Source of the DNA: Maylandia zebra | Lineage: Eukaryota > Chordata > Actinopteri > Cichliformes > Cichlidae | Assembly (NCBI RefSeq): GCF_041146795.1 | Contig: NC_135170.1 | Coordinates: 24,422,033-24,486,032 of the forward strand | Length of the DNA: 64,000 nt | Reading direction: 5' to 3' | Part shown: in pieces, positions 1 through 64,000 of the stretch | Layout: every line of letters starts with the position of its first letter | Numbering within the stretch: the stretch's first letter is position 1 | The notes under the pieces: generated by a model | Told to the model about the DNA's origin: nothing | The model's database searches: none | Seen by the model: only the letters and a program-made list of their open reading frames with translations | Program-made: the position numbers and the translations under genes

Positions 1-108
1 TTCCTGTTTGTCTTACTTCTTTGCCGTGTCCTCCCTCGTGATGTTTAAAGAAAATGAAAAGTTAAAAAAAAGAAAACAAAGGAGAAAATTTCAGATAAAA
101 AAAAGCAT

Positions 109-707
109 TGTCACGGACAGTGTGGCAGACCGTGGGGGATGTGGGAAGGAGGACCCAGGCGCGGAGCTCTGTGTGTAAACAGTGCGTTTATTTACAGTGT
201 ATGGAAAAAACAACAATAAATCCCCGTGCTCTCCCCTGACTCCTGTGTCACGTCCTCCGTGAAAAGTCCGTGTCCACTCCCGTGTCTCAGCGCTCCCCGT
301 GCTGGCTGCTGTCTGGTGCTCCACACCTCTTCTGGGGAAAACAATAGAGGCAGCCGTCAGGACACAATACTATAGCAGGCATGCACTCAAGGACTAAACC
401 AAAACTGTATGACTAACGTGGAGTCTCATGCAATGATCCCGCGTCGGTGGGAGCTCCATCGGTCTCTTAAATAGCTCCCTCGACGAGCCTGATCAGCAGC
501 AGGTGTGTGTGGGGCTTCAGGTGTGGCCAATCCTCTAGCAGGACCACACCCATCAGGCCTGCAGGTGCTTGACATCCACACACATATACACACACATACA
601 CACACCCTGCCTACACATAAAATAAGTGGAACACCGAAAAGAAGCATAGAATAACAAATACATATACATAACACAATATAATTCATAACTGCTCGGGGAC
701 CCTGACA
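109..707 (-). mobile_element. Solo LTR (fossil)
   Basis: The element is bounded by TGTCA and TGACA and flanked by a perfect 5-bp target duplication, AGCAT (104-108 and 708-712). No internal retroelement genes are present, so it is a solo LTR. It reads best on the minus strand, where it starts TGTCAGGG and a reversed polyadenylation signal falls near 188. The LTR at 24638 shares this style of terminus. The exact family is not recognised. Confidence 0.8.
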
Positions 708-712
708 AGCAT

Positions 713-1500
713 TCTGAAGTTCATTAACAAGAGATGTCATAAGTGCAGAAATTCAGCTTCAGCTTTCTGTAGATTATTCTTGGATATTAAAGTTAATGAG
801 AACTTTTGGGGAACTTTTCTTACTTTTCTTTTTTAATTGCCAAACCATTTGGTGACATGCAGCAAATCAAATGTCAGAAAATAAAGAATGCATTTGTTGT
901 TTTTAAATCAGCAGTGCTTTTGGCTGCTACTGAAATCACAAGGTGTGGCCTAGCAATGAGCTCTGCTCGTTAGACTTGGCAGACTTTGATGCTGGATGTC
1001 CTTACTCACAAAACCCCCAAAGGGATTAATGTGACGTCTAAAAGACAGTTGATGGTGACTTTTAAAAGAAAAGGAAATAATAAACAGCTTTGTGTTTGAA
1101 TTGCCCACATAGAGAAAAGCAATAAGATGCAACAGTAAAAAGAAACCATAAAAGTCCTGAAAAAATACATATAATAATGACAAAAATGTCAAAAGTCAAA
1201 AAACTTCCAAAGCAAACCTGCAAATGGCAGTGGGTCAGGTTATATAAGTTAAGTCAGACAGATATAAATAGACATGGGCTTTATTATTACTACACTGAGA
1301 TTGACTTGTTACAGCAGCACAAAGGTCAGGAAGAAAAAGTGATAAGAAAAAGCACAGCAATGGACTTTCTTTAGTCTTTTTAATCAATACATAAATGTAA
1401 GTTTGTACCAATGAAAGAGTATTCAGCTGACTGTTTCTGAATAACCAAATTTTAGTAATAAAACATTTCCAGTAAGCAGCTTCCATTTTATTTGACAGAG
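713..1500. other. Non-coding 3' flank of cluster A
   Basis: AT-rich DNA between the solo LTR and the putative 3' regulatory block of C1. Parts resemble the flank at 27340-27660 (for example the text about 'ttggtgacatgc'). I see no gene; the short open frames are not supported. Confidence 0.6.
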
Positions 1501-1504
1501 AGCT

Positions 1505-1580
1505 GGTACATCTTAATTTGCATGTGTAGTTATAAATAAAATTCTGAGACCTGCAGGTGCATACAAGGCAGGAAGAGAGG
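1505..1580 (-). promoter_or_regulatory. Putative 3' enhancer block of C1
   Basis: A conserved block lies about 0.5 kb 3' of C1. It holds a perfect octamer ATTTGCAT at 1516-1523 and GACCTGCAGGTGCA at 1548-1561, which contains an E-box (CAGGTG). Equivalent blocks follow every C in the window. Octamer and E-box pairs are typical of immunoglobulin enhancers; the function here is inferred. Confidence 0.45.
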
Positions 1581-2060
1581 GAGGAGTTGAGAGTTGACGC
1601 ATCACTAACTGAGTGTGAAGATTTATCTGTAATTCTCGAACCAACATTTCAAACCAGTGACACTTTTTCTCTCTGTACTCAGGTAAAATTATGAAGTGAT
1701 GCTCTCTAGTGTACAAATGCCTCACAGCATGCATTTCAGAATGTCTTTATGTTTTATTTATAACGAAAAACATTAAAAAAATGATGTGCTTATAAATGGA
1801 TCGTTTTCCTGTGTGTACCCCTCAGTGAAACGGTGAAAGAATTTTTTTTATTTTAGAACAAGGAAACAGTGATTTTTAAACCGATGCTTTTATTGATTTA
1901 ATGCATAACAACTGCAAATATCTGTTTATGAAAATGCAAATGAACAAATGATGTGAACCTTTTGCTTTATTCTGATTTCTAAAATATCAGCTTTGCAATA
2001 AGCAAACAGCACAAACAGTGAAAAAGCTGAATTTAAATGCATTAAAATTCGGATCCTCGA

Positions 2061-2383
2061 CTATTCAGTGGAACATTCTGACTTCTTGATGGTTTTCTCT
2101 GAAGTCTGTGAGCCCAAAGACACTTTACATGTATAAATCTTATCCATGTTCCAGTCTGATGTCTGGATGGTCAGAGAGCTGCTGATTTGGTAAGTCTGGT
2201 CTGGTCTCTGAACAGCAGTGCTGGTAGAGATCCCACTGCTCACTGGACTCCCAGCAGCCAACCAGCTCACATCTGCAAAAGGCACAGACTGACTGGACAG
2301 ACAGACCAGAGAAGCTGTGTCGGACTGGAGCTCAGCACTGGACGGAGGGAAGACTGTCAGGACAGGAGGAGAGAGGCTGGAGC
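2061..2383 (-). CDS. Immunoglobulin light chain constant exon C1
   Basis: A single C1-set immunoglobulin domain of about 107 residues in one exon. The acceptor (ttttcag) at 2384-2390 leads into a reading that starts GSSLSPPVLTVFPPS. The two domain cysteines lie in SLVCLSS and YTCKVS, the tryptophan in DVSWLAAG, and the chain ends KKSECSTE followed by TAG. The penultimate-region cysteine is the expected heavy-chain partner. The J exon joins in phase: its final G completes the first codon. A polyadenylation signal follows at 1889-1894. The J lies 0.7 kb upstream. The sequence is intact. It is probably of sigma (L2) type; kappa-like L1/L3 is the alternative. Confidence 0.92.
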
Positions 2384-2390
2384 CTGAAAA

Positions 2391-3081
2391 TATATGAAAG
2401 ATGAAAGATGTTAAGGAAAAATAGAACTGAAGTAATAAAAGTAGAAGTGGTGAAATCAACAAGATTTAATACAGAATAAAGATAAATCCCATAAAAATCA
2501 AACAATATAAACAGTTTTTCTGTAAAAACAAATAAATAAACAGGTAATCACACATTTCCAACTGGTTTTAAAAACTGTCAAAAAATAAAACAAAACTAAA
2601 TTAAGCCCTAATTTTACATTAAAGAGAATTTAATTTAATTCTGGAGGATATGTCAACAATCATATGCTATACAATGCAAGTCATTCCTTTCAATTTCAAA
2701 GGTGACAGGTTTAAACCTAGATATTTTAAAATTTTGTACTTTACATTAATGTTTAAATTAGGTAAAACTCTTAATGAGAAAAGACAACATAGACTTATGC
2801 ATTCTTTAAAAATGAAAATGCTTTGAAAATAACAAGATTGAATGACAAAATCTTTCACTTTTTCAGTAAACAACATTTTTTTTAAATTGATTGAAAACAT
2901 TTCTTGATTTTAATACAACTCATAATCATTTCTAACGTATAAAATACGAGTTGGCTCTGCATCAGATACTATAAATATATAAAAAAAGGATTATGAACAA
3001 TAAAAAATATTAAATTAAGAACTTTTCAGTAAACTACCGGAAATCTTCTAATGTTTCAGGATCAATTTAAACAGCACTTAC
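2391..3081 (-). other. J1-C1 intron
   Basis: AT-rich intron of about 0.7 kb between J1 and C1, similar in sequence to the J-C introns of the other clusters. No gene is seen. Confidence 0.75.
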
Positions 3082-3115
3082 CTGTCACAATCAGCTTGGT
3101 GCCTTGTCCGAATAC
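3082..3115 (-). CDS. Immunoglobulin light chain J segment J1
   Basis: The segment translates to VFGQGTKLIVT, the diagnostic FGxG joining motif, and is followed by a canonical donor (ACAG|GTAAG). It is the same J as in clusters B, D and E. It splices to C1 about 0.7 kb downstream. Confidence 0.93.
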
Positions 3116-3154
3116 CACAGTGATTCAGTTTGTATACATGGCTGTACAAAAACC
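3116..3154 (-). other. 23-RSS of J1
   Basis: On the minus strand: nonamer GGTTTTTGT (3146-3154), a 23-bp spacer, then heptamer CACTGTG (3116-3122) abutting J1. Both elements match the RAG consensus well. Confidence 0.9.
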
Positions 3155-3599
3155 TCCTGACTGTCACTGATGAGGGGAGAGGAACTGAAACATCCTGTTT
3201 AGGCCAACTTTCACTGTCAACATATCATGCGCCTCATCAGTCTGCTTATATTTCACAACAATGATATAATGTTTTCCAATATACTTTTTAATGATTAAAA
3301 ATTCCTTAACCCTTTAAGACCTACCATAGAACCAAGTCTGCCAGAGCTTACTTTATATTTTTACATGCTGTAGTGCCATTTTTGGGAGCATTTCAAGTTG
3401 CTATACATCAACACAACTGTTATAGCCCATAGTTTTATTTTTGAGATACACCAATTTTTATATACTGCAGAAAAAACGAAAAACAATTCTATAATGCAAA
3501 TTTGCAAAGAAAACAGCATATGCATCAAAATAACCTATTTCCAGCAGTGCAATTTGAGTTCTAAGCATCCCAGAAACTATTCAGAAAAGCATGAAGTTA

Positions 3600-4503
3600 A
3601 ACATCCATCCATCCCTCTTCTTCCGCTTTATCCGGGGTCGGGTCGTGGGGGCAGCAGAGAAGCCCAAACCTCCCTCTCCCCAGCCACCTCCTCCAGCTTA
3701 TCCGGGGGAACACCAAGGCGTTCCCTGGCCAGCCGAGAGAAATAATCTCTCCAGCCTCCTCCCGGTGGGACATGCCCGGAACACCAACCCCAGGAGGCAC
3801 CCAGGAGGCATCCTTGTCAGATGCCCGAACCACCTCAGCTGGCTCCTTTCGATGTGGAGGAACAGCGGCTCTACTCTGAGCCCCTCCCGGATGGCTGAAA
3901 TTCTCACCCTATTTCTAAGGGTGAGGCCAGGCACCCTTCGGAGGAAGCTCATTTCTGCCGCTTGTATCCGCGATCTCGTTCTTTCGGTCACTACCCACAG
4001 CTCGTGGCCATAGGTGAGGGTAGGGACGTAGATTGACCGGTAAATTGAGAGCTTCGCTTTTACACTCAGCTCCCTCTTCACCACGACGGACCGGTGCAGT
4101 GACTGCATCACTGTGGCTGCAGCACCAATCCGTCTGTCGATCTCCGGCTCCCTTCTCCCATCACTCGCGAACAAGACCCCGAGATACTTGAACTCCTCCA
4201 CTTGGGGCAGGAACTCATCCCCGACCCGGAGTGGGCACTCCATTCTTTTCCAGCTGAGAACCATGGCCTCAGATTTGGAGGTGCTGATCCTCATTCTCGC
4301 TGGTTCACACTCGGCTGCGAACTGTTCCAGTGCGAGCTGGAGGCCCTCACCCGATGAAGCCAACAGAACCACATCATCCATGAAAAGCAGAGATGAGATT
4401 CTAAGGCCACCGAAGTGAAAGCCCTCCGCCACTTGGCTGCGCCTAGAAATCCTGTCCATAAAAATTATGAACAGAATCGGTGACAAAGGAGGCAAAGTCA
4501 AAC
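3600..4503 (-). mobile_element. 5'-truncated RTE/Rex-type LINE
   Basis: An open minus-strand frame of about 267 residues (ending at 3698) encodes the C-terminal part of a non-LTR reverse transcriptase. It has the catalytic FMDD box (a YxDD variant), then the thumb and a C-terminal region with KYLGVLF, KLSIYRS and RWFGHL. The 3' end is a short ATGG repeat near 3600. Short AAACAT repeats flank the copy and may be target duplications. No 5' part is present. The family is Rex3/RTE-like by recollection of common fish repeats. Confidence 0.85.
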
Positions 4504-5020
4504 ATGACTTTTAAAAACACCAGTATATGCTTATAAGGCCTACAAGTAAAAAACTACATTTTCCGCAAAAATGATGTCACTTCCAGTTTCTGGCAGGTAA
4601 TGGCGGACATGCGATAGTTCTTATTTCAATGTAGGAAGTGTTACGAACAGCTGATCGGATTGGCAAAGCGTGTTTCTGGAATATTATGTTTTTGTTCCTG
4701 CAAGCGCTTTTTATGCAATTTTTGCAAAGCTATATGTGGAAGGAAACCGTGACCTAGGGCAAGCTGATGGCATAAGATGTAACCTTACCTTTTTTTTTTA
4801 ACCTCTGGCAGTTCACCACTACCATTTCAAGCAATTCATTGGAGTTGAGTGACTTAAATTGCAATAAATACCTGGAAAAATTGGGGTGTTCTAAAACTTT
4901 TGACTGGTAAAGGACTAATATTTTTACCAGTACCTTACTAATGCTTACTAATGTGTAATTATAATAATGCATGACCTAATTATGTTTTAGTGAAGTCTCT
5001 CTGTATCTATATGTATGGAG
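4504..5020. other. Intergenic, nothing recognised
   Basis: AT-rich sequence between the LINE and the duplicated block. I see no gene, RSS or complete repeat. Confidence 0.5.
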
Positions 5021-5422
5021 TTATTTCAATCTCAACTGTATTTACACTTAGTGTAGTAAATCACACCTTCAGTGTTACTAGTTCATGGTCATATTTTAAA
5101 GACCTGACTTACATAAATAATGTTATTGAAAAAAGGTAACAGAATGAAATCTCTAGTGTTCTTGTCTTCAATTTTCTAGATTTACTTTCTGGCTTATAAA
5201 CGTCTAACATGAAGGTTTATTATATGGTACTAAATCTGTCTGAACTATTATAAACACCCAGATAGAGATGGATATCTTTCTTAGCAGCACCTTTGTTCTT
5301 GGCACACTTCAGCAACACAAGTTTCTTGTTAATGAGAGAAATGAGGGGAAACAAACTAGAAAGGTTAAAAAGAATTGTTATTACAGTTTCAAAAGCAAAA
5401 ACATCAACATTTATATATGTAA

Positions 5423-6190
5423 GGTTGGGATTCAGAGATTCTTTTGTTGATACCATGTGGTTTGCCTTATGAAGAATGTATTAATAACATGTTTCACAGT
5501 ATCATTTATCAGTAATATTTCCTACAGGGTTTATATTGCATTGAATATGTCTGTCATCACATTGACCTTTCTATTTTTACAGGTTGAGTTCATTTTATAC
5601 ACAATGCATAAATGTGCTTGGTTAGAGTTGACGTTCCATTCTAGAAGGTTTTAAGCTTCACTGGTGAGAGTGTCCAGATGATACATGCTGAGGGGAGATG
5701 AGAACATAGCAGGTTAATTGCATGCACGCTTACAATACACATATTAATCAAGTAGCAGGTCTGAGGGAAGGCCTAACTGGCTTCTACTTCAGTTTGAGAC
5801 TGGCTGCAAAAGTACTTTACTTAGTGATTAATGACAAGGGTCCATTATTAGCTCTCAGAGATGCTAAGACCTGAAGTTATTACCTTAAAAGGAAAGTAAT
5901 GTAGAAAGGAGAAGTTATATGTCGGTGTAAGGTTATATGTACGTGATGTACCCTTGTTTGCACGAGTTGAACTTTTGCCCGTCTGTCACCAGGCATTTTT
6001 GAACTGTATTGACGTAGGTGTGATATTTTACCCTATAAAACCAGAACCCAGTGTATTCTTGTCAGAGCAACACATTCCGTATGCTGACGGTTGGTTGTTC
6101 TCCTGTGACAATCAAACTCATCGTTTGATTGCACTTTTCTGGAGTCTCCGTCGTTTGTTGTCTGGTCTAAAGTTGATCGATCTCGCAGCA
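5423..6190 (+). mobile_element. LTR-like insertion (fossil)
   Basis: The sequence is absent from the paralogous site near 21365, where 'tatatgtaaccatgtc' is continuous. A 4-bp duplication GTAA flanks it (5419-5422, 6191-6194). The 3' part has a TATAAAA box near 6032 followed by a promoter-like R/U5-type stretch, as in an endogenous retrovirus LTR. Its termini are not the classical TG...CA, so the family is uncertain. Confidence 0.55.
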
Positions 6191-6708
6191 GTAACCATGT
6201 CAAAATCAGATTAAGACAATTAAGACAAACATCATAAACACATCTCTATATGAAATGAGAATTTGCTTCTCCATTTAAAAATGTGTTTTTTTTTGATGAA
6301 TCCAGTGTATATTTCTATTGATTTGTTCTGTCTGACAGATAGAATATGGTTACTGCCACATTTACTGCAGCTGGAATGTAACAATTAAACAATTATAACC
6401 ATGAAAGAGCTGAGAGTATAGTCTATAAAATCTTTATTATTTAAAAATAACTTGCAAAAACATAAAACACCGTATGTTGGATAGTTTGGTTTATGTGTTT
6501 TTACATATTATAATTTGGGCCAATGTTAGTAAATGAGATGTATTTTTCAGTGCTTTTCTTTTTATACTTTTAATAATCAAGGTTAAAATGAATAAAAAAA
6601 ACACCAACAACATTCCAGTGTTTAAAAACACAGTCTAAAGATAGTTCACTAGATATATATATTATCTGCATATGAAAGTCTTTCTAAAAGCAGAAGTAAT
6701 ACTGAGGA

Positions 6709-6736
6709 GGTTTTTGTCACAGCCTGAATCACTGTG
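6709..6736 (-). other. 12-RSS of V1
   Basis: On the minus strand: heptamer CACAGTG (6730-6736), a 12-bp spacer, then nonamer ACAAAAACC (6709-6717). This is consensus quality and pairs with the 23-RSS of J. Confidence 0.9.
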
Positions 6737-7183
6737 ATACGTACGCAGAAGCAGAGTCATCATATGTCTGACAGTAATACACTGCAGAGTCTCCTGTCTC
6801 TGCTCGCTTGATAATGAACTGGTAATCAATGTTTGATGAGGATTTAGAGTTGAATCTGTCTGAGGTGAATCCTGTTCCAAATTCAAGTGAGCTGCTAGAA
6901 TGACGAAATCTTAGAACATACCGAGGAGCCTCTCCAGGAACATGTTTATACCATCTAACATAATTCCTATCATATCTCTCTATGTTGCAGTTGAGAACAA
7001 CTTCTTGACCTGGAGAAACTGTGTGGACAGCAGGTGTTTGGGTCAACACGATCACTGCATCAACATCTGCCAGGAAACACACACAAAAACATGAATGAAA
7101 AGTTTACCTCCAAAAATATACACCCTAAAACAGAAGATCTTACATGTTAGAGCAGTGATGAGAGTGCACAGGATCCACAGCAT
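6737..7183 (-). CDS. Immunoglobulin light chain V segment V1
   Basis: A leader exon at 7143-7183 (starts MLWILCTLITALT, donor GTAAGA) and a V exon at 6737-7066 are separated by a short intron with a tggcag acceptor. The V domain begins VDAVIVLTQTPAV. It has the first cysteine in VVLNCNIE, tryptophan in VRWYKHVPG, a long CDR2, GTGFTSDRF, and the second cysteine in AVYYCQTYDD. The frame is open and no defect is visible. Upstream are a TATA-like CTTTAAG near 7270 and a perfect octamer ATGCAAAT at 7353-7360. V1 is the nearest intact V to J1. Confidence 0.9.
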
Positions 7184-7352
7184 GCTGTCAGTGTGAGGTG
7201 TAAATGATCTTTACTGTTCAGCTGAGATGTGAGTGAGATTGTAGTGAGAAGTGAAGCGATACTGACACTTAAAGACACAGAGGAGAGGCAAACCAAAGGA
7301 GGAGGAGATTCAACAAAATGATTTTCATTCATAGAATAAAAAATCATTTATA

Positions 7353-7360
7353 ATGCAAAT
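7353..7360 (-). promoter_or_regulatory. Octamer of the V1 promoter
   Basis: A perfect ATGCAAAT, the Oct-1/Oct-2 site of immunoglobulin promoters, 170 bp upstream of the V1 start codon. The paralogous octamer of V10 (25226-25233) has been pushed away by an LTR insertion. Confidence 0.6.
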
Positions 7361-7960
7361 AACATCAATTAAATGTTTCTGGCTCATGTTCAACCGACAC
7401 ACTTATGGCTGTCATGACATATTGCTCATGAAAATATTGTTGTTATGGGAATAAATATTATATAACTGATTATTGACAGTTTTAGGTGTTAACACCAATC
7501 TCTTTCTAGCTGAAATGTGAGCAGGACTTATGTGAAAAGAATAAACAGTAACGTTTTTAAGAACATGAGGTAGAACAAGTCTCAACAAATTCAGAACAGT
7601 TGTAGTTTAAATGCAAATGCCCTTATCCTCACACATCACACGTTTTCTTCTCGTCTTATATTTATTTCTGCCTGATGTATAGTCATCACTATTTAAGAGC
7701 TGAGACTGGTGCATACTAAATTTCTATTACTTATAGATAACTTTTAGTTATATACAGTATTAGTCCTCTTCTGACATGTTTTGGCTGAATAATATCTCTA
7801 TATTCCTCTGCTTGCTTTATTCATATTTTCAATGATGAATATTAAAATTAATTAAAAAAACAAAACAAAACAAATAACACATTATTTGAAGGTGGTGGGA
7901 TTTCAGTGTGTTTCTCGGATGTGTCTTTTTTTCAGCATGTGAAAGAGCATCAAAAAGCAG
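7361..7960. other. Intergenic between V1 and V2 pseudogene
   Basis: Non-coding DNA shared with 25235-25790 (SD1 copy b). It contains a second ATGCAAAT near 7614. No gene is seen. Confidence 0.6.
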
Positions 7961-8003
7961 AAGTATCAGTGAGGAGGTTTTTGTCACAGTGTGAATCACT
8001 GTG

Positions 8004-8198
8004 ATACCCCACTGCTAGCAGAGCCGTCCCATGTCTGACAGTAATAGACTGCAGAGTCTCCCTCCTCCACATTGTTGATGATCAAACGATAATCTGTTGT
8101 TGACTGATGAGTGGATGTGAATTTTGAAGAGGAGAACCCAGAGCCATAGGTTGGAGAACTATAGCCATGATAAAAATACAGCACAAACTGAGGACTTC
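8004..8198 (-). pseudogene. V2 pseudogene, 5' half deleted
   Basis: The 3' half of a family-2 V is intact, from CDR2 through FR3 to QTWDGSASSG, with a good 12-RSS (heptamer 7997-8003, nonamer 7976-7984). At about 8198 the frame jumps straight into sequence that in the V11 paralogue lies upstream of the leader ('gatggtgga...ctatttaatac'). A single deletion therefore removed FR1, FR2, the leader intron, the leader and the proximal promoter. It is not expressible, though its RSS could still recombine. Confidence 0.88.
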
Positions 8199-8884
8199 CT
8201 CAGAGACGATGGTGGAGGAACTATTTAATACAACTAACAGGAGGAGGAGCTTTGGAGTTTTCTTTTTTCCGCTTGCCTGTGTTATTAATATTAATAACAA
8301 TAATAATATGTCTTGTATATATAGGTTTTTTTTTAATTATTTTGGAATGGTTAATAGCCATTCTTTTTCCATGGTTGGTGATATTTTATACTTTTAACTT
8401 GTATTGTATTTAAAAACTATAATTAGATTAGCATATTCTGAAGCAACATAAAGTTTACAATTTCAGCTTTAGCTCTGTAGAAAATCATTTTCACAGTAAG
8501 TTATTCTCTCACATGTCAAACTTTGCACAACAGTGGAATCATCTAATTAAACAACTAAATATCTGTAAGTAAGATGGGCCTGTTTAAAATGTGATGTATA
8601 AAAACAGTTTTTTAAAAACAGAAACAGTTTGCAGCTTGAAATTCCCACCCTGTGATAAACTATTAAGATTCAGCAGCAAAATAAAAATTATATAATTATC
8701 TCAAAATTTGTCACAGCAGTTGCATCATGATAGCTGACGGAGATGCTATCTCCTTCATTGTTACGAACAAACAGTTTAATCAAAATTAAAACTTGCTAAA
8801 TAAAAAGTAATAAATAAAAAAAATTCTGATTGGTTATATTTAAATTTGGCTATTTTAAATTATATTTCAAAGTGTCATGTTTAG
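8199..8884. other. Intergenic, SD1 flank
   Basis: AT-rich DNA homologous to 26370-27340. No gene is seen. Confidence 0.55.
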
Positions 8885-9165
8885 GCTGTGTGCAGGCCGG
8901 TTCGCCGGTTCGATCCCTGGGCTCTCTGTCCTGGTCGCTGTGTCCTTGGGCAAGACACTTTACCCTACCGCCTACTGGTGTTGGCCAGAGGGGCCGATGG
9001 CGCAATATGGCAGCCTCGCTTCTGTCAGTCTGCCCCAGGGCAGCTGTGGCTACAACCGTAGCTTGCCTCCACCAGTGTGTGAATGCGAGAGTGAATGAAT
9101 AGTGGCATTGTAAAGCGCTTTGGGTGCCTTGAAAAGCACTATATAAATCCAATCCATTAATATTA
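8885..9165 (+). mobile_element. tRNA-derived SINE with L2-type tail
   Basis: A Pol III B-box-like GGTTCGATCCC lies near 8908. The body is typical of fish SINEs, and the 3' end (AAAGCGCTTTGGGTGCC, then TATATAAATCC and an ATT repeat) resembles an L2 LINE tail. It is absent from the paralogous site near 27335, so it entered after the SD1 duplication or was lost from the other copy. Confidence 0.75.
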
Positions 9166-9189
9166 TTATTACAAAAACTGAAGGCTAGC

Positions 9190-9610
9190 TAAGCTGGGCT
9201 GGCCAGCGGGCAGGTGGACGGACAGCATGGGAGAATGGAGATTGCGACACAGACCAAAGAAAACACAGGGCTTAATACAGAGATGGAGCCATCAGGGAAT
9301 GGGAGACAGGAGGGAAACACAGCTGGGACAAATCAGGGCTAACAAGACAAGGGAAGCAAAACCAGATACATTAACATGCGACATGGACTTTCAAAGTAAA
9401 ACAGGAAACATAACACAGACAAGTGGACTTGACAAGGGGATACAGCTGACAGGGGAGACAGAGCAACTATGGAACACAGAGACATAAACCATGAGGCAGA
9501 GAACTCCAACAAAGAAACCAAAAGACTAGAAATGATAAACAAAATCAAAATCAAAGCTCAATAGTAATGCAAAACTCAAAACTCCTGGTCGATGACCCAG
9601 GTACCCTAAC
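9190..9610 (-). mobile_element. Partial LTR, same family as 24638 (fossil)
   Basis: The stretch from about 9260 (cacagggcttaa, gagacaggaggg, then a ggtcgatgacccagg end) parallels the LTR at 24638-25173. One terminus is missing. It lies next to the SINE and is likewise absent from SD1 copy b. Confidence 0.6.
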
Positions 9611-9660
9611 ACAAAGTTCCTCAACAAGTGATATTAAGTGCAAAATTTCAGCTTCAGCTC

Positions 9661-9740
9661 TCTGTATTTCAACATTTCTCATGAGGTTATGAATGAGACC
9701 TGAGAACTAAGACCTGCAGGTGCATGCTGGGCAGGAAGAG
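9661..9740 (-). promoter_or_regulatory. Orphan 3' enhancer-like block
   Basis: GACCTGCAGGTGCA at 9711-9724 with the flanking 'gctgggcaggaagaga' matches the block found 3' of each C. No C exon follows at the expected 0.5 kb upstream, so this appears to mark a cluster whose C was deleted. Confidence 0.4.
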
Positions 9741-10414
9741 AACAAAAGCTTGGAACAAGTGAAAAGATCTGCCAATGGAACGAGTGTAAATTCTCTAGTT
9801 TCAAGATGCGCTGTCTAAAAAGGTGTTCCTATTCCTTACAGAAATATTTAAACCTCATTTCTCATTTGTGGGATAATAAAGGTTTATTCTATTCTATCTC
9901 AAAACTAAACAAAAAACTAAATATTTTAATGAATTGGTCTTCAGGCTGGGGAAATGATCATTTATCACAGAGATGAGGTGACTGACAGTCTATTCATGTT
10001 TTGACAAATATAAAATAGTTACATTGTCTTTTGCACGGTTGAGTGTGAGTTATGAAAAATGCCCTAACTGTTTTGAGCAAAGCATGTCGACTGGTCAGAA
10101 TGACCTTTCTGCTGTGAGAATTGCACCAAATTGATTGAGAGAAATTGAATTTTGATTTATCTGATAATGTGTGAATGTGTTTCATTGTTTTCCTTTTGAT
10201 ACTTTTAACTTAAGAAGGAAAAACTAGCAATCCAGTATTTAAAAACACATTATCTGAAGGTGGTGCGTTTTTATTTACGTGCGCTCAGAATAGTGGCACA
10301 AAAATAACACCATACGTTTTCTTTAGAATTTTCTTGATGAATCTATAATCTGTAAGGGAAAGCAGAAGCAGAAGTAATAATGAGGAGGTTTTTGTCACAG
10401 CCTGAATCACTGTG

Positions 10415-10867
10415 ATACGGGTGCGGAAGCAGAGTCATCCCACGTCTGACAGTAATACACTGCAGAGTCTCCTGTCTCTGTTCGCTTGATAATGAACTGG
10501 TAATCAATATTTGATGAGGATTTAGAGTTGAATCTGTCTGAGGAGAATCCTGTTCCAAAGCTGAGTGAGCTGCTAGAATGAAGAAATCTTAGAACATACT
10601 AAGGAACCCCTCCAGGAACTTGCTTATACCAGTTAATATAATTCCTGTCATATCTCTCTATGTTGCAGTTGAGAACAACTTCTTGACCTGGAGAAACTGT
10701 GTGGACAGCAGGTGTCTGGGTCAAAACTATCACTGCATCACCATCTGCCAGGAAACACAGAAATAAATGAGTGAAAGATTTACCTCAAAATATACAAACT
10801 GTTATATAAATGAGAAGAAAATCTTACACGTTAGAGCAGTGATGAGAGCACAGAGGGTTCCCAACAT
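10415..10867 (-). pseudogene. V3 pseudogene (single stop)
   Basis: The leader exon 10828-10867 (MLGTLCALITALT) and V exon 10415-10744 are well kept, with a consensus 12-RSS (heptamer 10408-10414, nonamer 10387-10395). The FR2 codon normally read as Q in GGVPQYVL is TAG. Otherwise the domain looks complete (VVLNC, YKQVPGG, AVYYCQTWDD). It could be a rescued donor for gene conversion, but it cannot encode a chain as written. Confidence 0.85.
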
Positions 10868-12377
10868 GATGATATTAGGTGGTGAAACTGTCCAGCTGAA
10901 AGATGAGAGGTGCTGTAGTGAGAAGAGAAGAGATACTGAAGCTTATAAAGACACAGAGGAGCAGAAGTAAAAGAGGAGGAGATTCAGCAAAACAGCTTTT
11001 ATTTATAGAAACTAAATTAAGTGATATAAATTACTGATAATTTCATACAGTGAACATAACTCTGAGTTTGATGCAGTCTTGTTTTATTTTGACTGAATTT
11101 TAGTTAAGCACGAGTTAGTGAAATTACTGAACTGTAATGCCAAATGAATTTGTGTAGTCTCATTTTTTTTCAATTTTGTCTTACTGTGGCTTGAAATCAT
11201 ATTCACAATTAGCATGTTTTTGATCAAATTCTAAGAAGCTTGGAAAGAAGATGACCTGGATGACTGAGAACCTTCACAGTTTTTGATCAGACATATGCTA
11301 CAGTACAATAATAATAAAAGCTGATGATGTGAGGCTTTGTGTGTGAATAATGTGTGTGTATTCTGGGGCTTTCTTTATTTAAAGTGAAAATTTAAATGAA
11401 AATAAAAATACAATCAATAAAAATAACAGAACAATGTTTATAAACTAATTGTGTGAGACTCTGGACCAAAAAAAGCACAAGTTGCTAGCTTTGAGTTGCT
11501 ACTAGATATTAGATATTATATTATTAGATATTAGTCATATTTCAATCACTCTGTCTTTATAGGGTGGTGAAAAATTTACATTCATTCATCCCAGAATTGA
11601 AGTGACTGACTTACTATTCATGTTTTGGCGAATGTGAAAAGGTTGTTGTTGTTTTAATTGTTGGGGTGTCCTGTGCACAGGTCTGTGTCATAAAAATGCC
11701 CTAACTGCTTGTCAGAACTGCATAATAAGTGTTATGATGATTCTGCTTTGAGAAATTTGCAAAAATTGACAGAGAAAAACTACAAAATATTATCTGCATA
11801 ATGTGTTGCAGATAATGTAAACCCACCACTTTATCTTGGTGGGTTTATACTGAGTTTGCTTGATCTCTCTGTTATCAGGATGTGGAAGAGTGTCAAAAAG
11901 AAGATGAAGAGAAATAAAAAAGGAAGAAAGAATACCAAACGATAGGAGGGGGGATCACTGTCCCTAAATATTGGATGTGTTTGTGTTTGTGCTTTAAGGC
12001 TCTACACCCCGGGGTTGCTTTGCTTTTGTTTGTGTTGATTGCTATGTGTTATTTTTGCTGTAAATGCACTGTTCTGCTGTTCATATGACAATGTTTAATA
12101 AACTCTGTTCTAAGTCTGTTCTGCTCTTTTCCAGAGAATCAGTATGAGTGATTTGATTTTAATTGGATTCAAAAGCTAGACGTCCACAGCGTTGGTGGGA
12201 TAAGGTTATCATATTGGCTTCAAAATTTGTGACCTGACAAAACCTTTTTCTCCTGTTTAGGTTAGGGAGACAGGTAAGAGGCCAGTATTTTCTTTTGGGT
12301 TTCTCGTTATAGGTAGGTCAGTTCTGTTTCATTTCTAGAGTGTTTTGTTTGTTGTTTTGACCATGCCCATCTTGATG
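10868..12377. other. Intergenic, unassigned
   Basis: No immunoglobulin segment is seen. 11080-11180 resembles 58160-58210, a paralogous flank. From about 11935 the composition changes (a CCCCGGGG patch, an AATAAA near 12096) and looks like part of a retroelement that hosts the hAT copy at 12386, but I could not define its ends. Confidence 0.4.
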
Positions 12378-12385
12378 CTCGCTAC

Positions 12386-13450
12386 TAGTGATGTGTCGGT
12401 CGCGAACGAAATGGCTCTTAGAGCCGGATCTTTGACGTGAACGACGCGAGCCGGCTCCTTATCGCGAGCCGTGGGTTTGTTTTTCTTTCTCTCACCCTCT
12501 CTCTCGCAATTTTTTTCCACTTCACTCCACACGCGAGCCTTGTGCTTTGCACTGGGCAGAGGGGGGAGGGGCGGTAGTTACACTCAGTAGCACAGGAACA
12601 GAGCAGGAGGGAGAGAGAGAAAGAGAGGCAGGGACAACAACGTCACATTAGAAAGGTATAGTAATCATCCACAAGTATTTTCAGTTGCAGATGATAAAGG
12701 ATTCAGAAAGTTTATTCATGCAGGTCCATATGACAGAGAATATGCATCTTCTTTTTGTTTTCATATTATAATTTATATTTAATTGTGTTGTGGTTTGCAG
12801 TGTTTTGTGTTGTTTCCCTTTAAATTTGTTTAAAAGGAAAAAGCTGAAAATTTAAATAGTTAAAAGTTGAAATGTGAATAGTTGATTTTTGTATTATATG
12901 ACTTATTTATTACATTTTATGTGGAGTGAATAAATAAAAGTATATTTACGGTGGCCCCTACAGACAAAGCACATACAAACTTCAAAACACGTACAAAAGA
13001 CAGTGTTGAGCTTTTGTTACCAAAGTACCAACGACCAGATTTGGTGTGTGGTAGTAACAGGTAAATTAACTTTTTTTAAAAAAATTATTTGAATATATAT
13101 GAGTGTTTGTGTATAAATACACAAACCATACACATATGCTTTCAATTGTGTAATTTAAGTGATCTAGGTAGCTCTGTTTTGGAAGTTCAGTTAACGCTAG
13201 AAATGTTTTTTGGAGTTTGTACGTGTTTTGTCTCTAGGGGCCACAGCATATATAAATATATATAAATAAAACCACTTTTTTTACATTAGTAATTCCGTTT
13301 GTGCATAATTTTATATTGTTGTTAATATTAAATTAATTAAAGCAACAAAACAACCTGAAGAGCCGGTTTGGAGCCGAAAGAGCCGGCTCTTTTTAGTGAG
13401 CCGAGCCGAAAGAGCCGGTTCTCTAAAAAGAGCCGGAAATCCCATCACTA
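12386..13450. mobile_element. Non-autonomous hAT element
   Basis: Inverted termini TAGTGATG...CATCACTA, with near-perfect 8-bp target duplications (CTCGCTAC 12378-12385, CTTGCTAC 13451-13458). Both ends carry clustered GAGCCGG/CCGGCTC motifs, the subterminal repeats typical of hAT. No transposase frame is visible in the 1.07 kb. Confidence 0.85.
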
Positions 13451-13458
13451 CTTGCTAC

Positions 13459-13735
13459 CTTTTGAAATTAACAAAATATCTGGTTGTTGTGAAAGCGCAA
13501 CCCTGTGGCAGCATTGGTCTTTCCTTGGGAGATTAGAGCGGGGGCATTATCTTTCCTTTTTTATGTGTTTTGGGGTGTAACATTTCATTTCATAACTGGA
13601 CTCTATTTAGTGTTCCATGGCAGTAAATAAAGTTATGTTTAGGCAAAAATCAAACAGGATTCAGCTAACTGTCTCTGAATGATCGAATGGTAATAACTAA
13701 AAAATTTTCAGTAAACAGCATTTTCATTTTATTTT
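13459..13735. other. Flank of the hAT element
   Basis: Non-coding sequence joining the hAT element to the cluster B 3' region. The part after about 13600 matches 49325-49480 and 59790-59935. Confidence 0.5.
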
Positions 13736-13800
13736 ACAGAGAGCTGATACTTCATTTACATGAGGTTATAACACCTGCAGGTGCATCATGGACATGAAAA
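13736..13800 (-). promoter_or_regulatory. Putative 3' enhancer block of C2
   Basis: An octamer-like ATTTACAT (13754-13761) and CACCTGCAGGTGCA (13772-13785), a perfect palindromic E-box pair. It lies about 0.53 kb 3' of C2. Confidence 0.45.
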
Positions 13801-14315
13801 AACAGAAGAGCAGAGGTTATGCTTCACTAACTGAGTGTGAAGATTCATTTGCAACATTTTAAACCAGTGACACTTGCTCTCTCTGTTACTCAGGAAGAAT
13901 TATTAAATGATGCTCTCTAGTGTTCAAATATTACATAGCGTGTATGTCAGAAAATACTTATGTTTTAACTATGGGAAGAAGATATTTTAAAAAGTGGTGT
14001 GCTTATGAGTGTTTTTTTCCTCTCTGTGCCCCTCTCCAAAATTTAACAGTTCATTTTAATAACCTTAAACTTATGTTGTTTATAATACAGTGACACATTT
14101 TCCCATTTACTCACAAGAAAACACATTTTTTAAATCAATGCTTTTATTAATTTATTGCAAAACACGAATTCCTGAAAATACTTGTCAAAAACCAGCAAAA
14201 GAATACATGACTTAAACCTTTTGCTTTATTCTGATTTCTAACATGTAAAGACTGTAATGAACAAACAGCACAAGCAGTAAAGAAGCAGATTTTAAATGCA
14301 CATTCTGGTCCTCGA

Positions 14316-14638
14316 CTATTCAGTGGGACATTCTGACTTCTTGATGGTTTTCTCTGAAGTCTGTGAGCCCAAAGACACTTTACATGTATAAACCTTATCC
14401 ATGTTCCAGTCTGATGTCTGGATGGTCAGAGAGCTGCTGATTTGGTAAGTCTGGTCTGGTCTCTGAACAGCAGTGCTGGTAGAGATCCCACTGCTCACTG
14501 GACTCCCAGCAGCCAACCAGCTCACATCTGCAAAAGACACAGACTGACTGGACAGACAGACCACAGAAGCTGTGTCGGACTGGAGCTCAGCACTGGATGG
14601 AGGGAAGACTGTCAGGACAGGAGGAGAGAGGCTGGAGC
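14316..14638 (-). CDS. Immunoglobulin light chain constant exon C2
   Basis: A C domain of about 107 residues from GSSLSPPVLT to KKSECPTE and stop. Cysteines lie in MVCLSS-type (here VVCLSS) and YTCKVS contexts, the tryptophan in DVSWLAAG. It differs from C1 at only a few residues (for example a serine instead of proline before FADVSW). The acceptor is ttttcag and the polyadenylation signal lies at 14153-14158. J2 is 0.74 kb upstream. Intact. Confidence 0.92.
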
Positions 14639-14644
14639 CTGAAA

Positions 14645-15374
14645 ATACATGAAGAACATTCAGGAAATTGAAAAATCAAAGGAAATGAAATGAAATAATG
14701 AAAACAGAAGAAATCGAGACATCAATAAGAGTCAATATGGAATAAACATAATATTTGTTATGAAATTAGAAGAAAACAATACTAATGTGATTTGGAAAAA
14801 TATACAGACATAACAACCCAACATATCAATTGATTTTCTTTTTAAGTTTTCCTAAAATAAAATATGACTAGTTACTCTTTAACTTTTCATGTAAGATGTC
14901 GTGAATTTAATTCTGGAGGTTTCTGCATAACATGTCAGTTACTGTGAGCAATTTTCTTTCATTAAAAAAAAAAACTGTACAGCCCGTTTCTAATCACTTA
15001 AAATTAATTTTTAACTTTAGTAACACTGTTAACTACTACTGAAGAAAAAGAAAACAATCTTATATATGTTTTTGAAATGCCAACCCCAATATTAAATAAA
15101 AACACTATGAGAATAATAAGAACAGACGATATCATATTTCACATAATGTTTAGTGAACAACATTTATATAAAAATATACAAATTTGGTTTGACACCTTTT
15201 CAATTTTTTTAATATAAAGAATTCATGTCTCCTGCACATACAACAACCTCAAACTATTTCATGTTGTATAAAATCATAAAAATTATGCAGAACAAGAAAA
15301 ATATTGAACTAAGTAGTCATCAGCAGAGTTTTGCAAAATCTCTCTTGTTTTATGATCAGTTAAAAAGCACTTAC
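14645..15374 (-). other. J2-C2 intron
   Basis: AT-rich intron, colinear with the introns at 50400-51080 and 60862-61544. No gene is seen. Confidence 0.75.
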
Positions 15375-15408
15375 TTGTCACAATCAGCTTGGTGCCTTGT
15401 CCGAATAC
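15375..15408 (-). CDS. Immunoglobulin light chain J segment J2
   Basis: Encodes VFGQGTKLIVT with donor ACAA|GTAAG, so the last base differs from J1. It serves C2. Confidence 0.93.
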
Positions 15409-15447
15409 CACAGTGATTCAGTTTGTATACATGGCTGTACAAAAACC
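15409..15447 (-). other. 23-RSS of J2
   Basis: Nonamer GGTTTTTGT (15439-15447), 23-bp spacer, heptamer CACTGTG (15409-15415). Identical in layout to J1. Confidence 0.9.
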
Positions 15448-15689
15448 TCCTGACTGTCACTGATGAGGGGAGAGGAACTGAAACATCCTGTAGAGACCAA
15501 CTTTCATTGTCAACATCTCATTCACTTCATCTGTTTGTATTTTATAACTGCATTTCTCTGTGTGTAGTCATGTTTATTCCTTCTTGTCACTTGTTTTGTG
15601 TAAGACTTAATTAAGTACTCATTACTGATCTGAATTAAACAGAGATTCACTGTCTCTCAATGAGATTTTGTTTAGTCTGGTTCACTATG

Positions 15690-15960
15690 ACGGAGCATTT
15701 TTGGGAGAGTCTTCCCATGTCTGACAGGAACTCACTGCAGAGTCTCCTGTCTCTGCATGATTGATAAAAGACTGCAAATCAGTGTTTGGTCAGGATTTAG
15801 ATATTAATGTGTCTGAGGAGAATCCTGCTGAAAATGCAGTTGACCTGTGAGAATGATGAAATCTCAGAAATGAGGAGAAGAACCAGGAACCTGTTTGTAC
15901 CAGCCGACATAAAAGCTTTCAGCTTTTTTTAATGTTGTATTTGAGCCGGTTAAAGGTTTT
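15690..15960 (-). pseudogene. V4 pseudogene adjacent to J2
   Basis: A degenerate V exon retains the CDR3-FR3 region (CAGAGTCTCCTGTCTCTG on the plus strand), part of CDR2 and an FR2-like stretch. It has frame disruptions, no usable nonamer and no leader. Its equivalents lie in the same place next to J4 and J5. Confidence 0.75.
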
Positions 15961-16094
15961 TAAAAAAAGGATTTTAATAAATGAGCAATCCAATGTTTAA
16001 TAAAACATTATCTGGAGGTTGTATGTTACTCTGCATTTTCTTGATTGGACTATACTCAAGTGAATGAGTCTAAGAAAGCATATGTACTGCCAAG

Positions 16095-16353
16095 AGGTTT
16101 GTAACACATTGTGATAAGTACAGTGTCTTCTATTTCTGCGAACTTGATAGTTAAATGATAATTAACGTTTGATGAGGACGTAGAGTTGAATCTTTCTGAG
16201 GAGAATCTTGTTTCAAAGCTTTTGAGCTGTCAGAATGGAGAAATCTTAGAACATACAGATGATCTTCTCTAGGAACTTGTTTATACAGCTAATAGAATTC
16301 CTATCATCTCTCTCAATGTTGCAGTTGTGAACAGCTTGTTGAAAACTTTGTAC
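16095..16353 (-). pseudogene. V5 pseudogene, 3' half
   Basis: A family-1 V remnant with recognisable FR3, FR2 and FR1 but many differences and a decayed RSS. It is interrupted on its 5' side by the solo LTR at 16359, and its paralogue at 51780-52030 lacks that LTR. Confidence 0.7.
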
Positions 16354-16358
16354 TTAAG

Positions 16359-16702
16359 TGTTAGGTTTTGTATTGTTGATTGTCATTTATGCTTAGAAAT
16401 ATTTAACCATATATGCTTAGAAGTATATAATCATTTGTAGATTGAAAGAATGTCTCATCCTAGGAGGTCTGTAACAACTCTGTGTAGCATGAAGAGGGGG
16501 GTGCGTTCACTCCTCTACAGAGTGTTCTGGCATAGATCACACACCTCCTAGGAGAGGTCGTATCTTCTCTTGTTGATATATGGCATAGCAAACACACGTA
16601 TATCTGTTTAAGTATAAGAGCCTTTTGTTCAGATGGACCCGCTAGACTCCTGGCACCAGCTTTGGGGAGTCTTCACAGGGTCACATCTTGACCTCACACA
16701 AG

Positions 16703-16779
<77 letters not shown>

Positions 16780-17033
16780 GGCAAGGTACTCTTTGTGTGT
16801 ATGTAGACGTCATATGTTAATGAACCTATGCATATTCATGTAACCTCAATAAAAGAGCAGTGTTACGGGAGAACGGACGAGAGCAACTGGGGTCAAGCGA
16901 AGGAACGGCGTTTGTCCGGTTCTCTCCCGTGCACGAGAAACATGAAGAACTTTGCCTACTTCGTGGCTTGCTTGCTGTGTAATTATATTGTCTTCAACGT
17001 TCCAGCGAATAGGTTCAAGCTACAAACCTATCA
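16359..17033 (+). mobile_element. Solo LTR with matching empty site (fossil)
   Basis: Begins TGTTAGG and ends near CCTATCA, with a 5-bp target duplication TTAAG (16354-16358, 17034-17038). It contains an AATAAA (near 16848) and a long (CA)n tract. The paralogue near 52026 reads 'gtacttaagtacag' without interruption, an exact empty site. A relative lies at 62592-63194. Confidence 0.88.
16704..16777. repeat. (CA)n microsatellite
   Basis: An uninterrupted CA dinucleotide run of about 36 units inside the solo LTR. The related LTR at 62592 has a shorter run near 62928. Confidence 0.95.
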
Positions 17034-17059
17034 TTAAGTACAGTAAGTAAGTATTTGTA

Positions 17060-17387
17060 CTTGGTTACTTCCCACCTCTGGGGACAGAAAACCTGTTCCA
17101 ACGCCAAGTGAGCTGCCAGAATGACAAACTGAGGAACCCCTCCAGGAACCTGTTTAGACCATCTAACATAATTGAACCATATTGCAACTGAGAACAACTT
17201 CTTGACCTGGAGAAACCTTGTGGACAGCAGGTATCTGGATAAACACTTCCGCTGCATTAACATGTGCCAACAAACACAGAAAGAACATGAGTGAAATGTC
17301 TTTCTCCAAAACGATGGGCTATGAAACAGATGAGAAGAACGTCTTACACTTTAGAGAAGTGATGAGAGAGCAGACAGACCCCAGCAT
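17060..17387 (-). pseudogene. V6 pseudogene, 5' half with leader
   Basis: The leader exon (17348-17387, MLGSVCSLITSLK) and the first half of a family-1 V are present, but the V exon breaks off in CDR2. The acceptor AG has become AC (plus strand 'catgtgcc' where other copies read 'catctgcc'), and the FR1-FR2 frame is disrupted. The paralogue is at 52065-52380. Confidence 0.8.
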
Positions 17388-17871
17388 GTTGTCAGGATGA
17401 GGTGTAAATATCCTTTAATATTCAGCTGCAACTTTATCAGTATCTGTTTAGGTTGATTAATGTGATTTACTGCAGCTAGAATGTGACAGTTATCAGAGTT
17501 TTAGGAAACCGTTTGTCAAATTGCTGTTATTTAAAAACACACACACATAATAGGTTTAATTGTGTTAGATGCACATAATTTAAAATGCACATAATTGTGT
17601 ACATATATATGGCAATTTGTGTTGTTGGTGGTCATTATACTCCTCGATATTTTATACTTTCAGTGATGAATGTAAAAATATATCAAAACAAGTAATTCAG
17701 TATTTATTAGCAGACTGTCTGAAGTGGATGAGTTTTCATTGATGAACATTAAAATCAAAAATAACAATAAACACACTATTTGAAGGTGGTGGGTTTACAC
17801 TGAGTTTGCTGAATGGGTCTTTTGTCAGCATGTGAAAAAAGAGCATCAAAAAGCAGAAGTATCAGTGAGGA
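17388..17871. other. Intergenic between V6 pseudogene and V7
   Basis: Non-coding DNA, colinear with 52381-52960. Copy B lacks about 80 bp that copy D has (near 52440-52510). Confidence 0.6.
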
Positions 17872-17899
17872 GGTTTTTGTCACAGTGTAAATCACTGTG
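17872..17899 (-). other. 12-RSS of V7
   Basis: Heptamer CACAGTG (17893-17899), spacer of 12, nonamer ACAAAAACC (17872-17880). Confidence 0.9.
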
Positions 17900-18362
17900 A
17901 TACGTACTCTCTCACAGAGCTGTCCCATGTCTTACAGTAATAGACTGCAGAGTCTCTCTCCTCCACATTTTTGATGATCAAACGATAATCTTTTGTTGAC
18001 TGATGAGAGGATGTGAATTTTGGAGAGGAGAACCCAGAGCCATAGCCTGGAGAACTAGAGCTATGATGAAAATACAGCACAAACTGAGGAACTCCTCCTG
18101 GAATCTGTTTATACCAATAGACAGTGTTAGTAACAGTCCCCAGGTTACAGTCCATGGTGGCTGTCTCTCCTTTCCTCACTGATAAAACAGGAGGTTTCTG
18201 TGTCAGCACCGTCACACCACTCACACCTGCAAACATCAAGAAGACATGGAGTCAAGAGAAACACAAGCACATATGAATCCAACAAATAACTACTAATCTA
18301 AAGTATAAATGAGGTTCCATACATGTTAGAGCAGTGATGAGAGCACAGAGAGTCACCAGCAT
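17900..18362 (-). CDS. Immunoglobulin light chain V segment V7
   Basis: Leader exon 18323-18362 (MLVTLCALITALT, donor GTATGG) and V exon 17900-18226 (acceptor tgcag). The mature part starts VSGVTVLTQKPPV. Key residues are the cysteine in TMDCNLG, tryptophan in VYWYKQIPGG, GSGFSSPKF after a long CDR2, and the cysteine in AVYYCKTWDSS. The frame is intact and representative of V family 2. A TATA-like ATATTTAAT lies near 18440. Its duplicate is V17. Confidence 0.9.
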
Positions 18363-18624
18363 GTTGTCAGTGTGTGTTGAGACCTGTGACCTAGAAAGAG
18401 GGCACTGCTTCTGTAGGAGGAGAGGAGGTGTGAACCATTAAATATGTGACAGAAACTCAGAGAGACTGACAGGAGGAGGAGCTAAATCTGCGTAGTTTGC
18501 GATGTTTGGGTAATTTATGTTCAGTGGAGGGTAATTCTGTTTTTGTATTAATAAATATTGGTGATTGTGATGTCTCCCTCCTCTCCCTTAAAATTGTGCT
18601 ACTGCATTTTATTATGAAAAATTG

Positions 18625-18830
18625 TTTGCTATGTCTCCTGGGTGAGGTGTTCCAGGCATGTCTGACTGGGAGGATTCCCCGGGGCAGACCCCGCATATGC
18701 ATATCTCTCGGCTGGCCTCAGAACAGCTTGATGTTCCCCCAGAGAAGCTGGAGGAGGTCTGGGATCCTCTGCTTAGGCTGCTGCCCCCGCGACCCAGCCT
18801 CGGAAAAGTGGAAGAAGATGTATGTATGGA
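18625..18830 (+). mobile_element. LINE 3' end fragment (Rex/RTE-type)
   Basis: Contains the familiar fish LINE tail: a ggtgaggtgttcc start, a ctctcggctggcct centre, gctgctgcccccgcgaccc and a GGATGG-rich end. The C-terminal residues are out of frame in places. It is duplicated at 53714-53915, so it predates the B/D duplication. Confidence 0.75.
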
Positions 18831-19149
18831 AGGATGGTTGCTATGTCCTTCAGGTTTATTACTGATGCTTTTACCATTACCAGTTTTTATGTTTGGACAA
18901 AAAAAAAAAAAAGATCAGAATCCCGCTAACCCTTACAGTTACCTGTTATAATTACATAATCAACAACCTTGAAATGTATGAACTTCTCTGGAAATTCACA
19001 TGAAACTGGAGTGTTTAGGATTAGGAGAACATTTGATAAAATGTTACGCCATTTATGAATATTGAACAACTGAATAAAGAGTTCAAAAAATAATAATTTT
19101 AGTACTAGAACTGTGTGGGCTCCTTTTTTGTTTCAAAGTTGAGCCACAT

Positions 19150-19300
19150 GAGTTTTGTGGTATTTCTCACAAATGAAATCACTGTGATACAGCCGTTTTG
19201 ATATAGTTCCCCTGATTCACAAAAACAAATAGCAGTGTCGCTCATCTACATCTTGAGAGTTAAACACAACAATTAGAGGACTGACTAATTTGCGTTTACC
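19150..19300 (-). pseudogene. V relic
   Basis: An RSS-like CACAGTG heptamer region (plus 'aatcactgtgatac' near 19180) is followed by a decayed V end. No frame survives. The duplicate is near 54250-54390. Confidence 0.45.
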
Positions 19301-19494
19301 AAAACATTTTGGTTTTAGACACTCAAATTCATTTTTGTATTATTTTATTTTGTTCTACAATTAATGGTTGGAAATGTTAACTCTTCAGAATTCATAAAAG
19401 CTGTAGTGTCACTCAGTTGTGTTTTGTTTGTTTTTTGTCTCAGTATTCATGATTGTGTTATGTTCTACGCAATAGAGTCTATGTTTCAGTGCAG

Positions 19495-19660
19495 TACAAT
19501 GCTTACCCTCCTCCTTTTAACTCTAAATCCATGTCTAAGGATGATGTGGAATTTAGTCAGGCTGATGAGAATCCTGTTACAAAGTAAAGTGAATTGTCCT
19601 CATTTAAAAACTCTCCATCAGCTCCATCAGAGATTTGAACCATTACAGGCAGTTCCTTGA
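19495..19660 (-). pseudogene. V relic (FR3 region)
   Basis: A short FR3-like patch resembles GTGF/DRF coding DNA ('gagaatcctgttacaaag'). It is decayed and also present near 54560-54700. Confidence 0.35.
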
Positions 19661-19854
19661 ACAATTTTAGTTCAAATGCAAATGTCCTTATCGTCACACA
19701 TCACACATTTTCTTCTTTTCTTACATTTAATGATGCTGAATCTATGTTTATAACTATTTAAGAGTTGAGTCTGGTGTCTAAATTTATATTACTTATACGT
19801 ACATGCATACAATGTAGGTCTGCTTTTTGTATATGATTTTGCATATGAGTAGTT

Positions 19855-19932
19855 ATTGACTGACAGCTGGGATAGGCTCCAGCGCCCCCCGCAACCCTGA
19901 AAAGGATAAGCGGAAGCGGATGGATGGATGAA
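19855..19932 (+). mobile_element. Short LINE tail
   Basis: The motif 'ggataggctccagcgccccc...ggataagcggaagcgga' with ATGG repeats is a common fish LINE 3' end. The duplicate lies at 54926-55010. Confidence 0.7.
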
Positions 19933-20115
19933 TATGGATTTTCCCCAGTTTGCTTTGTTCATGATTTCAATGATAAATATTAAAAAAAAATGAACAAACA
20001 AATAACACACTATTTGAAGGTTTGTTTGTTAGAGGTGTCTTTTACCAGGTTGTGAAAGAGTCTTTAAAAGCAGAAGTATCAGTGTGGAGGTTTTGTCACA
20101 GTGTGAATCCCTGTG

Positions 20116-20560
20116 ATGCCCCACTGTTAGCAGAGCTGTCCCATGTCTTACAGTAATAGACTGTGAGTCTCCTGTCTCTGCCTGATTAATTATGAACTAG
20201 GAATCAATGTTTGATGAGGATTTAGAGTTGAATCCGTCAGAGGAGAATCCTGTTCCAAATTCAAGTGAGCTGCCAGAATAGTGAAAACTTTCTGAGGAAC
20301 CCCTCCAGGAACTTGTTTATACCAGTTAACATAATTCCCATCATATCTCTCTACGTTGCAGCTGAGAACAGCTTGTTGACCTGGAGAAACTGTGTGGACA
20401 GCAGGTGTTTGGGTCAATACGATCACTGCATCAACATCTGCCAAGAAACCGAGAAAAAAAAATGAGTGAAAGATTTACCTAAAAATATACAGATTTTAAA
20501 ATCAATAAGAACATCTTACACGTCAGAGCAGAGATGAGAGCACAGAGGGTCCCCAGCACT
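20116..20560 (-). pseudogene. V9 pseudogene
   Basis: The V exon 20116-20437 keeps VIVLTQTPAV, LSCNVERY and VNWYKQVPGG but then loses frame in FR2/CDR2. The heptamer is CACAGGG instead of CACAGTG (20109-20115), the nonamer has lost a T, and the leader (about 20520-20560) lacks its ATG. The duplicate is V18 pseudogene. Confidence 0.85.
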
Positions 20561-20599
20561 ATGATAGTAGGTGGAGAAACTGATCCTGAAAGATGAGAG

Positions 20600-20962
20600 G
20601 GGCTGTAGTGAGAAGAGAAGAGATACTGAAGCTTATAAAGACAGAGGAGCAGAACTGAAAGAGGAGGAGATTCAGAAAAACAGCTTGTTTATGAAAGACT
20701 AAATTACTGATATTAATAATTCATAATTTCATACAGTGAACATTGTCATTATATGAGCATTATTGTTTCAAACTCAATGATATCATATAATTTTCTTTGA
20801 ATTTGCTCTACAAAAACTAATATAATGACTTAATCAGTGTATATGTCACAGTACTGGGTCTGCGACTCAGTATTTGTCTTTCAGGTTTTAGATTTATAAT
20901 CTATATATAATATAATATATAATATATAATATATAATAAGATTATAATATATAATCTATAAT
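20600..20962. other. Flank of V9 pseudogene with empty Tc1 site
   Basis: Non-coding. At about 20846-20856 the reading 'tcagtgtatatgtcacag' is the uninterrupted form of the site that carries Tc1 at 55909-57512. It is followed by about 60 bp of an LTR-like sequence (also at 57518) and an AT-rich stretch. Confidence 0.7.
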
Positions 20963-21913
20963 GGAGTTATTTCGATCTCAACTGTATTTACACTTAGTGT
21001 AGTAAATCACACCTTCAGTGTTACTAGTTCATGGTCATATTTTAAAGACCTGACTTACATAAATAATGTTATTGAAAAAAGGTAAAAGAATGAAATCTCT
21101 AGTGTTCTTGTCTTCAATTTTCTAGATTTACTTTCTGGCTTATAAACGTCTAACATGAAGGTTCATTATATGGTACTAAATCTGTCTGAACTATTTTAAA
21201 CACCCAGATAGAGATGGATATCTTTCTTAGCAGCACCTTTGTTCTTGGCACACTTCAGCTTCTAGTTGTTTCTTGTTAATGAGGGAAATGAGGGAAAACC
21301 AACTAGAAAGGTTAAAAAAAATGTTATTTCATTTTCAAAAGCAAAAACATCAACATTTATATATGTAACCATGTCAAAATCAGAACATGTACACATTAAA
21401 TATAAATGTGTGTACAATTAAGACAAACATCATAAACACATCTCTAAATAAAATGAGAATTTGCTTCTCCATTTAAAAATGTGTTTTTGATGAATCCAGT
21501 GTATATTTCTATTGAGTCGTTCTTTCTGACAGATAGAATCTGGTTACTGTCACATTTACTGCAGCTGGAATATAACAATTAAACAATTACAACCATGAAA
21601 GAGCTGAGAGAAGTCTATAATTTTTTTATTATTTAAAAATAACTTGCAAAAACATAAAATACCGTATGTTGGATAGTTTGGTTTATGTGTTTTTACATAT
21701 TATAATTTGGGCCAATATTAGTAAATGAGATGTATTTTTCGGTACTTTTCTTTTTATACTTTTAATAATCAAGGTTAAAATGAATAAAAAAACACCAACA
21801 ACATTCCAGTGTTTAAAAACACAGTCTAAAGATAGTGGGTTACACTTAGTTCACTGGATATATATATTATCTGCATATGAAAGCGTTTCTAAAAGCAGAA
21901 GTAATACTGAGGA

Positions 21914-21941
21914 GGTTTTTGTCACAGCCTGAATCACTGTG
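21914..21941 (-). other. 12-RSS of V10
   Basis: Heptamer CACAGTG (21935-21941), 12-bp spacer, nonamer ACAAAAACC (21914-21922). Confidence 0.9.
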
Positions 21942-24515
21942 ATACGTACGCAGAAGCAGAGTCATCATATGTCTGACAGTAATACACTGCAGAGTCTCCT
22001 GTCTCTGCTCGCTTGATAATGAACTGGTAATCAATGTTTGATGAGGATTTAGAGTTGAATCTGTCTGAGGAGAATCCTGTTCCAAAGCTGAGTGAGCTGC
22101 TAGAATGACGAAATCTTAGAACATATTGAGGAGCCTCTCCAGGAACTTGTTTATACCATCTAACAGAATTCCCATCATATCTCTCTATGTTACAGTTGAG
22201 AACAACTTCTTGACCTGGAGAAACTGTGTGGACAGCAGGTGTTTGGGTCAACACGATCACTGCATCAACATCTGCCAGGAAACACACACAAAAACATGAA
22301 TGAATAGAATAGAATAGAATAGAATAGAATTCAACTTTATTGTCATTGCACATGCACAGGTACAGGGCAACGAAATGCAGTTTGCATCCATCCAGAAGTG
22401 CTTCAGTGATATAGACATATTACAATATATATTAGCAATAATATAGATATGTAAGTATTAGAGATGGACCGATCCGATATTACGTATCGGTATCGGTCCG
22501 ATACTGACCTAAATTACTGGATCGGATATCGGAGAAAAATAAAAAATGTAATCCGATCCATTAAATATCACGAAAGCACCTCACAAAACTTGCAACACGC
22601 CGTAACTCGCCTCAGAACGTTAGCACGTCGGAGCAGTATGCATCACGTGATAGAGCGGCTGTGGCATGCGGGACCTGTCGGTGGTCTGGATAGCATGTGG
22701 AGCTTCGCTAGCAACCCGGCATTTCATCTCCGACAAAGTTATCCCCGAGAGAAGTAAAGCAAGTGTGTAAGTCCATCTCTGAATGTTTGTAAAGCATTCC
22801 TGCGTTAAGCTTAACAAACGATATATGGAGCGACTGCCTCTTCTTGCTGCTACTTCAATCATGAAACTGCTTAATGATCAGCTGATCGGCTTTTCTGTCG
22901 TGAGTCCGTCTCTCTGGTTTGTTTTTGGCCCACTTTGCACCAGAAAGAGGAAACCAGCGGCTGAACAACAGCAGCACGTTTAAGCTTGATAAGCTGTTGT
23001 TAGAATTTATTTAATATTTCTTTCTACACCAGGATCTCTTTCTACGTAGCTGACGCTGGTAACTCTGCAGGGGCGGATCTAGCAAAGTTTAGCCGGGGGG
23101 GGAGCACAAAGACATACTTTTCTTTCTTATTCTCATTTAAAATGTCTAGCTTTAAATAAATAATTATCTGACACCCAAAGTTTTATTTTGATGTAAAATG
23201 AATAGAAGTCCATTACTGTATATAGTAACTATTAAGTCTAATATATTGTAACGTTCACAAGAACCAGACGGTTGGGGTCTCAGTTTGTCCGTTTATTCGG
23301 CACATAAGCCAGCGGGTTGTTAACTCAGGGGGAAGCGCTCTCGAACTACACCTCTCTTCAGCCTGGCACACACACAGAACAACCAGGTCCCCCCACCCCT
23401 TCCTGTACACCACCCTCACTACTTCCTGCAGCCCAACCAAACATGAATCTTAAAGGAACAACAACAGTGTGCAGAGAAAACCAACATGTCACTGTCCAGT
23501 AACACTTAACCATCGTTACAATATATATCCTAGTAAGCTATAGTACTTTTTCCTTTGGGAAGGTACCATCTGTGCAGTCTGCAATTTTGTTGAAGAAAGA
23601 TGTTGAATCTATTTAATATTTTAATATATTGAAAAATAATTGATTTCTGTGCATTTTTTTTCACACTGCATCAAATTAAGGTTGATTACGTCGATTAAGC
23701 ATCATGAGGTGGAGCGTGAGGGGTTGTTCCCTATTTTTTATTTATTTATTTTTTGTTGTTGCTGGGAGTTGGAACCCTATTGGTTAGGTTGCTTAATATT
23801 TACGCTAAGTACTCTTTAAGATACCAGAATAGGGAGGATGGTGTAGGTTTAAGTTTATTAGATTGATCAGTATTGCTGAACTATGAAATATTTTTTTTTG
23901 CATACAGGTATAACAGAATAGCTTTAGTGTAGTTGTTGTTTTAAACTTGAGTATGAACTTATACGAAATGCAGCAAGATATTTAAAAAAACAGTTTTGTT
24001 GATTAAAAAACACTATATCGGATTCATATCGGTATCGGCAGATATCCAAATTTATGATATAGGTATCGGTATCGGACATAAAAAAGTGGTATCGTGCCAT
24101 CTCTAGTAAGTATATTACAGAAATGGGTCTATTATGGTATGTTATAATGTACACGGTATGAAGTATGTTGTGAAGGTGAGGGTGTGGATAATTTCTACAG
24201 AGGCTATATAAAGTGCTAGTGGTTGTGAGTGGTGGTTCAGTCCATGTTATTATTGTGTGTTTGAGGGTACAGTTGTCCATTGTGGGTGTGTGTATGTTCA
24301 GTCCATGTGTTAACGTGGGTCAGATGTCAGGAGGCAGAGTTCAGGAGTCTGACAGCTGTGGGGAAGAAACTGTTCCGGTACCTGGTGGTCTTAGTAAAGA
24401 AATTTACTAAATTCACTTCTGACAACTTGAAAAGTTTACCTCCAAAAATATACACCCTAAAACAGAAGATCTTACATGTTAGAGCAGTGATGAGAGTGCA
24501 CAGGATCCACAGCAT
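21942..24515 (-). CDS. Immunoglobulin light chain V segment V10, expanded leader intron
   Basis: V exon 21942-22271 and leader exon 24476-24515 (MLWILCTLITALT) are both intact. The mature part has VIVLTQTPAV, the cysteine in VVLNCNIE, tryptophan in VRWYKQVPG, and AVYYCQTYDD. In its duplicate V1 the leader intron is under 80 bp. Here a LINE-like fragment with a nested hAT element has expanded it to about 2.2 kb. Splice sites are kept (donor GTAAGA, acceptor tggcag). The promoter is also separated from its octamer by an LTR. The coding sequence is functional; expression is uncertain. Confidence 0.85.
22459..24105. mobile_element. Non-autonomous hAT element
   Basis: Termini TAGAGATGG...CCATCTCTA with perfect 8-bp target duplications GTAAGTAT (22451-22458, 24106-24113). 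Subterminal regions are rich in TATCGG motifs. No transposase frame is seen. It is nested in the retroposon and itself hosts a smaller insertion. Confidence 0.9.
23247..23520 (-). mobile_element. Small LTR-like insertion in the hAT element (fossil)
   Basis: Begins TGTAACG and ends CGTTACA, flanked by ATAT on both sides (in an AT-rich target, so weak). The 274-bp length fits a short solo LTR. Family unknown. Confidence 0.4.
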
Positions 24516-24637
24516 GCTGTCAGTGTGAGGTGTAAATGATCTTTACTGTTCAGCTGAGATGTGAGTGGGATTGTAGTGAGAAGTGAAGCGATACTGACAC
24601 TTAAAGACACAGAGGAGAGGCAAACCAAAGGAGGAGG

Positions 24638-25173
24638 TGTCAGGGCTCTGTGTGCGGGCAGGCGGAGAGGAGGATCCAAACGCAGGACTCAGACACTAAC
24701 TTGAAACTCAAAAACCTCAGCTTTATTGCTGGTACGAAAACAAAACATGAAGTGAACATGGAATATGGAGAACCGAAACACACAGGCATAATCTGATGGT
24801 ACGACACGACACTGACACAGAGAAACACAGGGCTTAAATACACAGACGGCAGTAATCAAGGGATGAGAGACAGGAGGGGAACACACCTGGGAGAAATCAC
24901 AGCTGACGAGACAGGGGAAACGTAAACTGAGCACACTCACATATGACACAGACCTTCACAATAAAACAGGAAACTCAGACACAGACATTGAACTAAACAG
25001 ACAGATTCACAAACAGACGGGGTGACACCATAGACAGACAGATACAGACGCAGGCTCAGAGGCAGACCGAATATAACACGTAGAACTCAAACAATAATAA
25101 TAATCATGATAATAAATTGGAAAATGATAATAATAAACTTAAAGCGCTGGGTCACCGACCCAGGACCATGACA
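24638..25173 (-). mobile_element. Solo LTR in the V10 promoter (fossil)
   Basis: TGTCAGG...ATGACA ends with a 5-bp target duplication GGAGG (24633-24637, 25174-25178). The V1 promoter at about 7280 reads straight through this point. No internal genes are present. Related sequence lies at 9190-9610, and in reverse at 57518-58010. Confidence 0.88.
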
Positions 25174-25225
25174 GGAGGAGATTCAACACAATGATTTTCA
25201 TTCATAGAATAAAAAATCATTTATA

Positions 25226-25233
25226 ATGCAAAT
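25226..25233 (-). promoter_or_regulatory. Displaced octamer of V10
   Basis: A perfect ATGCAAAT corresponding to 7353-7360 of V1. Here it lies about 711 bp from the start codon instead of 170, because of the LTR. Confidence 0.6.
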
Positions 25234-25843
25234 AACATCAATTAAATGTTTCTGGCTCATGTTCAACTGACACACTTATGGCTGTCATGACATATTGCTC
25301 ACGAAAATATTGTTGTAAAGGGAATAAATATTATATAACTGATTATTGACAGTTTTAGGTGTTAACACCAATCTCTTTCTAGCTGAAATGTGAGCAGGAC
25401 TTATGTGAAAAGAATAAACAGTAACGTTTATAAGAACATGAGGTAGAACAAGTCTCAACAAATTCAGAACAGTTGTAGTTTAAATGCAAATGCCCTTATC
25501 CTCACACATCACACGTTTTCTTCTCGTCTTATATTTATTTCTGCCTGATGTATAGTCATCACTATTTAAGAGCTGAGACTGGTGTTTACTAAATTTCTAT
25601 TACTTATAGATAACTTTTAGTTATATACAGTATTAGTCCACTTCTGACATGTTTTGGCTGAATAATATCTCTATATTCCTCTGCTTGATTTATTCATATT
25701 TTCAATGATGAATATTAAAATTAATTTAAAAAACAAAACAAATAACACAGTATTTGAAGGTGGTGGGGTTTCAGTGTGTTTCTCGGATGTGTCTTTTTTT
25801 CAGCATGTGAAAGAGCATCAAAAAGCAGAAGTATCTGTGAGGA

Positions 25844-25871
25844 GGTTTTTGTCACAGTGTGAATCACTGTG
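25844..25871 (-). other. 12-RSS of V11
   Basis: Heptamer CACAGTG (25865-25871), spacer 12, nonamer ACAAAAACC (25844-25852). Confidence 0.9.
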
Positions 25872-26332
25872 ATACCCCACTGCTAGCAGAGCCGTCCCAT
25901 GTCTGACAGTAATAGACTGCAGAGTCTCCCTCCTCCACATTCTTGATGATCAAACGATAATCTGTTGTTGACTGATGAGTGGATGTGAATTTAGGAGCAG
26001 AGAACCCAGAGCCATATTCTGGAGAACCCCAGCTATGATGCATCCTCAGCACGTACTGAGGACTTCCTCCTGGAATCTGTTTATACCAGGCAGCAACATT
26101 AGTAACAGTCCCCAGGTTACAGTCCATGGTGGCTGTCTCTCCTTTCCTCACTGATAAAACAGGAGGTTTCTGTGTCAGCACCGTCACACCGCTCACACCT
26201 GCAAACAACAAAAAGACATGGAGTTAAGACAAACACACTGACATTTAACTCTAACATGAAGTCTTTTCTTCAGTATATTCAAGACACTTTACATGTTAGA
26301 GTAGTGATGAGAGCACAGAGAGTCACCAGCAT
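25872..26332 (-). CDS. Immunoglobulin light chain V segment V11
   Basis: Leader exon 26293-26332 (MLVTLCALITTLT, donor GTAAAG) and V exon 25872-26198. Family 2: VSGVTVLTQKPPV, cysteine in TMDCNLG, tryptophan in AAWYKQIPGG, GSGFSAPKF, and AVYYCQTWDGS. Intact frame and splice sites. It is the full-length counterpart of V2 pseudogene. Confidence 0.9.
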
Positions 26333-26339
26333 GTTGTCA

Positions 26340-27640
26340 GTGTGGGCTAAGAACTGAGTGGAGAGATGATGGTGGAAGAGCTATTTAATACAACTAACAG
26401 GAGGAGGAGCATTTGATTTTTTTACTTTCTCTTGTCTGTGCTATTAATATTATTATTATTGGTGTTGGTAATGCCTTGTGCATTTACCCTGTGGCAACAT
26501 CATCATCTTCCATTCTTTTTAATAAATTTGTTTGTTTGTTTTGTATTTTGGAATGGTGACTTTCTCCATATCCTAAATGTGGCAGGATTTTGGTTTGTTA
26601 TATTTTATACTTTAACTTGTATTTTGTTTAAAAAATTACAATTAGATTTACATTTTCTGAAGCAACATGAAGTTTAGAATTTCAACTTCAACTCTGTATT
26701 TTATTCTCTGACACGCCTGGCTTTGCACAAATCATCTAATTAAGTAACTAAATGTCTGTAAATGAGAATGGCCTGTTTATAAATGTGATGTATAAAAACA
26801 GTTTATCATGATTTTTGAAACCAGTTTCCAGCTTGAAATTCCCACATTGTGATAAACCATTAAGATGCAGCAGTTAAAAGAAACTGTAGGATAAAATTAA
26901 TATAATTATGTCAAAACTTTCAAAAATAACAAATAAAAAGCAGAAAACTTTCAATCCCTAATGGTGGCACATTTTCCTGCTCTTTGTTTTCCTAGTGTTG
27001 GTTTCTTTGTTCCTGGCCACTCTTTGTTTTGTATTTTGTTTGAGTGCAGCATTTTCAGTCTCCTGTGCCCTGCATTTGGGTCCAATACCTGCCTGCCACA
27101 CAGCGGTTACATTACAGTATGAGAGCTGGAGGAGATGCTCTTCTTAGATTAGCTGAAACTTTATCCCTCAGATGGGTTCCTCCAGGAAATTCAATTCTTG
27201 TAAGTTACCTTGTCACGAACAATCAGTTTGATCAAAATTAAAACTTGCTAAATAAAAACTAATAGATACATTTAAAAAGAGAGAACATTTCTGATTGATC
27301 ATATTTAAATTTGATTATTTTTAATTATATTCCAAAGAGCCTTTAACAAGTGCAAAATTTCAGCTTCAGCACTGTGTAGGCGTGCTCTCTGTATTTCAGA
27401 ATTTTGGAGACACATTTTTTGTCTGACTTTTTTCTGTGAAAACATTTGGTGACATGCTACCACAGCCAGAAGCTCTCCATGTTTGATTTTTTTTTTTTTT
27501 AAATAAAAAAAAAATAAGTACCGACTTTATTTAGACTTTCTTGACAATACATAAAGTTTTGTTTGACCAAAATAAAACAGTTTCTGAATAAACAAATGAC
27601 AGCAACTGAAACATTTTCAGTAAGCAGTTCATATTGTACG
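26340..27640. other. Intergenic, SD1 copy b flank
   Basis: AT-rich non-coding DNA homologous to 8199-8880 and 9615-9700. No gene is seen. Confidence 0.55.
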
Positions 27641-27654
27641 ATCAGTTTATTTGA

Positions 27655-27745
27655 CAGAGAACTGATAACGTGAGATTATGAATGAGACACTAAGACCTGC
27701 AGGTGCATGCTGGGCAGGAAGAGAGGGAGAAGTTTAAAGGTGATG
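27655..27745 (-). promoter_or_regulatory. Orphan 3' block joined to J-C intron sequence
   Basis: GACCTGCAGGTGCA (27694-27707) belongs 3' of a C exon. About 40 bp on, the text changes to 'gtaattttctttc', which in other clusters lies inside the J-C intron. The C exon and its 3' UTR are missing between them. Confidence 0.6.
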
Positions 27746-27841
27746 AGTAATTTTCTTTCTTTTAAAAAAAAAATGTTAGGCCAGTTTCTTATTACTTTTA
27801 AAGTTTTAAAGTTTACTTTTAACTTTAGTAACACTGTTAAC

Positions 27842-28161
27842 CAGTGGTCCCCAACCTTTTCTGAGCCACGGACCGGTTTATGCCCGACAATATTTTCACG
27901 GACCGGCCTTTAAGGTGTCGTGGATAAATACAACAAAATAAAACTAGTACCAGTACCGAAAAAAAGAAGATTTATTCATAACACACGTGAAAAGACCCAG
28001 GAAAACCGAGTAAACTATAAAAACGATAACAAAATAACGCTGAAAACCGATAAAAACCCTGAAAACCATACATTTCACACCTGAGCCTCAACTCTCGCGG
28101 CCCGGTACCAAACGACTTACGGACCAGTACCGGTCCGAGGCCCGGGGGTTGGGGACCGCTG
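27842..28161. mobile_element. hAT MITE
   Basis: 320 bp with termini CAGTGGTCCCCAACC and GGTTGGGGACCGCTG and perfect 8-bp duplications CTGTTAAC (27834-27841, 28162-28169). The interior is non-coding. Confidence 0.93.
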
Positions 28162-28429
28162 CTGTTAACTACTATTGAAGAAATATAAAACAGGCCTACC
28201 TATCTTATTTTAATTTATGCCAACCTCAACACAAATTAAAATATTATGAAAACAATAAGAGCGATCAACAACATATTTCACATCATTTTAGTGAACAACA
28301 TTTATATAAAAATATACACATTTGGTTTAACACCTTTTCGCACAATTTTAATATAACGGATTCATGTCTCCTGTACATACGACAACTTGAAACTATTTTA
28401 GATTGTGCAGATTTTCAGGTCATCAGGTC

Positions 28430-29200
28430 AGATGATTACCTGGGCCATTGTAGAAACTTTATCTTCCTTCTCTGAAACCAGTTGTGAGTTTCCTTGGCTG
28501 CATTTAGTATAATTGTCTTGCTGAAATGTCCACGCTCTTCATCTTCAATGTCCTGACAGATGGCAGCATATTTTTTTATCAAGATTGCCTCTGTGCATTT
28601 TCCACTCATCCTTCCTTCAGTTATATGACATATGCCAGAGCTGTATGCTGAAAAACAGCACCACACCACCTCCACCTCCAATCTTCACTGTGTTGGAGGT
28701 GATTTGCAGTGGCTTTTGGCTTCCAAGCATGGTGTCTATTGTGCCATCCGAAGTATTACATTTTATGAAAATTTGTATCTCATCTGACAAGACTGTATAT
28801 CTCCCAGTATGGTGATCTCTCAGGCATGTCTAAATGTTGTTCAGCAAACTTTAAATGCACTTCAACATGATTTTTCTTCAGCAGTGAATTTTTGCATACA
28901 GGCTATAGTTTGAAAAATTGAGTCCATTACTGATTGTTTTCTTTTCTTTCTGTAGCTCTCTACAGATGGTCCTTGGATTCTTTTCACTCTGTCTGAACTC
29001 TTTCAGGGACCACCTGGTTGTCACCGGTTATGGCGAAATGATTGTCTTTCCACTTCCAGATTATGACCCCAACTGTGCCAATGCTGTCAGTATGTTTCGC
29101 AACAATAAGGTTGCAAGCATTGTGAGAGAGCTCAGTGGTTTTACCATCATGAGATGTTTCTTGTTTCACAGCTTGGTAAATTAGACACCTTTTTCTAGAC
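28430..29200 (-). pseudogene. Decayed Tc1/mariner transposase
   Basis: Minus-strand pieces match Tc1 order. The N-terminal helix-turn-helix region has KTTELSHNACNLIVAKHTD and GVIIWKWKD (28984-29169). Further on come the region before the catalytic core and VVWCCFSAYSSG, then a HFSKT...KIKFLQWPR stretch equivalent to the NDPKHT...WPSQSPD region. Stops and frame changes interrupt it and the catalytic aspartates are not conserved. No terminal repeats were found. Confidence 0.75.
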
Positions 29201-29515
29201 CGTCAGTTGGGAATGCACAAAGTGGCAGGATTACGTTCAAATTACTCATAGATATGACTTTCCATGCATTTTTTGCACCTCATTTTCTTCATATGTTCAA
29301 AACTTTCCCCCTGTTTCATTTCTCCTTGTTACACATAATTAACAGAGGGTATAAATACAAGTGACCCCCCACCCCCCCCCCCGCCACAAAATAAATAAAT
29401 AAATAATAGCAATAAATAAAATTAAATCAATAAATAAAAATGAATATAAAATAACAACAACAAAACATATAACCATATGAAAACATGAATCATCAGAAAA
29501 TCTTTTTCAGTTAAA
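29201..29515. other. Low-complexity flank
   Basis: Contains a C-rich run near 29366 and (AAAT)n-like tracts. No gene is seen. Confidence 0.5.
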
Positions 29516-29520
29516 AGTAC

Positions 29521-29587
29521 TTGTTACAGTCAGCTTGGTACCGAATACCACAGTGACTCAGTTTGTATACATGGCTTTACAAAACGG
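29521..29587 (-). pseudogene. Defective J segment without a C
   Basis: The J core (CAGCTTGGTACCGAATAC on the plus strand) lacks six bases, removing part of FGQG. The donor GTAAG is lost. The heptamer (29549-29555) and 23-bp spacer persist, but the nonamer is CCGTTTTGT. No C exon lies between here and the orphan 3' block at 27694. Confidence 0.85.
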
Positions 29588-29839
29588 CACCAATAAGGCA
29601 TGAGGAATTGCAACATCCTCTTCAGGCCAAATTTCACTGCCAACATCTCATTTCCTTAATTGATATTTCAAAACACTGCTTACGTGTTTCAAACAATTTC
29701 TGTCTCTTTAGACATTTAGTTTCTCCTCTGTGTCATTAGTTGCTTTCCTGAAGATTTTATGGTTTTGCCTGATTAATACTAGGAATACATAAGCACTGCA
29801 GTGTATCTCATTCAGATTTTTGTCAGTCTGAATCACTGT

Positions 29840-30010
29840 GATACAACTTCACTAGAATAGGAGTAGTACAAAGAGTCGACAGTTCTGTCCCGTCAGTAAT
29901 GAAATAGTATTAGCTGTTCTAGGATTTAAAGCTCTGAATCTGTCTGAGCAAAATCCAGTGGCAAAGATGGTAAGATTACTGAATGGTAAGTTAATAAACT
30001 AAGTAACTGC
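29840..30010 (-). pseudogene. V relic next to the defective J
   Basis: An RSS-like end (plus 'tttttgtcagtctgaatcactgtgatac') is followed by a decayed V with an FR3-like 'gaatctgtctgagcaaaatcc'. No open frame. Confidence 0.6.
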
Positions 30011-30085
30011 TGCAGGAATTTTTATGTTAAAATATATGTTTTTTTCCTTTATTCTGAGTGCTTTCAAAGTGTACTGTGAAAAATA

Positions 30086-30385
30086 CACTGAACAAAAATA
30101 TAAACGCAACACCTTTGTTACTGCTCCCATTCCCCATGGGATGGACGTAGAGACCTAAAATTCATTCCAGATACACAATATAACCATCCCTCCCAAACAG
30201 TGGTCACAAATCAGTCCAAATGTGTGGTAGTGGGCACATCTGCTATATTGAGATAATCCATCCCACCTCACAGGTGTGCCACATCAGGATGCTGATCTGA
30301 CATCATGAGTAGTGCACAGGTGTACCTCAGACTGCCCACAACAAAAGGCCACCCTGGAATGTGCAGTTTATATTTTTGTTCAGTG
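30086..30385. mobile_element. Tc1/mariner MITE
   Basis: 300 bp with inverted ends CACTGAACAAAAATATAAAC and its complement, flanked by TA on both sides (30084-30085, 30386-30387). Non-coding interior. Confidence 0.92.
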
Positions 30386-30706
30386 TAGTAGGCACAAACT
30401 GAAATCCTGGATTTCATGGCAGTGATGTTCATGATATGATATTTAGAAGTTTGTTGATGTCGTCAGTATGAGTATTTGCATGCATGTAGCTCTATGAAAA
30501 GTAAATATACCCTAAGGTGAAAGAGTAAATAGGATTTACTGAGTACTATTACTTTTACTGCAGATGGAATGCAACAGTTATCGCTATAAAGCTTACTGAA
30601 ATTATCGTCTATTCAAAACTTGATTAAGGACGAAAACGTGCGTGTAAAAGAGTTGTGAGTGTACAGTGTGTGAAAGAGTCCCCAAAAGCAGAAGTATCAG
30701 TGAGAA

Positions 30707-30734
30707 CGTTTTTGTCACAGTGTAAATCACTGTG
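30707..30734 (-). other. 12-RSS of V12
   Basis: Heptamer CACAGTG (30728-30734), 12-bp spacer, nonamer ACAAAAACG (30707-30715, one change from consensus). Confidence 0.85.
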
Positions 30735-31184
30735 ATACGAACTCATCAACAGAGCTGTCCCATGTCTGACAGTGATAGACTGCAGAGTCTCCCTCCTCCA
30801 CATTGTTGATGATCAAAGGATAATCTGTTGTTGACTGATGAGTGGATGTGAATTTTGGAGCAGAGAACCCAGAGCCATAGCTTGGAGAACTCCAGGTATG
30901 ATACATCCTCAGCACATACTGAGGAACTCCTCCTGGAATCTGTTTATACCAGCGCGCCTCACTATTAGTAACAGTCCCCAGGTTACAGTCCATGGTGGCT
31001 GTCTCTCCTTTGCTCACTGATAACACAGGTTTCTCTGTCAGCACCGTCACACCACTCACACCTGCAAATGATAAGAAGAGAAACCCACTGAAATATCAAT
31101 CCAACAAATAACAACTAATCTGAAGTATAAATGAGGATCTATACATGTCAGAGCAGTGATGAGAGCACAGAGAGTCACCAGCAT
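30735..31184 (-). CDS. Immunoglobulin light chain V segment V12
   Basis: Leader exon 31145-31184 (MLVTLCALITALT, donor GTATAG) and V exon 30735-31061. Family 2, with one proline codon missing in FR1 (TEKPVLSV), cysteine in TMDCNLG, ARWYKQIPGG, GSGFSAPKF, and AVYHCQTWDSS. The usual YYC is YHC, which is tolerated in some V domains. The frame is open. It has no working J in its own cluster and would have to use a distant one. Confidence 0.85.
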
Positions 31185-31569
31185 GTTGTCACCGTGTGCT
31201 GAGAATGGACTTGTAACTTGGAAAGAAATTTCACTGCCTCTGTGGGATGATTAGAGGAGGTGTGAACCATTAAATATGTCACTGAAACTGAGAGACTGAC
31301 AGAAGGAGGAGCTTTGTGTAAAACTGCATACTTTGTGATATTGTCTTGAGTGGAGGCTAACTTATTTTTTTATTTTGAATTTGGGTGTTACTGATGTCTC
31401 CCTTCCCCTAAATATTACATTAAACTGTAGGTTTAATTGTAATATTTATCATAATTGTAAAGTGTCTGTCTATCTATCTATCAGTAACAGCAGAAATTAA
31501 ACTGAATAATTACAAAAACGGGAGTTTATCCAGTACACACTGCAAACTTATACACAGTCAGCAAGTGGA

Positions 31570-31789
31570 CCTAAGGCTGCTTAGTAAAGAGGTCTTTGAC
31601 ACAAAGTAAAGCGCTGTGGTACAGGTCTTTTAATATGCTTCCCCTTGTTCTTAAAAAAAAAGCAAGTAAGCCATTTTTTATTTGAGAAAAATCTGAAAAA
31701 TCTGTTGGAGGGTTTTGACTGTGAAAGATATTATTGCAACCTGATGAACACCTCCTGGAAATATGAGTGACCACTAATACTAACAGTAT
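31570..31789 (-). pseudogene. Very decayed V relic at the transposon edge
   Basis: The plus strand reads 'gtctttgacacaaagtaaagcgctgtggtacaggtctttta', which parallels the RSS-V junction of the relic at 19150. No frame. The transposon at 31796 begins just beyond it. Confidence 0.35.
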
Positions 31790-31818
31790 CTCTAGTACGG
31801 TGTACATTTTAGGACATC

Positions 31819-32268
31819 GTCAGGTATCGGACAAAAAATTGTCAGGTGTCAGTTGTCAAAAAAAAAATTGTCAGGTGTCAGTTGTCAAAAAAAAAATTGT
31901 CAGGTATCAGAAAAACAATTGTCAGGTGTCAGTTGTGAAAAAAAAAATTGTCAGGTATCAGAAAAAAAATTGTCAGGTGTCAGAAAAAAAGTTGTCAGGT
32001 GTCAGAAAAAAAATTGTCAGGTGTCAGTTGTCAAAAAAAAAAAAGTCAGGTATCAGAAAAAAAATTGTCAGGTGTCAGAAAAAAAGTTGTCAGGTGTCAG
32101 AAAAAAAATTGTCAGGTGTCAGTTGTCCAAAAAAAAAAAAGTCAGGTATCAGAAAAAAAATTGTCAGGTGTCAGAAAAAAAGTTGTCAGGTGTCAGAAAA
32201 AAAGTTGTCAGGTGTCAGACAAAAAAGTTGTCAGGTGTCAGAAAAAAAATTGTCAGGTATCAGAACAC
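31819..32268 (+). repeat. Satellite array, left arm
   Basis: About 19 copies of a TCAGGTGTCAG or TCAGGTATCAG core separated by A-tracts and TTG/GTTG (unit about 20-24 bp, some units carrying an extra GTTGTC). Long frames reading KKLSGVRKKIV and the like arise from the repeat and are not treated as genes. Confidence 0.92.
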
Positions 32269-32424
32269 AAGGTACCAGAGAGAAAATCTTCCTGCAGGTG
32301 GCGCTGTTGTCATGTCCCACCCGAATTGATTTCCAAATACGTCATCAACGTGTGACCGTGGGAGAGCGTAAGGTCATTGACCTCACCGGAGTTTTACCGT
32401 GGTTCAGGCTCCTAACGACACAAG

Positions 32425-32645
32425 GTAAGTTTAACTTTTTCTCCCTTTTGTTCATATTTTTGCCACAGTTGTGTTATATTAAGTTGCAGTTATGTTGTGA
32501 AAGTTACATATCAGAGACGGAAAGCCAGTTTTGTACGAAACCAAATCAGTACTATTTTTGTCTGGCTAATTCATTCTAGCTAGCGACAGTGGTGAAACGT
32601 GATTCAAATTTAAACTGTTCAGTAATTGTTTTGTATACATTTCAG
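32425..32645 (+). other. 5' UTR intron within the arm
   Basis: A donor at CACAAG|GTAAGT (32424/32425) and an acceptor TTTCAG at 32640-32645 define an intron just before the ATG exon. The mirrored intron is present in the right arm. It indicates that the array-proximal part of each arm is the promoter. Confidence 0.6.
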
Positions 32646-32648
32646 CAA

Positions 32649-35600
32649 ATGGACAAGCTGAAAGCTTACGAGCAGCTTAAAAAAGACCTTGAAAATGGTA
32701 ATCCAACACTTTATTAAACTTTTTGGTAATGCTTGCAAGTTAATTTTTTTAACTGCAAAGAACCCTGACAATATCATGCTTTAATTATTTAACATGTATG
32801 GTATTCATATTTACTTCTCTTTATTAATATGCATGTTAACAGATGTATATAGTTATTACTTTATGATATTGTTGGAGTGCCCGATTTAAAAAAATAAATA
32901 AATAAATAAAAATGACAAAAGTTAAATTTCTCACAAAATTAAAAGATTGCAATTTAAAAGTTAGATAGTCATGTAGGATCTGTCTCCTACAGTCAATCTA
33001 TAACTACTTACCCTTTTAAAATTTTATTTGAAGGTGAGATTACCCAAAAAGGCTTTGATAACAACATAAAAAAGCTCCTGACAGCAGAAAAATCAGGTAG
33101 GTTTTGATACTTTTGAACAACATGCAAAACAATCTCCTTTATTTAACATGATATGCTTAGCAGGTTATGATTGAATAACCACTTTATTAATAGATGCAAT
33201 ACATTTTGAAAGCAGATGACTGTGCAGTAGTCTGTGATTGTAGTAGAATTCTATAAACCACATGTTTCACATCAATGCCCTATTTATATTGCAGATGACA
33301 CTACTTCAACACGTGGCAATGAATTTCTCAGTAAGAAAACCACAATTATTTTGCTTCAAGGTCATTTGTAATATAGAACTCGCTGTGGATCAGTTTGATT
33401 AACTTTCAGCTTCATCCATTACAGGTGCAGCAGAGGCCTTTGGTAAAGCCAAGAAACTACTACAGCCTCAAGTAAAGAAAAGGCAGTTTCCACTGAATGA
33501 TAAACGTTTGGACCATGCCAAATCATTATTGAAGGTTAGTTAAAAAGTGAAGCTACCTGTATGACTATCAGCAATATATTAAAAAATAACTTTCTAAATT
33601 TGGCTTATTTTTTAATAAATTTCCCTTTTTTTCCTTGATGCTAGGTCAGACTGGCTCCCATGGAGTGGAAGCCAAGAACTCATAGAAAGTGTGGACGGTA
33701 CCAGAAGTTAATAATGGACGAAGCTCCACCTCGAATCATTCTTCAAGGCCATGAAACCTATGATGATTTAATTACCATAGGCAAAGAACGCTTCTGGCCA
33801 GAGCGTACTGAGGGGAGTGAGTTCACTCTTTGCCATTCTGACGGGACCAGGTGGAGTAAGCAGGAGTTCCACAAAGAATACGGAACTGTTTCTGATATTA
33901 CACATATGTGGAAAAGAACAATATACATCGGGCGACGACAACTGGGTAATAAAGTGTTCAATATTACTATTAACTACTGTCTAGCACTCGAATTTGTATG
34001 GTATGAAATAATTTTACTTTTTGTACAGAGGTCGTGTGTTTGGATGATCAAAGTTCCATCTCAGGTGTGTGCCTGCCCAAACCAAATTGAATATTTTTGA
34101 TGTTATGATTGAACATGGTACACTGGCCATGTTGGGCATTATTCAGATATATTGCAATTAATGTGTTATTTTACAGATGAAGACCCTGTAACTAAAGTGG
34201 GTGGTGATGAAAGTTGCAGTTTAGGTGAATGCCTGGACATCTAACTAAATCATTAAAATTGACTTCTTTTTTGTTTTGCATTACATTTCCAACCTTTACA
34301 CACTTGTTTACTATGCTTGGTCATTGCACAGTTACTGTATATAATATGCATCTTATTCTGCAGATGAACTTCCTGAAACCCTCATAGGACAAAGTGTTGC
34401 AGAACAGGTAAAACCATGGCTTCATCTTGAACAGAACAATTAATTTCTTATCATTGTCATAAATGTGGATATTTTCACAGTGCACCCTGCAAAAAGTATA
34501 TCTTGGCTGAATGTGTTCATAGGATTTCCATGCAGAAACATCCAGCTCAGCTGAATTTGAAACAGGGAGAGTCAGAAAGAAAAGCCAGTCCAAGCAAAGG
34601 AAGGAGGAAAATGTAGGGTCATCTCTAGGTCCAGGTGGAGCAGTGAGCCAAGACATGTTACCACATGCAGTTATTGAGTCAAAAGAAGCTATGGAGGGAG
34701 CTGAAGAGCTATCTGAAGGTGCTGGAAGTAGTGGGCTTTTGATAGATTTTGCACAGTCTTTCAACCCAACTCCAAAATCGCCATCATGTAAGCATTCTTT
34801 CCCATTTAGGGCTAACATCATATCATCAGACAAAATTGTAAATAAAGGTTTTCATTCTTCACTATTTGGTACTCAAGTTCCTGGAGTAAACCTAGATATT
34901 AGTGATCCAGCAGTTAATAGAAGAATGATTAGCAGTAGCTGTATGTTAATGGATGTTACTTTGTGTTTTTTTTTTTTATCCCCAAGTGTATCTTCCACGT
35001 GTTCCATATGTGGAAGAGGCTTTAATTACATACAGTGAGGACAATCTACTGGGAGAAGGAACATTTGGCAAGGTATATAGAGGTTCTTTTCATGGTACTC
35101 CAGCAGCTGTTAAAAGGATCATGTGTGGCCAACAAGGGATGGAGGACAGCGACATTCATCATGAGATAAATGTTTCACTGTAAGAACTTTGACACACTTT
35201 TTTTTTTTCATTGTCAAAATCGATTCTTCCTCAAGCTGTAACATAATATGCCTCTATTTTGTTTTTTTTATTCGGACATGTTTCTGTTTTATTAGGAGAC
35301 TGTCTCACCCCAACATCGTCAGACTCATGGCAGTTGCCCGCACTGAGTCCTGCTTTTTGTTGGCAGCTGAATACATTCATGGCGCAACCCTGCAGCAAGT
35401 GCTTCACACAGACAGCTGCTTGGTGAAGGTACCAATACTCATAACTTTATGTTTAATACATTTAGGTAGATGTTAATTATCTTAATACCCTCATATTAAA
35501 AAAGAACTTTTTATTGCTGGCATTTGTTTAAATATGTACTTGAAACCATCTTTGTGTACAACATATAAAAAGACTGATTCCTTTATTTTTCTCTCATGTT

Positions 35601-37206
35601 TTCAACCATTTAGAATTACCAAAATGATCTTTAATTGTCAAATGCCAGAAAAGTATCAACTTAGTAAAAGAATAATCTTAAATTTTTAATAATAAGCTCC
35701 CTTACTGTTTTGGTAGAATTGCTGTTTTTACTTGGATGAGGTCCAGACATTTTAGGTTTTCTTCTACAATATTCTTACAATATTTTTCAGGAATTTCTGT
35801 CCAGTCCTCCAGACAGGACTGGTGTAACTGAGTCAGATTGGTTGGCCACCTTGCTCACACACACCATTCACCTCTGCTTACAGTTTCGCAAGAGGACTGC
35901 AATCAGGGCTTTTTGATTGTCACCGCCAAACATTGACTTTGTTGGTCTTAGGTCCCATTGTAATTTATTGAAATTGAAATGGCAATTGCATTTGAATACT
36001 AATCCTATTTGAAGTAATACATTTCCAGTGGTAGACATGTTAGATTGTCACACCTGGCTACGCATTGTTTTATTAATATTATATATTGTCTTGATAGCTT
36101 GAAGGGGATGATGCCGGTTTCATATCACTGGACTTATCCATGGCAGTAGAGTACATCCATGCACAGAGAATCATTCACCAGGATATAAAGCCAGCAAATG
36201 TCATGGTAAGCCATACTGTATTTTTCTTTTTCTCCACTTTGTTTTTGAAGATCAAAATAAAAATAGTATATTATTTATTTAACTTTATTCTCTTCAGTCT
36301 ATTAAACACTACATTTGAACAATGAGAAACTTTTCTGGCATATTCATATAAAGGATTTTTTTTTAAAGTAAGAAGCCTTACATTGTTTCTTTAATAGTCC
36401 AATTTTTCTTTAATATGTTGGTTCTTGCACACCTACAAAATTCCCAAACATGTTGTAAGTTTAGGCTTTACAAACTGAAAGTTTCTATTCTTTTATTAGT
36501 CTGTACCACTTGCTTAAGTGGAATGGGGATTAAAAAATGCACAGGACTATAAAACCGGGTTGGATCATTAACCAATCTGTTAATTTTAATGTTTGGTATA
36601 ATAAACAATCTCAGAATAAATCTGCAGTGATTGGGTGATCTGGGTGCTAAAAGCTTTGAGGGTTTTTTTTTTTTTCCCCAATTATGAGCTGTGGTCTTTG
36701 GAATGACATTTTTGATAACATTTGTGAAATTTTAGACAACCTGGTAAGTTCTTATATATACCTTATAGGTTCACCACCCTTCTAAAAAGGCAGTCCTGAC
36801 AGACTGGGGCATGGCAAACATAAGAGACACTGTGATGCTTCGTCAAGGGAGTAAGTTCACTGCCCAGGCTACTGGTCCAGCTGGTGGCACATATCTTTAC
36901 ATGGCCCCTGAATGCATACTGATGTTTGAAGAGGCCTCGTTCCAGACAGACATGTGGTCCCTCGGAGCCACATATCTGGAGATCCTGACGGGTTCCGCTC
37001 CGTGGATGGTTAAAAAACAAAGAGAACTGGCTGCACTAATGGCCACCAAAACCCCACCACATGCCCTATCACATCTCAGTGACAAAAACAGTTTTCTTGG
37101 TGGTTTGGTGAGCTATGACCCAGACTCAAGGCCTTCCGCATCTGATGTTGTTAAGTTTCTCAAGTCAGGCCTTGATCTTACGAGCCGATATGGCTACAAG
37201 TGGTAA
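32649..37206 (+). CDS. Transposon-borne protein kinase, 12 coding exons
   Basis: Exons: 32649-32697, 33034-33096, 33295-33330, 33425-33534, 33645-33945, 34177-34224, 34364-34407, 34523-34787, 34987-35179, 35296-35428, 36098-36205, 36769-37206. All introns have GT-AG ends and the sum is 1788 nt (595 residues plus stop), so the frame holds throughout. The start is MDKLKAYEQ inside the left arm. Residues about 85-185 form an unassigned domain (FWPERTEGSEF, HSDGTRWSKQEF, MWKRTIYIG). A charged linker follows. The kinase domain fills the last 270 residues: glycine loop GEGTFGKVYRG, lysine in AAVKRI, glutamate in HHEIN, catalytic loop HQDIKPANV (HRD replaced by HQD), metal-binding DWG (for DFG), and MAPE. 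All essential D, K and N residues are present, so it is probably active. A polyadenylation signal lies near 37395. Its role in the element is unknown. Confidence 0.85.
35715..36010 (-). mobile_element. Tc1-like transposase relic in a kinase intron
   Basis: The stretch 'ggactggtgtaactgagtcag...ttggccacc' and 'gactttgttggtctta' is the antisense of a well-known Tc1-type transposase region. It is short and decayed, and lies in the 0.67-kb intron between kinase exons 10 and 11. Confidence 0.6.
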
Positions 37207-37429
37207 TGGTGCTACAGTCTGCAGTTCAAAAGTCTTTCAATGTGAATTATGTTCTACATTTTGTTAACAAAAGTTGTGGTAAATGAAACACTGAATCATT
37301 ATGAAAGATGGCACCTTGTCAATTGTATTTCAAAATTTTATTGTACATTTTGTTGGTCAGACAGTTTTCAAATTACCTGTTGATTTTAAACAAGGATAAA
37401 TAAATGTTAACAAACACTGTTGTATGATT

Positions 37430-40400
37430 TTATTGGTCATTGGAAATGTTTACTGGTGCACCTTCCATCCTCTCTCTCTTCAGAAAGATGTATATGTCAT
37501 TTGCCTCGGCAAACGTAGAAGGTGTAGGAACTGCATTTCTGTTCATGGCAGTTGTGAGCTCTTGGACTAGCATGAGGTATGCAGCAAGGCAACCATCAGG
37601 TGTGCAGGGAAACTGGCTGTTTTCTAAAATGTTCTGGCACATGTCTCTGAATTCCTGGTTTGCTACCAGTGAAGGCTCTTCCCTCTCACAGATTAATTGC
37701 TTGGCATAGTCTAAAAGGTCTGGGTCAACAATGTGCAGCACATTGCCATATCCTGCGAATGAAAGACAATATTGAAAAGATGTTCACTTTGAATGTTAAA
37801 AATAAATGAATAATGACAAAGCTGTTCTAGAACCTGTATAAGAAGCAGTCAGTGTTTACAGATGTTATTACAGAAACTTAAAGATGGAAATATCACTCAA
37901 ACATTTAGATAAATTTTTAGTTAAAGGTGTCAATATGAAGCCATTTTAGTATTGACAGTAGAAATTCAGAAATCTCTTATTGTACTACAAGTAGGCTTCT
38001 TCGGAAGACACAAAAGAGAAAGCACATTATAACAGTTTTACGCTCATTACACTGGCTTCCAGTATATTTTAGAAAATTCATTTTAAAATTTTAGTAATGA
38101 CTTTCAATGCTCCGAATCGTGAAGCTCCTGCCTTAATTTCTGATCTTATAGAACCCCACGCTCCCTCTCCCAGCCTGTGATCATCTAATCAATGGCTGTT
38201 AGTAGTCCCACCAGAAGACCAGAGGCAAGAGATTCTCCAAAGCGGTGGCTCCCAGGTCATGGAATGCTCTGCCTCCATCATTACGTTTCCTTGATTGCAT
38301 TTATTCTGTATGTTCGATTGTGCTGTTTTATGTTCATCTGTTTTATATTATTGTGAAGCCACTTTGTGGTTTTTATCCTGTGAAGAGTGCTATATCAAAG
38401 TAAAAGTAAACTAATGAAAGTTAAAAAAACAAAAAAATAAAACCCCACAGGCTTTCAAATGACATACCAGGAGGTGGTGAGGTAAACAGAAGGTCGGGTT
38501 TCCCAAATGGACCAGGTGCATTGCGTTGCTTGCGGATGTCATGGGTGTTCCAAACTGTTTGCTCCGTTTTTAAGTCTCTTTGAAGCAGTGGCAAGTGTGA
38601 GTACTGCAAGCAGTTGCTATGAAAAAGGAGAATTAAAAAATTAATATGTTCATCTGCTTCTTTGAGGTAGAATAAGTAAAAGCTAAATTTTAATCAGTAC
38701 TCAAAAAACAAAGGCATTCCTAGACCACATACTTTCATACTGCTGCTTGATTATTTTTCATGTCTAAAAATATTAACTTACATGTGCACAGGATTGTCCA
38801 GTTCAAGGATCCCAGACTCCATCATGGCCTACGCATGTTGTTTTGAAAAAGACATAAGTTGTGAAGGTGAGAATTTCATTAGTGAAAAGGTACAGATGTA
38901 CATAAACACAGATTCTGGCCTTGTGTTTTCAGATAAACTAATCCATCGTATGTTTAACGAAATTTTGATGGCTAGTCTTTGTTAATAGGTTTTACAGGTG
39001 AAAGATTTGCTTTACCTCAAATGTTGTCAGCCATTTCTTAATCCATGTCCGCTTTAAAATACTGTTGAAACATTCAGCTCTCTAAACAACAGAAACATGA
39101 CATTATCAGTTTTGTTGTCAGGTTGTTACTTTAGAAATAGTCATTTACCAGCTTAAAGACATACCTGGTTGTGCACTGATGTCCCCATTCTGAAGCACCT
39201 CCATGCCTGATTCCCAAGATCTCGCATGTGAAATGCCATCTGCATTTGACCCACAACAAGGTTCTCCTTTCCTCTGTCCCCCCGAATCATTTGAGGACAG
39301 CCTAAAGACACAAACTGAAGATAATTAGTGAATGATGAAAAAATAAATTTATTAACAAAATGTAATCTTTTTTAACCCCCCATTTTTTTAGTATATTGCA
39401 TACCACCCTGTTCTTGAACAGCCTCAAAGAAGTATCTGGCCACAAAGTTTTGTTTGCGGTTGGATGTGCCCACCTTTAGCCATAGAACCTTCCTGGAAAA
39501 TCTGAAAAGAAAGAAACAGAAAAGTGGCCACTTGTACATATGATTTAATCATGTTTTGGCACTATGTTTGGTTTTTGTTACATTCCCCAAGAGTGACAGA
39601 GGATTTTTATGAAATACAATATAATCAAGTGTGCCTTATATTCAAGTGTTCATATATTTTCACATAACCAAGCCTATTGTTGAAGAATCACCTAACCAAG
39701 TCTATTGAAAGGAAAACATGATGCATTCCTTACCTCAGTGTCTGAGATGTTTGACAAACATGATATAATGATGCATTCTTTACTTCAGTGTCTGTGATGT
39801 CAGATAAAGCATGATATACTTCTGTATTCTTACCCCAGTGTGTGAAAGATCAGATAAGCTGATCTAATGCCTAACCTCTCTTCGACTTCTCACAAAAGAG
39901 AAAGTACTATGTAACCTGCTTTTTCCTATAAATAAAGGAAGCAAGCCTGCATTCGGTGTGTGTGTTCCTCAGAGACACTCACCCGTGCGCACGCTCTTAT
40001 ACACTGAGTTTGGTCTGCAGTGTCTTATTTCTCTTGCTTGTGTTTGAACAAATGTCTTCCCCTGACAAAGAGTATGCTGGTTTTCCATTGTATTATGTCT
40101 AGGCGTTGTTTCTGGTTCCTCCGGCCATTTTGACTGCCATAGTTGTGTAGGCTTACATGCCTTTGGAATTGAATGTGACTCTTGACTGTGTTCAGACTGA
40201 CGCGAGGGGAGAGCTGCCTTTTGTTTTGTAATCCCTTGTATTCTCCTGTTTATGTGTTGGTTAGGTAGGTTATCGTAAATTGTACATTTTATTTTCTTTG
40301 GAGTTAAATTCTGTTTACTTTATATCAGGGATGTTTTGTTTGTTGTGTTGGTCTTGGCCCTCCCTGAAATTAACTGCCAGTCTGAAATGGAACTTTAAGA

Positions 40401-41675
40401 CTAGCAGGAAATAAGCCTTTTAAAAACCGCCATCTTGAATACTCCTTCACTATTCATACTTTATCTTGGTCCCTTAGACCAGGCTTGGCCAAATCCAGAC
40501 CTCGAGGGCCAGTGTCCTGCATGTTTTAGATATCACCCTGGGTAAACACACTTGAATAAAATGATTAGTTCATTACCAGGCCTCTGGAGAACTACAAAAC
40601 ATGTTGTGAGGGTAATTTAGCCATTTGAATCAGCTGTGGATCAAGGACACATCTAAAACCTGCAGGACACCGGCCCTCGAGGCCTGGACTTGCCCATCCC
40701 TGCCCTAGACTCCTCAGGAGAGATAACACCTCAGTTTACCGCACATCCTTATCTTGAAGCAACTTTGTACTATCACTGAATATAATAAATTAAGTAGCGA
40801 ATGCCATATTCAAACCTACCCATCAATCCCCAAATGTATCCACATTCCAAAGAACTTCAGTTTATCATTGCCTATATGAAACAACAAATAATAATTACAA
40901 TTTGTTTCAACAGAAGTACCATCAAAACATGTTTGGAAGGTTAATTGAAAAGATAAAATAAATACCATCAATGTGCCATGTGTCATTTGGACCACGGCTG
41001 ATGTAATTCCGACGGGGAATTTTCTTCTTTCCAGGAGATCTCCTCTGAAGAACACTTGCATCCATATACCTCATTATATTAGCAACATCGTCTCTACAGT
41101 AACAATAGATTTTACTATGAGCTCAACAGTAAAACAAGAGAATACTTGATTATATACACACTATTTAACCAACCTGTAACAAGGCCGCACTCCTCTGACA
41201 TCCCTTACCCGCTTTACCATTGCCCTGATTCCTTGTTCAGGAGACCACTGTTTCATCTCACTCTAAAAAACAAACAAACAGACAATTGAATGTTTTTTTT
41301 TTTAATCACTACAGAAAATAACATTTATTGTTTCTACAATAGCTCATGACACAGACTTCAGGAAAATATATATTTTTTGCACTGATGTTTTAACGCTTAC
41401 CTCCACAGCTTTGTGGATTTCAGTAAAAGGTCGTTGGGGGCATCTTCGCTTCAACCCTAGAAGTTTTAAAACTCGTCTCAGATGCCTCTCACTGTTAAAA
41501 GACAACACAGACTTACATTATATTGAATGCAAACTGCATGTTTTGTCATTTTAGAGAGTTGTCACGGAAACTGTTGAAATGCAGACTTACCTTATTTTAT
41601 GCCCATATGAATTCAGTGCACAGCTGATTTCCTTTTGTTTTAAGCCTTTGTTGAACAATGTTATTATCATCATAT
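37430..41675 (-). CDS. Integrase-type DDE transposase, at least 11 exons
   Basis: Exons in transcript order: 41591-41675, 41401-41491, 41174-41262, 40976-41093, 40820-40871, 39404-39501, 39175-39301, 39016-39081, 38782-38828, 38468-38616, 37430-37752. These join in frame over about 415 codons to a stop after VNISNDQ. The N-terminal part is a helix-turn-helix (KQKEISCALNSYG, HLRRVLKLLGLKRR). The rve-type core has its first D in WHIDGNDKLKFFG, its second in RGDRGKEN and its E in HNQRAECFN, with 39 residues between the second D and E. Exons further 5' are uncertain: the right arm supplies an ATGGACAAG start, and a candidate exon lies near 41945-42009. It catalyses excision and integration by inference from family. 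No break is seen in the exons listed. Confidence 0.85.
38000..38412 (+). mobile_element. L2-type LINE fragment in a transposase intron
   Basis: 'ctcattacactggcttccagta...' corresponds to the LHWLPV region of L2 reverse transcriptase C-termini, and the 3' end has 'gaagccactttgtggtttttatcctg...gctatatcaaa'. Decayed, and between transposase exons 10 and 11. Confidence 0.7.
39594..40067 (+). mobile_element. Solo LTR in a transposase intron (fossil)
   Basis: TGACAG...CCTGACA with a 5-bp target duplication AAGAG (39589-39593, 40068-40072). It contains a TATAAATAAAGG promoter/polyadenylation region near 39930 and a short internal tandem repeat. It resembles an endogenous-retrovirus LTR; no internal genes. 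Confidence 0.75.
40480..40702. mobile_element. Palindromic hAT-type MITE in a transposase intron
   Basis: 223 bp with long inverted halves (GGCCTCGAGG... and AAAACCTGCAGGACACC motifs) and 8-bp flanks CCTTAGAC / CCCTAGAC (40472-40479, 40703-40710). This is a common fish MITE. It lies in the large intron between transposase exons 5 and 6. Confidence 0.8.
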
Positions 41676-42111
41676 CTTGAAAGGTTAAGTGTAACAACAA
41701 CAGTCTAATTGATCACCCACCTCTTACACTGAACATAAGTAATTAACCAGTAAAGTACTAAATCTTTTTATGTGGCAATTACACTAAAAGCATCGTCAAT
41801 TCAGTGCCCACAAATAAAACGTGTAGCAAAAAATACACTTCTTTGATATTAAATAGGTGAGCAGTAGTTAATAAATAAGTTGTACTTTAGTCATTTATTT
41901 TTAATGCTCTTTTTTTAATAAAAAAAAAAGTATTTTTGGTACAGTCATGGGAACCAGCCAGAGTCGGATACTCCTTTCATCATCGTCAGATGACATATTG
42001 CAGCAAAGTCTAAAAACAATAACAGAAAAAAAAAATCGGGATCAAAAAATATCCCGACAGTAGCAATATAGAAAAGAGAAATAAAGAAAAAGAGCGACAG
42101 AAAGGATGCAG

Positions 42112-43145
42112 GCTGCTCGTAAGCTTTCACCTTGTCCATTTGCTGAAATGTATACAAAACAATTACTGAACAGTTTAAATTTGAATCACGTTTCACCACT
42201 GTCGCTAGCTAGAATGAATTAGCCAGACAAAAATAGTACTGATTTGGTTTCGTACAAAACTGGCTTTCCGTCTCTGATATGTAACTTTCACAACATAACT
42301 GCAACTTAATATAACACAACTGTGGCAAAAATATGAACAAAAGGGAGAAAAAGTTAAACTTACCTTGTGTCGTTAGGAGCCTGAACCACGGTAAAACTCC
42401 GGTGAGGTCAATGACCTTACGCTCTCCCACGGTCACACGTTGATGACGTATTTGGAAATCAATTCGGGTGGGACATGACAACAGCGCCACCTGCAGGAAG
42501 ATTTTCTCTCTGGTACCTTGTGTTCTGATACCTGACAATTTTTTTTCTGACACCTGACAACTTTTTTGTCTGACACCTGACAACTTTTTTTCTGACACCT
42601 GACAACTTTTTTTCTGACACCTGACAATTTTTTTTCTGATACCTGACTTTTTTTTTTTTGACAACTGACACCTGACAATTTTTTGTCTGACACCTGACAA
42701 CTTTTTTGTCTGACACCTGACAACTTTTTTTCTGACACCTGACAACTTTTTTTCTGACACCTGACAATTTTTTTTCTGATACCTGACTTTTTTTTTTTTG
42801 ACAACTGACACCTGACAATTTTTTGTCTGACACCTGACAACTTTTTTTCTGACACCTGACAACTTTTTTTCTGACACCTGACAATTTTTTTTCTGATACC
42901 TGACTTTTTTTTTTTTGGACAACTGACACCTGACAATTTTTTTTCTGACACCTGACAACTTTTTTTCTGACACCTGACAATTTTTTTTCTGATACCTGAC
43001 TTTTTTTTTTGACAACTGACACCTGACAATTTTTTTTCTGACACCTGACAATTTTTTTTCTGATACCTGACAACTTTTTTTTTGACAACTGACACCTGAC
43101 AATTTTTTGTCTGATACCTGACGATGTCCTAAAATGTACACCGTA
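42112..43145 (-). repeat. Right inverted arm of the transposon
   Basis: About 1,030 bp. The unique part (42112-42518) is the complement of 32271-32677, with one difference noticed (GACAAGG versus GACAAGC) over about 400 bp. The arm is longer than the left because its satellite array has more units. It supplies the promoter and first exon of the transposase. Confidence 0.9.
42530..43122 (-). repeat. Satellite array, right arm
   Basis: About 26 copies of the same TCAGGTGTCAG unit as the left arm, in inverted orientation. Unit variants (GTATC, and GTTGTC inserts) recur with a higher-order period of about four to five units. Confidence 0.9.
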
Positions 43146-43379
43146 CTCTAGTCAGATCTTAGAATTGGTGATTAATTTTTGTTTAATTCTGTCTTATTAT
43201 TAAATGTAATTTAGAGCATGTTAAATGCATGTTAAAATAATAATATGATATATTGGGTCATGATTGAAAAAAAGATGGTGTGCACAGCTGAAGCTCTTCT
43301 ACTCCGTTTTATATTTAACGAGAAAAAATAAAAATATTACTTGATGACTACGGCTGTGAAAACTGACTAGTTAAAACAG

Positions 43380-43460
43380 AAAGCTGACAGTTCTTCATTT
43401 ACATATATCTATAAATAATAGATGAACTCATGCAGGTGCATCCTGGGAAAGAAGAGAAGA
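43380..43460 (-). promoter_or_regulatory. Putative 3' enhancer block
   Basis: Octamer-like ATTTACAT (43397-43404) and TGCAGGTGCATCCTGG (from 43431), equivalent to the blocks 3' of the other C exons. It lies about 0.5 kb 3' of the C fragment at 43930. Confidence 0.4.
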
Positions 43461-43924
43461 GAGAGAAAGGTGATGGTTCACTGACTGAGGATGCAAATTA
43501 ATGCAGGGTAGAAACAACACGTCATCTTAGTGTCACTGTGACCTTTTGTATGTTTATCTAAACTTAAGAAGCGCTGCTCACTGGTGTGCAGCGATTGTAC
43601 ATTACGCTGTGACAAACAACACATACTTAAGCCTTTTCTGGCAAAAATAAGATGAAAACAACAAAAGCAAGAAAGAAAGAAGTATGAGTACAGTTTAAAT
43701 GAACAACACTTTAATTAAGGTTTTTTATGTAAAATAAAAATAAAAATTCATGTATGAATATTTTAAACTGCATTTTATTAAAATAAGGAAAAAGACAGCA
43801 AAACATGAATTCCTAAAACTATGCAGTAATGACAAGAAAATATACTCATGGTGTAAATCTTATGCCTTATTCAGATTTCCAACATGAATATATTTTAGTA
43901 AACAGCAGTAGACAAGCCAATTTC

Positions 43925-43970
43925 AAATGCACATTCTGATCCTCGACTATTCAGTGAGACATCTTACTGA
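43925..43970 (-). pseudogene. Tiny remnant of a C exon end
   Basis: Plus strand 'cattctgatcctcgactattcagtgagac' is the last few codons, stop and start of the 3' UTR of a C exon. It is followed at once by more 3' UTR sequence leading to C3. It marks a deleted C between two tandem clusters. Confidence 0.75.
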
Positions 43971-44197
43971 ACAGTGACGCAATTTCTTATTTACTGAAAA
44001 GAAAACACTTTTTTAAACCAATGCTTTTATTAATTTAATGCAAGACATGATTCCTGAAAATACTTGTTAATGACCAGCAAATGAATACATGATTTAAACC
44101 TTTTGCTTTATTCAGATTTCTAACATGTAAAGACTGTAATGAGCAAACAGCACAAGCAGTAAAGAAGCAGATTTTAAAAGCACACTCTGGTCCTTGA

Positions 44198-44520
44198 CTA
44201 TTCAGTGGGACATTCTGACTTCTTGATGGTTTTCTCTGAAGTCTGTGAGCCCAAAGACACTTTACATGTATAAATCTTATCCATGTTCCAGTCTGATGTC
44301 TGGATGGTCAGAGAGCTGCTGATTTGGTAAGTCTGGTCTGGTCTCTGAACAGCAGTGCTGGTAGAGATCTCACTGCTCACTGGACTCCCAGCAGCCAACC
44401 AGCTCACATCTGCAAAAGGCACAGACTGACTGGACAGACAGACCAGAGAAGCTGTGTCGGACTGGAGCTCAGCACTGGACGGAGGGAAGACTGTCAGGAC
44501 AGGAAGAGAGAGGCTGGAGC
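44198..44520 (-). CDS. Immunoglobulin light chain constant exon C3 (no J)
   Basis: An intact C domain of about 107 residues, GSSLSLPVLTVFPPS to KKSECPTE and stop. Both cysteines and the tryptophan are present; SPPV is SLPV and a glycine near CDR-like loop 1 is glutamate (SSEIST). The acceptor ttttcag is intact and the polyadenylation signal lies at 44026-44031. Upstream, homology to the other J-C introns stops near 44945 and no J follows before V13, so the exon lacks its own J. It could be used only by splicing to a distant J. Confidence 0.88.
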
Positions 44521-44529
44521 CTGAAAATA

Positions 44530-46765
44530 CATGAAAGATGTTCAGGAAAAATCAAAGGAAATGAAATGAAATAATGAAAACAAAAAAAATCAAGACATCA
44601 ATAAGAGTCAATATGGAATAAACATAATATTTGTTATGAAATTAGAAGAAAACAATACTACTATACTGTTATTTGCAAAAATATACAGACATAACTCAAC
44701 ATAGCAATTGAATTTCTTTTTAAGTTTTCCCAAAATAAAATATGATTAGCTACTCTTTAACTTTTCATGTAAGATGTCATGAATTTAATTCTGGTTTCTG
44801 CATAACATGTGAGCATTTTTCTTTCTTTAAAAAAAATGGTACGGCCAGGTTCTAATCACTTAAAATTAATTTTTAACTTCAGTAACACTGTTAACTGCTA
44901 TTGAAGAAAGAGAAAACAGGCCTATGTTTTTGAAATGCCAACCCAAATATAAATTTGGGTTGGCATTCTTTCTGCCTTATAAATGTGTTTCTAATTACAC
45001 ACTGATGAATACTGAATCTGTGTGTAACAACGACCACCACTGAGAGTAATAGTCCTCAGGTCATATATATTTGTGTGTGTGTGTGTTTGTGTATTTGTGA
45101 ACCAAAAATTGGTATTTATGTCAAAGTCTTATTCATTTCAAATAAGTTGAATGTTTATTGTGCTTTTGTTATTCAATTTGTTGGCATTCGTTTGTTGTAA
45201 AATAATTCTAAATTAGTATTGTATTCTTTGTTGTTCTTTTTATTCATTAGTCATCAATAACAAAGCATGTGATGTTAGGGGAACATACTATTGCTATCTG
45301 TTTGCTTTTGCAAATAAAAGTCTTATTTTTTATAATTTCTATTTGCACATAGCCTTTGGACCAGCTAATAGAGCAGGAAAATACAAGAAATGTATTTTTG
45401 ACATGACTGTGAAGTGTAAACAGTCACTTTCAAGAACATTTACAGATCATCATTTGGTAGTTTATGGGCACTTGTACTAATTATTTAAGTGAAAATACAT
45501 AAAATTCATTAAAGTTTCATGGTGCTCCATTTGCTGCTCCAAGGTGCTGTCCTCACCTTTTCTGCCAAGTCGTCGTCTGGTTTCCTGTGTCCTCTTGGCT
45601 TCTACACCCACGTGCTACTCACCTGTTGCTCGTCACTGCTAATCGATCCAGGCAGTACTGAAGGCCTTGTTGGAGCGCCGTTCCTCCTAAGTTCCTCGTT
45701 GTACTTACCTCCTTTAGTGTAGGCCCGGCTCTCTCTAGTGTACTTCCCTGTGTTCCCTGGTATTTCTTCTAACATCTGTCTTCGTCTCCCTGTATAGATC
45801 TTCCTGGATCCTTGCTTGTTTCCCTTGGACCTGACATGGATAAGCATGAGTGAGAGTGAGTCACAGTGTGGAATTGTGTTTCCTGTTATGGACTGAAACA
45901 AAGAGTAGCGTGAGTGAGTTTTCCCCGACCTTCTCTTCAAATCCCTGGAACCTTCTTTGCATTATTCCCGTATATATGTAAATAACTCACCTGGTGTTGT
46001 AAATAAAACCCCTTTTGACTGCACAGCTCTGAGTCCTGCTTAACTAAATGTGACATTCAAGTATTCTTGACAGAATTCCAGGAAGAAGAAGTAGATACTG
46101 TTTATTTCCTTCCCATGAGTATTATGTCAGTCAGTTTGAGCTTCATCATTTGATCTAGCTCAAACTGACTAGCTCAAATATATACAATAATAATACAATA
46201 ACTACAACAAATGACACCATCAGAATTACCAAAGTCATGTTTAATCACCATGTCTGACAAAAATAATGTTCTTGAAAAGTGGTTGTAAAAGTATCAAACA
46301 TTTACTAGTGTTCTTTACCTCACCTTTCTACATTTTCTTTCCGCCTTATAAATATGTTTGTGATCAATACAAACTAAATGTAAATGAAGATGTCCTAGAT
46401 GTTCTAAACTATCTTCAGTATAGCTTTGTATTTTTGTTTAACTGCATGTTAACAACACTTTGTTTTAAACAATAAGTTAAACTGCAGTTGGAATGTAACA
46501 GTTAGACATGTGAGTAGTGTCTATAAAATTTATTAAAAACAGCAACATATAATACTGTATGTTGGATAGTTTGGTTTAAATGATCATTTGGGCTGATGTG
46601 AGTAAATGAGATGTACATATTTCAGTGCTTTGTTCTTTATGCTTTTAATAACAAAGATTAAAAAGCATTAAAAATGGAAAAATTGAGTGTTTATCAACAT
46701 GTTATGTGAAGGTGGTGAGTTTGACTGAGTTTTCTTGATGGGTCTTTTTTCTGCATGTAAAAGTT
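44530..46765. other. Intron remnant and intergenic DNA lacking a J
   Basis: The first 0.4 kb is J-C intron homologue, then non-homologous sequence with a short GT repeat near 45075. 45530-46060 has a promoter/AATAAA arrangement ('gtaaataaaacccc...gagtcctgcttaac') suggestive of an LTR remnant whose ends I could not set. Confidence 0.4.
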
Positions 46766-46793
46766 TCTCAAAAAGCAGAAGTACTAATGAGGA

Positions 46794-46821
46794 GGTTTTT
46801 GTCACAGCCTGAATCACTGTG
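46794..46821 (-). other. 12-RSS of V13
   Basis: Heptamer CACAGTG (46815-46821), 12-bp spacer, nonamer ACAAAAACC (46794-46802). Confidence 0.9.
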
Positions 46822-47276
46822 ATACGGGTGCAGAAGCAGAGTCATCATATGTCTGACAGTAATACACTGCAGAGTCTCCTGTCTCTGCTCGCTTGATAAT
46901 GAACTGGTAATCAATGTTTGATGAGGATTTAGAGTTGAATCTGTCTGAGGAGAATCCTGTTCCAAAGCTGGGTGAGCTGCTAGAATAATGAAATCTTAGA
47001 ACATACTGAGGAACCGTTCCAGGAACTTGTTTATACCAGTTAACATAATTTGCATCATATCTCTCTATGTTGCAGTTGAGAACAACTTCTTGACCTGGAG
47101 AAACTGTGTGAACAGAAGGTGTCTGGGTCAACACGATCACTGCATCAACATCTGCCAGGAAACACAGAAAAAAACTGAAGATAAATTTTAGCTCTAAATA
47201 TGGAATAAAAAAATAGGAATAAAAAGAAGATCTTACATGTTAGAGCAGTGATGAGAGTGCAGAGGGTCCACAGCAT
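46822..47276 (-). CDS. Immunoglobulin light chain V segment V13
   Basis: Leader exon 47237-47276 (MLWTLCTLITALT, donor GTAAGA) and V exon 46822-47151. Family 1: VDAVIVLTQTPSV, cysteine in VVLNCNIE, VNWYKQVPG, GTGFSSDRF, and AVYYCQTYDD. Intact. The TATA box CTTTATAAG lies at 47353-47361. It is upstream of C3, which lacks a J. Confidence 0.9.
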
Positions 47277-47399
47277 GTTGTCAGTGTGAGGTGTAAATGA
47301 TCTTTACTGTTCAGCTGAGATGTGAGTGAGATTGTGAGAAGAGATACTGGAGCTTATAAAGACAGAGGAAACCAAAGGAGGAGGTGGTTCAACAAAACT

Positions 47400-48160
47400 A
47401 CTTTCATTCATAGATCAAATGATTTATGAACAGTTTGTCATTGTTGTTCACATTGTTTCACAATGTTTTGGATTCATATTCATCATTCATGCTCATGTCT
47501 GTCGTAAAATAATGTTCTCGAACAGTTAATGTAAAAGAAACAAATATTTATAACTGATGTCCTTATGCCCACACGTTCCATTTTCTTTCTACCCAAGTGT
47601 GTTTATGATCGATTTTCAACTAAAATTTAAGTGCATTTTCAGTTTATATATAAAAATGTTTTCTTGACAGTTGACAGTTCTTCATTTACATGTATCTATT
47701 TTACACAACCTCATTGTGTAACAAACACTATCCTTTTAGTCTGATTATTGCCACATGTACTGCAGCTGGAATGTAACAGTTTTAACACTATAGACTAGTA
47801 TACATCAAATTTATGTAATTAAAGCAAATCACATACAGCAGCATACACATTTGTGTGTTTGTTAGCATTTTGTGTATAATCATTTGTGTTATTGCAGATG
47901 AATGTGCACATATTGAAATTCCTCGCTTATTTATATGTTCAGTGATAAATGTTAAAATTAGTCACAAAAAAGTAATTCAGTGTTTATTTCAGTTTTTTTC
48001 TCGCATTGGGTCAAATCTCATCAAAGCTCTTTAAACGAGCTCTTTTGTCAGTCACAACTCTAGAGTGATTACTTTCCTGAATACTTTCCTGGATTAATGT
48101 TTTCAATCAAATTACTTCAAACTGAATATTTTGATAACTTGGTTTTCAGGGATGGTGAAA
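47400..48160. other. Intergenic, nothing firm
   Basis: AT-rich, with faint similarity to V upstream flanks. No V, J or C is seen. Confidence 0.45.
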
Positions 48161-48164
48161 GCTT

Positions 48165-48640
48165 TGTATTAATAATAATAAACTTTATTTATAAAGCACA
48201 CTTAAAAACCAAGGGTATGCCAAGGTGCTTAACAAGTAGCATAGAGAATAGAAGGAAGATAATAGAAATAGGACCAAAGCAAGTACTAGGTATGCAAACA
48301 GGTAGCTGTCACTGATACATAGGAAAGCAACAGGTACAGAGCAAACAAGAAGTTAAATGAGCATAAAAGTGCATAATATAAAATCATAAAAGAAATATTA
48401 ACTAGAGGGAAAGGCAAGATTGAATAAGTGGGTTTTTAGTCGTGATTTGAACAGTGCAATGGAATCAGATGCGTGGAGGTCGAGAGGAAGGGTATTCCAC
48501 AGTACCGGGGCAGCCAGAGCAAACGCACGGTCACCCAGGGACTTCAGCCGAGATCTGGGTTGGGTCAGAAGTAGTTGAGTGGCGGATCTAAGTGTTCTAG
48601 CAGGAGTATGTGATTTGAGAAGTTCACTAAGATAACGTTT
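48165..48640 (-). mobile_element. Retroposon fragment
   Basis: Begins with (TAA)n and 'actttatttataaagcac', the reversed 3' end of an abundant fish retroposon. The rest ('gtattccacagtaccggggc', 'cgcacggtcaccc') is a recurrent fish repeat. No frame. Confidence 0.55.
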
Positions 48641-48845
48641 GTGACCTCCAGGTTGGATTATTGTAATTCCTTGTACTACGGTCTTCCCTCTTCTCTTCTT
48701 CTTAGACTACAAACAGACCAAAATGAAGCAGCCCGCCTCTTGACTGGTACCAGGAAATTTTTCCCTATTACTCCTGTTCTAGCTAGCTTGCATTGGCTGC
48801 CCATAAAGTACCGTATTCAATTTAAAATATTACTCCTTACATTCA
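48641..48845 (+). mobile_element. L2-type LINE fragment
   Basis: A frame reads TSRLDYCNSLYYGLP, ARLLTGTRKF and SLHWLPIKYRIQFKILLL, the C-terminal part of an L2/CR1-clade reverse transcriptase. It is truncated at both ends and abuts duplicated cluster DNA at about 48842. Confidence 0.85.
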
Positions 48846-49479
48846 CCTTAAAAGCAATGTGAGTCACAGCAGCAGGAGGCAATGTGGTCACATGAATGAC
48901 ACCCACTCACAAAATCTTTGGACATGAAAGTCCAAATATTTTGGGACGATACATGTTTAACTCTAAGAAAGGAAATAGGTGGCAAAATCCCTGTAGATCC
49001 CATGATGCTGTATCTTGGAGTAATTAAAGAGGATGTTGTGGTAAAAAAAAAATAAGCTCATTGTTGGTTACAAAACAAATAGCTCAAAGAATGTGTATAT
49101 AAAGGATATCTTTATGAGAGGATGGGTTTCTTGCAAAGGTCTAAAGGAGACGCCTTTTCACAAAAGTGGAAGGAATGGATTGCCTTCATGTGTCATGGTC
49201 CTGGGTCTTCTGCACAGTGTTTTGTGTTTTTCATTCAACTTCTGTTCTTGTTAGATATTACCGACTGGTTATATGTAATGGTTTTAATGTTCAATGGAAA
49301 ACAATAAATGACAGCAGAAAGATGCAGAAAGGTTTAGTTTCATAACTGGACTTCATTAATGTTCTTTAACAGTAAGTAAGTTAGGTTTAGGCAAACATCG
49401 TACCGTGCTCAGCTGTCTCTGAATGATCAAATGATATGAACTGAAACATTTCCATTAAAAACAGCAGGTCCATTTTATT

Positions 49480-49560
49480 TTACAGGGAGCCTATTTGCCA
49501 TTTACTTGAGTTACTAAGACCTGCAGGTGCATCCTGGAAACGAAGAAACAGAAGCACAGA
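49480..49560 (-). promoter_or_regulatory. Putative 3' enhancer block of C4
   Basis: GACCTGCAGGTGCATCCTGG from 49518, about 0.54 kb 3' of C4. The octamer-like part is 'atttacttgag', weaker than at C1. Confidence 0.4.
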
Positions 49561-50071
49561 GAGGCGATGCTTCACTAACCGAGAGTGAAGATACATTTGC
49601 AAATCTACAACCAACATTTTAAACCAGTGACACTTACCTTCTCTCTTACTCTTATGAAGAAATATTAAATGATGCTCTCTAGTGGTCAAATATTACTTAG
49701 TCTGTATGTCAGAATATACTTGTGTTTTAACTATGGGAGCAAGAAAATTGAAAATTTTGTGCTTATGAGTGTTGTTTTCCTCAGTGTGCCCCTCTCTAAA
49801 ATGTAACAGTTCATTTCAATCACCTTAAATTTATGTTAGTGCAAAACAGTGGCACAATCCCATTTATTCACAAGAAAACACATTTTTAAATCAATGCTTT
49901 TATTAATTTAATGCAAAACATGAATTCCTGAAAATACTTGTTGAAAACCAGCTAATGAATACATGACTTAAACCTTTTGCATTATTTTGATTTCTAACAC
50001 GTAAAGACTGTAATGAGCAAACAGCACAAGCAGTAAAGAAGCAGATTTTAAAAGCACATTCTGGTCATCGA

Positions 50072-50394
50072 CTACTCAGTGGGACATTCTGACTTCTTGA
50101 TGGTTTTCTCTGAAGTCTGTGAGCCCAAAGACACTTTACATGTATAAACCTTATCCATGTTCCAGTCTGACGTCTGGATGGTCAGAGAGCTGCTGATTTG
50201 GTAAGTCTGGTCTGATCTCTGAACAGCAGTGCTGGTAGAGATCCCACTGCTCACTGGACTCCCAGCAGCCAACCAGTTCACATCTGCAAAAGGCACAGAC
50301 TGACTGGACAGACAGACCAGAGAAGCTGTGTCGGACTGGAGCTCAGCACTGGACGGAGGGAAGACTGTCAGGACAGGAGGAGGGAGGCTGGAGT
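50072..50394 (-). CDS. Immunoglobulin light chain constant exon C4
   Basis: An intact C domain from DSSLPPPVLTVFPPS to KKSECPTE and stop. It differs from C5 at few sites (NWLAAG for SWLAGG-type, PPPV for SPPV). The acceptor is ttttcag and the polyadenylation signal lies at 49899-49904. J4 is 0.69 kb upstream. Confidence 0.92.
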
Positions 50395-51080
50395 CTGAAA
50401 ATACATGAAGGACAAACAAAAAAAGAGAAATGAAAGGAAAGAAGGAAATTGGACATGAGGTCATAAAACCAGAAGAAATCAAGAAGACTCAATATGGAAT
50501 AAATATAACAATTGTTATGAAGTTAGAAGAAAACAAAACTAATGTATAAAATATGAACTAAAATATATGGATCCAACATATCATTTGAATTTCTTTTTGT
50601 ATTTTTACAGTATAAAATATGATTAGTCACTGTTTAATTTTCCATGTAAGATGTCTTTGATTTAATTCTACACATTTCTGCATAACATGTCAGCTAATGT
50701 GGGTAATTTTCTTTCATATCAAAGAAAAGTTCTAATCACTTCAAAGTAATTTTGAACTTTAGTAACAGTGTTAACTACTATTGAAGAAAGAGAAAATGGG
50801 CCTATGTATGTTTTTGAAATACCAACCTAAACATAAATTAAAAGCAATAAGAACAGGAAAACAACATATTTCACACCATTTTCATAGAACTGGTTTGACA
50901 CCATTTCACATTTTTTAAACATGTCATTCATGTCTCCTGTACATGAGACAACCTGAAACTATTTCAGATTGTACAAAATCGTAAAAAATGATGCTGAACA
51001 AGAAACATATTGAACTAAGTAGTCATCAGCAGATTTTCGCAAAATCTCTCTTGTTTTATGATCAGTTAAAAAGTACTTAC

Positions 51081-51114
51081 CTGTCACAATCAGCTTGGTG
51101 CCTTGTCCGAATAC
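51081..51114 (-). CDS. Immunoglobulin light chain J segment J4
   Basis: VFGQGTKLIVT with donor ACAG|GTAAG. Identical in protein to J1. Confidence 0.93.
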
Positions 51115-51153
51115 CACAGTGATTCAGTTTGTATACATGGCTGTAAAAAAACC
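51115..51153 (-). other. 23-RSS of J4
   Basis: Heptamer CACTGTG (51115-51121), 23-bp spacer, nonamer GGTTTTTTT (51145-51153), one change from the consensus GGTTTTTGT. Recombination may be weaker than at J1, J2 and J5. Confidence 0.88.
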
Positions 51154-51391
51154 TCCTGACTGTCACTGATGAGGGGAGAGGAACTGAAACATCCTGTAGA
51201 GACCAACTTGTACTGTCAACATCTCATTCACTTCATCTGTTTGTATTTTATAACTGTGTCTCTCTCTTTGTAGTTTATTCCTTCATGTCACTTGTTTGTG
51301 CAAGATTTAATAAAGTCCTCATTATTGGTCAGAATTAATCAAAACTGTACTGCCTCTCAATAAGATTTTGGCCACAGTCTGCTTCACTATG

Positions 51392-51650
51392 AACCAGCTT
51401 TCTTGGGAGAGTGTTCCCATGTCTGACAGGAACTCACTGCAGAGTCTCCTGTCTCTGCATGATTGATAAAAGCCTGAAAATCAGTGTTTGGTCAGGATTT
51501 AGATATTAATCTGTCTGAGGAGAATCCTGCTGAAAATGCAGTTGACCTGTGAGAATGATGAAATCTCAGAAATGAGGAGAAGAACCAGGAACCTGTTTGT
51601 ACCAGCCGACATAAAAGCTTTCAGCTTTTTTAATGTTGTATTTGAGCAGG
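51392..51650 (-). pseudogene. V14 pseudogene adjacent to J4
   Basis: Equivalent of V4 pseudogene: a decayed V with a recognisable FR3-CDR3 end, no leader and a broken frame. Confidence 0.72.
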
Positions 51651-51779
51651 TTAACGGTAAAAAATCCAATGTTTAATAAGACATTATCTGGAGATTGTAT
51701 GTTACTCTGCATTTTCTTGATTGGACTATACTGTGAATAAGTCTAAGAAAGCATATGTACTGCCAAGAGGTTTGTAACA

Positions 51780-52030
51780 CATTGTGATAAGTACAGTGTC
51801 TTCTATTTCTGCGAACTTGATAGTTAAATGATAATTAATGTTTGATGAGGACGTAGAGTTGAATCTTTCTGAGGAGAATCTTGTTTCAAAGCTTTTGAGC
51901 TGTCAGAATGGAGAAATCTTAGAAACATACAGATGATCTTCTCTAGGAACTTATTTATACAGCTAATAGAATTCCTATCATCTCTCTCAATGTTGCATTT
52001 GAGAACATCTTGTTGAAAACTTTGTACTTA
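51780..52030 (-). pseudogene. V15 pseudogene with empty LTR site
   Basis: Paralogue of V5 pseudogene. At about 52026-52036 the sequence 'gtacttaagtacag' is the pre-insertion form of the LTR site in cluster B. Confidence 0.7.
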
Positions 52031-52064
52031 AGTACAGTAAGTAAGTATTTGTACTTGGTTACTT

Positions 52065-52380
52065 CCCACCTCTGGGGACAGAAAACCTGTTCCAACGCCA
52101 AGTGAGCTGCCAGAATGAAAACTGAGGAACCCCTCCAGGAAATTGTTTAGACCATCCAACATAATTGAACCATATTGCAGTTGAGAACAACTTCTTGACC
52201 TGGAGAAACCTTGTGGACAGCAGGTATCTGGATAAACACTTCCGCTGCATTAACATGTGCCAACAAACACAGAAAGAACATGAGTGAAATGTCTTTCTCC
52301 AAAACGATGGGCTATGAAACAGATGAGAAGAACGTCTTACACTTTAGAGAAGTGATGAGAGAGCAGACAGTCCCCAGCAT
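52065..52380 (-). pseudogene. V16 pseudogene, 5' half with leader
   Basis: Leader exon 52341-52380 and a truncated V with a disrupted frame. The acceptor AG is changed to AC, as in V6 pseudogene, so both copies inherited the lesion. Confidence 0.8.
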
Positions 52381-52960
52381 GTTGTCAGTGTGAGGTGTAA
52401 ATATCCTTTAATATTCAGCTGAGATGTGAAAACGATTGTAGTGACAAGAGAAGCAACAGATAAAATGCAATTTAGCTGCATTTTTATTTCATATGAAACA
52501 TTTTTAAAACTATTATGCAACTTTATCAGTATCTGTTTAGGTTGATTAATGTGATTTACTGCAGCTAGAATGTGACAGTTATCAGAGTTTTAGGAAACCG
52601 TTTGTCAAATTGCTGTTATTTAAAAAGACACACACATAATAGGTTTAATTGTGTTAGATGCACATAATTTAAAATGCACATAATTGTGTACATATATATG
52701 GCAATTTGTGTTGTTGGTGGTCATTATACTCCTCGATATTTTATACTTTCAGTGATGAATGTAAAAATATATCAAAACAAGTAATTCAGTATTTATTAGC
52801 AGACTGTCTGAAGTTGTTGAGTTTTCATTGATGAACATTAAAATAAAAAATAACAATAAACACACTATTTGAAGGTGGTGGGTTTACACTGAGTTTGCTG
52901 AATGGGTCTTTTGTCAGCATGTGAAAAAAGAGCATCAAAAAGCAGAAGTATCAGTGGGGA

Positions 52961-52988
52961 GGTTTTTGTCACAGTGTAAATCACTGTG
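52961..52988 (-). other. 12-RSS of V17
   Basis: Heptamer CACAGTG (52982-52988), 12-bp spacer, nonamer ACAAAAACC (52961-52969). Confidence 0.9.
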
Positions 52989-53451
52989 ATACGTACTCTC
53001 TCACAGAGCTGTCCCATGTCTTACAGTAATAGACTGCAGAGTCTCTCTCCTCCACATTTTTGATGATCAAACGATAATCTTTTGTTGACTGATGAGTGGA
53101 TGTGAATTTTGGAGCAGAGAACCCAGAACCATAGTTTGGAGAACTATAGCTATGATAAAAATACAGCACAAACTGAGGAACTCCTCCTGGAATCTGTTTA
53201 TACCAATAGACAGTGTTAGTAACAGTCCCCAGGTTACAGTCCATGGCGGCTGTCTCTCCTTTCCTCACTGATAAAACAGGAGGTTTCTGTGTCAGCACCG
53301 TCACACCACTCACACCTGCAAACAACATGAAGACATGCAGTCAAGAGAAACACAAGCACATATGAATCCAACAAATAACTACTAATCTGAAGTATAAATG
53401 AGGTTCCATACATGTTAGAGCAGTGATAAGAGCACAGAGAGTCACCAGCAT
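52989..53451 (-). CDS. Immunoglobulin light chain V segment V17
   Basis: Leader exon 53412-53451 (MLVTLCALITALT, donor GTATGG) and V exon 52989-53315. Family 2: VSGVTVLTQKPPV, cysteine in AMDCNLG, VYWYKQIPGG, GSGFSAPKF, and AVYYCKTWDSS. Intact; the duplicate of V7, with differences concentrated in CDR2 (YHSYSSPN versus HHSSSSPG). Confidence 0.9.
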
Positions 53452-53713
53452 GTTGTCACTGTGTGTTGAGACCTGTGACCTAGAAAGAGGGCACTGCTTC
53501 TGTAGGAGGAGAGGAGGTGTGAGCCATTAAATATGTGACAGAAACTCAGAGAGACTGACAGGAGGAGGAGCTAAATCTGCGTAGTTTGCGATGTTTGGGT
53601 AATTTATGTTCAGTGGAGGGTAATTCTGTTTTTGTATTAATAAATATTGGTGATTGTGATGTCTCCCTCTGCTCCCTTAAGATTGTGCTGCTGCATTTTA
53701 TTATGAAAAATTG

Positions 53714-53915
53714 TTTGCTATGTCTCCTGGGTGAGGTGTTCCAGGCATGTCTGACTGGGAGGATTCCCCGGTGCAGACCCCGGATATGCATATCTCTCGG
53801 CTGGCTTCAGAACACCTTGATGTTCCCCCAGAGAAGCTGGAGGAGGTCTGGGGTCCTCTGCTTAGGCTGCTGCCCCTGAGACCCGGCCCTGGATAAGTGG
53901 AAGAAGATGTATGTA
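53714..53915 (+). mobile_element. LINE 3' end fragment, duplicate of 18625
   Basis: Same LINE tail as 18625-18830 at the colinear place in cluster D, ending in GGATGG repeats. Confidence 0.75.
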
Positions 53916-54244
53916 TGGATGGATGGTTGCTATGTCCTTCAGGTTTATTACTGATGCTTTTACCATTACCAGTTTTTATGTTTGGACAAAAAAAAAAAGA
54001 AAAGATCAGAATCCCGCTAACCCTTACAGTTACCTGCTATAATTACATAATCAACAACCTTGAAATGTATGAACTTCTCTGGAAATTCACATGAAACTGG
54101 AGTGTTTAGGATTAGAAGAACATTTGATAAAATGTTACGCCATTTATGAATATTAAACAACTGAATAAAGAGTTCAAAAAAGAGAATAATTTTAGTACTA
54201 GAACTGTGTGGGCTCCTTTTTCAATGCAAACTTGAGCCACATGA

Positions 54245-54700
54245 GTTTTATGGTATTTCTCACAAATGAAATCACTGTGATACAGGCGTTTTGATATAGT
54301 TCCCCTGATTCACAAAAACAAATACTAGTGTCGCTCATCTACATCTTGAGAGTTAAACACAACAATTAGAGGACTGACTAATTTGCGTTTACTAAAACAT
54401 TTTGGTTTTAGACACTCAAATTCATTTTTGTATTCATTTGTTTTGTTCTACAATTAATGGTTGGAAATGTTAACTGAGTCACTCAGTTGTGTTTTGTTTG
54501 TTTTTTGTCTCAGTATTCATGATTGTGTTATGTTCTACTCAATAGAGTCTATGTTTCAGTGCAGTACAATGCTTACCCTCCTCCTTTTAACTCTAAATCC
54601 ATGTCTAAGGATGATGTAGAATTTAGTCAGTCTGAGGAGAATCCTGTTACAAAGTAAAGTGAATTGTCCTCATTTAAAAACTCTCCATCAGCTCCATCAG
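54245..54700 (-). pseudogene. V relics, duplicates of 19150-19660
   Basis: Decayed RSS-V junction near 54270 and an FR3-like patch near 54620. No open frame. Confidence 0.4.
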
Positions 54701-54925
54701 AGACTTGAACCATTACAGGCAGTTCCTTGAACAATTTTAGTTCAAATGCAAATGGCCTTATCGTCACACATCACACATTTTCTTCTTTTCTTACATTTAA
54801 TGATGCTGAATCTATGTTTATAACTATTTAAGAGTTGAGTCTGGTGTCTAAATTTATATTACTTATACGTACATGCATAAAATGTAGGTCTGCTTTTTGT
54901 ATATGATTTTGCATATGAGTAGTTA

Positions 54926-55010
54926 TTGGCTGACAGCTGGGATAGGCTCCAGCGCCCCCCGCGACCCTGAAAAGGATAAGCGGAAGCGAATGGATGGATG
55001 GATGGATGAA
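54926..55010 (+). mobile_element. Short LINE tail, duplicate of 19855
   Basis: 'ggataggctccagcgccccc' to 'ggataagcggaagcgaatgg' with ATGG repeats. Confidence 0.7.
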
Positions 55011-55195
55011 TATGGATTTTCCCCAGTTTTCTTTGTTCATGATTTCAATGATAAATATTTTTAAAAAAAATGAACAAACAAATAACACACTATTTGAAGG
55101 TTTGTTTGTTAGAGGTGTCTTTTACCAGGTTGTGAAAGAGTCTTAAAAAGCAGAAGTATCAGTGTGGAGGTTTTGTCACAGTGTGAATCCCTGTG

Positions 55196-55523
55196 ATACT
55201 CCACTGTTAGCAGAGTTGTCCCATCTTACAGTAATAGACTGCAGAGTCTCCTGTCTCTGCCTGATTAATCATGAACTAGGAATCAATGTTTGATGAGGAT
55301 TTAGAGTTGAATCCGTCAGAGGAGAATCCTGTTCCAAATTCAAGTGAGCTGCCAGAATAGTCAAAACTTCGACCATTCTGAGGAACCCCTCCAGGAACTT
55401 GTTTATACCAGTTAACATAATTCCCATCATATCTCTCTATGTTGCAGCTGAGAACAGCTTGTTGACCTGAAGAAACTGTGTGGACAGCAGGTGTTTGGGT
55501 CAACGCTATCACTGCATCAACAT
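55196..55523 (-). pseudogene. V18 pseudogene
   Basis: VIALTQTPAV, LSCNIERY, VNWYKQVPGG and GTGFSSDGF are readable, then a stop in FR3 (SSNIDS, stop). The heptamer is CACAGGG (55189-55195) and the leader 3' of 55600 is truncated. Duplicate of V9 pseudogene, sharing the heptamer change. Confidence 0.87.
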
Positions 55524-55908
55524 CTGCCAAGAAACCGAGAAAAAAAAATGAGTGAAAGATTTACCTAAAAATATACAGATTTTAAAATCAATAAGAACAT
55601 CTTACACGTCAGAGCAGAGATGAGAGCACAGTAGTAGGTGGAGAAACTGATCCTGAAAGATGAGAGGGGATGTAGTGAGAAGAGATACTGAAGCTTATAA
55701 AGACACAGAGAAGCAGAACTGAAAGAGGAGGAGATTCAGCAAAACAGCTTTTATTTATAAAAGACTAAATTACTGATATTAATAATTCATAATTTCATAC
55801 AGTGAACATTGCCATTATATGAGCATTATTGTTTCAATCTCAATGATATCATATAATTTTCTTTGAATTTGCTCTACAAAAAATAATATAAATGACTTAA
55901 TCAGTGTA

Positions 55909-57512
55909 CAGTGGGGCAAAAAAGTATTTAGTCAGCCACCGATTGTGCAAGTTCCCCCACCTAAAATGATGACAGAGGTCAGTAATTTGCACCAGAGGTA
56001 CACTTCAACTGTGAGAGACAGAATGTGAAAAAAAAATCCATGAATCCACATGGTAGGATTTGTAAAGAATTTATTCGTAAATTAGGGTGGAAAATAAGTA
56101 TTTGGTCACCTCAAACATGGAAGATCTCTGGCTCTCACAGACCTGTAACGTCTTCTGTAAGAAGCTTTTCTGTCCCCCACTCGTTACCTGTATGAATGGC
56201 ACCTGTTTGAACTCATCATCTGTATAAAAGACACCTGTCCACAGCCTCAAACAGTCAGACTCCAAACTCCGCCGTGGCCAAGACCAAAGAGCTCTCGAAG
56301 GACACCAGGAAAAGTATTGTAGACCTGCACCAGACTGGGAAGAGTGAATCTACAATAGGCAAGCAGCTTGGTGTGAAAAAATCAACTGTGGGAGCAATCA
56401 TCAGAAAATGGAAGACATACAAGACCACTGATAATCTCCCTCGATCTGGGGCTCCACGCAAGATCTCATCCCGTGGGGTCAAAATGATCATGAGAACGGT
56501 GAGCAAAGATCCCAGAACCACACGGGGGGACCTGGTGAATGACCTCCAGAGAGCTGGGACCAAAGTAACAAAGGTCACCATCAGTAACACACTACAACGG
56601 CAGGGAATCAAATCCCGCAGTGCCAGACGTGTTCCGCTGCTGAAGCCAGTGCATGTCCAGGCCCGTCTGAAGTTTGCCAGAGAGCACATGGATGATACAG
56701 CAGAGGATTGGGAGAATGTCATGTGGTCAGATGAAACCAAAGTAGAACTTTTTGGTATAAACTCAACTCGTCGTGTTTGGAGGAAGGTGAATACTGAGTT
56801 GCATCCCAAGAACACCATACCTACTGTGAAGCATGGGGGTGGAAACATCATGCTATGGGGCTGTTTTTCTGCCAAGGGGACAGGACGACTGATCCGTGTT
56901 AAGGACAGAATGAATGGGGCCATGTATCGTGAGATTTTGAGCCAAAACCTCCTTCCATCAGTGAGAACTTCGAAGATGAAACGAGGCTGGGTCTTCCAAC
57001 ATGACAATGATCCAAAACACACCGCCCGGGCAACAAAGGAGTGGCTCCGTAAGAAGCATTTGAAAGTCCTGGAGTGGCCTAGCCAGTCTCCAGACCTCAA
57101 CCCCATAGAAAATCTGTGGCGGGAGTTGAAAGTCCGTGTTGCTCAGCGACAGCCCCAAAACATCACTGCTCTCGAGAAGATCTGCATGGAGGAATGGGCC
57201 AAAATACCAGCTACTGTGTGTGCAAACCTGGTAAAGACCTATAGTAAACGTTTGACCTCTGTTATTGCCAACAAAGGTTATGTTACAAAGTATTGAGTTG
57301 TATTTTTGTTATTGACCAAATACTTATTATCCACCCTGATTTACGAATAAATTCTTTACAAATCCTACCATGTGAATTCATGGATTTTTTTTTCACATTC
57401 TGTCTCTCACAGTTGAAGTGTACCTCTGGTGCAAATTACTGACCTCTGTCATCATTTTAGGTGGGGGAACTTGCACAATCGGTGGCTGACTAAATACTTT
57501 TTTGCCCCACTG
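55909..57512 (+). mobile_element. Full-length Tc1-like transposon
   Basis: 1,604 bp with inverted repeats of about 200 bp (CAGTGGGGCAAAAAAGTATT at the tips; inner limits about 56109 and 57314), flanked by TA (55907-55908, 57513-57514). It encodes a full-length transposase. The paralogous site in cluster B (about 20850) is empty with a single TA. Terminal repeats remain very similar, so the insertion is recent. Confidence 0.96.
56274..57296 (+). CDS. Tc1 transposase, full length but GTG start
   Basis: An open frame of 340 codons, the family's normal length. The paired-type DNA-binding region (residues about 1-115) contains [13 protein letters not shown] and VGAIIRKWK, with an SGAPRK hook. The DD34E core has D153 (WSDETKV), D244 (QHDNDPKHT) and E279 (SPDLNPIEN). 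No internal stop. The first codon, aligned with the usual ATGGCCAAGACC start, is GTG. The next in-frame ATG is at about residue 71, inside the DNA-binding region, so translation of an active protein is doubtful. The antisense frame over 56255-57106 is a shadow. Confidence 0.93.
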
Positions 57513-57517
57513 TATAT

Positions 57518-58010
57518 GTCACAGTACTGGGTCTGCGACTCATATTTGTCTTTCAAGTTTTAGATTTATAATCTTTGATTACTGTTGTTCATGATTTTGG
57601 TTTCCTTTTAAGTTTTCAGTGACCTTAGTTCTCCCTCCCTTAGTGTTTATCTCAGCCTGTGTTTAGTCTCTGCTGCTGTGTTTTCTCTGTGCTGTTCCTG
57701 TGTTCACCGCTTCATGTCGAGTCACCCTTGTCTCTGTGTTCGTTCATCTCCTGTGTCTCCCCAGTCAGTCATGTCTCTCTGTGAGTGTTAGTTACCCTTG
57801 TCTCTGTGACCCATGTTCGCTCTGTCTTCGCTGTCAGTTGGATCTTCGTGTCAAATCTGTGTCTTTTACATTGATAGTCTCGCATCCTTTGTAAATATTT
57901 CCAGTTTTGCTTCCTCCATGTCCCTGTGTGATTTCTCCCAGATTTGTCTGATCCCCTCGTTACTCCCTGTGTATTTAAGCCCTGTGTTTTCCTCCGTCAA
58001 CAAACAAAAA
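57518..58010 (+). mobile_element. LTR-like fragment (fossil)
   Basis: Starts TGTCACAGTACTGGGTC directly after the Tc1 site and ends about 58010 in 'tatttaagccctgtg'. The orientation is opposite to the related LTR at 24638. Only its first 60 bp or so remain in cluster B near 20854. No genes. Confidence 0.6.
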
Positions 58011-58019
58011 AAGCAATAG

Positions 58020-58515
58020 AAATAAACACAGGGAAATTACCTTATCTGTATATGTTTACATTCTCTTTCTACCTCATTAACATGCTTCTGATGAACTAAA
58101 GCTGATTCAAAATAATAAATCTCTGCAACTAGCTGATCTGATCTGAGTCTTGGTTTGTTTTTTTGACTGAATTTTAGTGAAGCATGAATTAGTGAAATTA
58201 TTGAACTGTAATATAAAGAGGATTTGTGTGGTCTCATTTTTCTTCGTACTGTGGCTTGAAATCAGATTAACCAGTTAATATGTTGAGAATGTTTTTTCAT
58301 CAAACATGTTTTACAGTACAATAACATTAAAAGCTGATGATGTGAGGTTTTATGTGTGAATAATATGTGAATATTCTGGTCCTTTGTTTATTTAAAGTGA
58401 AAGTGGAAATAAATAAAGAAATACAATAAATACATTTAAAAGAGAAATGTTTAAGAACTAATTGTTTATATGGTGCACTGAGTTTGTACCCAAAAAGCAG
58501 AAGTAATAGTGAGGA
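58020..58515. other. Intergenic flank
   Basis: Non-coding. 58150-58210 and 58310-58420 resemble 11080-11180 and 11300-11420. No gene is seen. Confidence 0.5.
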
Positions 58516-58543
58516 AGTTTTTGTCACAGTGTAAATCACTGTG
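58516..58543 (-). other. 12-RSS of V19
   Basis: Heptamer CACAGTG (58537-58543), 12-bp spacer, nonamer ACAAAAACT (58516-58524, one change from consensus). Confidence 0.85.
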
Positions 58544-58996
58544 ATGTGTACTCCTTAACAGAGGTGTCCCATGTCTTACAGTAATAAACGGCAGAGTCTT
58601 CCTCCTCCACATTTTTGATAATCAAACGATAATCTGTTGTTGACTGATGAGTACATGTGAATTTTGGAGAAGAGAATCCAGAGCCATAGTATTGAGAACT
58701 CCAGTCATGACGAAACCTCACTACATACTGAGGAACTCCTCCTGGAATCTGTTTATACCACCAAGCAGGTTCATTAGTAACAGTCCCCAGGTTACAGTCC
58801 ATGGTGGCTGTCTCTCCTTTCCTCACTGATAAAACAGGAGGTTTCTGTGTCACCACCGTCACACCACTCACACCTGCAAACAACAAGAAGACATGCAGTC
58901 AAGAGAAACACACAGACATTAGTATATATGTGTGCAAAATAAGTCAAAATGTTTACATGTTAGAGCAGTGAGCAGAGCACAGAGAGTCACCAGCAT
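58544..58996 (-). CDS. Immunoglobulin light chain V segment V19
   Basis: Leader exon 58957-58996 (MLVTLCALLTALT, donor GTAAAC) and V exon 58544-58873. Family 2: VSGVTVVTQKPPV, cysteine in TMDCNLG, PAWWYKQIPGG, GSGFSSPKF, and AVYYCKTWDTS. An extra unpaired cysteine sits in FR3 (KFTCTHQ in place of KFTSTHQ). The frame is open. It is the V closest to J5 on the C5 side, but lies 3' of C5 in transcription order, so it would join J4. Confidence 0.87.
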
Positions 58997-59129
58997 GATG
59001 TCGACTTGAACTAAGAACTGATTTCGAGAAAAGTCGCTGGAGGAGCCATTTAATACAAGTATCAGGAGGAGGAGCTGTGTCTCCTCCATTCTCCCTATTA
59101 CATCATCGTAATGTTTTTCCTTTGTCTTC

Positions 59130-59365
59130 ATTTATTTCTTTATTAGCATCATAGTGTATATATAAAGACTGAAACATATAAACAGAATAATTGGAAAAAT
59201 ATACCAAGGCCTCCAGAAACACAAAGGGAATAATACCTACATTAAAACAAAAAAGAACTAGACATACAAATAACAAAGGAGAATTTATCTTCTATGTGGG
59301 TGACACACAAGCTCAACAGACTGGAGAGAAATTGGTTAGAAAAAATTGAATTTGTTTCTTTGTTA
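59130..59365. other. Intergenic between V19 and cluster E
   Basis: AT-rich sequence between the V19 promoter and the start of SD3 copy E. Nothing recognised. Confidence 0.5.
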
Positions 59366-59937
59366 CACCTTAAAAGCAATGTGAGTCACAGCAGCAGGAG
59401 ACAATGTGGTCACATGAATGACACCCACTCACAAAATCTTTGGACATGAAAGTTCAAACATTTTGGGACGATACATGTTTAACTCTAAGAAAGGAAATAG
59501 GTTGCAAAATTCCTGTAGATCCCATGATGCTCTATCTTGGAGTAATTAAAGGGTATATAAAGGATATCTTTATGAGAGGATGGATTTCTTGCAAAGGTCT
59601 AAAGGAGATGCCTTTTCACAAAAGTGGAAGGAATGGATTGCATTCATGTGTCATGGTCCTGGGTCTTCTGCACAGTGTTTTGTGTTTTTCATTCAACTTC
59701 TGTTCTTGTTAGATATTACCGACTGGTTATATGTAATGGTTTTAATGTTCAATGCAAAACAACAAATGACAGCAGAAAGATGCAGAAAGGCTTAGTTTCA
59801 TAACTGGACTTCATTTAGTGTTCTTTAACAGTAAGTAAGTTAGGTTTAGGCAAACATCGTACCGTGCTCAGCTGTCTCTGAATGATCAAATGATATGAAC
59901 TGAAACATTTCCATTAAAAACAGCAGGTCCATTTTAT

Positions 59938-60020
59938 TTTACAGGGAGCTTATTTGCCATTTACTTGAGTTACTAAGACCTGCAGGTGCATCCTGGAAAC
60001 GAAGAAACAGAAGCACAGAG
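59938..60020 (-). promoter_or_regulatory. Putative 3' enhancer block of C5
   Basis: GACCTGCAGGTGCATCCTGG from 59977, about 0.54 kb 3' of C5, identical to the C4 block. Confidence 0.4.
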
Positions 60021-60533
60021 AGGTGATGCTTCACTAACCGAGAGTGAAGATACATTTGCAAATCTACAACCAACATTTTAAACCAGTGACACTTACCTTC
60101 TCTCTTACTCTTATGAAGAAATATTAAATGATGCTCTCTAGTGGTCAAATATTACTTAGTCTGTATGTCAGAATATACTTGTGTTTTAACTATGGGAGCA
60201 AGAAAATTGAAAATTTTGTGCTTATGAGTGTTGTTTTCCTCGGTGTGCCCCTCTCTAAAATGTAACAGTTCATTTCAATCACCTTAAATTTATGTTAGTG
60301 CAAAACAGTGGCACAATTTCCCATTTATTCACAAAAAAAACACATTTTTAAATCAATGCTTTTATTAAGTTAATGCAAAACATGAATTCCTGAAAATACT
60401 TGTTAAAAACCAGCTAATGAATACATGACTTAAACCTTTTGCATTATTTTGATTTCTAACACGTAAAGACTGTAATGAGCAAACAGCACAAGCAGTAAAG
60501 AAGCAGATTTTAAATGCACATTCTGATCCTCGA

Positions 60534-60856
60534 CTATTCAGTGGGACATTCTGACTTCTTGATGGTTTTCTCTGAAGTCTGTGAGCCCAAAGACACTTTA
60601 CATGTATAAACCTTATCCATGTTCCAGTCTGATGTCTGGATGGTCAGAGAGCTGCTGATTTGGTAAGTCTGGTCTGATCTCTGAACAGCAGTGCTGGTAG
60701 AGATCCCACTGCTCACTGGACTCCCACCAGCCAACCAGCTCACATCTGCAAAAGGCACAGACTGACTGGACAGACAGACCAGAGAAGCTGTGTCGGACTG
60801 GAGCTCAGCACTGGACGGAGGGAAGACTGTCAGGACAGGAGGAGAGAGGCTGGAGC
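60534..60856 (-). CDS. Immunoglobulin light chain constant exon C5
   Basis: An intact C domain from GSSLSPPVLTVFPPS to KKSECPTE and stop. SWLAGG replaces SWLAAG. Both cysteines are present, the acceptor is ttttcag and the polyadenylation signal lies at 60361-60366. J5 is 0.69 kb upstream. Recent duplicate of C4. Confidence 0.92.
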
Positions 60857-61544
60857 CTGAAAATACATGAAGGACAAACAAAAAAAGAGAAATGAAAGGA
60901 AAGAAGGAAATTGGACATGAAGTCATAAAACCAGAAGAAATCAAGAAGACTCAATATGGAATAAATATAACAATTGTTATGAAGTTAGAAGAAAACAAAA
61001 CTAATGTATAAAATATGAACTAAAATATATGGATCCAACATATCATTTGAATTTCTTTTTGTATTTTTACAGTATAAAATATGATCAGTCACTGTTTAAT
61101 TTTCCATGTAAGATATATTTGATTTAATTCTACACATTTCTGCATAACATGTCAGCTAATGTGGGTAATTTTCTTTCATATCAAAGAAAAGTTCTAATCA
61201 CTTCAAAGTAATTTTGAACTTTAGTAACAGTGTTAACTACTATTCAAGAAAGAGAAAACGGGCCTATGTATGTTTTTGAAATTCCAACCTAAACATAAAT
61301 TAAAAGCAATAAGAACAGAAAAACAACATATTTCACACCATTTTCATAGAACTGGTTTGACACCATTTCACATTTTTTAAACATAAGTCATTCATGTCTC
61401 CTGTATATGTGACAACCTGAAACTATTTCAGATTGTACAAAATCGTAAAAAATTATGCAGAACAAGAAACATATTGATTTAAGTAGTCATCAGCAGATTT
61501 TTGCAAAATCTCTGTTGTTTTATGATCAGTTAAAAAGTACTTAC

Positions 61545-61578
61545 TTGTCACAATCAGCTTGGTGCCTTGTCCGAATAC
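61545..61578 (-). CDS. Immunoglobulin light chain J segment J5
   Basis: VFGQGTKLIVT, donor ACAA|GTAAG as in J2. Confidence 0.93.
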
Positions 61579-61617
61579 CACAGTGATTCAGTTTGTATAC
61601 ATGGCTGTACAAAAACC
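61579..61617 (-). other. 23-RSS of J5
   Basis: Heptamer CACTGTG (61579-61585), 23-bp spacer, nonamer GGTTTTTGT (61609-61617). Confidence 0.9.
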
Positions 61618-61844
61618 TCCTGACTGTCACTGATGAGGGGAGAGGAACTGAAACATCCTGTAGAGACTAACTTTCACTGTCAACATCTCATTCACTTCAT
61701 CTGTTTGTATTTTATAACTGTGTCTCTCTCTGTGTAGTCATGTTTATTCCTTCATGTCACTTGTTTTGTGCAAGATTTAATAAAGTTCTCATTATTGGCC
61801 AGCATTAATCAAAGCTGTACTGTCTCTCAATAAGATTTTGGCCA

Positions 61845-62090
61845 CAGTCTGCTTCTCTATGAACCAGCTTTCTTGGGAGAGTCTTCCAATGTCTAACAGG
61901 AACTCACTGCAGAGTCTCCTGTCTCTGCATGATTGATAATAGACTTGAAATCAGTGTTTGGTCAGGATTTAGATATTAATCTGTCTGAGGAGAATCCTGC
62001 AGAAAATGCAGTTGACCTGTAAGAATGATGAAATCTCAGAACTGAGAACTGGTTAATTGGGTCAACACTTTTGCTGAATCCCCACCTCTC
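61845..62090 (-). pseudogene. V20 pseudogene adjacent to J5
   Basis: Third copy of the J-proximal V pseudogene (see 15690 and 51392), decayed in the same way, followed by non-homologous DNA after about 62080. Confidence 0.72.
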
Positions 62091-62099
62091 AGAAAATAA

Positions 62100-62591
62100 A
62101 AACAGATTAAATAATTTTATTTAATGTTTTTTGTCTTGTACAGGCTATAAAATGAAGTAGACATGTTCTAACATGTAGGATCCACCATGTTAGAGCAGAT
62201 AAAAGAGAGCATCGGTCGCATAGTGTTTGACAACCATGTCTTACAAAGAAATCAAAAGTTGTCCTAACATTTCTTCATTTCCATTTTTATAAATGTGTTT
62301 CTGATTAATCCAAATTAAGCTTCTTTAAATTTTCTCAATCTAGAAGCTCTAATCAGAGTTTAGTGTAGGCTTAATTTTAATAGCTGCATCTTATTAACGT
62401 TCTTATTAAGTATTAAGTGTTAAACAAAGTGTAACAGTGATCAAATTTGAGTAATCTAAATACTATTACATTTACTCTAGCTATTTTTAATAATGAAGGT
62501 TTAAAATAATTTTTTAAAAATTTGATAGCCGTTGTTTAATAACGGGTTATTTGAAGGTTATATGTTACCTAGAGTTTTCTTGATGGGACTG
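62100..62591. other. Intergenic
   Basis: AT-rich DNA with traces of V flank ('ttgaaggttatatgttacc...cttgatggga'). No gene is seen. Confidence 0.45.
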
Positions 62592-63194
62592 TGTTAGATT
62601 TGTATTGTTGATTGTCATTTATGCTTAGAAATATTTACTTATATGTGCTTAGAGTTTTGTAATTAGTTGTAGATTGGTAGAGGTTTTGATCCTTGATAGT
62701 CTGCAAACTTTGTGTGTATTAGACAGCACTTTGGGAGCATGAGAGGTCATACCGTGTCTTATTGTTTTATGGTAGGATTAACGTAGCTACGTCTGTTCTA
62801 GTCTAAGTGCTCTTTGTTTAGATGAACTGCAGGACTTCCTCACCGTGTTATCTAGGATGAACCATCTAGGGTGAGGGGGAGGCTACCCTCTTCCTGACCA
62901 AGGATGTTTAACCCTTTGATCAGCAACACACACACACACACACACACACACAGGCAAGGTACTCTTTGTTTGTATGTAGACGTCGTATGTTAATGAACCT
63001 ATGCATATTCATGTAACCTCAATAAAAGGGCAGTGTTACAGGAGGACGGACGAGACCAACTGGAGTCAAGCGGTTGTCCGGTTCTCTCCCGTGCACGAGT
63101 AACATGAAGAACTTTGCCTATTTGTGTCTTGCTTAGCAGTGTAATTATATTGTCTTAACGTTCCAGCGAATAGGTTTATGCTACAAACCTAACA
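62592..63194 (+). mobile_element. Solo LTR, relative of 16359 (fossil)
   Basis: TGTTAGA...CCTAACA with a 5-bp target duplication GACTG (62587-62591, 63195-63199). It has the same internal landmarks as the LTR at 16359 (CA repeat, AATAAAAG near 63021, 'cgttccagcgaatagg'), but the two are clearly diverged, so they inserted separately. Confidence 0.9.
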
Positions 63195-63224
63195 GACTGT
63201 CTTCAAGTAAAAGATTCAAAGAAA

Positions 63225-63589
63225 GCAAAGACAATGCTGAGGAAATTTTTTCCCACAATGTAAATAACTGATATGGAATCATCAGCAGAGTCATCCCATG
63301 TCTGACATTAATGCACTGCTCCTGTTTCTGTCCGCTTGATATTTTAGTGATAATCAATAATTCATTAGGATGTAGAGTTGAATCTGTCTGCATCTTGTTT
63401 CAAAGCTGTGTGAGCTCTCAGAATAGTGAAATCTTAAAGCATACCGAGGAAGCCCTCTAGGAACTTGTTTATAGCAGCTAACAGAATTCCTATCATCTCT
63501 CTCAATGTTGCAGTTGACAACAGCTTGTTGACCTGAAGAAACTGTGTGGACAGCAGCCGTCTGGGTCAACGCTATCACTGCATCAACAT
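63225..63589 (-). pseudogene. V21 pseudogene
   Basis: A family-1 V with VIALTQTAAV and VVNCNIERD. The conserved tryptophan is cysteine (VSCYKQVP), CDR2 is out of frame and the 3' end is decayed. No leader follows the acceptor. An LTR lies in its 3' flank. Confidence 0.82.
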
Positions 63590-63814
63590 CTGCCAGTCAC
63601 TTTCTTAATTCCTCATCCTCTTCTGTAGAGCTAGCTAGATTCTGTAGTACCTGAAGACACCTGCACTCCTTCCAGCCTATAGCGTGAACGCTATAAATGA
63701 ACCAAATGCAACAATTCTGTTTTGAAAATGTACGGAGTAGAAAGTAGATATATTTGTGTTAAAAAGTACAGCTCTGGGGATAGAGGTTCGGAAGCCAAGT
63801 AAGCTGCCATAATG

Positions 63815-64000
63815 ACTTTGACAAATGCTGCAGCTCGTCTTCTGACCCGAACCAATAGACATGAACATATTTCCCCGGTGCTTGCCTATCTTCACCGGCT
63901 CACTGTTCACTTCAGAATTGATTTTAAAATTTTATTGTTGACTTACAAAGCCCTGAATTGGATATTTGTCTGACCTCTTACAGCCTTATGTGCCCTCTAG
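63815..64000 (+). mobile_element. L2-type LINE fragment, runs off the window
   Basis: The frame resembles NAAARLLTRTNRHEH, PVLAYLHRLTVHFRIDFKILLLTYKALN, the L2/CR1-clade reverse transcriptase C-terminus. It continues past the window end. Confidence 0.8.

Follow-up and report, generated by a model that had tools for sequence, protein, structure and literature searches.

The 64,000-nucleotide stretch of the Maylandia zebra genome analysed here (the window) contains an 11,350-bp cut-and-paste DNA transposon (31796-43145), in which a protein kinase gene and a transposase gene face each other. The usual picture of a cut-and-paste transposon consists of a transposase gene product and a pair of ends. 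This element is young and has recently spread, both of its reading frames are open in six full-length copies, and the association of kinase and transposase recurs in several fishes. It is probably an autonomous IS3EU-type transposon whose second gene serves as a slot for a protein-modifying enzyme aiding transposition, so that the kinase would not be present for its own sake; this function is inferred from sequence.

The element starts with TACGG and ends with CCGTA; it reads TACGGTGTACATTTTAGGACATCG at one end and the reverse complement at the other, and it lies between perfect 6-bp target duplications, as an earlier note on this DNA had reported (Table 1). The inverted ends, which that note called identical, are so over the 24-bp end: with up to three mismatches permitted, it has two matches in the 64 kb, both exact, where 0.00 were expected from shuffles. 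The long arms do differ. Their inner 549 nt (32128-32676 and 42112-42660) differ at one base, and their outer arrays of 22/29-bp repeats, TGTCAGGT[AG]TCAG, are unequal, with 16 exact repeats in the left arm and 21 in the right. The arm contains the start codon of the kinase and also the splice donor of an untranslated exon. The first exon is located in the arm, as had been noted, but since the arm on the transposase side has the same sequence, this position indicates a shared start region and not a function of the kinase. The two genes are intron-rich and convergent, each begun from one near-identical arm, and 223 bp (37207-37429) separate their stop codons.

Table 1. Features of the element and its flanks (positions in the window).
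Feature	Position	Strand	Details
Left target site duplication	31790..31795	.	CTCTAG, 6 bp; sequence
Left arm (terminal inverted repeat)	31796..32676	+	starts TACGG; outer part is the array, inner part common with right arm
GT donor of untranslated first exon, left arm	32425..32426	+	donor read from the sequence
N-terminal tag of kinase	32649..33096	+	MDKLKAYEQLKKDLENGEITQKGFDNNIKKLL; kinase exons 1-2; first 9 codons inside arm
Protein kinase gene	32649..37206	+	607 codons + stop, 13 coding exons; Pfam Pkinase 6.1e-44
Kinase exons	32649-32697, 33034-33096, 33295-33330, 33425-33534, 33645-33945, 34029-34064, 34177-34224, 34364-34407, 34523-34787, 34987-35179, 35296-35428, 36098-36205, 36769-37206	+	12 introns, all GT..AG
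Family-specific N-terminal domain of kinase	33425..33945	+	approximately residues 87-186
Kinase domain	34987..37206	+	residues 333-591; motifs AVK, HQDIKPAN, DWG
Transposase gene	37430..41996	-	429 codons + stop, 12 coding exons; Pfam rva_4 (integrase-type) 5.5e-33
Transposase exons	41996-41972, 41675-41591, 41491-41401, 41262-41174, 41093-40966, 40871-40820, 39501-39404, 39301-39165, 39081-39016, 38828-38782, 38616-38468, 37752-37430	-	
Segment of about 474 bp in the window copy	39589..40068	.	not present in the six shorter copies with a transposase to which it was compared; either an insertion or a deletion
Donor of equivalent untranslated exon, right arm	42363-42362	-	sequence
Right arm	42112..43145	-	ends CCGTA; 21 exact array repeats; untranslated exon and start codon as in left arm
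Right target site duplication	43146..43151	.	CTCTAG, 6 bp; sequence

The earlier note had rightly described a kinase beside a DDE integrase-type transposase, as confirmed by the Pfam matches to Pkinase and rva_4, but its kinase model of 595 codons in 12 exons was too short: an annotated protein of Haplochromis burtoni (P0001), 99.5% identical to the window kinase, also has 607 aa. Pkinase and PK_Tyr_Ser-Thr (5e-32) were the only Pfam families found in the kinase at E 0.001, and its N-terminal domain had no relative in Pfam or PDB searches. The ATP-site lysine, the catalytic-loop residues, and the DxG residues are all present. In an alignment of 37 kinases, K360 is conserved in 32 (with four gaps), H453, D455, and K457 in 34, N460 in 36, and D474 in 33, the remainder being mostly gaps, and the last motif is DWG, not DFG, in 30 of the 37. 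Judged by these residues, the kinase of the element is active-looking. Its relatives are named MAP3K-like, MARK-A-like, and otherwise in the databases. The exon joins of the transposase agree with an intronless database protein of the same length (P0006, 429 aa). The proposed DDE triad of the transposase, assigned by motif, was compared with 120 listed relatives: D139 is conserved in 117 of them, D198 in 116, and E238 in 114. Residue 111 is V in the window copy alone among the six full-length copies, and G in 109/120 relatives.

IS3EU elements have been defined by TA..TA (TAYGG..CCRTA) ends, usually 6-bp target duplications, and an integrase-like DDE transposase (PMC10045372). The window element shares the ends, the 6-bp duplication, and the transposase type (rva_4), and these three features support the IS3EU assignment suggested in the earlier note. 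It differs in its kinase, a word absent from the available text of that paper. Elements with a kinase opposite the transposase have already been published as TET-bearing IS3EU of rust fungi and truffle (PMC12730594). According to the accessible portions of that work, these resemble the window element in their 6-bp duplications, in a kinase opposite the transposase, and in TAYGG..CCRTA ends, the last being given for the rust families; however, theirs is an alpha-kinase with a TET dioxygenase gene between, whereas the window element has a conventional Pkinase that also bears a tag and a family-specific domain, with 223 bp between the stops. Styx from Zymoseptoria (PMC10853768) likewise combines an IS3EU-related transposase with additional genes, but these are given as three, of which two contain GATA and CCHC motifs and the third contains DUF3577, and the sole kinase passage in the available text concerns host genes copied along nearby. 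A literature search with kinase and transposon phrases gave nothing evidently related.

Five further full-length copies of 11.2-11.4 kb with the same structure are present in the Maylandia zebra genome, four of them within their own perfect 6-bp duplications; by this recurrence, the structure is no product of chance. All six full-length copies, the window copy included, have 13/13 kinase exons and 12/12 transposase exons with both frames open. Over 9,413 interior columns, the other five show 6-14 mismatches and 10-20 gap columns relative to the window copy. The 32-bp end (at most two mismatches) is found at both termini in 15 of 16 copies examined; the sixteenth (C23) has one end only within the stretch examined. 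Perfect 6-bp duplications flank 11 of the 15 copies with both ends, while C24 matches at 5/6 letters and C22, C16, and C17b have no match. Two older copies, at C14 and C44 (94.7 and 94.3% identical), likewise begin with this left end, and kinase exons follow it in unchanged order. An old kinase copy (C14old) shows 19 nonsynonymous differences at 748 sites and 10 synonymous at 203 relative to the element, a within-genome comparison in which selection on the kinase is poorly measurable, a point that counts against the preferred explanation. The corresponding values for C44old (95/748 and 32/203, with 12 gapped codons and two stops) exceed those of the introns (117/1,270) and were set aside since they were taken as misalignment or decay.

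Related elements that regularly lack a kinase, which the earlier note had named as evidence against its reading, do occur in part: six of the twelve transposase-bearing copies lack a full kinase. Five are short copies, all with W136R in a transposase whose residue 136 is W in 109/120 relatives, and in four of these five the reading frame is broken as well. The remaining copy, C14a, whose transposase is open and does not carry W136R, is ambiguous. Therefore, the kinase is not needed in cis, and a need for it at all is not strictly proven; C14a and the other kinase-less copies count against the preferred explanation.

Of the twelve other vertebrates for which both genes are listed, seven have their kinase and transposase relatives on equally long contigs, namely Paramormyrops, Notolabrus (two contigs), Melanotaenia, Coilia, Merluccius, Triplophysa tibetana, and Esox; in Coilia, their tags are adjacent (ACEWY4_010459/010460). 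In the other five species, the listed representatives are on different contigs, which counts against the preferred explanation. The kinases of fishes with both genes are 45-87% identical to the window kinase and keep the catalytic-loop residues. Identities of kinases and transposases are correlated in a set of nine pairs (Mantel r 0.72, a value reached by 38 of 20,000 permutations), which includes a short Merluccius transposase, which lowers its identities. In the kinase tree, built without Coilia P0158 since its cutting motif is missing, cichlid and Paramormyrops are nearest (96/94), and in the transposase tree they are left in an unresolved fork; a joint horizontal transfer of both genes is only suggested. 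Since both genes are open in six full-length copies and paired in other vertebrates, the kinase is a maintained component and no one-off capture, in agreement with the suggestion of the earlier note that it may not be accidental cargo. In herring-like fishes, there are also kinase relatives fused to GIMAP-type GTPase domains, possibly a case in which host genes have co-opted the kinase of a transposon.

The short N-terminal tag of the kinase is identical in the transposase and the kinase of Melanotaenia. A tag profile, made from six kinase tags that were themselves among the 185 proteins searched, places it in 5 of 120 listed transposases, with bearers including pike and toad/frog. In the Maylandia zebra element, the arm-encoded tag is out of frame with the transposase; therefore, tag-mediated pairing cannot work here as drawn below. 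The tag was rejected as a proven SHOCT domain since its best Pfam scores, both from the Alosa tag, are under the curated cut-offs (DUF1707, SHOCT-like, 23.0 bits against 27.6; SHOCT 14.7 against 27.0); the window's own tag reaches 13.3 bits for DUF1707. For SHOCT itself, the available text reports that the authors' own experiment did not support oligomerisation (PMC3581485).

Two sister elements on C4, F1 (16.93 Mb) and F2 (26.03 Mb), resemble the window element in having an rva_4 transposase and a convergent second gene. They differ in that the second gene ends in a HECT-type domain with no kinase, and their transposases are approximately 33% identical to that of the window. F2 is complete, with 10,432 bp, TACGG ends, and a CAGTCG duplication. 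As in the window element, its second gene starts within the arm. By Pfam HECT, F1 scores 34.2 bits, over the cut-off of 23.9, and F2 scores 21.7 bits, under it. The idea of the kinase as a universal IS3EU part was dropped because F2 has no kinase match. More broadly, 63 distant rva_4 places (30-39% identity) were picked from 104 transposase matches, excluding those of the element's own family, and at least 30 of the 63 have a convergent HECT-type gene, where about 0.08 are expected by chance. All of these are convergent, and they represent at least 29 distinct second genes since two of the 30 transposase places have one in common. For the HECT-type genes, 54 of 91 matches were typed, with one place counted twice as two pieces; further pieces of the same genes, nine tag-only matches in transposase-side arms, and one separate place on C9 were excluded. 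The rva_4 and HECT-type counts are lower bounds, the best candidates having been scored. The other 33 of the 63 loci have no HECT-type neighbour at the sensitivity used, which counts against the preferred explanation. A comparison of the kinase N-terminal domain with the GGGTR/LFFP domain found in the HECT-type genes did not establish homology (hhalign probability 7.6%; best of 20 shuffles 0.61%). In a metagenome protein (P0173), a GGGTR module with 35% identity to the F2 gene over 221 aa (2.7e-28) is joined to a kinase part (2.5e-46). A literature search for HECT and transposon found none evidently on such elements. Neither the HECT-type sister elements nor the published fungal alpha-kinase had been foreseen in the earlier note.

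Since a HECT-type gene occupies this position in the sister elements, the second gene is taken as an enzyme slot, which suggests that these transposons bring their own protein-modifying enzyme. The probable scheme can be described as follows. Of the two convergent genes, each started from one of the two near-identical arms, one gives the DDE transposase and the other an accessory protein composed of the short tag, the family-specific domain, and the kinase. Made together with the transposase, the kinase would enable transposition by phosphorylating either the transposase complex or a host factor of silencing or repair that it encounters there. The tag at its N-terminus, also on some relatives' transposases, may bring the two together. 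A role of the kinase in regulating transposition is plausible. A broader version, proposed tentatively and with somewhat less than even confidence, regards IS3EU-type elements as two-component machines of a transposase and a facing accessory protein from the opposite arm, in which a tag encoded in part by the terminal repeat and an adaptor domain would be combined with one of several interchangeable enzymes (kinase, HECT-type ligase, or fungal alpha-kinase). Arm exchange could mark both proteins alike where the transposase is tagged (Melanotaenia, pike, toads, and frogs), directing the enzyme to the transposition complex, and transposition would then have to be licensed by modifying the transposase or a host factor.

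A kinase that serves survival of the element in the host, for example by disturbing silencing or helping to tolerate breaks, without acting on the transposase, would be analogous to the role proposed for fungal TET genes. The unlike enzymes in the same place, i.e. the kinase, the HECT-type genes at 30 or more of the 63 distant loci, and, in the available account, the alpha-kinase with TET dioxygenase of rust-fungus IS3EU (PMC12730594), fit several routes onto host proteins. However, the tag common to transposase and kinase in Melanotaenia, and present on pike and toad/frog transposases, points to a transposase-kinase link, and this explanation is rather doubtful. It is less probable still that the kinase is a hitchhiking passenger, kept only because full-length copies are copied whole, even though a kinase-less form occupies at least five places (with perfect duplications at two and 5/6 letters at a third) and F2 does without a kinase. 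Against it stand the fishes in which divergent kinases with preserved catalytic-loop residues accompany the transposase, the young full-length copies open in six of six, and the altered or broken transposases of the five short kinase-less copies, as expected of dependants. The relatives' database names might recall a host kinase gene within a repeat composite, or joined to a transposon by the assembly. Such an origin has next to no probability and is refuted by the six copies, which share their ends although they lie at different places, and of which five have perfect duplications of their own; among the best candidates listed in the genome search, only two are non-family kinases, at 30-31% identity.

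Overall, it appears that this whole class of transposons keeps a signalling enzyme in a fixed place, the type of which varies by family between a kinase, a HECT-type ligase, and a fungal alpha-kinase. If the enzyme is needed for jumping, transposition would be controlled by a post-translational modification of the element's own making, a prediction open to direct testing. Six young copies with open frames make it possible to try a working two-protein transposition system alongside dead-kinase controls.

The element is an IS3EU-type DNA transposon in which two convergent genes start from common arms (the terminal inverted repeats); it has spread recently, and its kinase and transposase genes are associated in several fishes. 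The 24-bp end TACGGTGTACATTTTAGGACATCG occurs twice in the 64 kb, once at each element end. The inner 549 nt of the two arms are identical save for one base, and each outer part consists of an array of 22/29-bp repeats, in which TGTCAGGT[AG]TCAG occurs exactly 16 times on the left and 21 times on the right; these outer repeats are putative transposase binding sites. In each arm, the donor of an untranslated exon is followed by an intron and by the acceptor and ATG of the following exon. A single-base change in codon 4 of the right arm is found in the window copy but in none of the other five full-length copies.

Locations of the element, its fragments, its sister elements (F1, F2) and kinase-transposase pairs on contigs of equal size
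Feature	Location or contig size	Detail
Element	31796-43145	CTCTAG on either flank
Left arm		~881 bp
Right arm		~1,034 bp
Additional DNA in window copy	39589-40068	~474 bp, absent from six shorter transposase-bearing copies compared
F1	C4:16923500-16934000	convergent HECT-type second gene
F2	C4:26031103-26041534	complete, 10,432 bp; TACGG..CCGTA ends, CAGTCG duplications
Kinase exon 11 fragments	C14:25750526, C8:23078135, C1:30091102, C7:55429248, C15:14523808, C3:16165650	plus five more
Pair, Paramormyrops	77,107,170	
Pair, Notolabrus	39,177,102 and 42,375,795	
Pair, Melanotaenia	40,591,798	
Pair, Coilia	39,226,258	locus tags 010459, 010460
Pair, Triplophysa tibetana	31,606,119	
Pair, Esox	34,844,506	
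Pair, Merluccius	206,484	

The kinase gene (+ strand) has 607 codons in 13 coding exons, with GT..AG introns throughout between them, and its product matches Pfam Pkinase (6.1e-44, residues 333-591). The complete kinase gene described in the earlier note stands; the 595 codons and 12 exons counted there were slightly short. Protein P0001 from Haplochromis burtoni is of equal length and 99.5% identical. The transposase gene (- strand) has 429 codons in 12 exons (Pfam rva_4, 5.5e-33) and spans 4.6 kb. A 429-aa database protein, P0006, is 97% identical to it; since the same exon joins lie on a contig of at most 1,976 bp as against the 4.6-kb genomic gene, this suggests the product of a spliced transcript from a near relative. 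Residue 111 is V in the window copy alone and G in the other five full-length copies and in 109 of the 120 listed relatives; therefore, the transposase of the window copy may be impaired.

A genome search with the arm gave 183 matches; 15 places besides the window were examined, and the counts cover all 16. Six copies, on contigs C4 (the window), C11, C13, C20, C21, and C22, are full-length (11.2-11.4 kb), and all six retain 13 kinase exons and 12 transposase exons with open frames. The other five differ from the window copy by 6-14 mismatches and 10-20 gap columns over 9,413 interior columns. Perfect 6-bp duplications flank 11 of the 15 copies for which both ends were found; at C24 five of six letters agree, and the flanking 6-mers of C22, C16, and C17b (a and b marking separate copies on one contig) disagree. 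The near-identical copies and their duplications therefore show a very recent spread. Older copies at C14:40.68 Mb (94.7% identical) and C44:0.11 Mb (94.3%) start with the element's left end, and their kinase exons come next in unchanged order, with no transposase seen downstream within the stretch read; the kinase was evidently present before the recent burst. No transposase exon was found in C13b, C14b, C7, and C23. Eleven places apart from the longer copies carry a piece of kinase exon 11 (about residues 383-424) with no stop; one of them, C14b, is a non-autonomous copy bearing the window element's ends.

A kinase profile search found relatives across many ray-finned fishes and also in frogs, and a transposase search found 784, of which 120 are listed. 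Among the matches listed, kinase and transposase lie on contigs of equal size, which we read as one and the same contig, in seven of the twelve species with contig data for both. The listed pairs of Alosa sapidissima, Oreochromis niloticus, Sarotherodon, Triplophysa rosa, and Xenopus laevis are on separate contigs, which is weak counter-evidence since each protein cluster lists one contig. Across nine pairs, kinase and transposase identities are correlated (Mantel r 0.72, a value reached in 38 of 20,000 permutations). The cichlid kinase is closest to that of the mormyrid Paramormyrops in the kinase tree (support 96/94), with 87% identity as against 57% to Melanotaenia, which, taking fish relationships from general knowledge, suggests horizontal transfer of the kinase; the transposase tree did not recover this grouping with resolution. 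In herring-like fishes, a GIMAP-type GTPase domain (PF04548) is fused to a transposon-type kinase domain (P0160, P0161, P0163, P0164, P0169, and P0179). The tree included five of these six fusions, and all five nest, at moderate support, among kinases of the transposon type; the transposon's kinase may thus have been co-opted by host genes.

The kinase begins with a short N-terminal tag, its start encoded in the arm, which resembles SHOCT-like Pfam models at scores under their cut-offs. In Melanotaenia, transposase P0009 and kinase P0128 have a common N-terminal stretch including MEKIKRYEELRRELDNGEITQKGFDARVKTLLSS and diverge after SSAQRE. A kinase-tag profile matches five of the 120 listed transposases: P0009 (75.6 bits), P0025 of Esox (31.3), P0017 and P0018 of Rhinophrynus (~24), and P0021 of Bufo (19.5), the next best scoring -1.1. 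In the window element, the first nine tag codons lie in both arms, those on the transposase side out of frame with the transposase; thus Melanotaenia is the only species in which transposase and kinase are seen with the same tag, and a related tag characterises the wider group.

Many distant rva_4 genes, with 30-39% identity to the window transposase, occur elsewhere in this genome; two of them, in F1 and F2, were read. The F2 arms are at least 2,224 bp (98.4%). Its second gene, convergent with the transposase, has its first 39 codons inside an arm, and this start is repeated in a different frame ahead of the transposase in the other arm. In both elements, the second gene encodes a GGGTR/LFFP domain and, at its end, a HECT-type domain (Pfam HECT 34.2 bits in F1 and 21.7 in F2; cut-off 23.9), and neither stretch has a kinase match. 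Among the 63 distant rva_4 places, 30 have a HECT-type second gene no more than 12 kb away (29 distinct genes), convergent in all 30 (~0.08 expected by chance); at the search sensitivity used, none was found at the other 33. The GGGTR module occurs with either enzyme, since metagenome protein P0173 has a similar tag and this module fused to a protein kinase. In this genome, its module matches HECT-type genes or unassigned places, and its kinase part matches only other kinases, at ~30%.

That the kinase is a passenger appears quite improbable, and the copies without it bear on this reading. Six of the twelve transposase-bearing copies have no full kinase. Five are short (7.2-7.6 kb; C16, two on C17, C21, and C24), retaining the 12 transposase exons but no more of the kinase than exons 12-13 and the start that lies in the arm. 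Their transposases are frameshifted by an 11-base deletion in the last exon (C21b and C24, the latter also missing the exon 11 donor), frameshifted in exon 3 (C17a), stopped at codon 43 (C17b), or open (C16). All five carry W136R near the first catalytic D, a site with W in 109 and R in none of the 120 listed relatives; these copies look like dependants of intact ones. The partly read C3 copy resembles the short type. C14a (9.4 kb) has lost exons 2-9 of the kinase together with part of exon 10; its transposase is open and without W136R, with ~1.6 kb of additional DNA at the exon 3 donor. This copy counts against a strict need for the kinase.

IS3EU and a kinase inside fungal IS3EU have already been published (PMC12730594). 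No conventional protein kinase or HECT-type gene in a vertebrate IS3EU was found in searches of an open-access full-text library, and Repbase may already list such proteins. According to PMC12730594, TET-bearing fungal IS3EU have a transposase and an oppositely oriented alpha-kinase, where the window element has its kinase and the sister elements a HECT-type gene. An action of the second gene on host silencing only is rather unlikely. We consider it fairly probable that the product of the second gene is a protein-modifying enzyme, whose targets, reached in trans, would be the transposition complex or a host factor. The strongest argument for modification itself, not one enzyme, having been kept is that kinase, HECT-type gene, and fungal alpha-kinase occupy the same place.
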